NCBI RefSeq assembly: GCF_017893965.1 | Contig: NZ_CP054142.1 | Location: 2,594,288-2,658,287 of the forward strand | Length of the DNA: 64,000 nt | Source of the DNA: Treponema parvum | GTDB lineage: Bacteria; Spirochaetota; Spirochaetia; Treponematales; Treponemataceae | Reading direction: 5' to 3' | Shown: positions 1 through 64,000 of the stretch, piece after piece | Position numbering within the stretch: position 1 is the stretch's first letter | How the letters are laid out: each line of letters starts with the position of its first letter | The notes under the pieces: model-generated | Told to the model about the DNA's origin: nothing | Databases searched by the model: none | The model's input: the letters and a program-made list of their open reading frames with translations, nothing else | Translations under genes and position numbers: made by a program

Positions 1-40
1 ATAAAAAATATATAGATATAGATATTATTGATGAAAATGA

Positions 41-148
41 ATGGAATATGCAAACGGCCGAGACTCGATGACTGCAATGATGAATTCATGGGCGATCGGT
101 TCGGGACGCATAGCCGGTGAAAGCGCTGCAAAAAACGCAGGTAAATAA
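41..148 (+). pseudogene. C-terminal piece of an FAD flavoprotein (fumarate reductase-like)
   Basis: The frame reads a short peptide ending in SWAIGSGRIAGESAAKN and a TAA stop. The GRIAGE-AA pattern resembles the last helix of flavocytochrome c or fumarate reductase-type FAD proteins, where the C-terminus closes over the FAD. Upstream in this frame there are stops at 2, 29, 32 and 38, so either the gene is frameshifted near the window edge or only a tail remains. A terminator in the same direction follows at 185. The assignment rests on a short motif only and could be wrong. Confidence 0.35.
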
Positions 149-184
149 TTCGCATCAATCGGGATATTTCCGATCGTAAACGGT

Positions 185-220
185 GCGGAGCGTGCAAAAA
201 AAGAACGCTCCGCATTTTTT
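185..220 (+). terminator. Rho-independent terminator after the flavoprotein tail
   Basis: A 9-bp perfect stem (GCGGAGCGT pairing with ACGCTCCGC) with an A-rich loop is followed by six T on the + strand. It lies 37 bp after the stop of the + strand fragment and just past the 3' end of the convergent lipoprotein gene. Confidence 0.75.
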
Positions 221-221
221 A

Positions 222-830
222 TCACCTTATAGGTATCAATACGTAAGAATGACGCTTTTTATGATCGATAAACCGAATAAGCGACGGACTGTTTGAAATT
301 TCAATAATGCATTTTTCTTTGTCATATATGCGTCTTATCTCTTTATTGGAAGTATGCTCCGTCTCTATAGCCAAGCGTAAGCCGTTTTCGGAAAAGACTT
401 TAGCAACATCGCCCACTTTGTAAAAACACCACTGAAATTGAGCGATGATTTCTTGGCTTGTAATTCCCGCCGGAAAATCAATATCTGAAAGCTTTATTCC
501 CTTATCATCGTATCTTATTTCAGGCATCGCACCCTTTTCCTTGTTTAAAAACATTATATGGACGAGAGTCTTATCTGCTTTTAAGGAAATAATGTAAGAA
601 TGTCTTTTTTCTTTTAGGTTTACGTTCAGCTCATATACGTCGTGAACCGGGCGGAATAAATTTTCCGTCGGTAATAGCGGTACGTTTTTAAAATACGACA
701 CATTCACCTTAATCGACCGATCGGCGTTTATGTTTTTTTGCGTAGTCGCACACGAAACCAATAAAAAGATCATTAAAAAGAACAAAACATTATTTAAACA
801 TCGCGTTGATTTCTTTTGCATAAATTTCAT
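222..830 (-). CDS. Lipoprotein of unknown function, DUF3261-like
   Basis: The 202-residue product starts with a lipoprotein signal peptide: a basic n-region, a hydrophobic core and the lipobox LVSC with the lipidated Cys near residue 27. It should be anchored in a membrane. The mature part is beta-rich and loosely resembles DUF3261 lipoproteins, which occur in fatty-acid gene clusters; that link is an inference supported by the upstream acyl-CoA synthetase. Its start overlaps the 3' end of that gene by about 40 bases, so the two are probably translationally coupled. An internal Met at residue 4 is another possible start. No catalytic motif is visible. Confidence 0.6.
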   Translation of the reverse strand: MKFMQKKSTRCLNNVLFFLMIFLLVSCATTQKNINADRSIKVNVSYFKNVPLLPTENLFRPVHDVYELNVNLKEKRHSYIISLKADKTLVHIMFLNKEKGAMPEIRYDDKGIKLSDIDFPAGITSQEIIAQFQWCFYKVGDVAKVFSENGLRLAIETEHTSNKEIRRIYDKEKCIIEISNSPSLIRFIDHKKRHSYVLIPIR

Positions 831-2697
831 TAAGTCTGTAACGCATGATTTCCTGTTTGGCGGATAATTCTACGCCGACTTCAAATTCCTTATTTAAAAG
901 TGTGAATTTGTTTACTTTTTCAAACAGCCTAAAACCGTTCTGAGCGTTTATCGCATTGGCTATTTCCGTTTCAAAAAGTTTTTTAACTTCTTCGGAATTC
1001 ATAAAATTCTCGAAAGTATCGTACTGTATTCCGTTCTCCTCCGTCCACTCTTTTAATTCCGTTTTATTAGGAACAATAAGAGCCGCAAGAAAACGCTGAT
1101 CTTGCCCTACGACAACGGCAGAAGTTATAAAGCGTGATTCCGTTAATTTCATCTCAATAGGCAGCGGTTCTATATTTTCGCCGCCGCGCAAAACGATTGT
1201 ATCTTTCATACGTCCGCGAAGCTGAATTTCATCGTCGAGCGTAAATATCGCTATGTCGCCGGTGTCAAGCCAACCGTCTTTCGAGATCACCTTTTCAGTC
1301 AGATCGCCGCGTTTATAATAGCCTTTCATCACGGTCTTGCCCTTCACTTGAAGAACGCCTTTTTGGCAGCGCCCCAAAATCATTCCGTTCGGATCGACAA
1401 TGCGCACTTGAACCCCGCGTATTGCGCGCCCTATCGTCCTAAAAACAGGATCCGCCATGGGTCTGACCGCCACAACGGGAGCCGTTTCCGTAAGACCGTA
1501 GCCTTCAACTATGTTTACTCCTATAGCCCAAAAGAACTCATCTACGGCAACGGGATAAGCGGCGCCGCCTGCAACCCCCGCACGAAAATTTTTACCGAGC
1601 ATGGCTTTGATTTTTGAAAATATAAGCCCGGCTCCCAGAAGCTTTACGGGATACAAAATAAGCCACGGCAAAACCAAAACCGCCCACCAAAAACCTAAGT
1701 TGTCTTTTGTAAAGCGGGCAGTCTTACGAAAAAGTTTCCTGTCAATGCGGCTGTGAATGACGGCGACTGCCGTAAAAAATTTAAAAAGAACGTACACAAA
1801 TCCGCCTGTTTTGCGCATCTTCCTTGTGATTCCTTCGTAAACGGCTTCAAATATGCGCGGAACGGCAGGCATGATGTGAGGATTGAGCTTTTTAAAATCT
1901 TCAATAAGAATGCTTCCCAGCGGTTTTGAATAGCATATAGCGGCCGCCTGAATAAAAACCACATATTCGCAAAGGCGCTGAAACGCGTGCCATATCGGAA
2001 GCACGCATAGAGCGCGGTCGCCCGGATTCAAATAAATTCTTTCGGGAAGTTCGTCAAGCTGTGCCAAAAAATTCCCGTTGGAAAGCATTACGCCCTTGGG
2101 CGTACCCGTCGTTCCTGAAGTAAAGATGATGGAAACCGTCTCGTCCCAAACGCCTTTTTCTATTTCCGTCTCAATCAAATTCTCATTGTTTTGGCAAAAA
2201 ATCTTTCCCTCGCTTAAAACGCTTTCAAAATTCAGAATTTCGATGTTGCCTTTTTGCGCTTCCGAAATTTCAGCTTCGGGAACGCGTTCGAAACAAATAA
2301 GTTTTTGAAGGTTCGGCAAATTCGCTTTTATGGAAAGAATCTTTTTTATTTGAGCCTGATTTTCAGCTATAACTATGCTGCATTCGGTAAAAGAAAGTAT
2401 ATATTCCAGATCTTTAATAGTGGCGTCGCAGCCGCGCGGAACGTCGATCGCGCCGATCGCCATTATACCGATGTCGCACAGCTGCCATTCTTTGCGGTTG
2501 TCGGAAATTATTCCTATACGGTCGCCTCTTTTAGATCCCAAAGACAAAAGGGCTCCGGCAAAATTCATCGCCTTTTCAAAAAGGTCTTTATATGTAACAG
2601 GCTCAAAATTCCCGGACAAATTGCGCGAATATTGTACCGGCACTTCAGGATATAAGCGCACCGTATTGCGGATCATCTTGACCAGTGTCTGTTCCAT
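790..2697 (-). CDS. Long-chain acyl-CoA synthetase (AMP-binding)
   Basis: This 635-residue enzyme of the ANL superfamily should activate fatty acids with ATP to an acyl-AMP and then form acyl-CoA. The P-loop-like A3 motif TSGTTGTPKGVML, the A5 motif GYGLTET and the A7 motif WLDTGDIA are intact, and the A8 hinge reads GRMKDTIVLRGG with the C-terminal subdomain following. Length and motif order fit the FadD15/AAE15-like bacterial long-chain group. It heads a two-gene unit with the downstream lipoprotein. Treponemes commonly depend on host or serum fatty acids, so a role in using exogenous fatty acids is likely. Chain length specificity cannot be read from the sequence. Confidence 0.9.
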   Translation of the reverse strand: MEQTLVKMIRNTVRLYPEVPVQYSRNLSGNFEPVTYKDLFEKAMNFAGALLSLGSKRGDRIGIISDNRKEWQLCDIGIMAIGAIDVPRGCDATIKDLEYILSFTECSIVIAENQAQIKKILSIKANLPNLQKLICFERVPEAEISEAQKGNIEILNFESVLSEGKIFCQNNENLIETEIEKGVWDETVSIIFTSGTTGTPKGVMLSNGNFLAQLDELPERIYLNPGDRALCVLPIWHAFQRLCEYVVFIQAAAICYSKPLGSILIEDFKKLNPHIMPAVPRIFEAVYEGITRKMRKTGGFVYVLFKFFTAVAVIHSRIDRKLFRKTARFTKDNLGFWWAVLVLPWLILYPVKLLGAGLIFSKIKAMLGKNFRAGVAGGAAYPVAVDEFFWAIGVNIVEGYGLTETAPVVAVRPMADPVFRTIGRAIRGVQVRIVDPNGMILGRCQKGVLQVKGKTVMKGYYKRGDLTEKVISKDGWLDTGDIAIFTLDDEIQLRGRMKDTIVLRGGENIEPLPIEMKLTESRFITSAVVVGQDQRFLAALIVPNKTELKEWTEENGIQYDTFENFMNSEEVKKLFETEIANAINAQNGFRLFEKVNKFTLLNKEFEVGVELSAKQEIMRYRLNEIYAKEINAMFK

Positions 2698-2805
2698 AGG
2701 ATTTCCCGTTATTATAAAAATTTATGACGCACAGATATTTTTCAGTATAACCTGATTATATCGCAAATTCAACCTAAGGTTTATTTTCAGCCGCTGAAAA
2801 ACACT

Positions 2806-2911
2806 GTCGAGTTTGCCTTTCGGCAAACGTCGCTGATTATAACTGTGCGCAAAGAGCGCACGAATTCAACAGTCTCCAAAATTGATATTTTGTTCGACTG
2901 TTGAATTTTAA
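2806..2911. repeat. Intergenic repeat copy 1 with a hairpin
   Basis: This element sits in the 418-bp gap between two divergent genes. It holds a small hairpin (CGAGTTTGC with GCAAACGTCG) and a larger one whose 11-bp arms at 2864-2874 and 2896-2906 pair perfectly. The core AATTGATATTTTGTTCGACTG recurs at 3071-3091. Apart from these repeats I see no gene in 2698-3115. Confidence 0.7.
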
Positions 2912-3000
2912 GGAAGGTTTAAATTAAGGCTGCCAAGACAGTTCGCCTTGGACATTTGCCGACTAAAAACGTTTGGTGTATAATGATTGTTACCAGTTGC

Positions 3001-3103
3001 GCGCATTGTCCGAAACTTCGCGCTGACGCGCTCGCTGCGGGGCACACGCACAAATTCAGAAGTCTTTTAAAATTGATATTTTGTTCGACTGCTGAATTTT
3101 TAT
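3001..3103. repeat. Intergenic repeat copy 2 with a covarying hairpin
   Basis: The second copy ends just before the ribosome binding site of the phosphohexomutase gene. Hairpin arms at 3054-3064 and 3087-3097 match copy 1; one A-T pair of copy 1 is a G-C pair here and one neighbouring pair is lost. The left part (GCGCTGACGCGCTCGCTGCG) recurs inverted at about 23020-23055. Confidence 0.7.
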
Positions 3104-3115
3104 AGGAGAATATTT

Positions 3116-4627
3116 ATGCCGGATCCTAAACTGATGAAACTTCAAAACGGAAGCGATATTCGCGGGATCGCCCTTGAAGGTGTTTCCGGAGAAGATATAA
3201 ATCTTACGGACGATATTTGCAATAAAATAGGGCAGGCTTTTGTCCTATGGCTTTCGCAAAAAACCGGAAAAAAAGCCGGCGATCTAAAAATAGGTGTAGG
3301 CCGCGATTCAAGGATCTCGGGGCCGAAACTTGAAGACGCCGTTATCGAAGGAATAAATTTCAAAAGCGCTTTGTCCGTGCACTGCGGACTTGCAACAACA
3401 CCGGCAATGTTCATGTCCCTCATATTCGACCGAACGCGCTTTGACGGAGCCGTAATGATAACCGCAAGCCATTTGCCGTTTAACAGAAACGGTCTGAAAT
3501 TTTTTGACGCGGACGGAGGGCTCGATCGCGGCGATATAACCGAAATCCTTTCGCTCGCATCATCCTGTGAGCCCGGGCGGCCGGGCGTTTTAAAATGTAA
3601 ATCCTTTGACCTCTTAAGCCTTTATTCGGAACACCTTAAAAACGCGATAAAATCGGCAATAAATTGTAAAAATGAAAAGCCGCTTTCCGGCCTTAAAATA
3701 GTAATAGATGCGGGAAACGGAGCGGGAGGCTTTTTTGCCGAAAAAATTCTAAAGCCGCTGGGCGCCGATACTACAGGCAGTCAATTCCTTGAGCCGGACG
3801 GAAATTTTCCGAACCATATTCCCAATCCTGAAAACCCTGAGGCGATGGACGCCATAAGATCCGCCGTCATAAAAAACCGCGCCGATCTGGGACTGATTTT
3901 CGATACCGATGTCGACAGAATGTCAGCCGTCCTTTCCGACGGAACGGAAGTAAACCGCGACGCGATAATCGCAATTACGGCGGCGATTTTAGCCCCGGAA
4001 TATCCCGGAAGTACTATAGTAACCGACTCGGTCACCTCAGACCGGCTCACTTATTTTTTAGAGGACGTGCTGAAATTGAAACATCTGCGCTATATGAGAG
4101 GCTACAAAAACGTCATAAACAAATGCAAAGAACTCAATAAAAAAGGCATTGTTTCTCCTCTTGCAATGGAAACGTCGGGGCACGGCGCTTTAAAAGAAAA
4201 TTATTATTTGGACGACGGCGCTTTTTTAGCGGTTAAGCTTGTAATCGCCTTGGCGAATGCAAAGCAAAACGGGAAAGAACTTTCTTTTTTGATCGAAAAA
4301 CTTCCCTCCCCCGTCGAAGCAAAAGAATACCGCTTTAAAATTCTCACGGAAGATTTTAAAACATACGGAAACCGCGTCTTGGATCAATTCAAAAAAAACG
4401 CAGCCGAAGCCGGTTACAAATTGCCCGAATCTTTCGAAGGCATCCGAATTTCGTTCAATGACGATAAAATTCAAGGCTGGGCGCTTTTAAGGCTTTCTCT
4501 GCACGATCCTGTAATGCCGCTTAATATCGAAGGCGCAAGAAAAGGCGATCTAAACAGAATAAAAGAAGTCGTAAAAGACCTTACGGCCGGTTTTGATAAA
4601 CTGGATCTGTCGGGTTTGGAAAATTAA
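3116..4627 (+). CDS. Phosphomannomutase/phosphoglucomutase
   Basis: The 503-residue protein belongs to the alpha-D-phosphohexomutase family, which interconverts hexose 1- and 6-phosphates through a phosphoserine. The phosphoserine loop reads TASHLPFNRNG (about residue 118-128), the metal-binding loop DTDVDR lies near residue 262-267, and the sugar-binding loop METSGHGAL follows near 349. Domain order is complete and the C-terminal phosphate-binding domain is present. GGAG lies 8 bases before the ATG. The gene stands alone, ending in a strong terminator. It probably feeds glycan or nucleotide-sugar synthesis; whether glucose or mannose phosphate is preferred cannot be decided. Confidence 0.88.
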   Translation: MPDPKLMKLQNGSDIRGIALEGVSGEDINLTDDICNKIGQAFVLWLSQKTGKKAGDLKIGVGRDSRISGPKLEDAVIEGINFKSALSVHCGLATTPAMFMSLIFDRTRFDGAVMITASHLPFNRNGLKFFDADGGLDRGDITEILSLASSCEPGRPGVLKCKSFDLLSLYSEHLKNAIKSAINCKNEKPLSGLKIVIDAGNGAGGFFAEKILKPLGADTTGSQFLEPDGNFPNHIPNPENPEAMDAIRSAVIKNRADLGLIFDTDVDRMSAVLSDGTEVNRDAIIAITAAILAPEYPGSTIVTDSVTSDRLTYFLEDVLKLKHLRYMRGYKNVINKCKELNKKGIVSPLAMETSGHGALKENYYLDDGAFLAVKLVIALANAKQNGKELSFLIEKLPSPVEAKEYRFKILTEDFKTYGNRVLDQFKKNAAEAGYKLPESFEGIRISFNDDKIQGWALLRLSLHDPVMPLNIEGARKGDLNRIKEVVKDLTAGFDKLDLSGLEN

Positions 4628-4639
4628 AAATTCCTTATA

Positions 4640-4682
4640 ATCTTAGCATAAAACCCGAAGTTTTGTGCTAAGATCTTTTTTA
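4640..4682 (+). terminator. Rho-independent terminator of the phosphohexomutase gene
   Basis: ATCTTAGCA pairs with TGCTAAGAT, with an inner AAAAC/GTTTT stem, followed by a run of six T. It overlaps the stop codon of the convergent mscS-like gene. Confidence 0.85.
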
Positions 4683-5588
4683 TTCCGTTCCGCCGGACAG
4701 CATTTTAACGTTCAGCTTATAATACGGGATTTCTATACCGGCCTCGTCATACACTTTTTTTATGGCGATAAAAGCGGAGTTTTTTGTTTGTAAAAAATCC
4801 TCGCTTTTAAACCAGACTGCAAGAACAAGATCTATCCCTTTTTCACCGAATTTGTCAAACCACGCAGCCGGTTCGGGCTCGCGTAGAACGGTAGGGCAAA
4901 AAGCCGGCGCCTTTTTCAAAGTTTCAAGCGCAAGCGTCATGTCCGTGTCGTAACTGACCGAAACGCCTATCGTCATGCGCCTTTGAGGAAAATAAGACGT
5001 ATTCAAAAAATTTTTATTTATGATCGTGGAATTAGGCACGCGCACAAGCTGGTTGTCCAAAGTATGTATTTTAACGGAAAGTAAATCCGTAGAGTCTACG
5101 ACTCCGGTAACACCGTCTATCGTAACCAAGTCGCCGATCTTCATGGCCTTCTCACTCAAAACGAACAACCCGCTTATTATATTGCTTACGGACGTTTGAG
5201 CCGCAAATCCTATGGCGACGCCCGCAACGCCGGCAGCTCCCCAAATGGCCGAAAATTTTATACCGAATAGACCCAGCACATACATAGCCGCGCAAACGTA
5301 ATAAATATACTTTAGCGTCTTTTGGATCATCATCGAATGCTGCGCTTTAAGCTTGTTTTCCGGCAAGCGAAGAATCATAGAACGGCAAATACGATAGATT
5401 ATATAGATTATCAGCAGCATAATTACAGTTCCCGCCAATTTCATCAAAAATGGAACGTTCAAATACTGCTTTATCGCGTTGACGATAGGTTCCGTATGAT
5501 GCGTTATTATCTTTGTGGGATCGAAATTATTTGCCGCTATGCTCTGCGCAGCAGCCTGTGCAGTTTCAACGTCGATCTCTTCGTTCAT
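4680..5588 (-). CDS. Small-conductance mechanosensitive channel (MscS family)
   Basis: The 302-residue membrane protein has an N-terminal soluble stretch, three membrane helices (about residues 45-70, 95-112 and 115-150) and the typical cytosolic beta and alpha-beta vestibule. The pore helix shows the small-residue pattern AAGVAGVAIGFAAQTSVSNIISG, conserved in MscS TM3, followed by the MscS beta domain GDLVTIDGVTGVV. It should release solutes on hypo-osmotic shock. It is the last gene of the metK-nth-mscS operon, starting 3 bases after nth. Confidence 0.9.
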   Translation of the reverse strand: MNEEIDVETAQAAAQSIAANNFDPTKIITHHTEPIVNAIKQYLNVPFLMKLAGTVIMLLIIYIIYRICRSMILRLPENKLKAQHSMMIQKTLKYIYYVCAAMYVLGLFGIKFSAIWGAAGVAGVAIGFAAQTSVSNIISGLFVLSEKAMKIGDLVTIDGVTGVVDSTDLLSVKIHTLDNQLVRVPNSTIINKNFLNTSYFPQRRMTIGVSVSYDTDMTLALETLKKAPAFCPTVLREPEPAAWFDKFGEKGIDLVLAVWFKSEDFLQTKNSAFIAIKKVYDEAGIEIPYYKLNVKMLSGGTE

Positions 5589-5591
5589 ACT

Positions 5592-6236
5592 TTAACCGCC
5601 TTCTTTAATATTATGTTTACATATATCCGAAATAATACAATTTTCGCAATCGGGTTTACGCGCCGTACACACATAGCGCCCGTGCAATATAAGCCAATGG
5701 TGCGCGTTTTGCATATACTTTGCGGGAATACGCGAAACAAGGCTCTCTTCAACTTCAACGGGCGTGTCGCCTTCCGCCAGTCCGATTTTGGGGCAGATGC
5801 GAAGCAAATGCGTGTCTACCGGCATAGTCGGCTGCCCGAAAACCACATTTAAAACCACGTTCGCTGTCTTTCTGCCCGCTCCGGGAAGTTTTTGTATTTC
5901 TTCCCGCGTTTCGGGAACCTTTCCGCCGAAATTGTCGATGAGCATCCTGCTAAGGCGTATAATATTTTTTGCCTTGTTCCTGTAAAGACCTATGGTTTTT
6001 ATGTAAGGTATTAACCTCTCTTCTCCGAGGGCAAGCATTTTTTCAGGCGTGTCGGCAATTTGGTATAAAGGCTCCGTTGCCTTATTAACGCTTTTATCGG
6101 TCGCCTGAGCGGAAAGAACCGTAGAAACCAGCATAGTGTACGGATTTTTCCATTTAAGTTCCGATTTGGGACTGGGATTTTGCCGCTCGAAGCGCGCAAA
6201 AACTTCGTCTATTTCCTCAGGCGAAAGCAAAATCAT
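5592..6236 (-). CDS. nth: Endonuclease III
   Basis: This 214-residue base-excision repair enzyme removes oxidised pyrimidines and cuts the resulting abasic site. The helix-hairpin-helix reads [14 protein letters not shown] with the catalytic Lys in GRKTA, the catalytic Asp is in PVDTH, and the C-terminal 4Fe-4S ligands follow the spacing C-x6-C-x2-C-x5-C. Length equals the E. coli enzyme. Its ATG overlaps the stop of metK by 4 bases (ATGA), indicating translational coupling. Confidence 0.95.
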
Positions 6237-7411
6237 AGGGCTTCGCCAACTGCCTTTTTTAAGGCTTCCGCCTTATCGGTTCTTTCCCAGCTGAATTCTT
6301 TTCGTCCGAAATGACCGTAGGCCGCTGTCGGAAGGTATATCGGTTTTTTCAAATCAAGCGTTTTTATGATTCCCGCAGGAGAACAGTCGAACAGCTTCTT
6401 TACTGCGGCGGAAATGATATGATTAGGCACTTTTCCGGTATCAAAAGTATCTATCATTATGGAAACGGGAAACGGCACTCCGATCGCATAAGCAAGCTGG
6501 ACTTCACAGCGGGAAGCAAGTTCCGCAGCTACGATGTTTTTTGCAATGTAGCGCGCCATATATGACGCCGAGCGGTCTACTTTTGAAGGATCTTTACCGC
6601 TGAAAGCTCCGCCGCCGTGCCGCCCCATTCCGCCGTAGGTATCTACAATTATCTTTCTGCCGGTAAGCCCTGTGTCTCCGGAAGGGCCCCCGACGACAAA
6701 CCGCCCCGTGGGATTTACAAAATACTTTGTGTTTTTATCCAGCAGGCCTGTGGGTTCCAAAACAGGTTCTATAATGTTTTTGATGACGCTGTCTTTTATC
6801 ACGTCATAAGGAACGTCGGGGCTGTGCTGATGAGAGATTACAACCGTATCGATACGCACGGGTCTGTAACCTTCATATTCAACCGTAACTTGGCTTTTTG
6901 AGTCGGGGCGAAGCCAATCAAGGATTTTATCTTTGCGGAGTTTCGCCGCACGCCGCAGCAGAGTATGGGCATACATGATCGGGGCGGGCATAAGTTCCGG
7001 CGTTTCATCGCAGGCAAAACCGAACATAATTCCCTGGTCTCCGGCTCCCTGCTGTCCCGCATATTCGTTAAGCCCCTTACCCACGACGCCCTGGTTTATA
7101 TCCGGAGACTGGGCGTGTATGGCGTTCATGACGGCCATGGAATTGCAGTCAAGTCCGTAATCCGCGTCCGTATAGCCGATCATTTGAGCTATATCCCTGA
7201 CGACGCTTTGAACGTCAACATATGTTGACGTAGTAATTTCGCCGCCTACCAATACGAGCCCTGTTGAAGCGAATGTTTCACAAGCGACATGGCTTTCAGG
7301 ATCGTCTTTTAAACAAGCGTCCAATATAGCGTCGGAAACCTGATCACACAGTTTATCCGGGTGTCCTTCACCGACCGATTCGGAAGTAAACAAATATTTC
7401 TCTTTTTTCAT
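6233..7411 (-). CDS. metK: S-adenosylmethionine synthetase
   Basis: The 392-residue enzyme makes S-adenosylmethionine from methionine and ATP. It has the signature sequences [13 protein letters not shown] near the N-terminus, [12 protein letters not shown] in the middle and [16 protein letters not shown], all intact, and normal family length. AGGGG lies 7 bases before the ATG. It is the first gene of the operon with nth and mscS. The 205-bp upstream region has a small hairpin near 7434-7451 but no recognisable SAM riboswitch. Confidence 0.97.
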
Positions 7412-7622
7412 AAATTCCCCTATTAAAACTTTTAGGCGCTTTTATAAGCGTCAGTTGAAAAGCGCGGTATCGTTCAGCTGCATTCAAAATCCCGCCGCCT
7501 TATATAACCAAAAATTTGATTTTTAGAATTCCATATGATAATATATTTATAGTACAGTAAAAGTTTATTATGAGCAATAAATGAGAATTTATTGCCCAAG
7601 ATAAAATCAAAGGAGAATGTTT

Positions 7623-7937
7623 ATGGCTTTAAAGAAGAGTTTTTCTAAGGACAAGAAAACCTGCGTCGTTACTTTTATAGTGACGGCAGATGCGGCTCAG
7701 AATGCAAAAACCATCAATCTTGCAGGCGATTTTAACAGCTGGAGCAGCACCGACACCCCGCTTAAAAAGGCTGCCGACGGTTCCTTTTCGGTAAAAGTTA
7801 CCCTCGAAGCAAATCAAGAATATCAATTCCGTTACTTGATCGACGGGCAAAAATGGGAAAACGATTGGAAAGCCGACAAATACGTACCGGCCCCCTATTC
7901 GAATTCCGATAACTCCGTAGTAGTAACATCCAAGTAG
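7623..7937 (+). CDS. Stand-alone CBM48 glycogen-binding domain protein
   Basis: About 104 residues, almost entirely one CBM48/isoamylase N-terminal-type beta-sandwich: the strand NLAGDFNSW is followed by a charged linker, a YQFRYLIDG strand and the closing VPAPYSNSDNSVV. Such domains bind alpha-glucans or act as AMPK-like sensor modules. No catalytic domain is attached. The second ATG is chosen because AAAGGAG lies 7 bases before it but only 1 base before the first ATG at 7617. It has its own upstream region and no operon partner. A role in glycogen or starch binding is inferred from the fold only. Confidence 0.85.
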   Translation: MALKKSFSKDKKTCVVTFIVTADAAQNAKTINLAGDFNSWSSTDTPLKKAADGSFSVKVTLEANQEYQFRYLIDGQKWENDWKADKYVPAPYSNSDNSVVVTSK

Positions 7938-8026
7938 CATACATCGGCTTTTTAAGCGCGCTAAAGACTTTAAAAATGACAGCCTTTCTCCTTGCCTTTT
8001 TACTTGCGTTTAATTAGCCGATTATT

Positions 8027-10807
8027 TTACGGCATGTGTATTATCTCTCTGGGTTTGCTGCCGTTTTGAGGACCTACGATTCCCCGCGCTTCCATTTCTT
8101 CTACCAATCTTGCAGCCCTGTTATATCCTATCTTCAAACGCCGCTGAATATACGAAGCACTGGCCTTTCCCGCTTGAAGGACTATATCCAAGGCCTGATC
8201 ATACATGGGATCCGCCCCGTCGCCGAATAAATCCGGCGATCCGTCCGAATCTTCGTCCGTATCCACAAAAATTTCATCGTCTATGTATTCCGGCGGACCG
8301 TAGCGTTTTACGTATTCCACTACGTTTTCAACTTCATTGTCGCTTACAAAGGTTCCCTGTATGCGGATGGGGAAAGGGTCTACCGCGCTGGCATAGAGCA
8401 TGTCGCCGCGTCCTAGAAGTTTTTCAGCTCCTACCTGGTCTATGATGATTCGGCTGTCCATTTTCGATGCAACCATAAAAGCAATCCTTGTAGGAATATT
8501 CGCCTTTATTAAACCGGTAATAACGTCTATGGACGGCCGCTGCGTCGCAAGAACGATGTGAATTCCTATGGCTCGGCTCATTGCGGCAAGCCGCGCTACG
8601 GTGGATTCCAGTTCCTTTCCCGTTGTCGCCATGAGATCCGCAAATTCGTCGATTATGACGACTATGTACGGAAGTTTTTCCGTAGCGATGTGTCTGTCGA
8701 CAATACGCCTGTTATAGTTTGCAATGTCGCGAACACCCATTCCGTCCAGCAAAGCGTAACGTCTTTCCATTTCGCAAAGACAATATTGCAAAGCCTGAAA
8801 AGCTTTTTTAGATTCCGTTATCACAGGCGTTAACAAGTGCGGTATGTCGTTATAAAGTTTCAGTTCCACTATTTTGGGGTCGATAAGGATGAGTTTTACA
8901 TCCTGGGGAGCACGCTTGTATAATATGGACAGAATCATACTGTTTACGCAGACGGATTTGCCCGATCCCGTAGCTCCCGCTATCAAAAGATGCGGCGTAG
9001 TTACCAAATCGATTATCTGAGGGTCTCCTTCTATGTCTTTTCCCAAAATAACCGGTACCTGCATTTTTTTAAAAGGAGGAATATCCTGTTCTACTATTTC
9101 CCGAAAACTGACAATGGATCTGTCCTTGTTGGGAACTTCAATACCTACGGCCTGCTTTCCCGGAATCGGAGCCACAATGCGCACGCTGCTCGCAGCAAGC
9201 CGTAAAGCGATATTATCCTGCAGAGCGACAACCTTGCTTAACTTTACGCCGGGAGCGGGAAGTATTTCAAACATTGTGACGACAGGCCCCTTTCTTATGC
9301 CGATTATTTCAGCATCGATCTTAAACTCGCTTAAAGTTTCTTTTAATTGAATGGAAGCGGCCTTTGTTTCATCGTCTATCACCCAGTAAGGCTCGTCGTC
9401 ATATTCCGTAAGCAAGTTTTTTACCGGTATACTGTATGCTTTGCCCGCTCTGCGTCCGGCGAATAATGATTTTTTCGTTTTTTCCGCATTTTCCTGTTTT
9501 ACTATATCAAGGTCTTCAGTGCCGACATCGGAGGCGACCGTATTTTCCTGATCTTCGGGATCGTCAATATCGTAAGAAGTCAAATCGTCGCTTTCATCGT
9601 CTTCAATATTGCGGCGGGCGTCTTCTTCCATTTCCGCAAAGACATCAGTTATCCCCTCGAAATTCGAAGTTTTCGCCCTTATTTCAACTTCGTCATTTTC
9701 ATCTTCCGTTTCGTCGTTGGGATCCATGTCAAAAAAGTCGGGATCCAACATTTTCTCTTTATCTCCGGCGTCTTCAGTTTCCTCCGGCAACGGCTGAATG
9801 AGCGCATCAAATTCTTCCGGAGTGATGACCGCCGACACGTCCCTTGTTTCAAGCAAATCGGATGTTGCGTCGGGCTCGGAATTTGTGACGGATTCGGAAC
9901 TTGCGCCGGACTCAAATTCGGCACCGGGCTCGCATCCTTCATTGGACGCAGGGTCTTTTTCATAGGAATCCTTCGTACTTTCGTCTGTGACTTCTTTACT
10001 GATTTTTGTGTCCGCATCTGCGTCTGTATCGGCGATCCTGTTGCCGATTAAACCGCCGTTAGCGACCGAACCACTGTCATAAGCAAAGCCGCTGTCAAAA
10101 GCCAAGTTTGTATCGGCGATCCTATTGACAGCCGAATTACTGTCATCGGCGGAGCGCCCGTCCGGAGTTAAACCGCCGGCGGACAAACTGCCGACAGCGC
10201 CCCCGTTGCCGTCAGCCAAGCCGCTGCCGACCGAACTGTTTACGCCCACAAAGTCGCCGACTTCCCGTTCCGGTTCTCTTTTAGCAGGCCTTTTTTCTCC
10301 GGCGTCTTTACTGTCAAATTTTTTTCCGAAGTTTTTTTGCCTTCCTTGCAACGAAGAAATATATTTTTGCCCGATAATTCCGAAAAACAAATATTCTATT
10401 ATGATGATGCATATTCCCATTAAAATCGTAAATAAAACTTTTACGGTAAGCACGGGGCCTTCTTCATATTGTGCAATTAAACGGCATATCCGCTCTATGA
10501 TGACGGCCGTAAAAAACGGAAAAAAACTGAGCAACAGCGATATTCCTTTTTTTAAATTCCATCCTGACGACAAAGACAAAATAGCACTGAAAAGTAAAAA
10601 AACCGGAATAAAAATGCTGGTAAGTCCGTAAACGGAGACTAATATATGGCCGAGTTTAAAAAATAAAATCGTCTTTTCCGAAAAGCCGCTTCCGAAATTT
10701 AAAAATCGAAACAAAAGGCTTACGGAAAAAAAGGCTGCCAGCAAAACCAGCAGTATCGAAGAACAAATATTTATTATCTCATTTTTTTTCATCTTATACT
10801 TTCTCAC
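8027..10807 (-). CDS. ftsK: DNA translocase FtsK/SpoIIIE
   Basis: A 926-residue septal DNA pump. Four membrane helices occupy about residues 10-140. A long acidic, low-complexity linker (about 170-440) follows, with degenerate repeats such as GNRIADTDADADT. The RecA-like motor has Walker A GATGSGKSV near residue 610 and Walker B VVIIDEFADLM near 720. The C-terminal gamma winged helix ends with YNRAARLVEEMEARGIVG. It should move chromosome ends through the closing septum. The start is uncertain: GTG at 10807, or the ATG five codons later. The linker composition differs from the rest of the gene and may have grown by repeat expansion. Confidence 0.93.
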   Translation of the reverse strand: MRKYKMKKNEIINICSSILLVLLAAFFSVSLLFRFLNFGSGFSEKTILFFKLGHILVSVYGLTSIFIPVFLLFSAILSLSSGWNLKKGISLLLSFFPFFTAVIIERICRLIAQYEEGPVLTVKVLFTILMGICIIIIEYLFFGIIGQKYISSLQGRQKNFGKKFDSKDAGEKRPAKREPEREVGDFVGVNSSVGSGLADGNGGAVGSLSAGGLTPDGRSADDSNSAVNRIADTNLAFDSGFAYDSGSVANGGLIGNRIADTDADADTKISKEVTDESTKDSYEKDPASNEGCEPGAEFESGASSESVTNSEPDATSDLLETRDVSAVITPEEFDALIQPLPEETEDAGDKEKMLDPDFFDMDPNDETEDENDEVEIRAKTSNFEGITDVFAEMEEDARRNIEDDESDDLTSYDIDDPEDQENTVASDVGTEDLDIVKQENAEKTKKSLFAGRRAGKAYSIPVKNLLTEYDDEPYWVIDDETKAASIQLKETLSEFKIDAEIIGIRKGPVVTMFEILPAPGVKLSKVVALQDNIALRLAASSVRIVAPIPGKQAVGIEVPNKDRSIVSFREIVEQDIPPFKKMQVPVILGKDIEGDPQIIDLVTTPHLLIAGATGSGKSVCVNSMILSILYKRAPQDVKLILIDPKIVELKLYNDIPHLLTPVITESKKAFQALQYCLCEMERRYALLDGMGVRDIANYNRRIVDRHIATEKLPYIVVIIDEFADLMATTGKELESTVARLAAMSRAIGIHIVLATQRPSIDVITGLIKANIPTRIAFMVASKMDSRIIIDQVGAEKLLGRGDMLYASAVDPFPIRIQGTFVSDNEVENVVEYVKRYGPPEYIDDEIFVDTDEDSDGSPDLFGDGADPMYDQALDIVLQAGKASASYIQRRLKIGYNRAARLVEEMEARGIVGPQNGSKPREIIHMP

Positions 10808-10874
10808 AGCAAAAATTTCACCGCTCCTTATAATATCGGCAAAAAAATAAAACTCTTAAAGGTTGTATGCGTTA

Positions 10875-10903
10875 CTGACTTTTGTATTTCCGTCTGATAT
10901 ACT
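10875..10903 (+). promoter_or_regulatory. Probable sigma70-type promoter of pfkA
   Basis: CTGACT and TATACT are separated by 17 bp, and the -10 box ends only 6 bp before the pfkA ATG. Transcription would start at or next to the ATG, giving a leaderless mRNA; no ribosome binding site is visible. Confidence 0.5.
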
Positions 10904-10909
10904 TACACC

Positions 10910-11995
10910 ATGAAAAAAATAAAAGTGAAGAAGTTCGGTATTTTGACATCCGGCGGCGACGCACCGGGTCTTAACGCCGCCATCAGAGGAGTGTGCAGAG
11001 CGGCCATAACCCAATACGGCATGAAGATTATGGGTATACACAATGGATACAGAGGTCTTGTAGAGGGTGACGCCGAAGAACTTCACGTAAATAATTTTTC
11101 AGGGATTTTAACAAGGGGAGGAACTATCTTAGGGACATCGCGCGACAAGCCTTTGAAAAATCCCGTAAAAGATCCCAAAACGGGACTTTTGCCGCTTGAA
11201 GCTATAAAAGCAAATATAAAAAAGTGGGATCTTGACGCTCTTGTCGTGTTGGGCGGAAACGGAACAAACACGACGGCAAGTTTGCTTGCAAAAGAAGGCG
11301 TCAACATTATCGGCCTTCCCAAAACAATAGACAACGACATAGTTCATACGGATATAACTTTCGGTTTTCATACCGCGCTTGAGGTGGCAACCGAAGCTGT
11401 AGACCGCATACATACAACCGCGCACAGCCATAACCGCGTAATGCTCATAGAAGTTATGGGTCACAAAGCCGGCTGGCTTGCTCTTTACTCCGGAGTAGCA
11501 GGCGGTGCGGATGTTATCTTAATTCCTGAAATTCCGTACAATATAAAATCCGTCGCAAAAGAAGTTAAACGTCGAAGCGATGAAGGTAAACAGTTTTCCA
11601 TCATCGTCGTAGCGGAAGGCGCTCTATCCAAAGAAGAGGCGCTGTTGTCTAAAAAAGAATTAAAAAGCAAAAGGGAAGCTATGACATATTCCATAGCTTA
11701 CCGGGTTGCACGGGAACTGAAATCTTTGACCCAGTTGGAATCCCGCGTCACGGTCTTGGGCTATTTACAGCGCGGAGGAACGCCTTCTCCTTACGACAGA
11801 GTTCTTGCAACACAGTTCGGAGTTGCAGCGGCTGATTTTCTTGCAAAGGGAAAATTCGGCAAACTCGTAGCTATTCAAAACGGGCAGATCGTCGGCGTTC
11901 CCCTGGAAGATATAGCGGATAAAATAAAAAAGATCCCGAACGACGATCCTCTTCTTATTACGGGACGTTCGCTCGGGATAAACTTCGGAGATTAA
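10910..11995 (+). CDS. pfkA: 6-phosphofructokinase
   Basis: The 361-residue kinase phosphorylates fructose 6-phosphate in glycolysis. The phosphoryl-donor loop TSGGDAPGLNAA, the catalytic PKTIDND loop with the base Asp, the substrate motif MGHKAGWLAL and the LGYLQRGG segment are all present. Gly rather than Asp in the GGNGT loop (residues 115-119) predicts ATP rather than pyrophosphate as donor. This loop has Asn where E. coli PfkA has Asp103, as I recall from other ATP-PfkA-like groups. The Lys in PKTIDND fits the Gly/Lys class usually lacking classical allostery. The start matches the family N-terminus. Confidence 0.92.
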   Translation: MKKIKVKKFGILTSGGDAPGLNAAIRGVCRAAITQYGMKIMGIHNGYRGLVEGDAEELHVNNFSGILTRGGTILGTSRDKPLKNPVKDPKTGLLPLEAIKANIKKWDLDALVVLGGNGTNTTASLLAKEGVNIIGLPKTIDNDIVHTDITFGFHTALEVATEAVDRIHTTAHSHNRVMLIEVMGHKAGWLALYSGVAGGADVILIPEIPYNIKSVAKEVKRRSDEGKQFSIIVVAEGALSKEEALLSKKELKSKREAMTYSIAYRVARELKSLTQLESRVTVLGYLQRGGTPSPYDRVLATQFGVAAADFLAKGKFGKLVAIQNGQIVGVPLEDIADKIKKIPNDDPLLITGRSLGINFGD

Positions 11996-12002
11996 ATTCA
12001 TT

Positions 12003-12035
12003 TAAAGCGGCTCCGGCATTGCTTAAGCCGCTTAG
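12003..12035. terminator. Weak hairpin between convergent genes
   Basis: AAGCGGCT and AGCCGCTT form an 8-bp stem between the ends of pfkA and the 5'-nucleotidase gene. No clear T-run follows on either strand, so termination activity is only a possibility. Confidence 0.35.
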
Positions 12036-12038
12036 CCT

Positions 12039-13631
12039 TTACGGAAGAGGCGCTCCTCCTACAATCGTAATACGTCCGTCCGTCATCGGCGTAATAGGCT
12101 GAGGCAGTGATTTTACATATTCTATAAACACATCGTTGACCAGCATTGAAGTATTGTATGTGTCCACGGAATTTTTCATCACAACATAACCGTCTCCGCC
12201 GCCGGCCATATAGTCGTTTGTAGCAATGCGGTACAGCTTATTGTTGTCGATAGGCTTACCGCCTATCGTAATATCTGAAATTCTGCCGTTGGTTCCGTCG
12301 CTGTCATAGGTCAAAGTATATCTTACTTCTTTCGAAACCTGCGGGAATCCGCCTGCGCCCTGATTTTGCGTTTGAATAAAATTAAACAGAGCTTTTACAT
12401 CCGCTCCCTTTAAGGTAAGAACATAAACATAGTTTTCAAACGGAAGCATGGTAACAATGTTTTCTTTAGTGACATCTCCCTTGGGCAAGGAAGTTCTTAT
12501 GTTACCGCCGTTATGAATGGCAAAATCAACGTCAACTCCCGTGGATTTCACATAGCCGACCGTCGCGTCGCACAAGAGATCGCCGCTTGCCATCTCTTTA
12601 TAGCGCGGCCATTTTCTTCCGAATTCGAATTCCGCAGTCGTTTTCATTACCACTTCTTTTAAGGACGCAACAGCCTTATCCACATACGGTTTAAGCAGAG
12701 CAACCATTTCAGCATCGGGAGGGAAGTCCTTATCGTTAATCTTTACGGGCGTCCACTCCAGCTTGGTAACTTTTTTGTCTTTAATCGTAAGCACGGCCTT
12801 GCCCATGTATTTTCCCCATTCGTTGGAAGTAACAATGGGCGTTCCTCCTGCGTACTTAGGCTCGGCAAAATAACTGTGCGAATGCCCGTCAACGATCAGA
12901 TCTATTCCCGAAACGGCTTCGGCTACTCTAACTGAAGTTTCCTGATCCGATGTTTCCAAAACATCTCCTAAATGTCCAACGAGAATAACGATATCCGCTT
13001 TTTTCTTGTCCCTGAGGAGAGAAACCATCTCTTTTGCGGTGTTTATTTCATCATAGAACGTAAGCGACTTATCGGGACTTGCAATTACCTTTGTCCGCAG
13101 CGTCGTCAGCCCGAAAATACCTACTTTAAGGCCGTTAAAATTTTTTATTATGTAAGGTTTAACGAGATAGTTTTTACCCTGCTTTATATTTGCGCTCAGC
13201 CACGGGAATTTGGATATTTTTATCTGCTTTAAGAGTTTTTCAAGCGTTCCGTCGAACTCGTGGTTTCCCAAAGCTACCGCGTCGTAGCCCATAGCGTTAT
13301 AGGCCATTATGTCGGGTTCAGCGGCAAACATATTTGAAACTGCCATTCCCGTATTCACGTCGCCCGCATCCAAAACAAGGATGTCGCTTCCCGTTTTTTG
13401 AGCTTCGGCGCGCTGCATTTTAATAAAAGTAGCGCGTTCTGCAAGACCGCCTTGTCCTATTCCCTCTTTGTCTTTACGCGACAAAACGGATCCGTGATGG
13501 TCGTTAGTGTGAAGTATAACCAGCTTTTGCTCGGCCCCGGAAGAGATCTTTGAGCTTGCGCAGCCGGTAAAAAACAGCGCCGCCGCCGCAAATACGGCAA
13601 ACACCTTCCCCGTGTTTTTTATGACTTTCAT
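12039..13631 (-). CDS. 5'-nucleotidase/2',3'-cyclic phosphodiesterase lipoprotein (UshA family)
   Basis: About 530 residues. The start is set at the Met 42 bases inside the longest frame because GGAGG lies just before it and a clean signal peptide follows, ending in the lipobox FTGC. The metallophosphatase domain carries LHTNDHHGS, DAGDVNTG, GNHEFDG and GHSHS metal-ligand motifs. The C-terminal nucleotide-binding domain shows NGGNIR and TNDYMAGGGDGY. It should dephosphorylate extracellular nucleotides to nucleosides for uptake, anchored by lipid in a membrane. It is transcribed alone. Confidence 0.9.
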   Translation of the reverse strand: MKVIKNTGKVFAVFAAAALFFTGCASSKISSGAEQKLVILHTNDHHGSVLSRKDKEGIGQGGLAERATFIKMQRAEAQKTGSDILVLDAGDVNTGMAVSNMFAAEPDIMAYNAMGYDAVALGNHEFDGTLEKLLKQIKISKFPWLSANIKQGKNYLVKPYIIKNFNGLKVGIFGLTTLRTKVIASPDKSLTFYDEINTAKEMVSLLRDKKKADIVILVGHLGDVLETSDQETSVRVAEAVSGIDLIVDGHSHSYFAEPKYAGGTPIVTSNEWGKYMGKAVLTIKDKKVTKLEWTPVKINDKDFPPDAEMVALLKPYVDKAVASLKEVVMKTTAEFEFGRKWPRYKEMASGDLLCDATVGYVKSTGVDVDFAIHNGGNIRTSLPKGDVTKENIVTMLPFENYVYVLTLKGADVKALFNFIQTQNQGAGGFPQVSKEVRYTLTYDSDGTNGRISDITIGGKPIDNNKLYRIATNDYMAGGGDGYVVMKNSVDTYNTSMLVNDVFIEYVKSLPQPITPMTDGRITIVGGAPLP

Positions 13632-13744
13632 ATATCCTCCAGATATGATTTCATTAGTACTATTATGACCCACAAATAAGCGATGTCAAGGTTTAAAAGC
13701 CGCCGCTAAATAGTCGCTTTTATATATTTTGCCGCCGTCCATGG

Positions 13745-13860
13745 CGGTGCTTGAATTTCGAGTTTGCTGCACAAACGCCGCTTATCAGCTGCGCGCAAAG
13801 AACACACTAATTGCCCGGTAAAAATTCTCAAGCCGCAAAGACAAAATATCAAGTTGTGCT
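13745..13860. repeat. Intergenic repeat copy of the CGAGTTTGC family
   Basis: CGAGTTTGC, a short loop and AAACGCCGCTTAT are followed by GCGCGCAAAGAA, matching the order of elements at 2806-2860 and, inverted, at 23060-23110. It fills the 175-bp gap between the 5'-nucleotidase and LacI genes, partly next to the LacI stop codon. Confidence 0.5.
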
Positions 13861-14844
13861 TCGTTCTACGATCGCAGGACAGATCATTATTTTTTTATTT
13901 ACTCTTTCGCCTTTTAAAACTTCAATAAGATTACGCACGGCTATAAGACTTGTGTCATAAAGCATATTATCCAAAGAAGTGAGGGCCGGATTGCTTATCT
14001 CCGCGTGCCTTGAGTTATTGATCCCTACAACGGCTACATCTTTCGGGATTTCCACTTTCATATCATAAAGCGCGTGCAATCCTATTAGGGCAAGAAAATC
14101 TTCCGCATAAAGCAGCGCATCCGTTTCGGGTTTTTCCTTAAGAAGTTTTACGGTCGCTTTAAAAATATCCTCTATGGCATCTCCCGCTTCTATGACCGTC
14201 TTACTGCCGTTACCGATAAATTTATCAAAACCTTCGTTAAATCCTGCAAGTTTATTATAATTGCTTGGAGTATAATGGTTGGTTATAAAGGCTATGTTTT
14301 TGCACCCTTTATCCGCAAAAAGTTTTACACAATCACAGACCCCCGAACGCTCGTCAGCTATAACTCCGTATATGTTTTGCCCGTCAAGATAACCGTTGCA
14401 TATCGCAACGGGAACATGAGGAATGTTTACCATTATTGCATTTTGAACCGTTTCATTTTGATAAATCGATCCCATTAACACTACGGCTTCAACTTTTTTT
14501 TGACCTAAAAGGCGGATATATTCAGCCTGATTTTCAGGATCGGTGCCGGTATTGTATATTAAACAGGAATAGCCGTTTTTAGAAAATTCCTGTTCCACAT
14601 AATATACTCCGTCAGTGTGATGGGTAGTCCTTATATCCGCTATAAGAATGCCTATCATCTTTGTAGCCTGATTTACCAAGTTTCTGGCCGTTTCATTAGG
14701 CACATAATTACATTCGCTGAGGACTCTTAATACCTTTGCCCTTGTTCCTTTTTTAACAAAAGGGTAATTATTTATTACTCTTGATACCGTCGAGGCCGAA
14801 ACTTCCGCCATTTTTGCAATTTTATAGATCGTCACTTCCGACAT
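13849..14844 (-). CDS. LacI-family transcriptional regulator
   Basis: About 331 residues. The N-terminal helix-turn-helix with hinge helix reads TIYKIAKMAEVSASTVSRVINN, typical of LacI/GalR proteins, and the periplasmic-binding-like effector domain follows (about 60-331) with the ending VAVVGINNSRHAEI. The chosen Met follows AGGAAAA; 15 extra codons upstream look non-coding. It should bind an operator as a dimer and respond to a sugar or nucleoside. The nearby 5'-nucleotidase gene on the same strand might be a target, but no operator was identified. Confidence 0.88.
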   Translation of the reverse strand: MSEVTIYKIAKMAEVSASTVSRVINNYPFVKKGTRAKVLRVLSECNYVPNETARNLVNQATKMIGILIADIRTTHHTDGVYYVEQEFSKNGYSCLIYNTGTDPENQAEYIRLLGQKKVEAVVLMGSIYQNETVQNAIMVNIPHVPVAICNGYLDGQNIYGVIADERSGVCDCVKLFADKGCKNIAFITNHYTPSNYNKLAGFNEGFDKFIGNGSKTVIEAGDAIEDIFKATVKLLKEKPETDALLYAEDFLALIGLHALYDMKVEIPKDVAVVGINNSRHAEISNPALTSLDNMLYDTSLIAVRNLIEVLKGERVNKKIMICPAIVERSTT

Positions 14845-14910
14845 ATTTTTCCTGAATTCGATTGCAAGTATTTCTGAAATTATTATCACACGGTTTTAGA
14901 TATAACGCAA

Positions 14911-14960
14911 CAAAAAAAGGCCGTCTTTGAAGAACTCTTTTGTCTTCAAGACAGCCTTTT
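14911..14960 (-). terminator. Rho-independent terminator of rpsD
   Basis: On the - strand the stem AAGGCTGTCTTGAAG pairs with CTTCAAAGACGGCCTT and is followed by seven T. It lies 25 bases after the rpsD stop. Confidence 0.85.
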
Positions 14961-14983
14961 CAAGCTCAAATAAGAAATAATAA

Positions 14984-15580
14984 TTAGCGGGAATAGTATT
15001 CTATGACCAGCTGATCGTTTATTTCTACCGGCAATTCCGCTCTCAGCGGCATTCTTGCCAATTTTCCGCTGAGCTTTTCTTCGTCTCTTTCGATGTACGG
15101 AAGATTAAAACGCGCCGTTCCCAAAAAGTTGGTTTTAAAAGTTTCGATCTTCTGCGATTTTTCCCGCAAAGAGATCACGTCTCCTTCTTTTACCAAATAA
15201 GAAGGGATGTCCACTTTTTTCCCGTTTACAAGAACGTGTCCGTGGTTTACCACCTGACGAGCCATGCGGATGGAATTGGCAAAACCTATGCGGTAAACAA
15301 GGTTGTCAAGACGGCATTCCAGAGTAATCAAAAGCAGGTCGCCCGTCCTTTGTCCTTTTTTTATTTTTGCCTTGTCATAATAGTTACGCAATTGTTTTTC
15401 AAAAATTCCGTAATAAGCTTTTACCTTCTGTTTTTCAATAAGTTGTCTGCCGTATTCCGATTCCTTGTGTCTTTTCTGAAAAGCGGGATCTTTTGCTCTG
15501 TCAAGAGCTTTAGGGTGACCGCATGTGTTTACGCCCAATCGGCGACATTCCTTAAAACGAGGGCCTCTTCGTGTTGCCAT
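14984..15580 (-). CDS. rpsD: 30S ribosomal protein S4
   Basis: The 198-residue primary 16S rRNA-binding protein has the basic N-terminal domain, the [15 protein letters not shown] segment and the S4 RNA-binding domain [31 protein letters not shown]. The N-terminal region keeps two Cys ([11 protein letters not shown]), a partial remnant of the zinc-binding form. It is here a single-gene unit, away from the rpsM-rpsK-rpoA cluster where it often lies. Confidence 0.97.
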
Positions 15581-15686
15581 AGTTATAAGTCCTTTTATCG
15601 TTGCTTTTACAAGCAGTAATTTGCCGCGGTACTTAGTATTGAGGATATAGTACCAATTATGATAAATATTACATTTTACTTGACAT

Positions 15687-15716
15687 TTGTCAATGCGGCT
15701 TTTTGAATGATATACT
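15687..15716 (+). promoter_or_regulatory. Promoter of the DctP-like/two-component operon
   Basis: TTGTCA and TATACT are 18 bp apart, with the -10 box ending 6 bp before the ATG, so the transcript would be leaderless or nearly so. TTGACA-TT-TGTCAA forms an inverted repeat over the -35 region (about 15680-15693) and could be an operator. Confidence 0.5.
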
Positions 15717-15722
15717 GAAACA

Positions 15723-16619
15723 ATGCAAAAACTCTTCTTTTATATAATATTCGTTTTTACCTTAACGGGATTTATTTCCTGTAAAAAAGAAACAGTTGAA
15801 AACGGCAAACAGATTGTGCTTAGATTTTCAGAACCCATGCCTTCCGAGCACCCAAGCGCCGCAGCAAGCTCATATTTTGCGGACATCGTAAAACAAAGAA
15901 GCGGCCAAAGAATAAACATAAAAATTTATTTTAACGGTCAGCTCGGTACTCAAGAAGAAGTTTTGGATCAAATACAATTTGCGGGAATTGACATAGGGCG
16001 CGTTAATATTTCTTTTTTACTTGAAAAAGTTCAATCTTTTTCATTAAAATTTCAAGAGCTTATGTATGCGTCGCCGAAGGAAATCGCTTCTTATTTTCAG
16101 GAAAATCAAACTTTTCTGACTTTCGAGTGTCAAACCGAAAAACTGATCCCCTTGGGAACACTGCATCCGGATTTAAGATGTTTTTACAGCGATTCTACGC
16201 TTATTCCTTCGGTTTCGGAATTAAAGAAAAGACGAATAGGCATTTTTGAAAACAGGATTTTAACTTTTGCAATAAAAAAACTTGAAGCCGTTCCCGTAAA
16301 TATAATATCGGCGGACATATACGGCTCTCTCATAAACGGCTATATGGACGCAAGGGAAGCCGCCCTTTGCGATTTTTTGATCGGCGACGAATATCCGTTT
16401 ATTAACTATGTTCTTATAACGCCGTATATTTCGCTTCCGGATCTTTTTATAATGAGCGCCGAAGTTTTTTCGGATTTTTCAAGCACGGACAAAGATCTTT
16501 TAATTAAATGCGCCGAAGATGCGGGTAAGTACTATGTTTATCGACAAAAACAATTTTTAGAAAACAAACTTCCCGCGTTGGAAAAAGAAAAAACCGTTTA
16601 TGAGGACTTTATAAAATGA
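15723..16619 (+). CDS. DctP-like solute-binding lipoprotein, probable sensor input
   Basis: The 298-residue protein has a lipoprotein signal peptide (lipobox FISC) and the DctP fold: an [12 protein letters not shown] strand, the [20 protein letters not shown] segment typical of TRAP binding proteins, and an extended C-terminal helix. It is shorter than the true binding protein of the downstream transporter (341 residues). Its stop overlaps the start of the histidine kinase gene by 4 bases. This suggests it presents ligand to the kinase rather than to the permease; that role is inferred from context. Confidence 0.8.
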
Positions 16620-18055
16620 ATGTTAAAAAAATCTTCAAAAGACTTGTTTTTTCAGTAGGTTTAAAAATAAACATTATCCTCGCAGGGATCATGGTCTTTT
16701 ATTTTATTTCAACCGTAATAAATCAATATTATTTCGACTCATATTCAAATTCATACGATAATCAGCTTTCTTATTTTTATTCTATCCAAGAAATGAAAGA
16801 GTGTTTTTCAAAAAGCAGACGCTCCCTTTCAAATTATTTAAAAACGGGAAACCGCTCTCAGCTTTCGGAATACAACGATTCGATAACGCTGACAAATAAA
16901 ATAATTCTTGAATTAAGCGACAGATCTCAGGACGACGAATCTTACTTTTTGCTGCAAAGCATGAGGAAGGTTCACAATATTTATTTCAGCGAAGGCTGCC
17001 GGGCGTCTTTTTTTTATAACATGGGAAACTACGACTACTACGGCAGACTGTATTATTCGGAAAAAATACAGGCTTATCTGCAGTCCTATGCGGACGAACT
17101 TTTAAAACTGTCTCTCACAAACACTTCGGAAAAAACCGAAACTATTATCCGCAACATAAAAGTTCTTAAAATTTACACAATGTTTTTTATTTTTATAATT
17201 ATCGCCGTGGACATTCTATTTCATTGGTATGTTTCTTCAGCTTTGACAAAACCGCTGTCTTTACTTGTAAAACAGGCGCAAGGGGTTTCGTCCGGCAATT
17301 TCGATATTCAGGTTCCTGTTAAAAATCCTAAAAATTCCGTCGGAGTTTTGATAACGGCCTTTAACAATATGGTCAGCGATGTAAAAAAGAACGTCGAATA
17401 TCAAAAACTTCTCAGCCAGGCAACTTTTTTAGCTTTACAAGCGCAAACCAATCCTCATTTTTTATTCAATACGCTGAACAGCATAAGCAGAACAATTTCT
17501 TTAAACAAAAAAGAAATCGCTTTACAAATGATAGAATCTCTTTCGCTTTTGCTAAGATACAGCCTTTCGGAAAGCGGAACACCCGTATCTTTTCAGGAAG
17601 AGCTTGAAATTACGGAAGAGTACATAAAAATTCAAAAACTTCGTTTCGGCGGCCGTATAACATATAAATCAAATGTTTCTAAAGAAATCGCTTACAATCT
17701 TCTGCTGCCCAAATTAACATTACAGCCGCTCGTAGAAAACGCGATCATCCACGGCCTTGAACCTAAAGAAAAAGGAGGAAAGATCGTTATTTCCGTTTCA
17801 AAACGAAAAGGCTATGCTTTGCTGCGGATCTTTGACAACGGAATAGGAATGTCGAAAGAAAAACTTAACGAAGCCCTTAACGCAAATCCCGTAAGCTCCA
17901 AACGGATAGGCCTTGCAAACACAAAAAAACGTTTGGAAATATTTGCAGAGCAAAAAGGCGGGAACAGAGTTTTTGACATTTTTACCCGCAAAACTGAAAA
18001 AGAATCTTGGACAATGATCCAAATCAGACTTAAAATTATGCAGGAAGAAAAATGA
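16616..18055 (+). CDS. Sensor histidine kinase, LytS/YesM type
   Basis: The 479-residue membrane kinase has TM1 at about 15-36, an extracytoplasmic domain to about 180, TM2 at about 183-205, a HAMP linker (about 208-262), a His_kinase domain with NPHFLFNTLNSISR and the phospho-acceptor His near residue 280, and an HATPase_c domain with VENAIIHGLEP and DNGIGM. This architecture pairs with AraC-type response regulators. It overlaps its neighbours by 4 bases on both sides. It likely senses a ligand through the upstream DctP-like lipoprotein and controls the TRAP genes downstream. Confidence 0.9.
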   Translation: MNVKKIFKRLVFSVGLKINIILAGIMVFYFISTVINQYYFDSYSNSYDNQLSYFYSIQEMKECFSKSRRSLSNYLKTGNRSQLSEYNDSITLTNKIILELSDRSQDDESYFLLQSMRKVHNIYFSEGCRASFFYNMGNYDYYGRLYYSEKIQAYLQSYADELLKLSLTNTSEKTETIIRNIKVLKIYTMFFIFIIIAVDILFHWYVSSALTKPLSLLVKQAQGVSSGNFDIQVPVKNPKNSVGVLITAFNNMVSDVKKNVEYQKLLSQATFLALQAQTNPHFLFNTLNSISRTISLNKKEIALQMIESLSLLLRYSLSESGTPVSFQEELEITEEYIKIQKLRFGGRITYKSNVSKEIAYNLLLPKLTLQPLVENAIIHGLEPKEKGGKIVISVSKRKGYALLRIFDNGIGMSKEKLNEALNANPVSSKRIGLANTKKRLEIFAEQKGGNRVFDIFTRKTEKESWTMIQIRLKIMQEEK

Positions 18056-18819
18056 CGTACAGTATTCTTTTGGCGGACGATGAAGAACTTGAACGCGAAG
18101 CACTGAAGCTTTTTATAGAAGAAGCAAAGCTTCCTATAAACAAGATCATCGAAGCTGAAAACGGAAACATGATAGTAGACAAAGCTTTAAATGAAAAGCC
18201 CGACATCATTATTCTTGATATAAACATGCCGGGAAAGACAGGGCTTGAAGCTTTAAAAATAATCCGCGAACAAAAAAATCATTCAAAAGTAATCGTTTCA
18301 ACCGCTTTCAGCAAAATCGACAACGCCATCGACGCCATTCATCTCGGCGTAGTGGATTTTCTGATCAAGCCCGTATCGCAGCAAATCTTTATTGAAAGTC
18401 TAAAAAAGACAATAGAAACCCTGAACGATGAAAAAAACTTAAGCACGGCAAAAAACACAAAAGACAACACGGACGGCGCCACAATAAACGAACCGGATAT
18501 GGTAAAAAAGGTCTGCGCATATATAGAAACCAACTATTCAAAAAAGATAAGTTTAAATGATATCGCCGATCATTGCGGCTACAGTAAATTTCATCTGTCC
18601 AGAATATTTAAAGCCAACAAAGATATTACCGTCATAGATTATCTTATTTCTCAACGCATACAAATTTCAAAAAAGTTATTGTTAGACACAAACGACAGCG
18701 TTAAACAGATAAGCGCTCAAGTCGGATTTTCCGATCCGAACTATTTTACGTGGACATTTAAAAAACTGGAAGGCGTTTCTCCCATGCAATACAGAGCGAT
18801 CAAACTGTCCAAAAGCTGA
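18052..18819 (+). CDS. Response regulator, receiver plus AraC-type HTH (YesN-like)
   Basis: The 255-residue regulator has an N-terminal receiver with the acidic pair ADDEE, the phosphorylation site in IIILDINMPG (Asp near residue 57), the switch Thr in VSTAFS and the Lys in FLIKPV. A linker follows and then a C-terminal double helix-turn-helix of AraC type with DIADHCGYSKFHLSRIFK and QVGFSDPNYFTWTFKK. It is co-translated with the kinase. The nearest likely target is the DctPQM transporter 155 bp downstream. Confidence 0.93.
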   Translation: MTYSILLADDEELEREALKLFIEEAKLPINKIIEAENGNMIVDKALNEKPDIIILDINMPGKTGLEALKIIREQKNHSKVIVSTAFSKIDNAIDAIHLGVVDFLIKPVSQQIFIESLKKTIETLNDEKNLSTAKNTKDNTDGATINEPDMVKKVCAYIETNYSKKISLNDIADHCGYSKFHLSRIFKANKDITVIDYLISQRIQISKKLLLDTNDSVKQISAQVGFSDPNYFTWTFKKLEGVSPMQYRAIKLSKS

Positions 18820-18974
18820 CGTGTCTTCGCCGAAAGCTGAGATTTTTGTCCCGCCTCAACCACCCTGCGCTTTTTAAGCAAAAAATTATAGACTTTCCGC
18901 AATATCTTATAGTGTGAAATTGAAATTTCCGTTGTACCATAAAATTCATAAAAGCTTTTATTTAGGAGGAATCT

Positions 18975-20000
18975 ATGAAAAAAATTTTATGGTTTACGCT
19001 TTTTGCCGCAGCTATGACTTCTCTTGTTTTCTCGAGCGGATCGAGCGATTCCGCAAAGTCGGAAAAAACGACAAAAAACAAAGTTTACACTATGCAGATC
19101 GGACATGCGCAGCCGGTAGAAAACCCCCGCCATGTTTCCCTTACGGCTTTCAAAAAAATCGTTGAAGAAAAAACAAACGGAGGCGTTAAAGTAGAACTTT
19201 ATCCGGCAGGACAGCTTGGAACGGAAAAAGAAATGCTCGAACAAGCCTGCTCGGGCGTAATTCAGGGCTTCCGCGGCGGACAGATGGACTTTTTGCCCAA
19301 GCTGCTCGTTTTCTCTCTTCCCTTCCTTTGTGAAAATTCCGATCAGATTACGCGCCTTATGTCTTCCGACCTTGCGCGTGAAATGTGCAAAGGTTCACAA
19401 AAAGACGGCGTTCTTATCTTAGGCCTTTGCGACGCCGGCGGGTTCCGCCAGTTTTCAAACAATAAGCGCCCGATTAAAAGCCCCAAAGACCTCGTAGGGT
19501 TAAAAATGCGCACAAACGGCATGGACACGATCGACAAGACATTTAAAGCTATGGGAGCTTCAACCGTCGCCGTTCCCTATGCGGATCTTTACATGGCTCT
19601 TAAAACGGGCGTCGCCGACGGACAGGAAAATCCGTGGGTAAACGTAAAGGGCATGAAATTTTATGAAGTACAAAAATATTTTACTGTCATTAACTATCAA
19701 TTCCATCCGGATCCTTTTTACGTAAACCTCGAATGGTGGAATTCTCTTCCGGCCGATTATCAAAAAGTAATTCAGGAAGCGGCTAACGAAAGCTTTAAGG
19801 TAAACAACAAAGCAATCGCCGATATGCAGCAATCCGCGCTCGACACGGTCAAAGCGAATGCGGAAGTTTACTTTCCTACTGCGGAAGAAATGGCCGAATT
19901 CAAAAAAGCGACGGAAGTCGTCTACAAGCAGTACCTTTCGTCCGGAATGCTGACGCAAAGCGAACTTGATAAAATGCGTGCCATTGTTGCGGGAAAATAA
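18975..20000 (+). CDS. dctP: TRAP transporter solute-binding protein (DctP family)
   Basis: The 341-residue binding protein has a signal peptide ending around VFSSGSSDS; the usual lipobox Cys seems replaced by Ser, so it may be a soluble periplasmic protein. The DctP core shows LYPAGQLGTEKEMLEQ, then the substrate-carboxylate Arg segment LVGLKMRTNGMD and the GVADGQENPW loop. AGGAGG lies 6 bases before the ATG. It forms a full tripartite transporter with the next two genes, probably for an organic acid such as a C4-dicarboxylate or sialic-acid-like compound; the ligand cannot be read. Confidence 0.9.
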   Translation: MKKILWFTLFAAAMTSLVFSSGSSDSAKSEKTTKNKVYTMQIGHAQPVENPRHVSLTAFKKIVEEKTNGGVKVELYPAGQLGTEKEMLEQACSGVIQGFRGGQMDFLPKLLVFSLPFLCENSDQITRLMSSDLAREMCKGSQKDGVLILGLCDAGGFRQFSNNKRPIKSPKDLVGLKMRTNGMDTIDKTFKAMGASTVAVPYADLYMALKTGVADGQENPWVNVKGMKFYEVQKYFTVINYQFHPDPFYVNLEWWNSLPADYQKVIQEAANESFKVNNKAIADMQQSALDTVKANAEVYFPTAEEMAEFKKATEVVYKQYLSSGMLTQSELDKMRAIVAGK

Positions 20001-20091
20001 ATTGATTTTCCAAACCTGAGCCTGTCCAGAGCTTCAGCTTTTGGACGGCGCAGGGTTGGATTTTAACGTAATAAATCAGGAGAGCGCACAG

Positions 20092-20583
20092 ATGTTTACA
20101 AAGATTCGTTTTGCCGTATATAAAGTTTTTATAGGCATAGGAATTTTTTCCGTCGCCTTGATGGCGGGCTGTGTTATTTTTTCCGTTTTTGCCCGCTACA
20201 TTTTCAGCCTTTCGTTTAAAGAACTTGAAGAATTTACAACAACGGTTTTTGCGTTTACCACATTTTGGGGAATGACTGTTTGCTTCGTTGAAAACGAACA
20301 CGTCTGGATCGATTCATTCTATAATCTGTTTCCGTCTTCTATAAAAAAAATATCCAAATTTATCAGTTTTATAATTACTATCTGTGTTTTATTTATAATG
20401 ATGAAATTCGGTTACAGATATGCAATAAAATTCGGTCATCAAATTTCTTCGGGAATGGAAATTCCGTACGTATGGCTGTATGGAATTATTCCCGTCGGAT
20501 GTTTTACTTCATTAATTGTCGTAATTTTGCAATTTATCGAATTTATAAAATCCTTATTCCGTAAAAAAACTAAGGAGGCCTGA
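20092..20583 (+). CDS. dctQ: TRAP transporter small permease (DctQ family)
   Basis: About 163 residues with four membrane helices (about 10-33, 48-66, 88-107 and 124-147) and the conserved pattern FARYIFSLSFKELEEFTT of DctQ proteins. The start is the ATG after CAGGAGAG; the longer frame from a TTG at 20041 has no such site. It lies 91 bases after dctP and 5 bases before dctM and should help anchor the large permease. Confidence 0.9.
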   Translation: MFTKIRFAVYKVFIGIGIFSVALMAGCVIFSVFARYIFSLSFKELEEFTTTVFAFTTFWGMTVCFVENEHVWIDSFYNLFPSSIKKISKFISFIITICVLFIMMKFGYRYAIKFGHQISSGMEIPYVWLYGIIPVGCFTSLIVVILQFIEFIKSLFRKKTKEA

Positions 20584-20588
20584 TTACT

Positions 20589-21872
20589 ATGGCAATGATA
20601 TTTCTTTTAGTTTTTCTGATCATTTTTGCCATTCTCGGTACGCCGCTTGCGTTTTCAATCGGGGCTTCGTGTTTAACATATATCAATTCGTTTAACCCGA
20701 ACTTTCTTCAAATGCTGCCTCAGAGAGTTTGGGGCGGAGTTTTCAGCTTTGTTATGGTAGCGATGCCTTTATTCATGCTTGCAGGAGAGCTCATGAACAC
20801 GGGCGGAATTACAAAGAGAATCGTGGATTTCAGCATGTATTTGGTACGCCCCATTAACGGCGGTTTCGGCGAAGTAAATGTCATCGCAAGCATGATCTTC
20901 GGCGGAATTTCAGGATCTTCCGTCGCGGATACTTCCGCCCTAGGATCCATTGAAATTCCGGCTATGGAACAGCGCGGCTATCCTCCGAAATTTGCGGCGG
21001 GCGTTACGGTTGCGTCGTCCACGATGGGAATGATAATCCCGCCCAGCGTGCCGATGCTTGTTTACGCAATGATTTCGGGTGCTTCCGTCGGAAAGCTGTT
21101 TATCGCAGGTCTGGTTCCCGGAGTTCTCATAGGGCTTTCGCAACTGACAACGGTTTACGTCCTTTCGGTCAAACACGGCTATCACCCCAAAAAAGAACCT
21201 TTTAACTTTAGAGATTTTGTTCATAGCGTAATTTTCGGTCTTCCTGCAATACTGATGCCGCTGGTTATTGTCCTGTTTGTAAGTTTCGGAATTTGTACTG
21301 CAAGCGAATCCGCCGGTATCGCCGTTTTGTATTCTCTTGTCTTAGGGTTCTTCGTTTATCACGAACTTACGGTAAAAGACGTCATAGTCGCCTTAAAAAA
21401 GACATTGATTTCTTCGAGTTCCGTGATGATCATCATCGGCTTTACCACAATCTTTACATGGCTTTTAACGATGGCAAACGTACCGTCTACAATCGCAAGT
21501 TTTTTCTTAAGCATGCACCTTCCGGTTTGGGGTTATGCTTTGCTTTTTGACGTACTTATCCTTTTGATCGGAACGTTCATCGACGTTTCACCGGCCATCT
21601 TATTATTAACGCCTATTTTGCTTCCTATTATGCAGGAAATAGGTATAAGCGATTTACAGTTCGGCGCGATGATTATTACAGGTCTTGCGATAGGTTTGGT
21701 TACGCCGCCCGTAGGTATGTGTCTAAACGCCTGTAATAAGATTAACCGCATGCCTATCATTGAAATTTTTAAAGGCGCCCTGCCGTTTATCATCTGCAAC
21801 GTAATTGTTTTACTTGCAATAAGCTTGTTCCCCGTTCTTACAACATGGCTTCCGAGCGTCATTTCTTACTAA
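20589..21872 (+). CDS. dctM: TRAP transporter large permease (DctM family)
   Basis: The 427-residue channel subunit has about 12 membrane helices. Typical DctM segments are GGISGSSVADTSALG (ion/substrate site scaffold), SSTMGMIIPPSVPML in the first half and the matching GLVTPPVGMCLN in the second half. This is a Na+-coupled importer in known systems. A strong terminator follows 90 bp later, closing the operon. Confidence 0.95.
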   Translation: MAMIFLLVFLIIFAILGTPLAFSIGASCLTYINSFNPNFLQMLPQRVWGGVFSFVMVAMPLFMLAGELMNTGGITKRIVDFSMYLVRPINGGFGEVNVIASMIFGGISGSSVADTSALGSIEIPAMEQRGYPPKFAAGVTVASSTMGMIIPPSVPMLVYAMISGASVGKLFIAGLVPGVLIGLSQLTTVYVLSVKHGYHPKKEPFNFRDFVHSVIFGLPAILMPLVIVLFVSFGICTASESAGIAVLYSLVLGFFVYHELTVKDVIVALKKTLISSSSVMIIIGFTTIFTWLLTMANVPSTIASFFLSMHLPVWGYALLFDVLILLIGTFIDVSPAILLLTPILLPIMQEIGISDLQFGAMIITGLAIGLVTPPVGMCLNACNKINRMPIIEIFKGALPFIICNVIVLLAISLFPVLTTWLPSVISY

Positions 21873-21960
21873 AAAGGCGCGCCGTGCGCGTATGCAAAAT
21901 CCGATCCGGATAGCAGGTGAAAAAATCGCCGGCCGAGCAGGAGAGCGTTTAAAACACAAA

Positions 21961-21994
21961 AGAGCCGTTTAAATTTTTAGACGGCTCTTTTTTT
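21961..21994 (+). terminator. Rho-independent terminator of the TRAP operon
   Basis: AGAGCCGTTTAAA and TAGACGGCTCT form a long stem with a T-rich loop, followed by seven T. Confidence 0.9.
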
Positions 21995-22059
21995 GACACT
22001 GATATTCAGAAAATGTATAATCTTATTGGGAATATATCGCTCTTTTGTAAGGATTTTAT

Positions 22060-23043
22060 ATGTACCTTTTAGTAGCTAAGCAGCTTATCATTATGACGCT
22101 GATATCTGTCGTAAGCTTTGTATTCTCGAAAAAATACAAATACGGCGAAGCGGAGTCTTGCTATCTAAGCAATTTATTGCTTTTTGTAATTACGCCGTGC
22201 CTTATTTTAAATACCTTCAATATTCCTTACGGTTCGGAAAAAATAAAATCCTTCGGGTTTTCTATGGCGATAAGCTTTGCGGTTTTACTTTTTATGACAG
22301 TAATCGCAGAAATTTTTATTCACTCGAAAACCGAAATAGGAAAAAGCCGCGACGGGCTTGATAAAATGTCGTTCGTTTATTCCAACGCAGGTTTTATAGG
22401 CATTCCTCTTATAAACGGTATTCTCGGCGTCCAAGGAATTTTTTTTCTTATGGGATACATAGTCATGTTTAACTTATTTTTATGGACAAACGGCGTCTAT
22501 ACGATTTCCCGTAAGATAAGCATAAGGCAGATTTTTTTTAATCCCAACATTATTGCGATTCTTTTAGGTTTTCTGCTTTTTGTGATACCGTTTCAGCTGC
22601 CGTCAATGCTGAGCCAAACAATAAAATTCTTCGGAGATCTTAACACTGCGATTTCCATGATTATTTTGGGTATTTTATTTGCAAATTTTAAAAGACCGGT
22701 AAAAGGCGAAAAAACTCCTTTTTTCCGCATCGCAAGGGTTGTCGTTTTCAGGCTGATCATCATTCCCGTTTTTCTTCTGATCCTGCTCAAGTTGACAATC
22801 AACTTTTTTGACTTTTCGGACTTACAAAAAGAAATAATTTTAATAGTCTTTATAGCGGCAAGCTGCCCCGTAGGAATGACCGTTGCCAGCTTTTCCGTCC
22901 TTTACGGAAAAGAAGAATCTTACAGCAGTCTTTTGGTTGCAATATCTTCTGCAGTATGTGTTTCCACCCTGCCTGTAATGGTAAAGCTTTCGGAAATAAT
23001 TTTAATGCCGTTTTCGTGCGCGTGCCCCGCAACGAGCGCGTAA
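22060..23043 (+). CDS. AEC-family transporter (auxin efflux carrier-like)
   Basis: The 327-residue protein has about ten membrane helices and the two-half AEC/BART layout, with the FVYSNAGFIGIPLINGI crossover in the first half and AASCPVGMTVASFSVLYG in the second. Members export or import organic acids or amino acids; substrate unknown. AAGGA lies before the ATG. The last 15 codons (ending in FSCACPATSA) run into a dispersed intergenic repeat, so the natural C-terminus may have been replaced; the final helix seems almost complete. Confidence 0.85.
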   Translation: MYLLVAKQLIIMTLISVVSFVFSKKYKYGEAESCYLSNLLLFVITPCLILNTFNIPYGSEKIKSFGFSMAISFAVLLFMTVIAEIFIHSKTEIGKSRDGLDKMSFVYSNAGFIGIPLINGILGVQGIFFLMGYIVMFNLFLWTNGVYTISRKISIRQIFFNPNIIAILLGFLLFVIPFQLPSMLSQTIKFFGDLNTAISMIILGILFANFKRPVKGEKTPFFRIARVVVFRLIIIPVFLLILLKLTINFFDFSDLQKEIILIVFIAASCPVGMTVASFSVLYGKEESYSSLLVAISSAVCVSTLPVMVKLSEIILMPFSCACPATSA

Positions 23044-23110
23044 GCGCGAAGTTTCGAGCGGCGCACAGTTAATAAGCGATGTTTCGGCTTTGTCCGAAAC
23101 TCGCCGTTAG
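23012..23110. repeat. Inverted copy of the intergenic repeat family, overlapping a gene end
   Basis: On the reverse strand this matches 3001-3060 (GTGCCCCGCA-CGAGCGCGT-AGCGCGAAGTTTCG with few differences) and then the 2806-2860 element (GCGCACAGTTA, AGCGA-GTTT, AAACTCG). Its first 30 bases are the last codons of the AEC transporter gene. Confidence 0.65.
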
Positions 23111-23155
23111 CCATTTTTTCAAGATTTCAAGCGAGTTCTACCGGCCAATTGAAAC

Positions 23156-24109
23156 TTAACTGCTCTTAGTCTTTGCCTTCCACTCGGAAACGAAAAGTCC
23201 CGTTATGGTAAGCGCCGCGCCGATCGAACCCATAACCGTAATAGGCTCATGCAGAGCAAAAAACGCAACCGTTATGGTTACGACGGGTATGAGATACAGT
23301 CCGACCGTAGTTCTCACCGTGCCTAAAAACCGGCAGGCGATACTCCATGCGACAAAACAAAATCCCGAAGCAAGGATGCCTAAAAATAAAAGACCGAACC
23401 AGTTGAGCGGATCGGAAAACCTTAAGGCGTTCAATTTAAGAGAAAGCGAAACGTCCATGCTCGCCGTACCGATTCCAAAAAACCGTGCGAAGGCGATGGG
23501 CAGCATAAAAAGCAGCGCGTAAAAAAATATCTTTCTTGTAGCAGGAACGGAAGAGTACCCCAATTCGTTTATCTTTGACATAAACAGAGAATAAAAACCC
23601 CATGAAACCGATGCTATAAGAGCAAGGACGTCCCCCTTAGGATTGAGGCCCGACGTGATTTTTCCGTTAAAGCTTACAAGGGCAATTCCCCAGATCGCCA
23701 AAGCGAAGCCTGCAAAAAATTTAAAAGACAGATGCTTTTCATGTAAAAATATCTGCGCTATCACCGCCGTGAAAATCGGACAAATCGAAACTATTATGCT
23801 CACATTTGAAGCGGACGTGTATTCTATGGCGATGTTTTCCATAAATTGATAGACCGTTACGCCGAAAAGCCCCGCAAAAGCAAACAAAAGCTCATGTTTT
23901 TTTTTCTGAGAGGGATAAGGATGCGGATATATACACCATAAAATACAGTAAGCTAAAAAGAAACGAAAAATCAGCACTTCCAAAGAAGAAAAGGTTCTCA
24001 ATAAATACTTCGTGCAAACGAAAGTTATGCCCCAAAAAAATATGCTTATCAAGGCTAAAACTATTCCGGTAATGGTTCTGTTTCTATTGAAAGTTTTTAA
24101 CATAGACAA
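23156..24109 (-). CDS. EamA-family (DMT) transporter
   Basis: The 317-residue protein has ten predicted membrane helices as two repeated EamA domains (about 15-145 and 160-305). Features include the opening ALISIFFWGITFVCTKYLL and the ENIAIEYTSASNVSII segment of the first domain. These transporters move amino acids, purines or other metabolites; no substrate can be assigned. It is convergent with the AEC gene and divergent from the following gene. Confidence 0.88.
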   Translation of the reverse strand: MSMLKTFNRNRTITGIVLALISIFFWGITFVCTKYLLRTFSSLEVLIFRFFLAYCILWCIYPHPYPSQKKKHELLFAFAGLFGVTVYQFMENIAIEYTSASNVSIIVSICPIFTAVIAQIFLHEKHLSFKFFAGFALAIWGIALVSFNGKITSGLNPKGDVLALIASVSWGFYSLFMSKINELGYSSVPATRKIFFYALLFMLPIAFARFFGIGTASMDVSLSLKLNALRFSDPLNWFGLLFLGILASGFCFVAWSIACRFLGTVRTTVGLYLIPVVTITVAFFALHEPITVMGSIGAALTITGLFVSEWKAKTKSS

Positions 24110-24150
24110 GACTTTACCATAAAACGACAGTTTAAGGAACTACGCTTATC

Positions 24151-24179
24151 AAGACAATCGTGCCGTTTTATGCTAGACT
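24151..24179 (+). promoter_or_regulatory. Extended -10 promoter of the Gx transporter gene
   Basis: AAGACA and TAGACT are 17 bp apart, with TGC directly before the -10 box (extended -10). The box ends 7 bp before the ATG at 24187 and overlaps the codons of the longer frame that begins at 24160, which argues for the later start. Confidence 0.45.
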
Positions 24180-24186
24180 GTTTTTC

Positions 24187-24741
24187 ATGCAGACCGATAC
24201 GGCTTACAATTCCCGCGATGATAAAGTCCGGCTCATTTCTTTTTTTACGGCGCTGTGCATGTTCCTTTCCGCCGTAGAATACGCAATTCCCAAGCCTTTG
24301 CCGTTTTTGCGGTTGGGACTCACAAATTTGCCCGTTTTACTATCGCTTTCCGTGCTAAAAAAACGGGACGTCCTGCTCTTGATCCTTCTTAAGATCCTTG
24401 CGCAGGGATTTGTTTCGGGCACCTTGTTTTCATATATATTTCTTTTTTCAGCGGCGGGTTCTTTTGCAAGCGGAATTACCATGCTGGCCCTGTATACGGT
24501 TTTAAAAAAATCAAAATATATTTCCGTAATCGGCTTGTCGCTCGCCGGATCCCTTGCAAACAATCTTTCGCAAATCGCTCTTGCGCGGCTCATAATCTTC
24601 GGAAAAAACACGCGTTTTATAGCTCCTGTGCTGCTCGCAAGCGGACTGGTCACCGGCGTTCTTATAGGAATTTTTGCCGAATTTTTTACGTCAAAATCAA
24701 AGTGGTTTTCACTTATACGAGGCCGATATGAAGCTTCCTGA
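24187..24741 (+). CDS. Gx transporter / heptaprenyl diphosphate synthase component I-like membrane protein
   Basis: About 184 residues with five or six membrane helices; the segment PLPFLRLGLTNLPVLLSL followed by SGTLFSYIFLFSAAGSFASG matches the Hpre_diP_synt_I/Gx family of ECF-like membrane proteins. These proteins are usually annotated as transporters of unknown substrate, sometimes linked to quinone or flavin metabolism. The downstream gene overlaps it by 14 bases and looks like an EcfT-type partner. The start was placed at the second Met because of the promoter position. Confidence 0.8.
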   Translation: MQTDTAYNSRDDKVRLISFFTALCMFLSAVEYAIPKPLPFLRLGLTNLPVLLSLSVLKKRDVLLLILLKILAQGFVSGTLFSYIFLFSAAGSFASGITMLALYTVLKKSKYISVIGLSLAGSLANNLSQIALARLIIFGKNTRFIAPVLLASGLVTGVLIGIFAEFFTSKSKWFSLIRGRYEAS

Positions 24742-25255
24742 TCCCGTCTTTCGCCGCACTGGATATTTTTTTAACAAAGTTTGCCGCCCTGAAATTCTCT
24801 TCATTCTTTCGATGTGTCTTTTGCTTTTTTTTATATTTTTACCCTCTTCAAAGATTCTGTGGGCGTTTGTTTTTTTATTCTTTGTCTTGAATCTTTTAAA
24901 AAAAGGAAAAATTCTTGTTTTCCCTTCCGTTATTATCACTGCGGGAATAGTTTTCTTTTCGCTTTTATCACCTGCAGGCAGGGTTATGTTTTCAATAGGC
25001 GGATTTTCAGTGACGGACGGCGCTCTGCAAAACGGTCTTCACAGATCGGGGCTTCTTTGCGGTATGGTGTTTTTGTCCCAATTCGCCGTTTCGCCTAAGC
25101 TGCACCTTCCCGGAAGGATCGGCTTTTTTTTAAGCCGTGTATTCATATACTTTGACAGATTGACTGAAAAAAATATTTCATTTAAGCCGGGATCGATTAT
25201 ATCTTCTCTTGATAAAAGGCTTCTTGAAATATGGACTGAAGACGATCCGACTTAA
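24728..25255 (+). CDS. Membrane protein, possibly EcfT/CbiQ-like
   Basis: About 175 residues. Four hydrophobic segments (about 22-40, 44-58, 66-82 and 100-125) precede a basic amphipathic C-terminal part. The GALQNGLHRSGLLCGMVFLSQF segment resembles the EcfT/CbiQ membrane component of energy-coupling-factor transporters, but similarity is weak. Overlap with the Gx gene and a GAGG site before the ATG support translational coupling. No ATPase partner lies nearby. Confidence 0.55.
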   Translation: MKLPDPVFRRTGYFFNKVCRPEILFILSMCLLLFFIFLPSSKILWAFVFLFFVLNLLKKGKILVFPSVIITAGIVFFSLLSPAGRVMFSIGGFSVTDGALQNGLHRSGLLCGMVFLSQFAVSPKLHLPGRIGFFLSRVFIYFDRLTEKNISFKPGSIISSLDKRLLEIWTEDDPT

Positions 25256-25415
25256 AATGATTTTCACGCTTTAAGACATTCGCTTAATATCATGTTTCGG
25301 GCAGTAAAAACACGTAAAGACGCCGTGCCTATTTAGCGACAGCGACGATAAAACCTTGCAATAATGCCGAGCGGCCGCGGCAGCAAACCATTCCTTAATT
25401 TATGTTCGCAATCGG

Positions 25416-26111
25416 TCATTTCCTCACAAAGACCTTTTTTTCCAGCAAATAAAAAGCGAACTGAAAAAGCGAGCAGATCACTAAATAAACGGCAAATATG
25501 TCAAGATACGCTTCAATATAATTATAGCCGAAGGACGCTTCTATTTTGGCTATAGCCGTAATATCTTTTACGGTCATCAAAAAAGCAAGAGACGTCTCTT
25601 TAAACAGATTCACGGTTAAGTTTCCCACGTTTGCTACAGCGTTTACCGCTGCCTGCGGAATTACCACCAGACGGAACGCTTTAAGCGGCTTCATTCCCAG
25701 CGCAAGGCAGGCGTCCATTTGGCCGCGGTCAACCGTCAAAATCGCAGACCTTATAATTTCCGAAAAGGCCGCCGCCGAATGCAGCGTAAAAACGACGATC
25801 GCATAAAAAAGCGGATCTATGTCAAACACACTCACAGGAAGACCTAAGGCCAATATCGTCCGATTTATCAGGCTGGGCAGCAAACTGTATATGATAAGGA
25901 TCTGAATCACCATCGGCGTTCCGCGTATAAACGATACGTAAATTTTTACGAGATTTGAAAACAGCTTTATTTTATAAATTCTTGCCAGCGCCATAAAAAA
26001 AGCGGGAACGGCCGCAAGCGTTAAAGAAAAAAATGTTATTGCCAACGCAGTCGGAATTCCGTGAAGAACGGCAAAGAAAGTATTTTTTAAAAAGGGAAAA
26101 TTCAGTTCCAC
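25416..26111 (-). CDS. Amino-acid ABC transporter permease 2
   Basis: The 231-residue HisM/GlnP-type permease has five membrane helices and the EAA loop SAILTVDRGQMDACLALGMKPLKAF that contacts the ATPase. It overlaps the first permease gene by 10 bases. Together with the upstream permease and binding protein it forms a polar amino acid importer. No ATPase gene is present in the cluster. Confidence 0.9.
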   Translation of the reverse strand: MELNFPFLKNTFFAVLHGIPTALAITFFSLTLAAVPAFFMALARIYKIKLFSNLVKIYVSFIRGTPMVIQILIIYSLLPSLINRTILALGLPVSVFDIDPLFYAIVVFTLHSAAAFSEIIRSAILTVDRGQMDACLALGMKPLKAFRLVVIPQAAVNAVANVGNLTVNLFKETSLAFLMTVKDITAIAKIEASFGYNYIEAYLDIFAVYLVICSLFQFAFYLLEKKVFVRK

Positions 26112-26839
26112 GAATCCTCCCGTTCGGCCGCCGTTTCCAAAGAATTTTTTCCCTTAGAAGAATATTTTTCCGCAATGTTCAGCAATTTTTCGATTACAAG
26201 CGTTACAGACCAATATATGACAGCCAGCGCAATATACGCTTCAAGCCCGTGCGCTCCGTAGGCGCGGTTTATCACGATCTGCGTTTGTCCCATTATGTCT
26301 ATAAACCCTATGGTAAAAGCGAGGGCTCCCTGTTTTAAGATGCCGGTAACGGTATTACAAAAATTCGGAATGGCGGCGGGAACGGCTTGGGGAATCACTA
26401 TGAGAAAAGCAGTTTGTAGCTTGGACATACCGCAGCAAAAAGCCGCTTCCCTTTGTCCGTCGTCTACCGATAAAACTGCCGATCTTATAAGCTCGCACAT
26501 GGATGCGGCGGACAATAACGAAAGAACCGTAACCACGGAAAAAAATCTTTCCGTATTGCCGGCGTGGAGCGTAATACCCGTAAAAGCTTTATAAACTGCA
26601 GGAAGTCCGTAAAAAACAATAAACAATAAAACGATTGAAGGTGTGCATCTTATAACATGTATGTATAAAACGGAAAAAAAACGCGCCGTCTTTGAAGGAG
26701 AAAGCCTTCCCAAGGCCAAAAAAGATCCGAACAGGGCCCCGAACAAAGTTGAAAGAAACGTTACCTGTAAGGTGATCCTTATAAACGGCAAAAGGATCAC
26801 CATGTATTTCCAAATATAACTTACATCAAAGGGCCGCAT
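26102..26839 (-). CDS. Amino-acid ABC transporter permease 1
   Basis: The 245-residue permease of the same family has an EAA loop near DDGQREAAFCCGMSKLQTAF and five membrane helices. It begins 12 bases after the binding protein gene. The two permeases probably form a heterodimer. Confidence 0.9.
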   Translation of the reverse strand: MRPFDVSYIWKYMVILLPFIRITLQVTFLSTLFGALFGSFLALGRLSPSKTARFFSVLYIHVIRCTPSIVLLFIVFYGLPAVYKAFTGITLHAGNTERFFSVVTVLSLLSAASMCELIRSAVLSVDDGQREAAFCCGMSKLQTAFLIVIPQAVPAAIPNFCNTVTGILKQGALAFTIGFIDIMGQTQIVINRAYGAHGLEAYIALAVIYWSVTLVIEKLLNIAEKYSSKGKNSLETAAEREDSWN

Positions 26840-26851
26840 AAATAGAAGATA

Positions 26852-27697
26852 CTATTTTTTTACGTATTTTGATACGTCTTCTCCAAAAAAACTTTTCGAA
26901 AGCATGGCATACGTACCGTCGGCAAAAACTTGAACTATTGTTTTGTCATAGTCGTCGGCAAGTTGCGTTTCATTTTTAGAAAACAGCGGCCACGTGGGAA
27001 CAGCTTCGTATACTACATACGAAAGCTTATCCGCGTATTTATGATAAGAGCCGTTTTCGGCTTCTATATTGCGTTTATAAGCCACTTGAAGGTCGAAAAA
27101 ACCGTCATATCTTCCTTCCAAAACCCACGAATAAGATTCGGGGATGTCAAAGACGTCCGCCGGAATAAGTTTAATAGGTTTGTCGGGATGTCTATTGTTA
27201 AAATCGGTAATGATCGCATATTGCGCAGATTGCGGAGATATGGGAACAAGTTTTCCGCTGAAAGCCGCAAAACTTTCCAAGTCGTGTATGACATTTGCGT
27301 TTTCTTTTCTGAATGTCAAACCTATGACGCTCGCGCCTAGATAATTTTTCGGAAACAAGTATTTTTGACGGCGCTGTTCCGTAGACCAAATTCCTTTTAT
27401 GCCCACATTGTACTTTCCCGTTTCCACGCCTATGAGAAGGTCTTCGCTTGAAGTGGGAACAAATTCCACCTCATACTGATCGAGACGCTTGTCTATTTCT
27501 TTCCAAAGCGCAACTTCAAATCCGTCGGATTCGTTTTTTTCGTTTACAAAGGCGTAGGGAATATAAGACTGCGAATGCGCTACGTATATTTTTCTTACGC
27601 TTGTATTTTGAATTTCACCGGCAGTTTTACGATTCTTCGAGCATGAAACCGACAAAACCGATAAACAAATTGCTGCGATTATTTTTAACTTTTTCAT
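26852..27697 (-). CDS. Amino-acid ABC transporter substrate-binding lipoprotein
   Basis: The 281-residue protein has a lipoprotein signal peptide (lipobox SVSC) and a bacterial extracellular solute-binding domain family 3, starting YVAHSQSYIPYAFVNEKNESDGFEV and continuing with the Asp-containing lobe GIKGIWSTEQRRQ. It overlaps the upstream flavoprotein gene by 4 bases (ATGA), so the flavoprotein and transporter are expressed together. The ligand is likely a polar amino acid, possibly cystine given the redox partner; that is speculation. Confidence 0.88.
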   Translation of the reverse strand: MKKLKIIAAICLSVLSVSCSKNRKTAGEIQNTSVRKIYVAHSQSYIPYAFVNEKNESDGFEVALWKEIDKRLDQYEVEFVPTSSEDLLIGVETGKYNVGIKGIWSTEQRRQKYLFPKNYLGASVIGLTFRKENANVIHDLESFAAFSGKLVPISPQSAQYAIITDFNNRHPDKPIKLIPADVFDIPESYSWVLEGRYDGFFDLQVAYKRNIEAENGSYHKYADKLSYVVYEAVPTWPLFSKNETQLADDYDKTIVQVFADGTYAMLSKSFFGEDVSKYVKK

Positions 27698-28575
27698 AAT
27701 TTATCCTTTGCATTTAAATAAGATACGGCCGCCAAAGCCGCTACATTTCCTTCACCGGCGGACTTTGCGTATTGATACGGAATTCCCGTAATGTCTCCGG
27801 CGGCAAAACAGCCCGGTATGTTCGTTCTGCAATTTCTGTCAACGGCTATATGCGTACCGTCCAATTTAAGGCCTTGCAACAGCGCCGAAGGAGAAATGCT
27901 CTCCCTCAGTATAAAAATACAGTCCGTTTCCAGTTCCTGTTTTTTTAAAATAAGTTTTTGCGCTTTTAATTGTCCTTTTATTTCTTCGGGAACGTCTTTA
28001 ATTATATCAATTACGGAATTTAAGGCAAGAGAAACGTCTTCTTTATACATAGGTATAAAGTAAACCTTTTTGCATATCGAAGCCAAAAACTCAGCTTCCG
28101 CTTCCTCCGATTTTGCATAAGCGATAACGGCCGTCGTCTTTCCCTTGTAAAGCATTCCGTCGCAAGTTGCGCAATAGCTCACTCCCCGTCCCAAAAAATT
28201 TTCTTCGCCGGGGAGCGCTTTGCCGAAATCCACACCGGTAGCAATTATAATCGTCCTTGCTTCAAACTGTTCCTGTCCGGACAAAAGAGTAAAGTGATCC
28301 GTCATATCGTAAATATTTGTTATGCGCGCGTCCGTTATTTCGATTTTCAGAAATTCCAAATGCTTTCTAAATTCTTCGGCAACTTGGGCGCCGGTTTTTC
28401 CGTACAGTCCCGGGTAATTATTTATCGCATGAGCCTTTGAAATTTTCGGACTAAGCTCAGGACTTCCGAAAATTTTAAACTTCTTTCCGCGGGCGGCTAA
28501 AGTCAACGCCGCAGAAACTCCTGCCGGACCCGTTCCTATAACAGCCGCATCGAGCATATTTTCTTTTTGTCCCAT
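27694..28575 (-). CDS. Thioredoxin reductase-like flavoprotein lacking an obvious NADPH site
   Basis: About 293 residues. The N-terminal FAD motif VIGTGPAGVSAALTLA, the redox pair CATC near residue 130 and the C-terminal FAD motif GCFAAGDITG are typical of thioredoxin reductases. The central domain, which normally has GGGDSA and HRR for NADPH, instead reads TTAVIAYAKSEEAEAEF and has no HRR. Ferredoxin- or flavin-dependent thioredoxin reductases of anaerobes also lack these motifs, so the electron donor may not be NADPH. The start is the Met preceded by AAGG; it is coupled to the transporter genes. Confidence 0.82.
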   Translation of the reverse strand: MGQKENMLDAAVIGTGPAGVSAALTLAARGKKFKIFGSPELSPKISKAHAINNYPGLYGKTGAQVAEEFRKHLEFLKIEITDARITNIYDMTDHFTLLSGQEQFEARTIIIATGVDFGKALPGEENFLGRGVSYCATCDGMLYKGKTTAVIAYAKSEEAEAEFLASICKKVYFIPMYKEDVSLALNSVIDIIKDVPEEIKGQLKAQKLILKKQELETDCIFILRESISPSALLQGLKLDGTHIAVDRNCRTNIPGCFAAGDITGIPYQYAKSAGEGNVAALAAVSYLNAKDKL

Positions 28576-28854
28576 AAAATTCACCTTATATATTGAAATT
28601 TACTCAACATCTTTTTCTCAGACAAGTAAATTCGGCGCGAAAAAGGCGGCGAAAAGCGAGGCAGAAGGCTGCCGCTGTGCGGAAACCCTCGAGTTTCGCC
28701 TTACTATGTATGCCGAAAACTTCACTCTTCGCGCTCACTGCAGGCGCCGCGTCCATCCTGAAAAAGACGCCGCAATTGCCCTGAAGAAAAGCAAAACCTC
28801 TATGGACGAATAAACATTCTGTCGTTAAAATAAAAAAACATTTACGAGGTATCT

Positions 28855-29892
28855 ATGTCAAATCTTACATTGCCGAAAAACTATAAAGCTCTTCTTTCCG
28901 TTGCGGAAACCGAACACGCCATTATCACAATAAAAAACTTTTTTCAAATTGCGCTCTCTACCGAATTGAATTTAAAACGCGTTACGGCTCCTCTTTTTGT
29001 AAAATCGGGAAAAGGCCTTAACGACGATCTTAACGGTGTCGAGAGGCCCGTTTCTTTTCCCGTTAAAGACATGAACGACGAAAAACTTGAAATCGTTCAA
29101 TCCCTTGCAAAATGGAAACGCCTCAAGGTAACGGAAATGAAATTGTCTTCGGGATTCGGAATTTATACGGACATGAACGCCATTCGCCCCGATGAAGACC
29201 TTGACGCAATACATTCTTTATACGTTGATCAGTGGGACTGGTGTATGGCGATGAACGAAGCCGACAGAAATTTATCGTTTTTGCACGGTATAGTGTCAAA
29301 GATATACCGATGTTTGAAAAGAACCGAATTTTATATTTACGATCATTATCCTAAAATCAAACCCGTGCTGCCTGAAGAAATCAAAATTCTATATGCGGAT
29401 GACTTGCAAAGAGAATTTCCTTCGCTCACTCCGAAACAGCGGGAATTAAACGCTGCAAAAAAATACGGCGCCGTTTTTATAACTGGAATCGGAGGAAAAC
29501 TTCCCGACGGAACCGTACATGACGGCAGGGCGCCCGATTATGACGATTGGATCACTAAAGACGAAAGCGGGCACACCGGATTAAACGGAGACATCATCGT
29601 ATGGAATCACGTTTTAGGCTCTGCGTTTGAGCTGTCCTCTATGGGTATTCGCGTTTCCCCTGAAAGTCTTTTTCTTCAACTGCAAGAGCGCGGTTGCTTG
29701 GAAAAAACAAAACTTGATTTTCACAAAAAACTCCTCAAAAGAACCCTTTCTCAAACCGTCGGCGGCGGAATAGGTCAGTCGCGCCTTTGCATGTATTTTT
29801 TGCGAAAGGCGCACATAGGAGAAACGCAGGTAAGCATTTGGCCGGAAACTATGCGAAAAGAATGCAAAAAAGCCGGCATACATTTACTATAG
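28855..29892 (+). CDS. asnA: Aspartate-ammonia ligase (asparagine synthetase A)
   Basis: The 345-residue enzyme makes asparagine from aspartate, ammonia and ATP and is related to class II aminoacyl-tRNA synthetases. It shows LNDDLNGVERPVSFPVK near the N-terminus, YVDQWDWCMAM, and the C-terminal GGGIGQSRLCMYFLRKAHIGE motif 3. GAGG lies before the ATG. The next gene starts 7 bases after the stop. The 280 bp upstream holds G+C-rich sequence without a gene. Confidence 0.95.
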   Translation: MSNLTLPKNYKALLSVAETEHAIITIKNFFQIALSTELNLKRVTAPLFVKSGKGLNDDLNGVERPVSFPVKDMNDEKLEIVQSLAKWKRLKVTEMKLSSGFGIYTDMNAIRPDEDLDAIHSLYVDQWDWCMAMNEADRNLSFLHGIVSKIYRCLKRTEFYIYDHYPKIKPVLPEEIKILYADDLQREFPSLTPKQRELNAAKKYGAVFITGIGGKLPDGTVHDGRAPDYDDWITKDESGHTGLNGDIIVWNHVLGSAFELSSMGIRVSPESLFLQLQERGCLEKTKLDFHKKLLKRTLSQTVGGGIGQSRLCMYFLRKAHIGETQVSIWPETMRKECKKAGIHLL

Positions 29893-29899
29893 GATTTTT

Positions 29900-30193
29900 A
29901 TGAGCGAACTGAGCAGTAATCAAAGAAAAATTTTAAGCCGCATGGCTCAAACCGTAAAGCCTGTCGTACAAATAGGGCAAAACGGGCTGACGGACGCCGT
30001 AATCAAAAAGATAGATCTGTCTCTCATCTGCCACGAGCTTATAAAAATTAAATTCATAAGTTTTAAAGACGAAAAAGAAATTCTGTCTCAAAAACTTTGT
30101 GAAGCGCTCTCCGCATCCCTTGTCAGAATCATAGGCAATACGGCTATAGTCTACCGCCCCGCCGAAGCTACGCCTTCCGAGCAGGACGATTGA
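29900..30193 (+). CDS. yhbY: YhbY/CRM-domain RNA-binding protein
   Basis: The 97-residue protein is a single CRM domain, the fold of E. coli YhbY, which associates with pre-50S ribosomal particles. It starts with LSSNQRKILSRMAQTVKPVVQIGQNGLTD, includes the GxxG-type IGQNG loop, and ends near IIGNTAIVYRP. It is co-transcribed with asnA. Confidence 0.92.
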   Translation: MSELSSNQRKILSRMAQTVKPVVQIGQNGLTDAVIKKIDLSLICHELIKIKFISFKDEKEILSQKLCEALSASLVRIIGNTAIVYRPAEATPSEQDD

Positions 30194-30437
30194 TTTTTGC
30201 CGGGCGGGGATTGCGATTATAAGCTTACATACATATTTTATTGTTGTCGTTAGCTTACAAGATTTTACAGGATATCCGGCTTTATAAGTGCTATAACACA
30301 GTGGCTATGAGCTCTTGCATATAACCGGAAATATAACCAACAACGTTTCAACGTTCCCCAAATTTAGGCTCTTAAGTACTGCCTGCATATCGCGGCAAAA
30401 TCTTAAAAGCTATATTTCGGTCCTGACAAAATTCGCC

Positions 30438-30471
30438 ATAAGCCGATGTACCTAGAGATCCATCGGCTTAT
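30438..30471. other. Hairpin in a 362-bp gene-free gap
   Basis: ATAAGCCGATG and CATCGGCTTAT form a perfect 11-bp stem. It may end transcription from asnA-yhbY, although no strong T-run follows. I see no gene, RNA or repeat match in the rest of 30194-30555. Confidence 0.4.
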
Positions 30472-30555
30472 ATTTCGCATTTTAGAAATAAAAGTTAAAC
30501 CGCCTACTCGCCAGCAGTGGCAATGGTTGCCATAAAACCGACAAGCAAAAATCTA

Positions 30556-30855
30556 TTACAGATCGCCGAATTTCTTGTATACCTCTTCTATCGGCAAACC
30601 ATCTGCTATCATCTTCCGTTCCTCATTTTCAAAGCTTAATATTTCTTCTGCTTTTAATAAAACAGAGTCAACATACGGCTCAGGAATAATTTGCAAACCG
30701 TCATCATCTCCGAAAATGAAATCCCCGGGATTGACAATAACGTAATGCGTGAGATGACCGGGGAGATATATAGGCTCTAAAAGCTCTGAAGCAAAAAGGG
30801 AAGCATATCCCTGAAGATGTGAAGATAATAGGTTATGACGATTCATTCGTTTCAA
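30556..30855 (-). pseudogene. Truncated RraA-family aldolase (C-terminal part)
   Basis: The 99-codon frame carries the end of an RraA/4-hydroxy-4-methyl-2-oxoglutarate aldolase-like protein: the strand VNPGDFIFGDDDGLQIIP and the following C-terminal helices with the KKFGDL ending. RraA proteins are normally about 160-230 residues; the catalytic N-terminal half with the Arg-Asp motif is missing. The first 14 codons overlap an opposite-strand LacI remnant, marking a deletion junction near 30815-30850. It is probably not functional. Confidence 0.75.
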
Positions 30856-31064
30856 CCATTACGGAACCTTCCATTTCCACTATCCATGTTCCTAAGGTGA
30901 GTGCTGGCGTTAAGGCTGCAAACCTTCTGTTCTCTCTGATGGATCGCAACAAAGATGATTTGATTCATGAACCTGTTGGTTTCAGGATGGAAGGTCGGTT
31001 AATAGTCCGTAACTCCACTGTTCCAGGTATGGATGAGGAGAACTGGCTCGTTTCAGAATGGTAG
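30819..31064 (+). pseudogene. LacI-family regulator remnant (C-terminal end)
   Basis: The 81-codon frame begins at IIGYDDSFVSTITEPSISTI, continues HVPKVSAGVKAANLLFSL and ends with the strand VRNST, exactly the last quarter of a LacI/GalR effector domain. No DNA-binding domain or start region exists upstream; that place is taken by the opposite-strand RraA remnant. It is a decayed fragment at the border of the integron region. Confidence 0.75.
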
Positions 31065-31124
31065 ATGTTGGATGAGAGAAGTGCAATGTTACGGCTTTTA
31101 GGATATGCGGGGTCTGCTTTTGCA

Positions 31125-31183
31125 GCGACCATCAAGCAACTTTCGTAACAAAACAAATGTCAGCGTTAAAGCGGGTGTTAGAT
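31125..31183 (-). repeat. Half attC site at the distal end of the cassette array
   Basis: Reading on the - strand it begins with the core site ATCTAAC (RYYYAAC) and continues for about 57 bp nearly identical to the matching half of the long attC at 32591-32648 (about three differences). The opposite half with GTTRRRY is not visible before the LacI remnant, so the site is probably truncated. It marks the last cassette of the array. Confidence 0.65.
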
Positions 31184-31316
31184 GCTTATAATAATTTTCC
31201 ATAATCATGTTTCGCATAAAATAGATACATTATAATAACTACTTTTTTCTTTACATTGCTTATATTAAAGTTCTAATAAGCTAGTGTGTATAAATAATCA
31301 TTGAGAAATTTTCCAC

Positions 31317-31778
31317 TTACAGCAGTATTTTTGCTCCAATACTTTTCATAAATGTAACTACATTTTCAATATCCTTAGTATTGGGATGTCCTTTGGCTAG
31401 ACCTCCAAAGAATTTAAATAAGCCGTAGGTATCGAATCCCTTGCATTCAAAAGCTCCTAAAACTTCAAAACCTCTGTCTTGTAAATAAGAATAGAATTTT
31501 TTTGCGTATCGTCCTTTTCCAATTCCGCTGGTACAGAGTACAAAAGTTTTCTTCGGTATATCTGCTTCTTGCTTTTCTAAAAATTTATAAATTGATTGAT
31601 GGAATTTCCCCATATATATTCCTGAGGCAAAACCTATTGTTTCATATTTTGAAAAATCTACTTCTTTTACTTTATTAATATTAAAGATATCGATTTCTAT
31701 CTCTTTTGAAATTCCTGTTACCAATTTTTCGGTATTTTTATGATGGATCGAAGCGTAGATGATGGCAATTTTGTTCAT
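31317..31778 (-). CDS. Flavodoxin-family protein
   Basis: The 153-residue protein opens with AIIYASIHHKNTEKL, a modified FMN phosphate-binding loop, and continues with GFASGIYMGKFHQSI and CTSGIGKGRYAKKF. It resembles the flavodoxin/protoporphyrinogen oxidase (HemG)-like family of single-domain FMN proteins. It follows the DUF2271-like gene by 22 bases with no attC between them, so both likely form one cassette carrying a small redox pair. Its low G+C content contrasts with the chromosomal genes nearby. Confidence 0.8.
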   Translation of the reverse strand: MNKIAIIYASIHHKNTEKLVTGISKEIEIDIFNINKVKEVDFSKYETIGFASGIYMGKFHQSIYKFLEKQEADIPKKTFVLCTSGIGKGRYAKKFYSYLQDRGFEVLGAFECKGFDTYGLFKFFGGLAKGHPNTKDIENVVTFMKSIGAKILL

Positions 31779-31800
31779 AATTACCTCATGAAAGTAAAAT

Positions 31801-32334
31801 TTATTTTATCTTTACATTACTTATTAGGTTTTGTTTATCATAACCTTTGCCCGATATTTTTTCGGTAATTTCACCTATTGTAATCTTATCATCTATTTTT
31901 ATCTCACATGTAAATAATACGGTATTTTCCCATTTTATATTTGCTTCAATACATATTTTATAGGTTCCCTTTTCTACAAATTCTCCATTTTCATTTTTGA
32001 TATCCCATTCCAATTGAACCTTTCCGGATTTAGGAGTCGCACTGCTTATTCCGTCTATGCCGGTATCTTTTACCGCTTTTCTCCATAAAGGTAGGCTTTC
32101 CGCTCTTTTTTCCCAACCATTCCCTGCTGTAAAATCCGTAACAAATAAATTTTTTACGAGAATACCTTTTTCGTTTTCAACCCATACAGCAAATTGATTA
32201 CTTGCTAAGCCGAATTTTCTGGTAAAATCAAAATCGATGCTTATGATTTTTTCCTGATTATCTAAGTCCTCTGCAAATATATTTCCAGAAAAGACGATAA
32301 AAATGATTAGAATAGTTAATATTATTTTTTTCAT
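31801..32334 (-). CDS. Exported DUF2271-like protein
   Basis: About 177 residues with a signal peptide (MKKIILTILIIFIVFSGNIFA) and a beta-rich mature part with FAVWVENEKGILVKNLFVTDF, TGIDGISSATPKSG and GTYKICIEANIKWENT. This pattern fits DUF2271 periplasmic proteins, which often neighbour FMN-transferase or flavin genes. AAGGAGG lies 7 bases before the chosen ATG; the longer frame from 32385 has none. It forms the first gene of the cassette with the flavodoxin. Confidence 0.7.
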   Translation of the reverse strand: MKKIILTILIIFIVFSGNIFAEDLDNQEKIISIDFDFTRKFGLASNQFAVWVENEKGILVKNLFVTDFTAGNGWEKRAESLPLWRKAVKDTGIDGISSATPKSGKVQLEWDIKNENGEFVEKGTYKICIEANIKWENTVLFTCEIKIDDKITIGEITEKISGKGYDKQNLISNVKIK

Positions 32335-32422
32335 CTTACAAGCCTCCTTACCTTCTTTCCTTGAGGTATAAAATTTAGAAAACATACATTAGTCTTATTT
32401 AACATGCGCGTTAGCAGCGTCC

Positions 32423-32648
32423 GTTCAACATTCGCTTAACCTGCAGTTGTGCCTTTGCCGAAGCGTAAGGCAAAGTTGGCGCGAAAGTTGCACAAAAACG
32501 GACACGGATGTCCGTGGTATAAGCAGTAGCGAGTTTTCGTAGGAAAACTCGTCCATTAAGAATGAACACGGATGTTCATTCTTAATGAGGCGACCGTCAA
32601 GCAACTTTCGTGACAAAACAAATGTCAGCGTTAAATCGGGTGTTAGAC
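32423..32648 (-). repeat. Long composite attC site with internal hairpins
   Basis: On the - strand the site starts with GTCTAAC (R'', RYYYAAC) at 32642-32648 and ends with GTTGAAC (R', GTTRRRY) at 32423-32429. The outer arms pair imperfectly over about 25 bp, and GCGAAAGTTGC pairs with GCAACTTTCG further in. Inside are three further hairpins: around 32500-32515, around 32530-32550 and a 15-bp perfect stem at about 32553-32586. At 226 bp it is longer than typical attC sites. Confidence 0.75.
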
Positions 32649-32651
32649 AAT

Positions 32652-32975
32652 TTAGGCATATGCGTACATTTTTATTGTTTCAAATTCTCGGGAGTGATTA
32701 TTGTTTTCTTCTTCTAAATCATACAGATTCTGAAGATTGAGCCAAAATTCAGCTGTCGTTCCAAAGAATTTTGAAAACCTGATAGCGGTATCCGCAGTAA
32801 TTGAACGCTTTCCGTGAATTATTTCTGAGATTCTTGTTTCAGGAACATTGATTTCTTTTGCCAGACGATATGCAGAAACATTCATCGCATCTAAAAAATC
32901 TTCTTTGAGAATTTCTCCAGGATGAATATTGGGTAATTTTTCATCTTCATCAGTGATAATCTGTGATTCTAACAT
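32652..32975 (-). CDS. higA: HigA-type antitoxin
   Basis: About 107 residues with the HigA/VapI helix-turn-helix: HPGEILKEDFLDAMNVSAYRLAKEINVPETRISEIIHGKRSITADTAIRLS-like order is complete, and the C-terminal dimerisation helix follows. The start is the ATG 8 bases after GGAGG; the gene overlaps the toxin-like gene by 26 bases. It should repress its own operon and neutralise a RelE-fold toxin, although the adjacent toxin appears truncated. Its stop lies just before the attC core site. Confidence 0.88.
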   Translation of the reverse strand: MLESQIITDEDEKLPNIHPGEILKEDFLDAMNVSAYRLAKEINVPETRISEIIHGKRSITADTAIRFSKFFGTTAEFWLNLQNLYDLEEENNNHSREFETIKMYAYA

Positions 32976-33198
32976 TTTCTGCACCTCCATTTTCAAACTT
33001 AAAGACAATTCTCCATTGATCATTTATTCTGATTGAATAAAATCCGTCTAAATTCCCAACAAGTTTTTCTAAACGATTTGATATATTCTTCTCACCAAAC
33101 CAACCCTTTATTTTGGTTGCATTAAGACCGAGATAAACTATTACTGCGAAAAAACATATACCAATAATTGCGTATATTACAATAGGAAAAATACTCAT
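32950..33198 (-). CDS. Chimeric protein: membrane-anchor fragment joined to a truncated HigB toxin
   Basis: The 82-residue product joins two unlike parts. Residues 1-40 hold one membrane helix and the segment TKIKGWFGEKNIS, similar to the start of membrane-anchored NERD-domain proteins. Residues 41-82 (RLEKLVGNLDGFYSIRINDQWRIVFKF to the end) are the C-terminal half of a HigB/RelE-fold toxin. The first half of HigB, about 45-50 residues, is missing. The fusion is in frame and retains the overlap with higA. It is probably an inactive toxin, or a membrane-bound partner of HigA. Confidence 0.72.
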   Translation of the reverse strand: MSIFPIVIYAIIGICFFAVIVYLGLNATKIKGWFGEKNISNRLEKLVGNLDGFYSIRINDQWRIVFKFENGGAENVRITDYH

Positions 33199-33221
33199 AT
33201 TGTTCTAAGAAACAGCCTTTT

Positions 33222-33635
33222 TCATTCAGGGGAGCTTATTACACCCCAAAACAATTCTCCTGTATCGCTATCAGAATATAAAGTCCAAGATGCACCTGTT
33301 AATGTGTTTGTTAAATATATTCCTTTTGCAGCTATTCCTGACATAGTAATTTGATATACAGCACCTTTGTAACCATCTGGAATTTTATCATCTGAGTTTT
33401 TATTTCGATAAATTCTTTGCCAAGCATATCCGTAACTTGTGCTAACCAATTGCCAAGTATCTCCAGTTTCTCGATTTAGCATATAAGTATCACGCATTGT
33501 AATAGGGCTTGTTATAATTTCATATTTACCATTTTCAGGAAATGTTGTAAAAGTTTCTCTTTTTGTATCACCTTGAGCATGAGCAATAAAAGTAAAAAAT
33601 ATAAACCATGGAATAATTAAAAATGCTTTTTTCAT
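33222..33635 (-). CDS. Small exported protein of unknown function
   Basis: About 137 residues with a clear signal peptide (MKKAFLIIPWFIFFTFIAHAQ) and a mature part rich in Thr, Tyr and Trp with two similar segments, YMLNRETGDTWQLV and YLTNTLTGASWTLY. This internal repeat suggests two copies of a small beta unit. AGGAGG lies before the start; the Met one codon upstream is possible. It is the first gene of the third cassette. I do not recognise a family. Confidence 0.6.
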   Translation of the reverse strand: MKKAFLIIPWFIFFTFIAHAQGDTKRETFTTFPENGKYEIITSPITMRDTYMLNRETGDTWQLVSTSYGYAWQRIYRNKNSDDKIPDGYKGAVYQITMSGIAAKGIYLTNTLTGASWTLYSDSDTGELFWGVISSPE

Positions 33636-33666
33636 CATTACCTCCTGCGCCCCAGTGCGGGCGTCC

Positions 33667-33732
33667 ACATAACATGGTTTTAAACCGCAACGCAGCTTGT
33701 CTGCGTTGTCGGCTTTGAAAACGGTGTTAGGT
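33667..33732 (-). repeat. attC site 2
   Basis: On the - strand it runs from ACCTAAC (R'') to GTTATGT (R', one mismatch to GTTRRRY), with an inner imperfect palindrome CGCAGC-TTGT-CTGCG and offset bulges. The stop codon TAA of the preceding gene lies inside the R'' core site, a typical cassette arrangement. Confidence 0.85.
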
Positions 33733-34017
33733 TTCTGACACAAGACTATTAAGTGCATGATTAAGTATTACCCTCAAATCCTTTTCAACATTTAGCATTT
33801 CAATTCGTTGAAACATTTTTTCTAAATTATATTTATCTGCAATAGGTTTAAAAATGCTTCTTGCCGCAATAGTAGAAAGCAACTTAATATTACCGAAGTT
33901 CAATGTAATTATTTCATCTTTAGTATCATTAATAATCTTCATTATATCGTTTGAAAGTTTTGATGTAACTTCTTCATTTGTAATATTAGTTCCGTATTTA
34001 TCCATTTGATATTCCAT
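33727..34017 (-). CDS. STAS-like (DUF4325-type) protein
   Basis: About 96 residues. The core DEIITLNFGNIKLLSTIAARSIFKPIADK has the pattern of STAS-like/DUF4325 domains, which resemble anti-sigma factor antagonists. GGAGG lies 8 bases before the ATG, and only 4 bases separate it from the HATPase gene. The conserved phospho-accepting Ser of SpoIIAA may correspond to the Ser in LLST, but this is uncertain. With the HATPase and membrane protein it forms one three-gene cassette. Confidence 0.65.
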   Translation of the reverse strand: MEYQMDKYGTNITNEEVTSKLSNDIMKIINDTKDEIITLNFGNIKLLSTIAARSIFKPIADKYNLEKMFQRIEMLNVEKDLRVILNHALNSLVSET

Positions 34018-34021
34018 ATAT

Positions 34022-34969
34022 CTACCTCCAAGTAATCGGTAATTTATTGACCACAAGTAATTCTTTAATATCTTTGATACAAACAATTTTATCTAATTCA
34101 AGACGCAAATAAACAATTGTACCTTTCCAAAAACCAGACTTCCTAACTTTTTCTTTGTTTCGGCCAGAAATATATTCATAGCCTTCTGAAATCACACGAA
34201 AATAACCATTATTTTTTTTAGCAATCATATCTATTAAATATAACCCCATTCCTAAGTGATTGCTATTTGCTTTTGATGTAACTCCTTGCATAAGAGATTG
34301 TCTTAAAATCATTTCTTTTGACATTTTTTTATATTTTTCATTTGATGATTGTAAATTTGTAATTATTCCACAACCATTATCAGCAAAACAAATTTCCATA
34401 TAATGCTTATTCCCCATGGCTACCATAACAGTTCCGCTGTCATCTGTCGCATGAGACCAAAAATTTGATAACAATTCACTTATTGCAGTACATACTAATC
34501 GTGATTTATCGTTACACTGATAAAACAAGAAAATTCGATTAAATAGTTCTTCTTCAAAAATACTTTTTAGATGAATTTCTGAGCGAAGCAGACGTTGTGG
34601 AGTGATTAAAACATTATCCCGTTCAAAGTATTTTAACTTTTTATATGCTTTTAAAATTTCTCCTTCATTGGTTGGTGAAACAATATATGTTTTAATAATT
34701 GGATAAAATCCATACTGAATGAGTGTTTTTTCAAGTTCATGATTAAGATTAAAAGTTAATCGAGGTTTTATAAAACATTCATTTTCTGATGTGTAGCTTA
34801 TAAATTTGTAAATAAGCAATTGTCCGAGTAAACAAATACTATTTATTTTTGATAGATTTAATTCGAAATCTTGTTCGTGTTTATGTTTTAAAGAAAAAAT
34901 AATCTCTGAAATCTTAAGGAACTCATCCACACTTTCAATGCCAAAGTTCTTTGGAAAAACTATAGTCAT
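34022..34969 (-). CDS. HATPase (GHKL) protein, anti-sigma/kinase-like
   Basis: The 315-residue protein has an N-terminal region (about 1-130) with a STAS-like strand-helix pattern and a C-terminal GHKL ATPase domain. The N box reads AISELLSNFWSHA, the G1 box FADNGCGI, and the G2 region HLGMGLYLIDMI, so ATP binding is likely. There is no phospho-acceptor His or membrane segment. It could act on the STAS-like neighbour as RsbW-type kinases act on RsbV. It overlaps the upstream membrane-protein gene by 4 bases. Confidence 0.75.
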   Translation of the reverse strand: MTIVFPKNFGIESVDEFLKISEIIFSLKHKHEQDFELNLSKINSICLLGQLLIYKFISYTSENECFIKPRLTFNLNHELEKTLIQYGFYPIIKTYIVSPTNEGEILKAYKKLKYFERDNVLITPQRLLRSEIHLKSIFEEELFNRIFLFYQCNDKSRLVCTAISELLSNFWSHATDDSGTVMVAMGNKHYMEICFADNGCGIITNLQSSNEKYKKMSKEMILRQSLMQGVTSKANSNHLGMGLYLIDMIAKKNNGYFRVISEGYEYISGRNKEKVRKSGFWKGTIVYLRLELDKIVCIKDIKELLVVNKLPITWR

Positions 34970-35421
34970 AACTGCTCATATTCCTTAATATAATCTGCAA
35001 ATAGCTTGTTTTCTTTTGTTATATCTCTTGATCTAGGATTTGATATAACAATAACATAGTAATCAAGGATTTCATTTGAAATATCAAAAATGGCTTTTCC
35101 TAAGAGTATGCGATTATTACTTATTTGAGTTCGTAATTGACTAATCTTTTTTTGTATACTCTGATCTTGAGCAGAAAACATCAGGTTCGATATGTAAAAC
35201 AACCAACTATAAACATTTTCAATATATTTCAGTTTTCTTTCATATTTCATTTTCTTTATATCATTTCGTAAAACACGATTATTAATATATACCTGAACCA
35301 TTAGATTCACTATTACAGATATTAAAGTTACACAGATTAATACTGTAAAATATGTTACTAGTTTTTTACTATCATTTTCAGAAGTTTCCAAAATTTTTTG
35401 TAATAATTCTAAAGGTGACAT
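34966..35421 (-). CDS. Small membrane protein with a cytosolic coiled-coil region
   Basis: The 151-residue protein has one long membrane helix (about 22-45, VTYFTVLICVTLISVIVNLM) followed by a basic, helical cytosolic part with KKMKYERKLKYIENVYSW. No known domain is recognised. It is the first gene of the three-gene cassette with a good AAGGAG site and is translationally coupled to the HATPase. It may be the membrane sensor or effector of the trio; this is inference from position. Confidence 0.6.
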   Translation of the reverse strand: MSPLELLQKILETSENDSKKLVTYFTVLICVTLISVIVNLMVQVYINNRVLRNDIKKMKYERKLKYIENVYSWLFYISNLMFSAQDQSIQKKISQLRTQISNNRILLGKAIFDISNEILDYYVIVISNPRSRDITKENKLFADYIKEYEQL

Positions 35422-35453
35422 CTTTTCTCCTTCTTATTGAGTCCGTAGGGGCA

Positions 35454-35516
35454 ACCTAACAATGGGTTGTACCGCAGCGGGCTCGACCCGCTGTCGGCTA
35501 CGAACCTTTGTTAGGC
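35454..35516 (-). repeat. attC site 1
   Basis: On the - strand this 63-bp site runs from GCCTAAC (R'') to GTTAGGT (R'), both fitting the attC core consensus. The inside forms a near-perfect palindrome centred on CAGCGGG and CCCGCTG with an extra base on one side, as needed for strand choice by IntI. Confidence 0.92.
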
Positions 35517-35519
35517 TAT

Positions 35520-36242
35520 TTATTCATACTCTCGTATATGTTGATTTTTTCTTAATTCAAAATATCCGCCGAAATTCTTATTTGTAGCTTTTTTAAAATC
35601 TTCATTTTTTTCTAACTCTTCTATTTTATAAAACTGATATTCTTCATCAGAAATATTTGAAATTTCTGCTTTATAATATTTTGAAGCTACTTTTTTTGAA
35701 AATGGATATTTTTTAGAAAGGTGAACTGCAAAGAAATATTGATTTCCATCAGTCATGTAGATATAAAAAACAGGTCTTCCACTTGGAACATATTGAGGAT
35801 CAAATAATTGATCAATTTGACGACCTAATCCTTTTTCCAATTGTGAAAAGAATTCTTTAGGAGTTTTTTGTATGTGAGAATATGGATTTGTATCATCGCA
35901 ATATTCTTTTTGCTCATTATTGTATATAAATGCATAAACTTGTTGATTTTCACCTTCAAATGGATATTTTCCGACTTTTAATTTATATTCTTCAATTAAA
36001 TTTCCATAATAACTTAGATGTTGAAGCCTTACTACATCACAGTCATCCTGATACGCTTGTTCTAGAAGTGTAATTCCTAAATAAATGGATACGATACAAG
36101 CTAATAAGCTTACTATGGATAATAAAAAATAGATTTTTACCGTTTTCTTTTTTATAAGTCTTACAATTGCGACTATAATGAATACAAAAAATAGAATTAC
36201 AAAAATAGCAGCAAGTGCAAACAAAATTCTTCCAATTAACAT
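35520..36242 (-). CDS. Membrane protein of unknown function in the first cassette
   Basis: The 240-residue protein has two membrane helices (about 4-30 and 38-60) and a soluble domain (about 65-240) that is probably extracytoplasmic. The domain is rich in Tyr, Lys and Glu and contains YKLKVGKYPFEGE and PSGRPVFYIYMTDGNQYFF. I recognise no family. AGAGGA lies before the ATG. It is the cassette nearest the integrase, hence probably the most recently inserted, and its stop lies 4 bases before attC 1. Confidence 0.6.
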   Translation of the reverse strand: MLIGRILFALAAIFVILFFVFIIVAIVRLIKKKTVKIYFLLSIVSLLACIVSIYLGITLLEQAYQDDCDVVRLQHLSYYGNLIEEYKLKVGKYPFEGENQQVYAFIYNNEQKEYCDDTNPYSHIQKTPKEFFSQLEKGLGRQIDQLFDPQYVPSGRPVFYIYMTDGNQYFFAVHLSKKYPFSKKVASKYYKAEISNISDEEYQFYKIEELEKNEDFKKATNKNFGGYFELRKNQHIREYE

Positions 36243-36284
36243 TTTTTCCTCTTTTTCTTACTAGGTATCCCAGTGCGGGTGTCA

Positions 36285-36446
36285 GCATAACATCTTTTCG
36301 ACCTTTCCTCATAATACCATAAAACTACTCGTTTGCAATCTAAACTACTACAAGACAAGAAATTACATCTTTCTACCATAATACTACCCGGAACACATCA
36401 TCAATAGTCAGATTAGGCCTATCTTCACTAAACAAGCTAAAACGAA
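36285..36446 (-). repeat. Probable attI recombination site
   Basis: The core site GTTATGC (- strand, 36285-36291) separates the first cassette from the sequence downstream of the intI stop codon. The leader beyond it (CCCGCACTGGG) is also found at the start of the third cassette. The 155 bp up to intI contain no gene. The exact attI limits cannot be drawn without recombination data. Confidence 0.6.
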
Positions 36447-37727
36447 TCACATTCGGTCGATAGGGCTTTGAACGCCGAGACCGCCGCGGTTGAGGACGTG
36501 GGTGTAAACCATAGTGGTTGAAACATCGCTGTGACCGAGAAGTTCTTGGATGGTGCGGATATCGTAACCGGATTCCAGTAGATGTGTTGCAAATGAGTGG
36601 CGGAACGTGTGGCAGCCGATCGGTTTCGGAATACCCGACCGTAAAACAGCTTCATGCAGGGTGCGCTGAATAACCGAAGGATCAATATGGTACCGCCCCT
36701 GCTCGCCTGTCTTATTATTTTGCCATCGGCGTACTTGGGGAAACACCCACTGCCATGCCCAAGTTTTACCGGCATTGGGATATTTTTTCGCAAGGGCAGA
36801 CGGCAGCGACACTAAACCGAAACCGTCTTTGCAGTCTACCTCATGGATGCGGCGAACATTTTCCAAATGTTTTTGCAGCGGAAATTTCAGAGATACCGGC
36901 AGCATCGTTTTACGGTCTTTTGCGCCCTTTCCGCAGTGTACCGTAATTTCATTTTTATCAAAATCAATATCTTGTACCCGTAATTGCAAGCCTTCCATCA
37001 GCCTCATTCCCGTTCCATAGAGCAAGCGGATACAAAGACCGTAATCATTATCTGGTAAAAGCGAAAATATCTTTGCCGTTTCCTCACGGCTCAATACAAC
37101 GGGCAACTTTTGAGACTTTTTAGCACGGATGATATTCTCGGGACTTTGTATAGTTAAGCCTAATATGTTTTTATACAGAAACAAAAGAGCGGCAAGGGCT
37201 TGATTTTGACTTGAAGCGGCAACCTTTTCTTTTATTGCAAGACGGCTCACAAAGGAATTTATCTCTGCAGCGGAAAATGTTTTAAAATTTTTATTTTGAT
37301 GTTCTCGTATAAAGCGACTTATCCAATAGCTGTATGCTTCCCGTGTACGTTTGCTGTAGTGTTTTGCAGTAATCACTGCATCCAGTTTTCTTAAAATATC
37401 CTGAATATCCGATGCAGTAGGCAGATTACTTTCCTCAATCATTCCTGTATTCAAGCCTATAGCATCATGAGGATCGCTATCAGCGCCTTCACAAATTTTC
37501 TCGATAAAATCGGAATCCGCACGGCAAAAACCCTCACTATAAATACTATTCAATAAAATATCACAAGAATTACGATCAGCGGGGATAGTCCAAATGCACC
37601 GATCCGGAACCCAAGCTCTGTTTGGTACTTTTTTTATCGCTTGCAAGATTTTAGAAAAATCTTCTCTGCCTGCTTTAAAACGTACCGCTAAAGTTTCTTG
37701 TTCATAAGGCTTAATTTCAATAAACAT
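36447..37727 (-). CDS. intI: Integron integrase with an extra N-terminal domain
   Basis: The 426-residue tyrosine recombinase has the catalytic residues Arg (GTGMRLMEGLQLR), Lys (GAKDRKTML), HxxR (HTFRHSFATHLL), His (LGHSDVSTT) and Tyr (MVYTHVL). The IntI-specific insertion that recognises attC is present: KKYPNAGKTWAWQWVFPQ matches KYPRAGHSWPWFWVFAQ of IntI1. Residues 1-90 form an additional domain (VPNRAWVPDRCIWTIPADR) resembling HARP-like N-termini of some recombinases; class 1 IntI lacks it. The gene points toward the cassettes, as in Treponema denticola. AGGAGG lies 5 bases before the ATG. Confidence 0.95.
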   Translation of the reverse strand: MFIEIKPYEQETLAVRFKAGREDFSKILQAIKKVPNRAWVPDRCIWTIPADRNSCDILLNSIYSEGFCRADSDFIEKICEGADSDPHDAIGLNTGMIEESNLPTASDIQDILRKLDAVITAKHYSKRTREAYSYWISRFIREHQNKNFKTFSAAEINSFVSRLAIKEKVAASSQNQALAALLFLYKNILGLTIQSPENIIRAKKSQKLPVVLSREETAKIFSLLPDNDYGLCIRLLYGTGMRLMEGLQLRVQDIDFDKNEITVHCGKGAKDRKTMLPVSLKFPLQKHLENVRRIHEVDCKDGFGLVSLPSALAKKYPNAGKTWAWQWVFPQVRRWQNNKTGEQGRYHIDPSVIQRTLHEAVLRSGIPKPIGCHTFRHSFATHLLESGYDIRTIQELLGHSDVSTTMVYTHVLNRGGLGVQSPIDRM

Positions 37728-37847
37728 AAAAACCTCCTAAATTTATTTTCAGTCTGAATCAGTCCCCCCCAAACAACAAAAACATCACGGATAGTAAACC
37801 GCACAAATCAAATGTTAAAAGGAAAAAAGTTGCATGCTGGGTAATCC

Positions 37848-37872
37848 GTCTAATATTCGCTGAACCTATAAC
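37848..37872 (-). repeat. Degenerate attC half behind the integrase
   Basis: The sequence GTCTAATATTCGCTGAACCT (+ strand) resembles the outer arm of the long attC at 32423-32449 (GTTCAACATTCGCTTAACCT). The core has lost the invariant G of GTTRRRY. It lies 120 bp before intI, on the side opposite to the main array. The rest of 37728-37919 shows only the ribosome binding site of intI. Confidence 0.4.
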
Positions 37873-37919
37873 GGAGCGTACCACTGTTGTCCGATTAAAG
37901 CAATTTTAGATGAAATTTG

Positions 37920-38492
37920 CTATATATGTTTATTCTTTTTCCAAGTTATATAATCTTTTTTTGCCTTCATAGCTTTTAGCTTATTCCATGCTTCCAAAGC
38001 CGCTTCTCTTGTTGCATTTTTTTCATTTGCCAGATAATCACTGATAAAGTTATTAAATTTACAGGATGGAATTTGCGGAAGCTTTCCTTCAGTTTTATTT
38101 AAACAAATATATTCACAAATGACATCATTATAAGTTATTTTTTCACCATCAGAAAGTTTATTTTCAATCCAGCGATTAAGCCAATATTTTGCGCCTGATT
38201 TCGGTTTTAGTCCCGAAATCCGTTTATCCATTTCACTATGTATGAATTCCCATGTTTCTTTTTTGTTGCTAAAATTTTCAAAATAAGTATGACTATTCAA
38301 CGTGTCTATATTCCGGCTTTTACTCCGATAACTATTCTTTTTATTCACCGTTCCGGTTTTCAAAAATTGAATAATAATGTCTTCAAGCTGATCCTTTCGT
38401 ATTTTTGTACCAAAGGGAATTTCAAGCGATTTAGCCAATGCTTTGAGTTCACTCATGTACCAATATTTATTCTCGAATTCTGTTATTGTCAT
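37920..38492 (-). CDS. SAP-domain protein
   Basis: The 190-residue protein begins with a SAP-like helix-linker-helix (ELKALAKSLEIPFGTKIRKDQLEDIIIQFL, about residues 14-43), a small DNA/chromatin-type binding module. The middle (about 75-130) reads FIHSEMDKRISGLKPKSGAKYWLNRWIENK and looks like the helical domain often attached to such SAP proteins. Strongly basic and AT-rich. A nucleic-acid-binding role is likely but no catalytic site is seen. It may be an old cassette, given the attC-like remnant downstream. Confidence 0.7.
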   Translation of the reverse strand: MTITEFENKYWYMSELKALAKSLEIPFGTKIRKDQLEDIIIQFLKTGTVNKKNSYRSKSRNIDTLNSHTYFENFSNKKETWEFIHSEMDKRISGLKPKSGAKYWLNRWIENKLSDGEKITYNDVICEYICLNKTEGKLPQIPSCKFNNFISDYLANEKNATREAALEAWNKLKAMKAKKDYITWKKNKHI

Positions 38493-38569
38493 AGAGTCTT
38501 TTTCTCAAAATTACGTTTTATTCGGTCAATACCCATTTCAGTTGTATGAATTTTTTCTGAATTGTTTTC

Positions 38570-38833
38570 CTATTTATCATCATAATGATTTTTGCATTGA
38601 ATAATTTTTATGAGTCCATCCTCTATTTTATATACAGGTCTGTTTTTCTCGTCTATTGTCCGTGACCAATATCCGCTTAAATTTTCTTTTAATGGTTCAG
38701 GATGTCCTATGCCGTCATTGCCGTTTCGTTCAATATCAGTAAGCAGTCGATTAATTTTCTTCAGCGTTTTTTTGTCTTGCATTATCCAATATGTATAATC
38801 CGACCATGCATCATCTGAAAAATCCTTATGCAC
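38570..38833 (-). CDS. yoeB: YoeB/Txe-family mRNA interferase toxin
   Basis: The 87-residue RelE-fold toxin has the YoeB pattern GHPEPLKENLSGYWSRTIDEKNR, with the catalytic Glu, Arg and the C-terminal His-Tyr pair in CKNHYDD. It should cleave mRNA at the ribosome A site. The start is GTG, directly after the antitoxin stop. It appears intact. Confidence 0.93.
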   Translation of the reverse strand: MHKDFSDDAWSDYTYWIMQDKKTLKKINRLLTDIERNGNDGIGHPEPLKENLSGYWSRTIDEKNRPVYKIEDGLIKIIQCKNHYDDK

Positions 38834-38835
38834 TT

Positions 38836-39093
38836 TTATGCCTCAACAAGTTCATGTATTGAATGCTGCCCGTTTTCCATTTGTTTTTTCGAATGTTCCA
38901 ATGCTTTCATATTTTTTTCAGAATAAAAAGAGTCGTCTTGAATAATTTCAAACGGAATTTTACGCTGAATTAAGGTTTGTTTCAAAAATATACGTATTGC
39001 CGTAGTCGTATCCATTCCGATAGACTCAAAAAATGCATCTGCATCATTTTTTAGAGCTGCATCAACTCTTGTTTGAACTACTGCTGTTTTCAT
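38836..39093 (-). CDS. relB: RelB/DinJ-family antitoxin
   Basis: About 85 residues. The N-terminal ribbon-helix-helix reads KTAVVQTRVDAALKNDADAFFESIGMDTTTAIRIFL, typical of RelB/DinJ, and the C-terminal tail (about 55-85) should wrap around the toxin. The start is the Met after GAGG; the longer frame from a TTG near 39213 crosses a repeat and has no ribosome binding site. It should repress its own operon. The pairing of a DinJ-type antitoxin with a YoeB-type toxin is common. Confidence 0.92.
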   Translation of the reverse strand: MKTAVVQTRVDAALKNDADAFFESIGMDTTTAIRIFLKQTLIQRKIPFEIIQDDSFYSEKNMKALEHSKKQMENGQHSIHELVEA

Positions 39094-39170
39094 ATGAACC
39101 TCCATGTTTATAATATAATACAAAAGTAATGAAAAAGCAATGTGTTTTATTGACTGAGCAATATACAATC

Positions 39171-39260
39171 CTAAAAGCTCGACCGCGGCATGTACTACGA
39201 GTTTGTAGAGCAAACTCGTAGTGAGGCGAAGCCAAACGACGTTCTCGCCGAAAGCAAAGC
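39171..39260. repeat. Dispersed intergenic repeat B, copy 1
   Basis: A 19-bp block (CTAAAAGCTCGACCGCGGC) is found inverted at 54960-54978, and GTTCTCGCCGAAAG nearby also matches 54936-54949 inverted. Between them a perfect hairpin ACGAGTTTG-loop-CAAACTCGT occurs. The element occupies most of the 250 bp before carA. Confidence 0.6.
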
Positions 39261-39302
39261 TTTATCTAGAAATACTTTTGAAACTCAACATTTCAGGCTG
39301 TC

Positions 39303-39331
39303 TAGTCATTCTCTTTAAAAAAATGTATAAT
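39303..39331 (+). promoter_or_regulatory. Probable promoter of carA
   Basis: TAGTCA and TATAAT are 17 bp apart. The -10 box ends 11 bp before the carA ATG, leaving a 5' leader of only a few bases. GAGG lies in this stretch but would be at or before the transcription start. Confidence 0.5.
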
Positions 39332-39342
39332 GAGGCTTTAGA

Positions 39343-40662
39343 ATGAGTATTAGAGCCTGTATTGTACTTGAAAACGGACAAGTTTTTGAAGGAAAAAGTT
39401 TCGGCGCTTCCGGCTGCGTGACAGGCGAAGCGGTTTTTACAACGGGAATGACCGGATACATTGAAACGCTTTCCGATCCCAGCTACTACGGTCAAATCGT
39501 CATGCAGACTTTTCCTTTAATCGGAAATTACGGTTTGATTCGGCAGGATTTTGAAAGCTCGCGGCCTCACTTGAGAGGATACGTCGTTCGCTCGTATTGT
39601 GATTCTCCTTCCAATTTCCGAAGCCAGGGTTCTATAGATTCTTTTTTAAAATCAAATAACATTGTAGGCTTGTACGACATTGATACCCGCGCGCTCACAA
39701 AAATTTTAAGAGAAGCGGGCGTCATGAACGCCATGTTAATTTCAGGCGATTCTCCGGAGGCAAAAAAGGAATTCGACGCCCTCGATATTCCGGAAGAAAA
39801 GAAAAAACTGCTTGAAAAAATCCGCGCTCACAAAATTGAAAAAGCCGTCGAATCGGTAAGCTGCGACGCCGTTAAAATCGAAGATCCTGCGGACATTGTG
39901 TTCGCCGAAGCCGCAAAATATCGTGCGCTTCCCGTAACAAAAGACGGACTTAAAATAAACGACGCTTCAATAGCCATGAAAAACGGAAAAAATAAAAAAG
40001 TCGTTCTCTGGGATTTCGGCGCAAAAGCCAATATCCGACGGGAGCTTTTAAAACGCGGAGTTTCCGTTATTTCCGTTCCGTCAAAATCCACCGCAAAAGA
40101 AATTATCGATCTTAAGCCGGACGGATTGATGCTTTCAAACGGCCCCGGAGATCCTAAGGATAATCAAGAAATCATCGACCAGCTTAAAAAACTGTGTGAA
40201 AAACGTATTCCCGTTTTCGGTATCTGTTTGGGACACCAAATCCTTGCCCTTGCCCGCGGAGCTAAAACTTCAAAGTTAAAATACGGACACCGCGGATCAA
40301 ATCATCCGGTAAAAGATCTTTCAACCGGCCGCGTTTATATTTCAAGCCAAAATCACGGCTATGCCGTAGAAAACGCTTCTTTGCCTAAAGGTGCCTTACT
40401 GAGTTTTGCAAATACAAACGACGGAACGTGCGAAGGGATTACCTATACCGATATTCCCGCTTTTTCCGTTCAATTTCATCCGGAAGCTGCCGGAGGTCCC
40501 TTGGATACGAATTTCTTATTTGACGAATTTATTTCTCTTATAAACAATCCCGATCATTTTAAGAATTTTAAAACGCCTTACGCCCTCATCGATTCAATTT
40601 CATATTTTGCCGACGCTATAAAAGAAAACGCTCGTATATCCGAACAATCCGGGAGTCTTTAA
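39343..40662 (+). CDS. carA: Carbamoyl-phosphate synthase small subunit
   Basis: The 439-residue glutaminase subunit supplies ammonia for carbamoyl phosphate. The N-terminal CPSase domain starts RACIVLENGQVFEGKSFGA. The class I amidotransferase domain has the nucleophile Cys in GICLGHQ and the His-Glu pair in FHPEA. It is about 60 residues longer than usual, mainly through a charged insert around residues 165-220 between the two domains and a C-terminal tail. The stop and the carB start share one base (TAATG). Confidence 0.95.
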   Translation: MSIRACIVLENGQVFEGKSFGASGCVTGEAVFTTGMTGYIETLSDPSYYGQIVMQTFPLIGNYGLIRQDFESSRPHLRGYVVRSYCDSPSNFRSQGSIDSFLKSNNIVGLYDIDTRALTKILREAGVMNAMLISGDSPEAKKEFDALDIPEEKKKLLEKIRAHKIEKAVESVSCDAVKIEDPADIVFAEAAKYRALPVTKDGLKINDASIAMKNGKNKKVVLWDFGAKANIRRELLKRGVSVISVPSKSTAKEIIDLKPDGLMLSNGPGDPKDNQEIIDQLKKLCEKRIPVFGICLGHQILALARGAKTSKLKYGHRGSNHPVKDLSTGRVYISSQNHGYAVENASLPKGALLSFANTNDGTCEGITYTDIPAFSVQFHPEAAGGPLDTNFLFDEFISLINNPDHFKNFKTPYALIDSISYFADAIKENARISEQSGSL

Positions 40663-43600
40663 TGCCGCTAAACACATCAATAAAAAAGATTATGGTCATA
40701 GGTTCCGGCCCCATCGTCATAGGACAGGCTGCGGAATTCGATTATGCAGGAACACAGGCTTGCAAGGTTTTAAAAGAACAGGGCATAAACGTAGTTTTGG
40801 TAAATTCAAATCCGGCAACCCTCATGACCGACCATTCCATGGCGGATTCAATTTACATAGAACCTCTGATACCTGAAACCGTCAAGCGCATAATTGAAAA
40901 AGAAAAGCCCGACAGCCTGCTTTCAACGCTCGGCGGACAGACAGGGCTCACTTTAAGCATGGAATTGGCAAAGTCCGGATTTTTAAAAGAACACAACGTA
41001 CGACTGCTCGGAGCGAATCCCGAAACTATAGACAAGGCCGAAGACCGCCAGATGTTCAAAGACACCATGCTTTCCATCGGAGAGCCTTGCATCCCTTCCA
41101 AAGTGGTCACAACCCTCGAAGGAGCTTTGGATTTTGCCGATAACGAAATCGGATATCCGGTGATCGTAAGACCTGCGTTTACCTTAGGCGGAACGGGCGG
41201 AGGAATAGCAAACGACCGCAAAGAACTGGAAGAAATCGCACACAACGGTCTTCATCGCTCTCCCATACATCAAATTTTAGTTGAAAAATGCATCTCCGGC
41301 TGGAAAGAAATAGAATTTGAAGTCATACGGGATCATTCGGGCAATGTCATAACCGTCTGTTCCATGGAAAACTTCGATCCTGTAGGAATTCACACGGGAG
41401 ATTCCATCGTAGTAGCGCCGGCCGTCACTCTGGCGGACAAAGAATATCAAATGTTGCGTTCTTCCGCGCTGAATATAATTTCAGCTCTCAAGATCGAAGG
41501 CGGTTGTAACTGTCAGTTCGCCCTAAAACCCGATTCTTTTGAATATGCAGTTATAGAAGTAAATCCCCGCGTTTCAAGGTCTTCGGCTCTTGCGTCAAAA
41601 GCGACTGGATATCCTATAGCAAAAGTCGCAACCCTCATCGCAATCGGGTACAATTTGGACGAAATTCCTAACGCCGTCACTCAAAAAACGGCGGCATGTT
41701 TCGAACCGGTAGTGGATTACATTGTCGTAAAATTCCCGAAATGGCCGTTCGATAAATTCGTCTATGCCAAAAGAACCTTAGGCACTCAGATGAAGGCGAC
41801 CGGAGAAGTAATGTCGATCGGCCGCTCTTTCGAAGAAGCCTTGATGAAAGCCGTCCGCGGGGCGGAAATAGGCGTTTTTTCTTTGCGCCTAAAAGCTTTT
41901 TCCCAAGAAACCGACGAGCAAATAAAAAAAAGAGTCGGTGAAATAACGGATTTACGCATCTTTGCCGTTTACGAGGCCCTGAGACGCAAAATCTTATCTG
42001 TAAGACAGATAAGTGAAATTACAAAGATAGACGCATGGTTTATTTCCAAGTTGGAAAATATAGCAGCCCTTGAAGATGAACTTGAAAGCGTAAAAAACAA
42101 AAATTCGACGCTTTCAAACGAACTTTATTTAAAAGCAAAAAAATCAGGCTTTCCGGACAAGGTGATAGAATCTTTGTCGAAAGTGAAAATTCCAGGCGGC
42201 TCGGGAATTTTACAAGACTCCAAAGCGGCGGAAAAACTGCGGAAAGAAGGCAAGCTGGCGCACATTCCCGCAACATATAAAATGGTCGACACCTGCGCCG
42301 GAGAATTCAACGCGGAAACTCCGTATTTTTACGCAGGCTACGACGAGCAAAACGAAGCCGCCGAATTCCTTAAAAACAGGAAAAATACGGAAAGCAAAAA
42401 AGGTACTATTATTGTTTTAGGTTCCGGCCCTATAAGGATCGGTCAGGGAATAGAATTCGACTACGCCTCCGTTCAATGCGTTTGGTCGCTGAAAAAACTG
42501 GGCTATGAAGTAGCGATTATAAACAATAACCCCGAAACCGTTTCTACCGATTTCGACACTGCCGACAGGCTTTATTTCGAACCTCTTACGCCGGAAGACG
42601 TTATGAACGTGATACACACGGAAAAGCCCTTCGGGGTTGTCGTCGCCTTCGGCGGACAAACCGCAATAAAACTTACAAAATTTCTTGATAGGCAGGGAAT
42701 TAAAATTCTGGGAACCAGCGCCGATTCGATAGACATTGCCGAAGACCGCGAACGTTTTGAACAGCTTTGTGAAAAACTAAAGATAAACAGACCCAAAGGA
42801 GAAACCGTTTTTACGACCGAACAGGCTCTTCTTTCGGCGGAACGGATAGGATATCCGGTTTTACTTCGCCCTTCATATGTTCTCGGCGGACAGAACATGA
42901 TCATCGCCTTTACACCGGCGGACATAAAAGAGTACATGTCCATTATACTCGCTCAAGAAATTGAAAACCCTGTTTTAATAGACAAATACATGATGGGTAC
43001 GGAACTTGAAGTCGACGCTATCTGTGACGGAAAAGACATTCTTATTCCGGGAATAATGGAACACATAGAAAGGACGGGCATTCATTCCGGAGATTCCATA
43101 GCCGTTTATCCTTCTTGGAACTTAAACGATATTCTCCGTGAAAAAATCATAAATCAATCCCGCGAACTCGCTCTCGCCCTTAAAACGCGGGGCCTTATCA
43201 ATATTCAGTACCTGGTTTACAACAATTCTCTTTACATCATAGAAGTAAATCCCCGTTCAAGCCGTACTGTTCCCTACATCAGCAAAGTCACGGGCGTTCC
43301 CATGGTAGAACTTGCCACACAGGCCATGCTGGGTAAAAGCATAAAAGAAATGGGCTACGGCAAAGGACTTTATAAAATTCCTCCGTATTTCGCTGTAAAA
43401 GTTCCCGTATTCAGCTTTGAAAAACTCATGGATGTGGATACCCACTTGGGCCCGGAAATGAAATCTACGGGAGAAGTTTTAGGCTTGGCTTCCACTATGG
43501 AAGAAGCAATTTTTAAGGGACTCATCGCAGCCGGCTACAAAATGAAAAGAGGCGGCGGGGTTCTGTTTACTGTACGCAAAACCGATCAATACGAAATTCC

Positions 43601-44885
43601 CGATCTGGCGCGCAAATTTTACGACATGGGCTTTACCCTATATGCAACGGAAGGAACCGCAAAGGTTATACGCGATTTCGGAATGGAAGTGATAACCGTA
43701 AACAAGATTCATGAAAATTCCGAAAATAATTTTCTTACACTTTTGGATTCGGAAAAGATCGACTACGTCGTTTCCACAAGCGCAAAGGGACGAAATCCGG
43801 CCGCCGACAGCGTAAAAATGCGAAGGCACGCCATAGAGCGCGATATTCCGTGTCTGACATCCATAGACACCGCCAACGCCATTGCCAATTGCCTTATGAG
43901 CCATTATTCGGCCGAAAACGTAGAACTTGTAAACATAAACGACTTAAGATCTTCAAAACAAAAAATAAGATTCAGCAAGATGCACAGCACAGGTAACGAT
44001 TTTATCGTCATCAACGCGATGGCTCAGGTAATCAACAATCCCGCCGGTCTGAGCGTAAGACTTTGCAACCGCCGCACGGGAATAGGAGCGGATTCTTTAG
44101 TCCTCATAGAAAGGAGCGATAAGGCCGACGCTTACATGAAATTTTTTAACCAGGACGGCTCCGAAGGAAGGCTTGCGGGAAACGCAATACGCAGCGTGGC
44201 AAAGTATCTTTTCGACAACAACATAAACGGTATTGCCGCGCGGCATGCGCTCGTTACGGATCCTACGGCGACGATAACCATAGAAACAGCGAGCGGAATA
44301 AAATCTTTGGTTTTATACAAACAAAACGGAAAAATATCGTCCGTAACCGTAGATATGGGAAAACCGGAATTTTCACCGGATTCTTTACCGACAACGCTGA
44401 AAGACGCGCCGTTTTCTCCTCCGTCAAACGAAACCCAGAATAATCCACTTTTGCCCAAGAGGGCCGTCGTCAACGAAAGCCTTTTTGTAGGCGATGAAAA
44501 GTATAAAGTTTCCTGTGTTTCCGTAGGAGTTCCTCACTGCGTGGTTTTTTGCGACTTCGTCGATAAGGTAGACATTTTTAAAGTCGGCCCCTTGTTTGAA
44601 AACAACAAAGCCTTCCCGCAGAGGGTAAACACCGAATTTGTGCGCGTCGCAGGCCCGAACGAATTAAAAATGCGTACATGGGAAAGAGGAAACGGCGAAA
44701 CCCCAGCCTGCGGAACGGGAGCCTGCGCGGCGGTCGTAGCGGCCGTTCTTAACGGATACTGCAAATTAAACGAAAATATTACGGTAAAAGTTCGCGGCGG
44801 CGAATTGATAGTAAAATACACGGGAAAGACTGTCTTCCTTACGGGCGCGACGGAACTGGTATACGAAGGCAACGTAGAAATTTAA
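40662..44885 (+). CDS. carB: Fusion protein: carbamoyl-phosphate synthase large subunit (CarB) + diaminopimelate epimerase-like domain
   Basis: One uninterrupted 1407-codon frame. Residues 1 to about 1090 are a complete CarB: first ATP-grasp half with the GSGPIVIGQAAEFDY opening, oligomerisation region with about 25 extra residues, second half from GSGPIRIGQGIEFDY (about 580) and the MGS-like allosteric domain (about 960-1080). After a short linker a DapF-type domain begins at FSKMHSTGNDFIVIN (about 1103). It keeps GIGADSLVLI and the second catalytic Cys (ACGTGAC, about 1350), but the first active-site motif reads GRLAGNAIRS instead of CGNG-RC, with Ala at the Cys position (about 1172). An extra 25-40 residues lie near 1245-1285. 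The CarB part should be active; the epimerase part is doubtful. Confidence 0.95.
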   Translation: MPLNTSIKKIMVIGSGPIVIGQAAEFDYAGTQACKVLKEQGINVVLVNSNPATLMTDHSMADSIYIEPLIPETVKRIIEKEKPDSLLSTLGGQTGLTLSMELAKSGFLKEHNVRLLGANPETIDKAEDRQMFKDTMLSIGEPCIPSKVVTTLEGALDFADNEIGYPVIVRPAFTLGGTGGGIANDRKELEEIAHNGLHRSPIHQILVEKCISGWKEIEFEVIRDHSGNVITVCSMENFDPVGIHTGDSIVVAPAVTLADKEYQMLRSSALNIISALKIEGGCNCQFALKPDSFEYAVIEVNPRVSRSSALASKATGYPIAKVATLIAIGYNLDEIPNAVTQKTAACFEPVVDYIVVKFPKWPFDKFVYAKRTLGTQMKATGEVMSIGRSFEEALMKAVRGAEIGVFSLRLKAFSQETDEQIKKRVGEITDLRIFAVYEALRRKILSVRQISEITKIDAWFISKLENIAALEDELESVKNKNSTLSNELYLKAKKSGFPDKVIESLSKVKIPGGSGILQDSKAAEKLRKEGKLAHIPATYKMVDTCAGEFNAETPYFYAGYDEQNEAAEFLKNRKNTESKKGTIIVLGSGPIRIGQGIEFDYASVQCVWSLKKLGYEVAIINNNPETVSTDFDTADRLYFEPLTPEDVMNVIHTEKPFGVVVAFGGQTAIKLTKFLDRQGIKILGTSADSIDIAEDRERFEQLCEKLKINRPKGETVFTTEQALLSAERIGYPVLLRPSYVLGGQNMIIAFTPADIKEYMSIILAQEIENPVLIDKYMMGTELEVDAICDGKDILIPGIMEHIERTGIHSGDSIAVYPSWNLNDILREKIINQSRELALALKTRGLINIQYLVYNNSLYIIEVNPRSSRTVPYISKVTGVPMVELATQAMLGKSIKEMGYGKGLYKIPPYFAVKVPVFSFEKLMDVDTHLGPEMKSTGEVLGLASTMEEAIFKGLIAAGYKMKRGGGVLFTVRKTDQYEIPDLARKFYDMGFTLYATEGTAKVIRDFGMEVITVNKIHENSENNFLTLLDSEKIDYVVSTSAKGRNPAADSVKMRRHAIERDIPCLTSIDTANAIANCLMSHYSAENVELVNINDLRSSKQKIRFSKMHSTGNDFIVINAMAQVINNPAGLSVRLCNRRTGIGADSLVLIERSDKADAYMKFFNQDGSEGRLAGNAIRSVAKYLFDNNINGIAARHALVTDPTATITIETASGIKSLVLYKQNGKISSVTVDMGKPEFSPDSLPTTLKDAPFSPPSNETQNNPLLPKRAVVNESLFVGDEKYKVSCVSVGVPHCVVFCDFVDKVDIFKVGPLFENNKAFPQRVNTEFVRVAGPNELKMRTWERGNGETPACGTGACAAVVAAVLNGYCKLNENITVKVRGGELIVKYTGKTVFLTGATELVYEGNVEI

Positions 44886-44957
44886 TTTCATAAAGTGTTA
44901 CGGAAGCGGCATTTGCAACATTCAGGCTTTCAACGGGAGGGCATTGTCCGGGTTCGC

Positions 44958-46349
44958 TTACTTTTTTAAAAATATTTCGGCGGCTCCTGTTTTTTTATCG
45001 CGGCTGTACACGCCGTTTTGCGGCAGTTTTTCCACTGATATTTTGTCTCCGGAATTTATGTCGCGCCCCTCTTCATTTATAGCAAGCAGCATTCCTCTTT
45101 CAGAACAGGCGTAATATCCTTTCTTTGCGCTAGGAAGCCTTATAGGATCCGATACTATCCTTAAAATGTCCGTCTCGGAGCCTTCTTGTTTTTTAAGACG
45201 GTTAGAAACCAATACAAAACTTAAAACAGCCCTGTCCTTGGGTAAGCCCGCGTCAGCCGAGAGTTTTAAAAGCGGCAAAGGTGAATCCTCTGTCGTAAAT
45301 GCGAAATTACACCATTTTTGGCCGCCTTTTCCCGTCATAGGGCATTCGCCCGTATGCGGACAAGGTAAAACGGGTTCATACCCTTTATCAATAAAATTTT
45401 TTCTCATTGAACTTATCAATCGGGCGGACTGCGGAACGCCGGGTTCTATCAAGAGAATGCTTGCCTTTTCATCCGCGTAGCTTAGCAAGTCTTCACAGAA
45501 TTTTTTCGCAAAAAAGTCAAATTTCGATCTTGCGCTCAGCGCCGTATATTGAAGCAATTCGTTGAGCATATTGGCGCAAGTTATAAACGAGACCCTCTGT
45601 TTTACCGGCAATCCCATTTCGCCTTTTAAGCGGATGATTTTCCACGGAAAAGAATCCGTTTCGGGTAAGGTTTTCGCGGCAATCGACAAAAAAATTTCTT
45701 CGCCAAGCGTAAGAGCCGCTTGAGAAATATCAAGACAATACCATGTCAATTTTTTTTTACGGAGCTCCGGTTTTGAAAGCCACAAAGCGATCACTACCGT
45801 CAAAGGTCCGCTTCCCGCATCAAGACAAACGTCTCCGTCTTCAAGGCAAAAATTTTCGGGAGAAAAGCCTGAAAACAGTTTTGTAAGCCTTATAAGGTTC
45901 CACCACATAAAATACCGCACGTATGAAGAAAGTTTAACCGTTTCGTTCATATAGCTTTTTCGCCTGTCGGGTCTTTCATCTGTCAATTCATGAGACAGTT
46001 CTCTTATCTGCATGGGAATCTTCGCAAGCTGACGGCTGTTTAAAGGCCGTATGTTTTGTATCACGGATAAAAATTCCGTAAGTATTTTTTTCGCATCCTC
46101 AGGAATATTTTCGTCGGAAAACATTTTTGTTCTTGCCGACACGGAAACTCTTATTTTCCTTTGACTGCCGGAAATCGGGTTTTTCACACTTTCGGCGTTT
46201 TCGGTATTTTTATTTTTGAGAGTTTTTTTATAAATTTTACCGGATTTTTCTTCTTTTAAAGTTTTACAGCGATCCGACGGTTTTTTCTTTGAAAATTTAT
46301 CGTACCATTTTTCACTTCCGCCAGGCGTCTGCGCTTTATTGCGTTTCAT
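44958..46349 (-). CDS. Rsm22-like methyltransferase-fold protein
   Basis: About 463 residues. A basic, disordered N-terminus (about 1-75) precedes a methyltransferase-like domain with the SAM-binding motif CLDAGSGPLTVVIAL (about 175-190) and the later EPGVPQSARL. A Cys-rich motif CPHTGECPMTGKGGQKWC is typical of Rsm22-type proteins, linked to small ribosomal subunit assembly in mitochondria and binding an iron-sulfur cluster there. The start overlaps the MerR gene by 14 bases. A ribosome-related role is inferred from the family and the nearby der gene. Confidence 0.78.
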   Translation of the reverse strand: MKRNKAQTPGGSEKWYDKFSKKKPSDRCKTLKEEKSGKIYKKTLKNKNTENAESVKNPISGSQRKIRVSVSARTKMFSDENIPEDAKKILTEFLSVIQNIRPLNSRQLAKIPMQIRELSHELTDERPDRRKSYMNETVKLSSYVRYFMWWNLIRLTKLFSGFSPENFCLEDGDVCLDAGSGPLTVVIALWLSKPELRKKKLTWYCLDISQAALTLGEEIFLSIAAKTLPETDSFPWKIIRLKGEMGLPVKQRVSFITCANMLNELLQYTALSARSKFDFFAKKFCEDLLSYADEKASILLIEPGVPQSARLISSMRKNFIDKGYEPVLPCPHTGECPMTGKGGQKWCNFAFTTEDSPLPLLKLSADAGLPKDRAVLSFVLVSNRLKKQEGSETDILRIVSDPIRLPSAKKGYYACSERGMLLAINEEGRDINSGDKISVEKLPQNGVYSRDKKTGAAEIFLKK

Positions 46350-46692
46350 CTTTACCGTCCGCCCTGTCGTCAACACGGTATTTCCTTACTGTCAAAAAAA
46401 TATCCGTAAGTTCTTTTCTCGCTTCGCGAATGTTTTGCATAAGCTCCGCATTTTCACTTTCCACATTCATGTCGGCGATAATATTATCTCTTGCGCCTTC
46501 TATCGTAAATTTTTTTTCATATATCAGATATTTTAAGCGCTGTATGACGTCTATTTCTCTCTGCGTATAAACGCGTCTTCCGCCCAAATCTTTTTTGGGT
46601 CTTATGCCCGGAATGACTTCTTCCCAGTAACGAAGAACATGAGCTTTTAATCCCGTTAACTCTTCAACATCCCCGATCGTATACTGTGCCAT
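46336..46692 (-). CDS. MerR-family transcriptional regulator
   Basis: About 118 residues. The winged helix reads YTIGDVEELTGLKAHVLRYWEEVIPGIRPKKDLGGRRVYT, followed by a coiled-coil dimerisation helix with many Glu and Arg. No Cys pair for metal sensing is present. The ATG overlaps the der stop by one base, so it is part of the der operon. Effector and targets are unknown. Confidence 0.88.
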   Translation of the reverse strand: MAQYTIGDVEELTGLKAHVLRYWEEVIPGIRPKKDLGGRRVYTQREIDVIQRLKYLIYEKKFTIEGARDNIIADMNVESENAELMQNIREARKELTDIFLTVRKYRVDDRADGKDETQ

Positions 46693-48209
46693 CAGTTTTT
46701 TTCCCGTTTTTCCCATTTGACTCGGCTGGCCTTCATTTCCAGCTGAACGGGAATTTTAGAGAACCCCAAGTCTTCCCTGATCCGGTTTTTAAGATAAGCT
46801 ATATAAGTTTGAGGAACAACTTCCGGCCGAGTTGCAAATATAATAAATCCTACGGGATTTACGCTTTTTTGCGTCATGTACCTTATGTGAAAATGTAAGG
46901 TTTTTGAAGCCGGCGGAGGATATTTGAAAAGCCAATCTTTAAGAGCCGTATTCAAAGCGGAAGTGTCTATTTTTCTGGAAAGCTGTCCGTATAATTCAAT
47001 GGCTGTGTCCATAAGAAGTTTTATGCCGTCTCCTTCCTTCGCGGAAAGAGGAAGTATGGGCGCAAAATTCATATGAGCGAACATTATTCTGATGTCTTTT
47101 TCAATGTCTTTGAATTTCGTCTCTTTTTTGTCTACGGCGTCCCATTTGTTCATAACAAAAATAATAGCGCGTCCCCTCTCATAGGCTAAAGAGCAAATTT
47201 TTTTATCCTGTTCCGCAAGGCCGGTGCGAACGTCGATCACTAAAAAAACGATGTCGCAATCATCAAGCGTTTTTATAGCCCTGTTCACGGAATAATATTC
47301 TATGTCCTCCGTCACTCGCGCTTTACGCCTTATACCCGCAGTGTCGAGAATTTGAAAATCACGGCCGCTGTACCTGAACGAACCTTCAACAACATCGCGG
47401 GTAGTTCCCGCATAATCGCTTACAATCGATGCTTCCGTATGGGTGAGCCGGTTGGTCAATGTGGATTTCCCCGTGTTCGGTTTTCCCAAAACCGCAATCC
47501 TTATCGGGTTTCTTTCTTCTCCTTCCGTAACCTTGGAAAAATCAAGACCTTTGACTATAGCTTCGGAAAGTTCCGGTATGCGGTCCCCGTGTTCCGCGGA
47601 TATAAAGATAATTTCTTTAAATCCGTATTTCATATAATTCCATGCGGAACCTTCGTTTCTGCCGCCTTCTGTCTTATTTACCGCAGCTATGACTTTGTCC
47701 CAATATTGCCGCAGCAAGGCTATGAATTCCTCATCTTCGCCCGTTATCTGCCCGGCTTCAAGCAAAAGTAAAATGCGGTCGGCTTTTTTAAGCGTTTCAA
47801 GCATTTTGCTTACGACAAGTTTATCTAAAAGAGCTTCCTTTGTTCCTTCGGCATGATCAAGCTTGTATCCGCCCGTATCTGTCAGATGAACGGGTTTTCC
47901 GCATATAAAGGCGGTTCCGTCAACGGGATCTCTGGTAACTCCCGGCGTAGGATCCGTGATGGAAATTCTTTTTTTCATAAACCTGTTAAATAAGGTGGAT
48001 TTTCCCACGTTGGGCCGTCCGGCTATTACTATGAGAGGAAGATTGTGATATGTTTTTTCCGGATCGAAATTCAAACCGCTTTTTTCTTTCTGCGCCGGAA
48101 ATTCAGGATTTAAAATCGCATTTTCCGCAATGCCTTCATTTTTTCTTTTTGAGGATTTAAAAGAATTTCGTCCGGTTTTTCCGGTTTTTTTATACATGTT
48201 TTTCCGCAT
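46692..48209 (-). CDS. der: GTPase Der (EngA), 50S ribosome assembly
   Basis: The 505-residue protein has two tandem G domains: P-loops GRPNVGKST (about 60) and GKPNTGKST (about 245), G3 motifs DTGGY and DTAGI, and G4 motifs NKTE and NKWD. The C-terminal KH-like domain follows. A basic N-terminal extension of about 50 residues precedes the first G domain, longer than usual. The start is directly after the ptsI stop; an internal Met at residue 5 is also possible. It should act in late 50S maturation. Confidence 0.95.
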   Translation of the reverse strand: MRKNMYKKTGKTGRNSFKSSKRKNEGIAENAILNPEFPAQKEKSGLNFDPEKTYHNLPLIVIAGRPNVGKSTLFNRFMKKRISITDPTPGVTRDPVDGTAFICGKPVHLTDTGGYKLDHAEGTKEALLDKLVVSKMLETLKKADRILLLLEAGQITGEDEEFIALLRQYWDKVIAAVNKTEGGRNEGSAWNYMKYGFKEIIFISAEHGDRIPELSEAIVKGLDFSKVTEGEERNPIRIAVLGKPNTGKSTLTNRLTHTEASIVSDYAGTTRDVVEGSFRYSGRDFQILDTAGIRRKARVTEDIEYYSVNRAIKTLDDCDIVFLVIDVRTGLAEQDKKICSLAYERGRAIIFVMNKWDAVDKKETKFKDIEKDIRIMFAHMNFAPILPLSAKEGDGIKLLMDTAIELYGQLSRKIDTSALNTALKDWLFKYPPPASKTLHFHIRYMTQKSVNPVGFIIFATRPEVVPQTYIAYLKNRIREDLGFSKIPVQLEMKASRVKWEKREKN

Positions 48210-49988
48210 TTAAATTAAATTGTTTAAGGCCTTTGATGAAATATCCTGCATTTCTTTTATCGTAAATTTTGAAAGTATCTCTTTTACCGTCGATATCTGC
48301 TTGGCCGTCATGCTCAAATTTCTTATTCCCATTCCGCCAAGAACAAGAACTCCGTTTTGCCGGCTCGCCATTTCACCGCACACGGAAACGGATATACCGG
48401 CTTCAGCCGCATTTTGCAGCGTGTTTTGTATCATACGCAAGACGGCAGGATGACATTCATCGTAAAGCTCCGCCACAAAAGGATTTTCTCTGTCTATACC
48501 TATCGTATATTGCGTAAGATCGTTTGTCCCTATCGAAAAAAAATCCGCCGTCTTTGCAAGTCTGTCTGAAATAAGAGCTGCTGCTGCCGTTTCAACCATG
48601 ATTCCCAAAGGAACATTCTTCTTAAAAGGCACGCCTTCGGCGGCAAGTTCTTTCTGCGCCGTATCTGCTATAATTTTTGCTTTTTCGATCTGTTCCGCGC
48701 TCGAAATAAGCGGCAGCATTATTTTTAGATTGCCGTACACTCCGGCCCTATACAAAGCGCGGAGCTGCGTTTTTAAAATTTCAGGATGCGCCAGGCTGAA
48801 CCGTATAGCCCTCAATCCCATCAGAGGATTTTTTTCTTTAAAACAGGATTGAGCGGGTTGATCGGATCGATCTGACTGATCGGATCCGTCGGAAATTTTT
48901 GCGTCCGATACGGAAGTCGGCGCAAAAGTTTTTGCAAACGTCACATCGTTCAAACCTTTTATCAGTTTATCGCCTCCGGCATCGAGCGTTCGTATAGTCA
49001 CAGGTTTGTCGCCCATTATTTCCAAAACATCTTTGTATGCTTCAAACTGGGCTTCTTCCGAAAAGCTTTGATTTTCGGTCATAAAGAGAAATTCCGTTCT
49101 GAACAGGCCTATTCCGTCGGCGCCTTCTTTTAATACGCTTCGGGCTTCTTCCGGCGTTCCGATATTCGCAAAAACAAAAAACTTTACGCCGTCCTTCGTC
49201 AAAGCTTCTTTTGCCCTAAATACGTTCAAGACTTTTTTGCGCTCCTCTTCGTCTTTTATTCTTTGGCGATAAAGCGAAAGCGTTTTTTCATCCGGGTCAG
49301 CAATCACCTTTCCTTTTTCACCGTCGACAATAACCTTACTTCCCGACCGTATTCCTGAGGTAATTCCTGCAACGGCAAAAACACTAGGTATTCCGTAATT
49401 CCTTGCAAGGATCGTAACGTGGCTTGATTTTCCTCCCTCCGTCAAAGCAAGAGCCGCTATTTTTCTTTTTGAAAGGACTATGGCATCGGTAGGATTCATG
49501 AGTCTTGCAATTATGACGGCTCCGTCGGGCACGGAATCTGGGTTAAACGGATGATAATCCAAAAGTTCGTTTAAAACCTGATCGAACACATCGCGGATAT
49601 CTTTGGCTCTTTCGATCAAATATTCGTTTTTGGAGTCGCGCAAGCGCTGAGCGTATTCGTCGGTCTTTTTGTCAAGAACGTATTCGATATTGTAAAGCTC
49701 TTTTTCATAAGAAGTTTTAATTTCTTTTATAAAGACAGAATCCGCCAACATGGCAAGATATGTTTCAAATATTTCTTTTTGTACCTTATTTGCCGCAGTC
49801 TCGGTTATCTGTGTCTTAAGGCGCGCGGAAACCGTTTCGACGGCCGCTTTAAAACGGCCCCATCCGATTTCTATTTCTTCGGGTTTTATCGATCTTTTTG
49901 GAACAATTCTTTTTTCAGTTTCGGGAATAATAAAGGCCGTCCCCAAGCCTATGCCGCCGGAGGCCGAAATACCGGTAAAAACATTCAT
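48210..49988 (-). CDS. ptsI: Phosphoenolpyruvate-protein phosphotransferase (PTS enzyme I)
   Basis: The 592-residue enzyme passes phosphate from PEP to HPr. The active His is in GGKSSHVTILARN (about residue 191), the PEP-binding Arg in LFRTEFLFM, RTLDAGGDK follows, and the C-terminal acid/base Cys lies in SVCGEMAS. Between RTLDAGGDK and NPLMGLRAIRF there is an extra Ser/Asp/Gln-rich insert (about 350-385, including SDQSDRSDQPAQS) absent from ordinary EI. HPr and sugar-specific components are not in the window, so the PTS may be regulatory here. Confidence 0.94.
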   Translation of the reverse strand: MNVFTGISASGGIGLGTAFIIPETEKRIVPKRSIKPEEIEIGWGRFKAAVETVSARLKTQITETAANKVQKEIFETYLAMLADSVFIKEIKTSYEKELYNIEYVLDKKTDEYAQRLRDSKNEYLIERAKDIRDVFDQVLNELLDYHPFNPDSVPDGAVIIARLMNPTDAIVLSKRKIAALALTEGGKSSHVTILARNYGIPSVFAVAGITSGIRSGSKVIVDGEKGKVIADPDEKTLSLYRQRIKDEEERKKVLNVFRAKEALTKDGVKFFVFANIGTPEEARSVLKEGADGIGLFRTEFLFMTENQSFSEEAQFEAYKDVLEIMGDKPVTIRTLDAGGDKLIKGLNDVTFAKTFAPTSVSDAKISDGSDQSDRSDQPAQSCFKEKNPLMGLRAIRFSLAHPEILKTQLRALYRAGVYGNLKIMLPLISSAEQIEKAKIIADTAQKELAAEGVPFKKNVPLGIMVETAAAALISDRLAKTADFFSIGTNDLTQYTIGIDRENPFVAELYDECHPAVLRMIQNTLQNAAEAGISVSVCGEMASRQNGVLVLGGMGIRNLSMTAKQISTVKEILSKFTIKEMQDISSKALNNLI

Positions 49989-50032
49989 TTCAGAAAATTA
50001 TACCTTTGAGTTTACTCTGTTGTCAAATATAC

Positions 50033-50071
50033 AAAAAAAGGCAGCCGAAAATTTTCAAGCCGCCTTTTTAT
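50033..50071 (-). terminator. Rho-independent terminator of htpG
   Basis: On the - strand AAAAAGGCGGC pairs with GCTGCCTTTTT around a GAAAATTTTC core, ending in seven T. The near-symmetric T-run on the other strand could also allow bidirectional activity. Confidence 0.8.
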
Positions 50072-50127
50072 CGCCGTTAAGTCCGGTCATAAGAACTTTA
50101 CTTGTTCCGGACGTCTCATCGAAAAAA

Positions 50128-52101
50128 TCAAACGCTAAGCAGATCGTTGAGTTTTTTAACGAAATCAGCAGGATTTTTTATCTCAGCTCCGTCCATCAGC
50201 ATGGCTTGATCCAGCAGTACCGTAGAAATCTTTTCAATGTATTGTTCGTCCTCGGATTCACGGATCTTTGCGAGTATCGCATGGTCGGCGTTTACTTCCA
50301 GAATAGGTTTGACCTCCGCAAAACTTTTTTGTCCCATCGCTTTCATCATGCGTTCCATCTGCAAAGAAGGATCGTTTTCATCAACTACGATGCACGCCGG
50401 ACTGTCGGAAAGCCGCTTGCTTAAGCGCACGTCTTTTACCCTGTCTCCCAAAGCTTTTTTTATTTTTTCAACGACGGGTTTGAATTCCTTGTCTTTTTTT
50501 TCGGCTTCTTTTTTATCTACGCCCAACTCTTCGTCGCTTCCTGCGCGGTTTACGGCTTTTAATTCAAAATCCTTATATTTGCCGAAGGCGGGAATTACAA
50601 TATCGTCGATTTCGTCAAACATAATAAGAACTTCAAAGCCTTTTTTTCTGTAGGCTTCAAGCAGCGGACTTAAACGCAGATTTTTTTCATCCGTTCCGGT
50701 TATATAGTAAATAGCTTTTTGCTCTGGTTTCATGCGTTGCACATAGTCCGCAAAGCTCGTCCACTTATCGTCTCCTGTTCCGCTCTCATCCGTGCTTTTA
50801 AACCGTACTATATCCGCAAGTTCTTCGCGGTTCGCATAATCGGAATAAAGCCCCTCTTTTATGGGACGATTAAAAGCGGAAACGAATTTATTCCAGTTTT
50901 CAACAGCCTTTTTTTCGTCATCGCCGGGTTTTTCCGCCTTTCGCGCCTTGTCGGCGGTGTCTCCCATCTTTTTAAATTCGCCGAGTAATTTTTTTACGGA
51001 TGCGGTACGGATATTTTCCAAAATTCTGTTTTTTTGGAGAATTTCACGGCTTACGTTCAACGGCAGATCTTCACTATCGATAATACCGCGGACAAATCTT
51101 AAATATGCCGGTAACAGTTCCCTGTCGTCGTCCGTAATAAAAACGCGCTTTACATAAAGCTTTACTCCGCTCTTATAGTCCGCCTGATACATATCGAACG
51201 GAGCCTGCTGAGGAACGTAAAACAGCGTCGTGTATTCCTGTGTCCCTTCGGCATGCGTGTGCACATACATCAAAGGATCAAGGGTGTCATGACTTAAAGT
51301 CTTATAAAAGTCGTTATAGTCTTCTTCTTTCAGTTCGGACTTGGAACGCTTCCATAAAGCGCTCGCGCTGTTTACCTGATCGACCTTATTTTCGGAACCG
51401 GTTATCTTTCCTTTGTCGTCGTATTTATTTTGAACATAGTGCAAAAAGATGGGAAAGGCTATGTGATCGCTGTATCGTTTGATAAGTTCTTCTATTTTCC
51501 AACGGCTCGCATATTCTTTGCTTTCGTCGTTAAGATGCATTTCTATTACCGAACCGACTTTTTCTTTATCGTCGAATCCGAATTTTTTTGAAATTTCACT
51601 GGCGGCGTCCGTTTCTTCTATTTCATAAGAATTGACTCCGTCGCTAGACCAATGCCATATTTTTCCAGATTTATCGCCGGCCTTGCGCGTATAGACGTCT
51701 ATTTTTTTTGCAGCCATAAACGCCGAATAAAAACCTACTCCGAACTGCCCTATTAACGATGAATTTTTTGCCGCGTCACTACCCAGTTTTTCAAGGAAGG
51801 CCTTTGTTCCCGAGCGGGCGATTGTGCCGAGATTTTCGGTGAGATCTTTTTCATCCATTCCAAGTCCCGAATCCTGCACTGTCAGTACGTTTTCTTTTTC
51901 ATCGAAAGAAATATCTATCCTCGGATCGAATTTTATAGACTTATATAAATCATCCGAAACCGTCAAATACTTAAGTTTATCGATGGCGTCGGACGCATTC
52001 GAAACTATTTCCCTTAAAAAAATATCTTTGTTCGAATACATGGAATGTATTATGAGTTTTAAGAGTTGATTAACCTCTGTCTGAAATTGGTGTTTTGCCA
52101 T
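50128..52101 (-). CDS. htpG: Chaperone HtpG (Hsp90)
   Basis: The 657-residue chaperone has the GHKL ATPase domain (about 1-220) with IVSNASDAIDKLK, DSGLGMDEKDL and GQFGVGFYSAFM, a middle domain with the catalytic Arg segment LPLNVSREILQKNRIL, and the C-terminal dimerisation domain. Length slightly above E. coli HtpG. GAGGAAA precedes the ATG. It is a single-gene unit; no CIRCE element is visible in the 147 bp upstream. Confidence 0.97.
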   Translation of the reverse strand: MAKHQFQTEVNQLLKLIIHSMYSNKDIFLREIVSNASDAIDKLKYLTVSDDLYKSIKFDPRIDISFDEKENVLTVQDSGLGMDEKDLTENLGTIARSGTKAFLEKLGSDAAKNSSLIGQFGVGFYSAFMAAKKIDVYTRKAGDKSGKIWHWSSDGVNSYEIEETDAASEISKKFGFDDKEKVGSVIEMHLNDESKEYASRWKIEELIKRYSDHIAFPIFLHYVQNKYDDKGKITGSENKVDQVNSASALWKRSKSELKEEDYNDFYKTLSHDTLDPLMYVHTHAEGTQEYTTLFYVPQQAPFDMYQADYKSGVKLYVKRVFITDDDRELLPAYLRFVRGIIDSEDLPLNVSREILQKNRILENIRTASVKKLLGEFKKMGDTADKARKAEKPGDDEKKAVENWNKFVSAFNRPIKEGLYSDYANREELADIVRFKSTDESGTGDDKWTSFADYVQRMKPEQKAIYYITGTDEKNLRLSPLLEAYRKKGFEVLIMFDEIDDIVIPAFGKYKDFELKAVNRAGSDEELGVDKKEAEKKDKEFKPVVEKIKKALGDRVKDVRLSKRLSDSPACIVVDENDPSLQMERMMKAMGQKSFAEVKPILEVNADHAILAKIRESEDEQYIEKISTVLLDQAMLMDGAEIKNPADFVKKLNDLLSV

Positions 52102-52219
52102 AATTTTTCCTCGTGCAATTAGTGCGCGTTTGCGCGCACAATTTTTCTTTACGTGCTTTTTACCGCATATATTGATTTTTTACAAACCGGTCGAACTTTG
52201 ACCACTTATAAAAATATAA

Positions 52220-52240
52220 TAAAAAACCGCTTTCGGCGGC
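52220..52240 (-). terminator. Terminator of the arginase/outer-membrane protein unit
   Basis: On the - strand CCGC-CGAAA-GCGG is followed by six T, 10 bases after the stop codon. Confidence 0.65.
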
Positions 52241-52248
52241 AAGATTTT

Positions 52249-53028
52249 TCAAAGTCCGAGCTGCGCCAATTTCGCACCGCGTTGATCGCTTCGTTTCGCT
52301 CCGATGCGGAATGTAATTCCAATATCGCCTATGGAAGAAAAATAGCGTTCGTAATAGTCCCCCTTTTCCAGCGTATTGCGGCGTGAAACATAAAGATGCA
52401 AACCGAAATATTCATATTCAAAAAACAAATCGACACCCCATTCAAAACAAAAAGAATAAGTGTTTTGCAAAGGATAATAATAAGAAAAAGGAGTAAACAT
52501 GCCTTTTATATCCATCTGAAACCATTTTTTTAAATAAAACCTATGTTCAACTCCAAATAAAAAATCGTGATATATCGTATGTCCGTAAAAATTCCGCGGT
52601 AAAAACTCATAGCCGTTTTTATAATCAAGTTTTAAATAAGAATACCCCACGAACGGATATGCGGTTATCCCGTAATCTATGCGGATCGGGATTCCTATAG
52701 TTTCCTGTGTAAAGACCGAATATATGTCGTTTGTCTTATTCATTATGTCCGACCAGGCGATTCCCTGCGGGTGATAAAGCACTCCGAAATTTGTCAACGA
52801 CTTTATAAGAAAAAAATCGTTTATTTCTACTACGATTAAGGCTCCGGAATAATTCATGAATTTTTCAAAAGTCCTGTCCGCTTCTCCCGAATTGCCTTTT
52901 ATTTCATTTATTATGCTCAGAGTTCCCGCCGTCTTTTCAATAGTCCAGCTCATATTCATAAGAGAAGATTTTGTCTGTATCTGCAACGCCGGTAAGGAAA
53001 AAATAAAAATGAATATTCCGGCGAACAA
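52249..53028 (-). CDS. Putative outer-membrane or exported beta-rich protein
   Basis: About 259 residues. A hydrophobic signal-like stretch (FAGIFIFIFSLPALQ) is followed by alternating hydrophobic/polar strands rich in Tyr and Phe, such as GITAYPFVGYSYLKLDY and FFEYEYFGLHLYVSR, and a strand GITFRIG near the C-terminus, consistent with a small beta-barrel. The last 16 residues (after FRIG) are basic and look like read-through into other DNA. The start is unclear: a TTG is used here, but the signal peptide's basic n-region (IKR) lies five to seven codons upstream without ATG, GTG or TTG. The arginase-like gene overlaps it. Confidence 0.6.
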   Translation of the reverse strand: MFAGIFIFIFSLPALQIQTKSSLMNMSWTIEKTAGTLSIINEIKGNSGEADRTFEKFMNYSGALIVVEINDFFLIKSLTNFGVLYHPQGIAWSDIMNKTNDIYSVFTQETIGIPIRIDYGITAYPFVGYSYLKLDYKNGYEFLPRNFYGHTIYHDFLFGVEHRFYLKKWFQMDIKGMFTPFSYYYPLQNTYSFCFEWGVDLFFEYEYFGLHLYVSRRNTLEKGDYYERYFSSIGDIGITFRIGAKRSDQRGAKLAQLGL

Positions 53029-53041
53029 AAAGCAAAGCCGT

Positions 53042-53950
53042 TTAATAGATCTTATCTCCCAATAATCTTGCTATGAGATCTACGGCTAACGCCGCCGTCA
53101 TATTCCTTATATCCAATACGGGATTCACTTCTACGATTTCCGCCGATTTTACCATTCCCGTATTACACATCTCTTCCATTATGAGAAGACCTTCTCTGTT
53201 TGAAAGACCAGCTTGCAGCGGGATTCCCGTGCCCGGAGCGAACATGGGATCAAGAACGTCCATATCGAAACTCAGGTGTACCGCGTCCGCTCTTTCTCTA
53301 AAAAACTCCATTATCTTTTTCAATATCACCGGAAAACCCTGCTTGTCTATGTCGCTCATGCTAAAGACCGTAACCCCGGCTTTTTTCATAAGAGCTTTTT
53401 CACCGGGATCAAGATCGCGGGTTCCTACAAAGCATACGTTTGCAGGATCCACTTTTCTTCCGGCAAAATACAAATCCGTCAAATCTTTTAATCCGTATCC
53501 GCAGGAAGCCGCAAGGCATTCGCCGTGCACATTTCCTGAAATCGTAGTATCCGCCGTATTAAAGTCCCCGTGAGCGTCTACATACAAAACGCCGAGCCTC
53601 TTTTGCTTTTTTTTGCAGGCGGCGGCCATTCCCGCCAGAGACCCCAGCACAATGGAATGATCTCCTCCTAAAATCAAAGGAAATTCTTCCCTTTCTGCAA
53701 TGCTTTCAACTTCTCTTGCAAGCTGTGTGCAAGCGGCGACTATGGGTAATAGGTATTTTGCCTTAGGATTGCCTTCTTTTTTGTAATCTTCGGATTCTAT
53801 TTTTACTATCGAACGGTAACCTACAATTTTGTGACCGAGCCGTTCCAGCCGGCTTTGAAGGCCCGCAAGCCTTATCGCTGCAGGTCCCATATCCGATCCG
53901 TGCCGGCTTGCCCCAAAATCAAGCGGCACTTCAAGTATGTTTATATTCAT
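53042..53950 (-). CDS. Arginase-family hydrolase
   Basis: About 302 residues of the ureohydrolase fold. Manganese ligands are in GGDHSIVLG, DAHGDFNTADTTISGNVHG and FDMDVLDP, and MGPAAIRLAGLQ near the N-terminus is typical of arginase rather than agmatinase. It should hydrolyse arginine to ornithine and urea. Treponemes use ornithine in peptidoglycan, so this could supply it; that is an inference. The start is the Met before NINILEVPLDFG. The neighbouring putative outer-membrane gene overlaps its end. Confidence 0.9.
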   Translation of the reverse strand: MNINILEVPLDFGASRHGSDMGPAAIRLAGLQSRLERLGHKIVGYRSIVKIESEDYKKEGNPKAKYLLPIVAACTQLAREVESIAEREEFPLILGGDHSIVLGSLAGMAAACKKKQKRLGVLYVDAHGDFNTADTTISGNVHGECLAASCGYGLKDLTDLYFAGRKVDPANVCFVGTRDLDPGEKALMKKAGVTVFSMSDIDKQGFPVILKKIMEFFRERADAVHLSFDMDVLDPMFAPGTGIPLQAGLSNREGLLIMEEMCNTGMVKSAEIVEVNPVLDIRNMTAALAVDLIARLLGDKIY

Positions 53951-54144
53951 GATCCCTATATTATTGAGTTTACTTTGTATGATCAATAAAACGCGGCATA
54001 AAATCGTCGAGTTTGAACGATAATAATCCCGCAGCCAAGCATCTGATAATGCGATGAGATGACGAACTGTTTTATAGGCGAACCATTCTTAAACCTCCGT
54101 TGCTTTTATAAAAAACTGCCGAACATTCCGTTGTTTTAGGGCAG

Positions 54145-54168
54145 CTCTAAAAACTGCAGTTTTTAGAG
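54145..54168. promoter_or_regulatory. Perfect 24-bp palindrome upstream of mazEF
   Basis: The sequence is symmetric about AAAACTG/CAGTTTT with CTCT and AGAG ends. It lies 23 bp before the -35 box of mazEF and no T-run follows. It could be an operator or the end of the preceding gap; nothing else is seen in 53951-54144 except a CGAGTTTG motif near 54007. Confidence 0.45.
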
Positions 54169-54190
54169 GTTCTCTTTAGAAACAATCTCC

Positions 54191-54219
54191 TTGACAAAAC
54201 CATGTTATTACATAATAAT
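54191..54219 (+). promoter_or_regulatory. Promoter of mazEF
   Basis: TTGACA and AATAAT are 17 bp apart. TTATTA-CA-TAATAA forms an inverted repeat across the -10 region, a plausible operator for the antitoxin. An AAAGGGG site and the ATG follow. Confidence 0.7.
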
Positions 54220-54241
54220 TACATCAATAAAGGGGTGCTTT

Positions 54242-54484
54242 ATGTTGGTTTCCATAGTTCCAATCGGCAATTCTCGCGGAGTAAGATTTCCGAAACCCGT
54301 TCTGGATAAATTTTTCGTAAAAGACAAAATGAATATGGAAGTAACGGAAAAGGGAATATGGCTTACGCCTGTAACAGAACAACCTCGTTCCGGTTGGGCA
54401 GAGGCCTTTTGCGCCATGCATCAAAACAAGGAAGATATTTTGGACGATATTCCGGTTTCGGGAGCGTTTGAATGGGAATGGTAG
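54242..54484 (+). CDS. mazE: MazE-type antitoxin (AbrB-like)
   Basis: The 80-residue protein has the swapped-hairpin AbrB/MazE DNA-binding fold in VSIVPIGNSRGVRFPKPVLDKF and an acidic C-terminal tail that should bind the toxin. AAAGGGG lies before the ATG; the longer frame from 54191 begins in the promoter. It overlaps the toxin gene by 13 bases. Confidence 0.9.
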   Translation: MLVSIVPIGNSRGVRFPKPVLDKFFVKDKMNMEVTEKGIWLTPVTEQPRSGWAEAFCAMHQNKEDILDDIPVSGAFEWEW

Positions 54485-54801
54485 CGAGTCAGTATAATGT
54501 TTATCTCGTGAGCCTTGACCCGACCGTGGGACACGAGATAAAGAAAACAAGACCGTGCCTTGTCATTTCCCCCGATGAGATGAATCATCATATCGATACC
54601 GTTATCATTGCGCCCATGACGAGTAAATCCCGCCAATATCCGACCAGAATTCCTTTGAAGTTTGAGGGGAAAAACGGGTGGATTGTTTTGGATCAGATAA
54701 GAACTGTTGATAATACCAGACTTGTAAAGCATTTGGGAAAAATAACTAAAAAAGAAATTTCGGCAGTGAAAAACATTCTAAAAGAAATGTTGGTTGACTG
54801 A
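54472..54801 (+). CDS. mazF: MazF/PemK-type mRNA interferase toxin
   Basis: The 109-residue toxin has the PemK/MazF order YNVYLVSLDPTVGHEIKKTRPCLVISPDEMN, with the catalytic Arg in KKTRP and Thr in APMTSKSR, then the WIVLDQIRTVD strand. It should cut mRNA at short motifs. It appears intact, with a coupled start inside mazE; Met 3 is an alternative start. Confidence 0.93.
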   Translation: MGMVASQYNVYLVSLDPTVGHEIKKTRPCLVISPDEMNHHIDTVIIAPMTSKSRQYPTRIPLKFEGKNGWIVLDQIRTVDNTRLVKHLGKITKKEISAVKNILKEMLVD

Positions 54802-54929
54802 AGTCTTATAGATAGGTCATCTATTCCGGCCGGAATGCCGATAATTTCCGAATTATGGACAGCATAAACCTATTTTGTTATACTACAATAGTCTGAATGT
54901 CGAGCTTTGAAAGCAAGACATAATAAGAA

Positions 54930-54980
54930 ATGTACTTTCGGCGAAAACCCGTCCGCTTAGCCGCGGTCGAGCTTTTAGAG
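54930..54980. repeat. Dispersed intergenic repeat B, copy 2
   Basis: CTTTCGGCGAAAAC and GCCGCGGTCGAGCTTTTAG match the element before carA in inverted orientation. It lies in the 301-bp gap between mazF and pheT. The rest of the gap holds no gene; no T-box was recognised. Confidence 0.6.
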
Positions 54981-55102
54981 TAGAATTCCGTAAGCATAAC
55001 GCTCGAAGCGTCACGCTGCCTGAACCTCGCCTTGAGTACCTCATTTTCAAAACACGCCATTTCATTGAACAACGAAAATGTCGAAAATCTGCGAGGTCTT
55101 AT

Positions 55103-56842
55103 ATGCCCAAAATAGAAGTGAACGAATCTTTGTTTTTTAAACAGATCGGTAAAAAATATGATTATGAATCTCTTGAAAAAATACTGACCTGCGGAAAGGC
55201 CGAGCTTGATGAAAAACCCGATGAATCTTTACCGGAAGACCTGCGCACCATAAAAATCGAACTAAACGATACCAACCGCCCGGATCTTTGGTCTACAAAC
55301 GGAATCGCAAGGCAGATAAGCCTTTACGGCGGACAAAAAAGCGTCGACTATTCGTCTTTTATGTCAAAAAAAGGAGACGTTAAAGACAGTGGAAACAGAA
55401 TCGCGACCGTCGATCCGGAATTAAAAAACATTCGGCCTTACATGGTAGCCTTTGTAATTTCCGGCAGGGCTATCGACGAACCCATGCTCTTGGATATCAT
55501 CCAGACACAGGAAAAACTTGCCTGGAATTTCGGAAGAAAGAGAAAATCCATTTCCATGGGAATATACAATGTGTCGCAAATAAAATTCCCTGTTCACTAT
55601 AAGGCTGTAGATCCCGATAAAACGTCTTTTGTTCCACTGCAGTTTACCGAGCCCATGACATGCAGGCAGATCCTTACGGATCATCCAAAGGGAAAAGACT
55701 ACGGCTGGATTTTAAAAGACATGAAAAAAATTCCCCTGCTGGTAGACGACAAAGGTGAAATCTTGTCCATGGCGCCTATAATCAACAGCGCCACATTGGG
55801 CGCCGTACAAGTCGGAGAAAAGGATCTAATGGTAGAGCTTACCGGCGACAATATCGAAAATCTCATACTTTCGGCCAACATGGTCGCCTGCGATTTTGCC
55901 GACTGTGGATATGAAATTTTGCCCGTAAAAGTCTGCCATCCTTACGATACCGGGCTGGGAAAAGACATAGTCGCGCCGTATTATTTCCAGCTTCCCACAA
56001 CGACTTCTCTTTCACACATAAATAAGCTTTTGGGATTGGAATTAACACAAAAGGAAGTTACGGCGGCTCTTGAGCGCATGGGTAACGCCGTAAACGTAAA
56101 AGACATAAAAGACAAAGACGGCAACGAAGATACCGAATTTATATTAAATCCGCCGCCCTACCGCAACGATTTTTTACACGAAGTCGACGTAATCGAAGAC
56201 GTTATGATCGGGCTTGATCTTACGACTTTTAAACCCGAAAAACCGGGCGACTTTACGATAGGCCGCCTTTTGCCCCTTACGGAATTTTCCAGAAAAACCA
56301 AAACTCTTATGGTGGGACTCGGCTATCAGGAAATGATCTTTAACTACGTGGGCAGCAGACAGGACTATATTGAAAAAATGAACACGGACGGTTCGAATGT
56401 GATAGAAATTGCCAATCCCATGAGCGAAAACTATCAGTTCATACGATCCTCCGTAATTCCGTCCCTGCTTAAAGCCGAAAGTATTTCAGCAAACGCCGTC
56501 TTTCCTCATAAAATTTTCGAAATCGGTAAGATAGCCTATATCTGTGAAAAAGAAAACACGGGAACGAGGACAAGACAAAGCCTGGGATTTTTGACCGCCG
56601 CGAACAATGCCAATTTTAACGGCGCCGCCGGCGAAGTTTCCGCTCTTTTGTATTATCTCGACCATAAGTATGAAGTAAAAGAAAGCTGCGATCCGCGCTT
56701 TATACAAGGCCGACAGGCGGCCGTAATCGTAAACGGTAAACAAGCAGGCGTATTCGGCGAAATCCACCCGGCCGTCCTTGAAAACTGGGCTATAAACGTT
56801 CCGTGCGTCGCCGGCGAGATAGATCTGGAAGAATTGATTTAA
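55103..56842 (+). CDS. pheT: Phenylalanyl-tRNA synthetase beta subunit, archaeal/eukaryotic type
   Basis: The 579-residue subunit is much shorter than typical bacterial PheT (about 800) and lacks the N-terminal EMAP/tRNA-binding domain and the C-terminal anticodon-like domain. It has the B3/B4-type editing region with YNVSQIKFPVHYKAV, the B5 domain DTGLGKDIVAPYYF, and a degenerate class II core with DFLHEVDVIEDVMIG and IFEIGKIAY. This form is known in spirochaetes and suggests ancient transfer. No pheS lies next to it. GAGG precedes the ATG. Confidence 0.94.
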   Translation: MPKIEVNESLFFKQIGKKYDYESLEKILTCGKAELDEKPDESLPEDLRTIKIELNDTNRPDLWSTNGIARQISLYGGQKSVDYSSFMSKKGDVKDSGNRIATVDPELKNIRPYMVAFVISGRAIDEPMLLDIIQTQEKLAWNFGRKRKSISMGIYNVSQIKFPVHYKAVDPDKTSFVPLQFTEPMTCRQILTDHPKGKDYGWILKDMKKIPLLVDDKGEILSMAPIINSATLGAVQVGEKDLMVELTGDNIENLILSANMVACDFADCGYEILPVKVCHPYDTGLGKDIVAPYYFQLPTTTSLSHINKLLGLELTQKEVTAALERMGNAVNVKDIKDKDGNEDTEFILNPPPYRNDFLHEVDVIEDVMIGLDLTTFKPEKPGDFTIGRLLPLTEFSRKTKTLMVGLGYQEMIFNYVGSRQDYIEKMNTDGSNVIEIANPMSENYQFIRSSVIPSLLKAESISANAVFPHKIFEIGKIAYICEKENTGTRTRQSLGFLTAANNANFNGAAGEVSALLYYLDHKYEVKESCDPRFIQGRQAAVIVNGKQAGVFGEIHPAVLENWAINVPCVAGEIDLEELI

Positions 56843-57066
56843 ATATCGGGTTCGGCTGCGGTAAGTCTCGCTGCCGGTTCCGCTCTTAAAATTACGGTTC
56901 CAGAACTATCGATTATACTATAATAATTACAACTTTATATTAATTACAAATATCTTGCGATGACAACCCTTAAATTCTGAAGAAAAAACAACGGTGAAAA
57001 GATTCTAATTGTTAAAGATAGAAATAATAGAATTAAGAAATAAAATTAATTTCAGATTAAAAAAAC

Positions 57067-57095
57067 TTGACGGCAATTATAATTCTTGTTATATT
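57067..57095 (+). promoter_or_regulatory. Promoter of the ToxI antitoxin RNA
   Basis: TTGACG and TATATT are exactly 17 bp apart. The predicted start lies at about 57102, at the first base of the tandem repeat array. The 255 bp between pheT and this promoter are AT-rich without a gene. Confidence 0.75.
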
Positions 57096-57101
57096 GAAGT
57101 T

Positions 57102-57215
57102 GCGGTGAGCTTCTACCATATTTATGAAGCCCTAAAAAAGCGGTGAATTTCTACCATAAAAGTGAAATGTCAAAAAAGCGGCGAGTTTCTGCCATTAAGT
57201 GAAAACCCAAAAACG
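57102..57215 (+). ncRNA. ToxI-type antitoxin RNA: three 38-nt tandem repeats
   Basis: Three units begin at 57102, 57140 and 57178, an exact 38-base period. All start GCGG-GA and contain TTTCT-CCAT, ending in an A-rich stretch. Type III antitoxin RNAs consist of such 34-40 nt repeats, each folding into a pseudoknot that binds one toxin molecule. The third unit is slightly short, as in AbiQ-type arrays. Position between a promoter and a terminator, directly before a ToxN-like gene, fits the type III layout. Confidence 0.82.
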
Positions 57216-57229
57216 CAAGTTTTTATAGA

Positions 57230-57252
57230 GGAGTCGGAAATGGCTCCTTTTT
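57230..57252 (+). terminator. Terminator between ToxI and toxN
   Basis: GGAGTC and GGCTCC form a 6-bp stem (one G-T pair) with loop GGAAAT, followed by five T. In known type III systems this partial terminator sets the RNA:toxin ratio. Confidence 0.75.
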
Positions 57253-57269
57253 CTGTTTTTGAGGGATTT

Positions 57270-57754
57270 ATGAAATTTTATCATATAAAGGACATCTTTA
57301 TTGCTTATTTACGGCAGTTTGATTCCAAAGTCGCTGAAAATAAAAATGAATCCCGTCCTTATGTCGGGATTGTGCTTCAGATAGAAGACATAAAATATTA
57401 TGCGCCATTCTCATCTCCAAAGCGAAGCACAAGAAAATGAAGAACGGAAAAGATTTCAGAAAAATAAATAACGGTATTTATGGGGCAATTAATTTCAATA
57501 ATATGGTTCCGGTACTGGATTCCGTACTTATAGAAATTGATATTACAAATATTCCCGATGTAAAATATCGTCGACTGTTGCAAAACCAATACAATTATAT
57601 AAAAGCTGACAGAGTTGGCATAATAAGAACTGCTGAAAACCTACGGAAGATGATTTTTGAGGATGAAAAAAATCTTTCAGAATATGAGAAGACTGTTAAA
57701 AAAAGATGCTGTGATTTACGGTTGCTGGAATCAAAGTATCTCGATTTCAAATAA
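57270..57754 (+). pseudogene. ToxN/AbiQ-family endoribonuclease with a frameshift
   Basis: Two overlapping frames together spell a full ToxN/AbiQ toxin. The first part runs MKFYHIKDIFIAYLRQFDSKV, then RPYVGIVLQIEDIKYY to the active-site segment PFSSPK. The second part continues KHKKMKNGKDFRKINNG and YGAINFNNMVPV to the end. At about 57421-57424 one base is missing relative to the family pattern (SSPKxKHKKMKN), throwing translation to a stop at 57438-57440. GAGGG lies 5 bases before the ATG. Joined length is about 161 residues, as in the family (about 170). Either a recent inactivating mutation, a sequencing error, or two separate peptides. Confidence 0.85.
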
Positions 57755-57903
57755 TTATATTTTTCTGTTACACAAAATTTATGACAGGATGCATTAAAGG
57801 CTGGTCTTGCTTTTTTCCATTTTCCTTCTCAGTTTAAAAAATATCGTCCGTGTGATAAAATCAAACTCACAGTTGTGCGACTTTAAAATCAGCGGGGGCA
57901 AAA

Positions 57904-59379
57904 ATGAAAACGGAAACGGCAAAAGCGGAACAGATAAGAAGCGTTATTCGGTACATAAAAAAATTTAAAGACGCGACCGTAGTCATATATATCGACGACG
58001 AGCTCATAGAATCTCCTTTGTTTTCAAACCACATCCGCGACATCGCCCTTATTCACGCATCAGGATTAAACGTCGTTATCATTCCCGGAGCGCGTCATTA
58101 CATAGATAAAACTCTTACAAAAGCGAATATTCCTTGGAAAATAAAAAACGGCTGCCGCATTACTAGCGAAGACGCCATGCCTCTGATAAAAACCGCCGCT
58201 TTTGAAATTTCAAACATAGTTATGACCAGCTTAGCCGGAGAACACTTAAACGCCGTAATCGGAAACTGGGTAAGAGCAAGAGGAATGGGCGTGATAGACG
58301 GTTTGGACTTTGCAACTTCCGGAGAAATAGACAAGCTTGAAATAGATTCCATACGCACGATACTGGAAAAACGGTTCATTCCCATATTTCCGTGCATAGG
58401 ATGGAGTCTTACGGGAAAACCTTACAATATTTCTTCCCTACAGCTTGCACAGGAAATAGCCGTATACTTACAAGCGGACAAACTTTTTTTTGTAGTTCCC
58501 GAAGCTGAAATTTCAAAGAAAAATTTTATAATTCCCGACAATATGATCCTATCAAAAGAAGGGCATATTCCCGCTTTAAACATAGAAGAACTAAACGCCT
58601 TTATGGAAATGAATCAAACAGTTCCGGCAGACGATTGCGCGCCCTCTTGCTCAAAAGCTTGCGCTGGCGGCCGTGCAGACGATCAATCGGACAATCGAAT
58701 CGACGACCCGGCCGCAGATTCCGAGCGAAGCTTCGAGCGGCGTCAAGATACTGAAATTTCCGCACGAATACGAATAAAAGAAAAAATTCTTTCTCTTTTG
58801 CGCTTATCAAAAAAAGCTTGCGACCTCGGAGTGCACAGAGTACATATCTTAAACGGCTTGTCGGACGGCGTGATTCCCTGTGAAATTTTTTCCGAGCTGG
58901 GATCCGGCACTATGATTTACACAAACAATTACGGTCGTATACGTGAAATGCGGCTTGAAGATATTCCGGCGGTTTTAAGACTTATGCGTCCCTTTGTCGA
59001 AAAAGGAATTCTTTTGCCGCGAACGGAAAGCTCCCTTTTTAACGAAATAAACGACTTTATAATATATGAACTGGACGACGGCATACGCGCTTGCGCCGCT
59101 CTTCACATCTTTGAAGGCGCACAGGGTGAAATAGCGGCCCTCGCCGTAGACGAATCCTATTCCCACACGGGAATAGGCCCGAAGTTAATATCTCACCTTA
59201 CCCAGCGGGCAAAAAAACATAAACTTAAAAATATTTTCGTCCTGACGACTCAAACCGCCGATTGGTTTGAAAATTTAGGATTTAAAGCCGCAGACATTCA
59301 AACTCTTCCGGAAAAAAGAAAAAAAACCTGGACGGCAAACAGAAATTCCAAACTGTTGAGAATGCAGCTAAACGATTGA
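57904..59379 (+). CDS. argA: Amino-acid N-acetyltransferase (N-acetylglutamate synthase)
   Basis: The 491-residue enzyme has an amino-acid kinase-like domain (about 1-300) with NVVIIPGARHYID and HRVHILNGLSDG, and a C-terminal GNAT domain (about 325-491) with the acetyl-CoA loop SYSHTGIGPKLI and the ending WFENLGFKA. It should make N-acetylglutamate, the first step of arginine synthesis. Residues 239-285 are a Cys/Asp/Arg-rich insert (DDCAPSCSKACAGG to SERSFERRQD) not found in ordinary ArgA; part of its DNA matches the intergenic repeat family. A GGGGG site precedes the ATG. Its products connect with carbamoyl phosphate from CarAB. Confidence 0.92.
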   Translation: MKTETAKAEQIRSVIRYIKKFKDATVVIYIDDELIESPLFSNHIRDIALIHASGLNVVIIPGARHYIDKTLTKANIPWKIKNGCRITSEDAMPLIKTAAFEISNIVMTSLAGEHLNAVIGNWVRARGMGVIDGLDFATSGEIDKLEIDSIRTILEKRFIPIFPCIGWSLTGKPYNISSLQLAQEIAVYLQADKLFFVVPEAEISKKNFIIPDNMILSKEGHIPALNIEELNAFMEMNQTVPADDCAPSCSKACAGGRADDQSDNRIDDPAADSERSFERRQDTEISARIRIKEKILSLLRLSKKACDLGVHRVHILNGLSDGVIPCEIFSELGSGTMIYTNNYGRIREMRLEDIPAVLRLMRPFVEKGILLPRTESSLFNEINDFIIYELDDGIRACAALHIFEGAQGEIAALAVDESYSHTGIGPKLISHLTQRAKKHKLKNIFVLTTQTADWFENLGFKAADIQTLPEKRKKTWTANRNSKLLRMQLND

Positions 59380-59408
59380 CGCCGGCGGATTTAAAACCGC
59401 AAAAAATT

Positions 59409-59438
59409 CCGATAATGTTTCACGTGAAACATTATCGG
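59409..59438. promoter_or_regulatory. parS centromere-like site in a 30-bp perfect palindrome
   Basis: TGTTTCACGTGAAACA at 59416-59431 is the consensus ParB-binding parS sequence. The symmetry extends 7 bp further on both sides (CCGATAA and TTATCGG). It lies between convergent argA and gyrA. No parA or parB lies in the window. parS sites normally cluster near oriC, in keeping with nearby gyrAB. The palindrome could also work as a transcription end, though no T-run follows. Confidence 0.9.
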
Positions 59439-59485
59439 ATGCGACATTTGCTTTGTTGACAAGTTTGCACCGCAAACTCGTTACA

Positions 59486-61942
59486 TTATTTGTCTTTTTC
59501 GTTGTTTTGGGCTACGCGGTCGATTCCTATAAGATAATCGGGATCTTCTATTTTAAGAATGCTCACTCCGCTGGCGTTTGTTCCCTGCTTGTTTATAGCC
59601 GAAGCGAGTACCCGCAGCGTCTTTCCCTGGCTCGTCATACAGACAATCTCATCCGTTTCAGCCGCCGCCAAAGTCCCTATTATCTCTCCGCGGGCTTCGG
59701 TATTTCCGAATATGCGCTGGCCGCCGGTTCCTCTGCCGTGCGAAAGGAATTGATCAAAGTCTATGCGTTTTCCGTATCCTTTTTCCGTCATCACCAAGAT
59801 GGATTTGTCGTTTTCTATTCTTACGGCGCCGGTCAACTCGTCTCCGTCGCGTAAACGAATGCCGCGTACACCCCGGCTGGCCCGTCCCATCTGCCGTATA
59901 TCCGTTTCGGAAACTCTGAGCGCCTGACCTCTTCTGGTAACGAACATTATTTCATCCGAACCCGTCGTTAAAATGGAGCTCACGAGCTTGTCGCCGTCAT
60001 CCAATTTTATGGAAATAATTCCCCTTGTCTTTGCATTGGAGAAATCCGTTACGGGCGTCTTTTTTACAATTCCGTTTGCGGTAGTCATAAAAAGATAAGT
60101 GTTTTCCTCAAAATCTTTAAGCGCCACTATCGTAGTTATCTCTTCGTTTGCGGAAACGGCCAAAAGACTTTTTATGTGGGAACCCCTGCTCGTTCTTGCC
60201 GCTTCGGGAATTTCATGCACTTTGATCCAATAAGCCCTGCCCTCGTTCGTTATGAACATAAGGTAATCGTGAGTGGAAGCTATAAAAAGCTGGTTGATAT
60301 AATCGTTTTCAACAAGGTTTGCGCTTGCGCTTCCTTTTCCGCCTCTGCCCTGTTGTTTATACAGAACCGCCGGAACGCGCTTTATATAACCCAGTTTCGA
60401 AATCAAAATAACGACGTCTTCTTCTTTTATCATATCCTCGACGTTGATATCTTCGACTTCGTCGGCTACAATATCGGTTTTTCTGTCGTCGCCGTATTTT
60501 TCCGCTATTTCGTTGGTTTCGGTTTTTATCAATTCCAATATTTTTTCATGGTGTTCCAGCAAATCGCGAAGATGAGCTATCAACGCTTCAAGCTCGGCTA
60601 TTTCTTTTTTAAGCTCATCGATCTGCAGATGAGTGAGTCGTTTAAGCTGCATGTCAACGATAGCCTGCGCCTGAACGTCGTCAAACGAAAACCTCTGCAT
60701 AAGGGCGTTCTTTGCGTCTTCCGTGTCGCGGCTGGATCGAATGAGTTTTATAACTTCGTCGATATTGTTGATCGCAATTATGAGAGCTTCAAGTATATGA
60801 GCCCGCGCTAAGGCCTTAGCCAAATCATACTTTGTGCGTCTGGTAACCACTTCGTCTCTGTGTTCGACAAAGTATTTTACAAGATCTTTAAGATTTAAGA
60901 TTTGAGGCCGACCCTTTACAAGCGCAAGGTTTATAACGCCGAAATTCGATTGCAACGCCGTCTTGGTAAAAAGCTGGTTCAATACTATTTTTGTGATAGC
61001 TCCCCGCTTCAGATCGACAACTATTCTCATGCCGACGCGATCCGACGATTCGTCGTTTATACCGGCGATGCCGTCTATAGCCTTGTTTCTTGCCAACTCC
61101 GCTATTCTTTCACACAAAACCTTAGTATTTATACCGTAAGGAACTTCCGTAAAGACGATAGACTCTTTTCCGTTTTTTAAAGTTTCTATCGTAAATTTTC
61201 CTCTTACGATGATTTTACCGCGGCCGGTCTTATAAGCTTTTTTTATGCCCGCCTTGCCGAAAATTATCCCGCCGGTCGGAAAATCCGGTCCTTTTATATA
61301 TCTGCAAAGTTCGTCAACCTCGATTTCGGGATTGTCTATATAAGCCGTCACCGCCGCCGCTATTTCCTTTAAGTTGTGAGGCGGCATATTTGTAGCCATA
61401 CCTACGGCAATTCCGGACGAGCCGTTCGCCAAAAGAAACGGAAATTTTGCAGGAAGAACCGTCGGTTCCTGAGTGGTTTCGTCAAAGTTGGGAATAAAAT
61501 TAACCGTGTCCTTACCTATGTCTACCGTCATCTCTTCGGCAAGTTTTGCCATCTTCGCTTCGGTATAACGGTAGGCTGCCGCCGGATCTCCGGCTATGGT
61601 TCCGAAATTTCCCTGAGGAGTGATAACGGGATATCGTAAAGAAAAATCCTGCCCCAATCGCACAAGCGCGTCATAAACCGAAGCGTCTCCGTGAGGGTGA
61701 TAACTTCCCAAAACGTCGCCTACGATCTTCGCGCATTTTCGCGTAGGTCCGTTATTGCGCAGGCCCCGCTCTTCCATCGCGTATAAAATTCTTCGATGAA
61801 CGGGTTTTAAACCGTCGCGGACATCCGGCAAAGCGCGGCTTACGATGACGGACATGGAATAATCTATATAGGCCTGCTTTACTTCAGTATCGATAGGTAT
61901 GGGAATCAGGGTTCCGCCTTCGGGCGTTTTTATCTCTTCCAT
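59486..61942 (-). CDS. gyrA: DNA gyrase subunit A
   Basis: The 818-residue subunit cuts and rejoins DNA in negative supercoiling. The quinolone-resistance region reads GDVLGSYHPHGDASVYDALVRLGQDF, and the catalytic Tyr is in AAAYRYTEAKM (near 122). The C-terminal beta-pinwheel has the GyrA box QGRGGKG. An AAGGA site precedes the ATG, 11 bases after gyrB. The hairpin AGTTTGC-ACC-GCAAACT lies just after the stop, similar to the CGAGTTTGC repeat family. Confidence 0.97.
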   Translation of the reverse strand: MEEIKTPEGGTLIPIPIDTEVKQAYIDYSMSVIVSRALPDVRDGLKPVHRRILYAMEERGLRNNGPTRKCAKIVGDVLGSYHPHGDASVYDALVRLGQDFSLRYPVITPQGNFGTIAGDPAAAYRYTEAKMAKLAEEMTVDIGKDTVNFIPNFDETTQEPTVLPAKFPFLLANGSSGIAVGMATNMPPHNLKEIAAAVTAYIDNPEIEVDELCRYIKGPDFPTGGIIFGKAGIKKAYKTGRGKIIVRGKFTIETLKNGKESIVFTEVPYGINTKVLCERIAELARNKAIDGIAGINDESSDRVGMRIVVDLKRGAITKIVLNQLFTKTALQSNFGVINLALVKGRPQILNLKDLVKYFVEHRDEVVTRRTKYDLAKALARAHILEALIIAINNIDEVIKLIRSSRDTEDAKNALMQRFSFDDVQAQAIVDMQLKRLTHLQIDELKKEIAELEALIAHLRDLLEHHEKILELIKTETNEIAEKYGDDRKTDIVADEVEDINVEDMIKEEDVVILISKLGYIKRVPAVLYKQQGRGGKGSASANLVENDYINQLFIASTHDYLMFITNEGRAYWIKVHEIPEAARTSRGSHIKSLLAVSANEEITTIVALKDFEENTYLFMTTANGIVKKTPVTDFSNAKTRGIISIKLDDGDKLVSSILTTGSDEIMFVTRRGQALRVSETDIRQMGRASRGVRGIRLRDGDELTGAVRIENDKSILVMTEKGYGKRIDFDQFLSHGRGTGGQRIFGNTEARGEIIGTLAAAETDEIVCMTSQGKTLRVLASAINKQGTNASGVSILKIEDPDYLIGIDRVAQNNEKDK

Positions 61943-61953
61943 TAAAAAATCCT

Positions 61954-63870
61954 TTAAACGTCAAGGTTGGCGTAGACGGCGTTTTCTTCTATGAATTGCC
62001 GTCTGGGTTCAACTTCTTCTCCCATAAGGACGCTGAAGATCTTATCCGCCGCAACGGCGTCCGGCAATGTAACTCTTTTCATCTTTCTGCGGGAAGGATC
62101 CATTGTGGTTTCCCACAATTGAGTTCCGTCCATTTCACCCAATCCCTTATAGCGTTGTACCGATATTTTATCCGTGTCGGCTCCTATGTCCGAAATAATC
62201 CTGGTTTTTTCATCGTCGTCATAGACATACCATTCTTTTTTTTGGTAGCTGATTCTATATAGCGGCGGCATGGCAAGATAAACATATCCGTCTTCTATGA
62301 TCTGCGGCATGTATCTGAAAAAAAACGTTAAAAGCAAGGTACGTATGTGAGATCCGTCAACGTCGGCATCCGCCATGATTATTATCTTATGATAGCGGAG
62401 TTTTGAAATATTGAATTCCTTTCCGATTCCCGCGCCGAGGGACGCAATTACCGGCTCGAGTTTTTCATTGTTTATAACCTTGTCTATACGGGCTTTTTCA
62501 ACATTGAGCATTTTGCCCCAAAGAGGAAGGATGGCCTGTGTTTTGCTGTCTCGGCCTTTCTTTGCCGAACCGCCGGCCGAATCTCCTTCGACTATGTATA
62601 CTTCGCAAAGAGAGGGATCTTTTAAAGAACAATCCGAAAGTTTTCCCGGAAGACCGAAACTGTCCAAACCGGATTTTTTGCGCGTAGCATCCTTAGCTTT
62701 ACGGGCGGCAATTCTCGCGGCGGCTTCGCTCACGGACTTTTCAAGGATCTTTTCGGTTTCCGAAGGATTTTGCTCAAAAAACAACACAAGTTTTTCTTTT
62801 ATAAGATTTTCCACTATGCCGCGAACTTCAGTGTTGCCGAGTTTTGTTTTTGTCTGTCCTTCAAACTGAGGTTCCGGAACTTTTACGGACAAAACCGCCG
62901 TTAAGCCTGCCCTCACATCTTCTCCGGACAGTTTTTCATCCTTGTCGAGCCGCTTTTGCAACTTAGGATATTTTTCAAGGAATTTGTTCATTACAAAGGT
63001 AAGACCTGTTTTAAATCCCTCTAAGTGTGTTCCTCCCTCGCGCGTATTGATGTCGTTTACATAGCTGTAAATGTTTTCCACATATCCGTCGTTGTACTGC
63101 ATGGCAATTTCCGCAAGGACGTCGTTTTCGGAACCTTCCATATAAATCGGCTCGGCCGGAACGGTAGATTTTCCTTCGTCGAGATAAGAAACAAAATGTT
63201 TTATTCCGCCTTCAAATTTAAATACTATTTCTTTGGGAGTTTCAAGTCTTTCGTCGCGAAAGACAATCGTAATTCCGCTGTTTAAAAAAGCCAATTCTCT
63301 TAAGCGCTTTGCAAGAACGTCGAAATTATATGTCGTCGTTTCGGTAAAGATGGATTTGTCCGCTTTCCACCTGATCATCGTGCCGTGACTTTCAGAATCT
63401 CCTACAACTTCCACCTTAGTCTTCGGAATTCCCGTTTCATATTTTTGAACGTATTTTTTTCCGTCGCGTTCGATAAAGGCTTCCATCCATTCGGAAAGAG
63501 CGTTTACGCAGCTTACGCCTACGCCGTGAAGTCCGCCTGAAACCTTATAAGATCCCTTATCGAATTTACCGCCAGCATGCAGTCTTGTTAAAACAAGTTC
63601 AAGCGCGCTTATGTGTTCCGTAGGGTGTATGTCCACCGGAATGCCCCGCCCGTTATCCACAACGCGGCAGATATCGTCCTTTTCAAGAGCTACGGTTATA
63701 GTATCGCAAAAACCGGCCATTGCCTCGTCTATGCTGTTATCGACAACTTCATACACCAGATGGTTTAAACCTTCCGGACCGGTCGATCCGATATACATTC
63801 CGGGTCTTTTACGAACCGCATCAAGTCCTTTGAGAACTTGAATATTACCGGCTGAATATGTAGCTGTCAT
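61954..63870 (-). CDS. gyrB: DNA gyrase subunit B
   Basis: The 638-residue ATPase subunit has the GHKL site with VVDNSIDEAMAGF, DNGRGIPVDIH and GGLHGVGVSCVNALS, the transducer domain, and the TOPRIM domain with EGDSAGGSAKKGRD and MADADVDGSHIRTLLLTF. The C-terminus RRQFIEENAVYANLDV is typical. Length is normal for non-enterobacterial GyrB. AAGGACG precedes the ATG. It forms an operon with gyrA. Confidence 0.98.
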   Translation of the reverse strand: MTATYSAGNIQVLKGLDAVRKRPGMYIGSTGPEGLNHLVYEVVDNSIDEAMAGFCDTITVALEKDDICRVVDNGRGIPVDIHPTEHISALELVLTRLHAGGKFDKGSYKVSGGLHGVGVSCVNALSEWMEAFIERDGKKYVQKYETGIPKTKVEVVGDSESHGTMIRWKADKSIFTETTTYNFDVLAKRLRELAFLNSGITIVFRDERLETPKEIVFKFEGGIKHFVSYLDEGKSTVPAEPIYMEGSENDVLAEIAMQYNDGYVENIYSYVNDINTREGGTHLEGFKTGLTFVMNKFLEKYPKLQKRLDKDEKLSGEDVRAGLTAVLSVKVPEPQFEGQTKTKLGNTEVRGIVENLIKEKLVLFFEQNPSETEKILEKSVSEAAARIAARKAKDATRKKSGLDSFGLPGKLSDCSLKDPSLCEVYIVEGDSAGGSAKKGRDSKTQAILPLWGKMLNVEKARIDKVINNEKLEPVIASLGAGIGKEFNISKLRYHKIIIMADADVDGSHIRTLLLTFFFRYMPQIIEDGYVYLAMPPLYRISYQKKEWYVYDDDEKTRIISDIGADTDKISVQRYKGLGEMDGTQLWETTMDPSRRKMKRVTLPDAVAADKIFSVLMGEEVEPRRQFIEENAVYANLDV

Positions 63871-63964
63871 TATTTTCGTCCTTAAATTTGATTAATGTAA
63901 TTCCTTCTATTATATGAAATAAGCAAAATTTAAAAATAGAAACGTAAATAATAGTATATCGATA

Positions 63965-63994
63965 TTGCAGAAAAAAGTAAAGACAGTCTATAAT
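63965..63994 (+). promoter_or_regulatory. Promoter reading out of the window
   Basis: TTGCAG and TATAAT are 18 bp apart, pointing to a gene beyond the right edge, divergent from gyrB. The 130-bp gap is AT-rich. Confidence 0.5.
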
Positions 63995-64000
63995 GAGATT

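Follow-up and report, generated by a model that had tools for sequence, protein, structure and literature searches.

The carB gene and its DapF-type extension

The window analysed here, a stretch of 64,000 nucleotides from Treponema parvum, carries on its forward strand the two subunit genes of a carbamoyl-phosphate synthase (CPSase). The small-subunit gene carA (39343..40662) encodes 439 amino acids that match TIGR01368 at 444 bits (cut-off 307), and its final base is also the first base of carB. The latter is a carB.dapF fusion gene (40662..44885) of 1407 codons plus stop, and the single CarB-DapF frame described in an earlier note on this DNA is borne out both by the open frame, which holds no internal stop, and by the profile matches to each partner. 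Residues 1-1081 (40662..43904) form the CarB part, with scores of 1464.5 bits for NCBIfam NF003671 (cut-off 599) and 1436.7 bits for the full-length profile TIGR01369 (cut-off 1027). This part contains two ATP-grasp units, an oligomerisation domain (residues 425-505) and an MGS allosteric domain (residues 980-1066), and 15 of 16 catalytic and tunnel residues match those of E. coli CarB. On its ATP-site and tunnel residues, and on the presence of the CarA partner gene upstream, it belongs with CarB.

A linker at residues 1082-1101 (43905..43964), modelled with low confidence and among the least confident parts of the fused-protein model, leads into the second domain; the earlier note had rightly placed a linker here, although its length is nearer 20 residues than the 10-15 then proposed. 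Residues 1102-1407 (43965..44882) make up a DapF-type domain with the full two-lobed DapF fold, of which residues 1102-1405 score 246.7 bits against NCBIfam TIGR00652, well above the membership cut-off of 114.65, and 159.4 bits against Pfam DAP_epimerase (PF01678). Its structural matches include proline racemase, 3-hydroxyproline dehydratase, PhzF, O-ureidoserine racemase and histidine racemase. The same fusion is found in another genome, that of the nearest relative (G354, domain identity 96%), and all 121 fused proteins compared read AGNAIR[A/C/S], a count in which the window protein appears twice and many others are near copies; together these rule out a sequencing error or frameshift.

The fusion is widespread. 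Scoring of 7990 candidates gave 5588 hits, of which the best 120 were all fusions; few of those 120 proteins were named, and the names given were CarB only. A fused-type DapF, taken as a match to the domain at 55% identity or above, occurs in at least 109 of 274 genomes of Treponemataceae among the matches listed, a table compiled by hand in which 10 genomes have weak matches. In 92 of the 109 the frame that holds the match is open for 1200 codons or more; in the other 17 it is shorter. Many Clostridia (Ruminococcus, Oscillospiraceae and others) also carry the fusion, mostly with both cysteines, and its occurrence there and across the family rules out an isolated oddity of one Treponema; the earlier note's proviso that every close relative might lack the fusion does not apply. 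Given this spread, with CarB as the one name given, reconstructions could overlook the DAP epimerase in many Clostridia, or assign such an enzyme to Treponema. No earlier description of a CarB-DapF fusion was found in the open-licence literature, in agreement with the earlier note, to which none was known. At 10 loci inspected by eye, carA lay upstream in nine and no other gene was constant. In the CarB tree a treponemal fusion, L167, falls with clostridial sequences, with a support of 82 and on a long branch.

Catalytic residues, pocket and selection

Where other DapFs have their first catalytic cysteine (Cys73 in H. influenzae, Cys83 in C. glutamicum), the alignment puts Ala1172 (44175..44177), encoded by GCG in EGRLAGNAIRSVA; the motif LAGNAIRS of the window protein aligns to SCGNGLRC of the B. 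anthracis DapF structure 2OTN. The second catalytic cysteine (Cys217/Cys221) is retained as Cys1350 (TGC, 44709..44711). On both residues the earlier note had read the sequence correctly. In C. glutamicum DapF, the changes C83A and C221A each remove nearly all activity, according to the structure paper (PMC5296763), and alanine at the first position should therefore abolish ordinary epimerisation.

The rest of the pocket is well preserved. Taking as a set the 12 catalysis and binding residues named in that paper (PMC5296763), 10 are canonical in all 39 distinct treponemal fusions aligned, the Cys73 position is Ala in all 39, and the Asn157 position varies. Among treponemal fusions 11 of the 12 pocket columns are invariant, as against 82 of 312 columns overall (2.3e-6, a value that is indicative since the rows are related). 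The window domain keeps N11, N64, G74, N75, N190, E208, R209, G218 and T219, and has Val1290 (44529..44531) at the place of Asn157/Asn159, which contacts the far carboxylate of DAP; this position is variable in Treponema fusions, with Asn in 64%. A further difference is Ser1145 (44094..44096), which is Ser in all treponemal fusions tallied, whereas every clostridial fusion and standalone DapF in the tally has Gly. It is one of 6 columns, besides that of Ala1172, that are fixed differently in treponemal and two-cysteine clostridial fusions, and its place corresponds to Gln44 of H. influenzae DapF.

The domain remains under purifying selection, with a dN/dS of 0.122 between the window and its nearest relative, 0.119 for a second pair (L037/L042) and 0.014 for a Ser-type clostridial pair (L088/L091). 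Its rate relative to CarB is higher in treponemal than in two-cysteine clostridial fusions (2.12 versus 1.62), a sequence comparison from which some relaxation of the treponemal domains is possible. The earlier note had entertained a decaying epimerase. Even with that faster rate, a decaying pseudodomain finds no support and is rejected, given a dN/dS of about 0.12 and nearly invariant pocket columns.

Cysteine loss, domain loss and the supply of meso-DAP

The clostridial loci were drawn from the best 80 matches to the fused window protein, a sample that leaves plain clostridial CarBs outside. Within it, 54 of 67 clostridial fusions keep both cysteines and 13 have lost a catalytic cysteine: the first in 12 of them (one of which has lost both) and the second alone in one. 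Loss was seen in none of 31 standalone DapFs, a group from which the column tally excluded two long-branch sequences, L140 (a DapF by profile, 259.6 bits) and L142, that both keep both cysteines. Mapped on the best DapF tree these losses need at least 8 changes, and on the best CarB tree 7, many branches of the trees being weak.

A second DapF or the meso-DAP dehydrogenase Ddh is present in 13 of 13 clostridial genomes with a lost cysteine versus 16 of 27 with two (Fisher p 0.0074), although switching one genome would move the test to 0.063; these 40 of 68 clostridial genomes, most of them MAGs, comprise all 13 with a loss and 27 picked by eye. Control for kinship leaves 3 independent pairs on well-supported branches and no significant association of cysteine loss with a second meso-DAP source. 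The two-cysteine fusion is the sole DapF in 22 of the 27 genomes tested and the sole recognised meso-DAP source in 11. A dapL gene lies within 2.5 kb downstream at 29 of 51 two-cysteine loci, at none of 11 cysteine-lost loci and at none of 11 treponemal loci, leaving aside those too short to score (4, 2 and 0, respectively); the kinship-controlled link of cysteine loss to dapL adjacency, with too few independent pairs, is likewise not significant.

One Treponema clade has lost the DapF domain and yet retains the lysine genes; the genome G116 has dapA, asd, lysA and dapL. The loss is clean, at the linker, and tblastn of six domain-free carB loci gave no match to the domain at E 1. Of the CarBs at 12 loci of this clade, most also lack residues ~475-532, which belong to the oligomerisation region, and in several the coding sequence is divided near its middle between two genes. 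L152 of this clade has the entire oligomerisation region, while the fused proteins L108 and L167 are without it.

The genome of the window itself has lysC, asd, dapA, dapB, dapL and lysA, its DapL matching TIGR03542 (TIGR03540 being the wrong model for it). The check for a second, complete dapF that the earlier note proposed found none in this genome, and Ddh was likewise absent from it. The earlier note's statement that Treponema peptidoglycan uses ornithine is borne out for T. phagedenis (PMC6721243); the complete LL-DAP route nevertheless makes DAP chemistry relevant here, even if the peptidoglycan is ornithine-based. Among the matches listed, dapB and a lysA-like gene occur in every one of the 61 fusion genomes with a completeness of 90% or more, and 58 of the 61 lack Ddh. 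A further 31 family genomes of that completeness have dapB and a lysA-like gene and, at the thresholds used and among the matches listed, neither DapF nor Ddh; the absence of DapF rests on a search with the window domain, and 10 of the 31 are also empty among the listed matches of the PF01678 profile. The lysine route thus seems to run without the domain in these genomes.

A proposed retired epimerase and its alternatives

We give about an even chance to the reading that the window domain has ceased to work as a two-base epimerase and would instead serve CPSase in regulation, by binding a ligand, or in assembly; this agrees with the earlier note's idea of a CarB regulator. A more specific version, offered tentatively and with lower confidence, is that the DAP epimerase was retired and turned into a new kind of effector domain that would sense a diamino acid (DAP, ornithine or lysine) through its old active site and set the supply of carbamoyl phosphate, with the same retirement having occurred several times in clostridial fusions. 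Kept pocket residues, purifying selection, repeated cysteine loss in fusions, the other meso-DAP sources beside the clostridial losses and dispensability of the domain for lysine all speak for the favoured reading. Several observations speak against it: neither a further DapF nor Ddh was found in the window's own genome, and the fused domain is the simplest filler of that gap; the clostridial rule that a cysteine is lost only beside another meso-DAP source fails in Treponema, judged by the enzymes known; and Cys1350 and the catalytic sub-site are kept beyond the needs of a mere binding pocket. The lack of significance under kinship control, the faster treponemal rate and the position of L167 on the CarB tree also count against it.

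The same complete LL-DAP route and missing alternatives would be accounted for if the domain were still a DAP epimerase with one cysteine, in which Cys1350 and a new group (for example the invariant Ser1145, or water) transfer the protons. The invariance of the catalytic sub-site and Cys1350, and the place of Ser1145 among the six differently fixed columns, fit such an enzyme, but the near-inactivity of C83A and the need for Asn159, where the window has Val, tell against it in the C. glutamicum work (PMC5296763), as do the 31 near-complete genomes (among the matches listed) and the 13 of 13 clostridial losses beside another meso-DAP source; we consider it unlikely. A changed reaction on another amino acid, by a racemase, lyase or one-base isomerase coupled to CarB, would suit a superfamily rich in such shifts, several of them among the structural matches, and a pocket that keeps its catalytic sub-site and has partly lost the far-side Asn157. 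It is nonetheless distinctly improbable, since N64, N190 and R209 on the far side remain in place, favouring a DAP-like ligand, and no neighbouring pathway hints at a substrate at the 10 loci, where carA alone recurs (9 of 10).

Alternatively, CarB may depend for folding or assembly on the bulk or dimer contact of a domain that has no ligand role. The frequent lack of residues ~475-532 in domain-free CarBs, and the splitting of several, are consistent with such entrenchment. A scaffold needs no substrate pocket, however, and yet the columns of the pocket rank with the most invariant ones; moreover, the loss of the domain was clean, at the linker, and L152 on the one hand and L108 and L167 on the other break the association with the oligomerisation region. 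We regard this explanation as quite unlikely.

On the favoured reading, the fusion may have arisen in a Clostridia-like lineage when adjacent genes of a carA-carB-dapF-dapL cluster were joined, the two-cysteine domain there being presumably an active epimerase. With DAP epimerisation later provided by another route, or not required, the first cysteine would have been free to go, and CarB, by then dependent on the domain, would have kept it in place. The domain may bind a diamino acid (DAP, ornithine or lysine), and such binding, or dimerisation, would be predicted to change CPSase activity. The effector-domain version, if correct, would link the precursors of the cell wall and of lysine to the synthesis of pyrimidines and arginine. 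The natural series of two-cysteine, one-cysteine and domain-free CarBs makes the change from an enzyme to a regulatory or structural domain testable. The fusion also brings to light that in many treponemes the DAP epimerase step is unfilled.

Set beside known systems, the window domain shares with the DapFs of H. influenzae, C. glutamicum, B. anthracis and E. coli (TIGR00652) its fold, profile score, second cysteine, catalytic sub-site and most recognition residues, but differs in having Ala for the first cysteine, Val at Asn157 and Ser at the Gly place, and in being the C-terminal part of a CarB. With CarB (TIGR01369) the protein shares a complete CarB part and a CarA directly upstream, and it differs by some 325 extra residues beyond that part. 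The two-cysteine clostridial CarB-DapF proteins, the nearest relatives of the treponemal fusions in our sample, have the same domain order, but keep both cysteines and often adjoin dapL. A precedent for regulation by a DapF fold without catalysis comes from E. coli, where DapF(C73&217A) still binds and stimulates RppH (PMC4227774). The fold there stimulates another enzyme without needing its two cysteines, although that DapF is a separate, active epimerase and its partner is an RNA pyrophosphohydrolase.

Distribution of the CarB-DapF fusion and of its cysteines

With the window fusion (40662-44885, plus strand) as query, a search limited to long proteins gave 5588 matches among 7990 scored candidates. 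The best 120 of these are fusions throughout, and every one has Ala at the first catalytic cysteine place (Ala1172 in the window domain) and Cys at the second (Cys1350); the count of 121/121 is these 120 plus the query, which is thus counted twice, and near copies are numerous. Across 274 genomes of the organism's own family, 109 carry a fused-type DapF, 92 of them in a frame 1200 or more codons long, while 31 have a standalone DapF, 124 have none that we found and 10 are unclassed. Of the best 80 loci from the genome-contig search, 12 come from records with Treponema or Spirochaetaceae in the title, and the other 68 bear titles such as Clostridia, Ruminococcus or Oscillospiraceae, with one Bacteroides. 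One cysteine-lost fusion of clostridial type (L112) was found in a MAG labelled Bacteroides sp., which is probably a mislabelled bin.

In each of the 39 distinct treponemal fusions aligned, the first place is Ala and the second is Cys. Both cysteines are present in 54 of 67 clostridial fusions, and one or both are gone in the other 13: the first is replaced by Ser in six rows (one of which, L094, lacks the second cysteine too), by Ala in four and by Gly in two, and the second alone by Ser in L095. No cysteine loss was found among 31 standalone DapFs (20 treponemal, 11 clostridial). The best DapF tree calls for at least eight changes of the first cysteine and the best CarB tree for seven changes of a catalytic cysteine, many branches being weak in both. 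Since all treponemal fusions fall to one side of a single branch in the DapF tree (support 78), one loss suffices for Treponema. On the CarB tree, treponemal fusions and domain-free treponemal CarBs form one clade, excepting the fusion L167, which is placed with Clostridia on a long branch.

Because the domain-free CarBs are a single clade nested within the fused ones, the DapF domain was probably lost once there. At the 12 domain-free loci read, eight CarBs are plain, terminating at the linker, and four are split; carB in several genomes is two genes, apart or inverted. Most of the CarBs at L149-L157, L159 and L160 lack residues ~475-532 of the oligomerisation region, a segment also missing from the fused L108 and L167 and present in the domain-free L152.

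Clostridial fusions and the neighbourhood of carA

Of 27 two-cysteine clostridial genomes, 22 have the fused DapF as their sole DapF and 11 lack both a second DapF and meso-DAP dehydrogenase (Ddh), and dapL lies within 2.5 kb downstream at 29 of 51 two-cysteine loci (TIGR03542 matches of 507 and 544 bits at L043 and L060). The product of DapL is the substrate of DapF. Being often the only DapF and followed by dapL, these fusions are very probably working DAP epimerases, and a carA-carB-dapF-dapL cluster would be the probable birthplace of the fusion. Another meso-DAP source is present in 13/13 cysteine-lost versus 16/27 two-cysteine genomes (p 0.0074), and dapL is downstream at 0/11 versus 29/51 loci (p 0.00045). 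Both associations are in the expected direction; a kinship-controlled test of each against cysteine loss had three independent pairs on firm branches and was not significant. The fusion gene of L093 is followed immediately by another complete DapF frame that has both cysteines, which looks like a local duplication of dapF.

At the three treponemal loci with standalone dapF that we read (L153, L155, L159), dapF and dapL (576 bits at L153) adjoin carA and diverge from it; on the DapF tree these dapF genes belong to a lineage other than that of the fused domain. Lysine/DAP and carbamoyl-phosphate genes adjoin in E. coli (L171) too, where dapB is directly upstream of carAB. In the window, an integron integrase (36447-37727, minus strand; TIGR02249, 484 bits, cut-off 265) lies ~1.6 kb upstream of carA, and a YoeB-type toxin with a RelB/DinJ antitoxin (38570-39213, minus strand) is just upstream of carA and divergent.

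Pocket of the fused domain

For the DapF domain, comparing the window with a near relative that has the same fusion (G354) gives a dN/dS of 0.12, and a Ser-type pair from Clostridia gives 0.014. The domain evolves faster than CarB by a factor of 2.12 in Treponema, against 1.70 in Clostridia that lost a cysteine and 1.62 in those with both, which leaves room for mild relaxation of the treponemal domain. Treponemal domains and two-cysteine clostridial ones have different fixed residues (at least 95% in each set) at just six columns. In Treponema, column 1172 has Ala in place of Cys and column 1145 has Ser in place of Gly; the other four are 1114, 1235, 1237 and 1377. Position 1145 presumably matches Gln44 of H. 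influenzae DapF, where the substrate is contacted.

The C. glutamicum structure paper (PMC5296763) names 12 catalytic or binding residues, ten of which are canonical in 39/39 treponemal fusions; of the other two, the first Cys is replaced by Ala throughout, and 64% of the fusions keep Asn157. Invariant columns include 11/12 of these residues versus 82/312 overall (2.3e-6, which is indicative, as the rows are related). In C. glutamicum the residue at the Asn157 place is Asn159, which holds the far carboxylate of DAP (PMC5296763); in the window domain it is Val1290.

The lysine route and the role of the domain

The organism's own genome has lysC and dapB, consecutive dapA, asd and lysA genes (lysA at 286 bits, 12 under the cut-off), and a TIGR03542-type DapL (534 bits) whose gene adjoins one that encodes an Asp/Glu racemase domain. 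Searches of this genome found no further DapF and no Ddh, and therefore either the fused domain or something unrecognised epimerises DAP. This gap makes a one-cysteine DAP epimerase a serious rival reading of the window domain. However, no DapF or Ddh was found in 31 family genomes at least 90% complete (of 274; for instance G116, G121, G236, G284 and G346) that do carry dapB and a lysA-like gene, and one of them, G116, has the same dapA-asd-lysA row plus dapL; in these genomes the epimerase step would be unfilled by any known enzyme, or LysA may accept LL-DAP. Ddh also occurs in 29 of the 31 standalone-DapF family genomes, in some (such as G273) beside a second, higher-scoring lysA. In other bacteria, a PLP-dependent enzyme has been proposed to replace DapF (PMC9026213). 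The gene immediately upstream of the dapA-asd-lysA row of the own genome (L175:7811-8920, minus strand) encodes a PLP protein with weak similarity to 3-hydroxy-D-aspartate aldolase (91.8 bits against a cut-off of 690); this gene may be part of the adjacent transporter operon.

One defining feature of a DAP epimerase among those tested, the first catalytic cysteine, is absent from the window domain, which we therefore do not file as one. It is best read as a predicted ligand-binding regulatory or assembly domain of carbamoyl-phosphate synthase, because the pocket and the fusion are kept and the first base is lost. Compared with the E. coli CarB residues that we take to form the ornithine site (seven) and the nucleotide-effector site (ten), the window CarB differs at 4/7 and 5/10, respectively, which would fit, and does not prove, a changed effector input. 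As for the fold itself, E. coli DapF without its cysteines still stimulates RppH (PMC4227774), and a DapF fold is therefore capable of a regulatory role.
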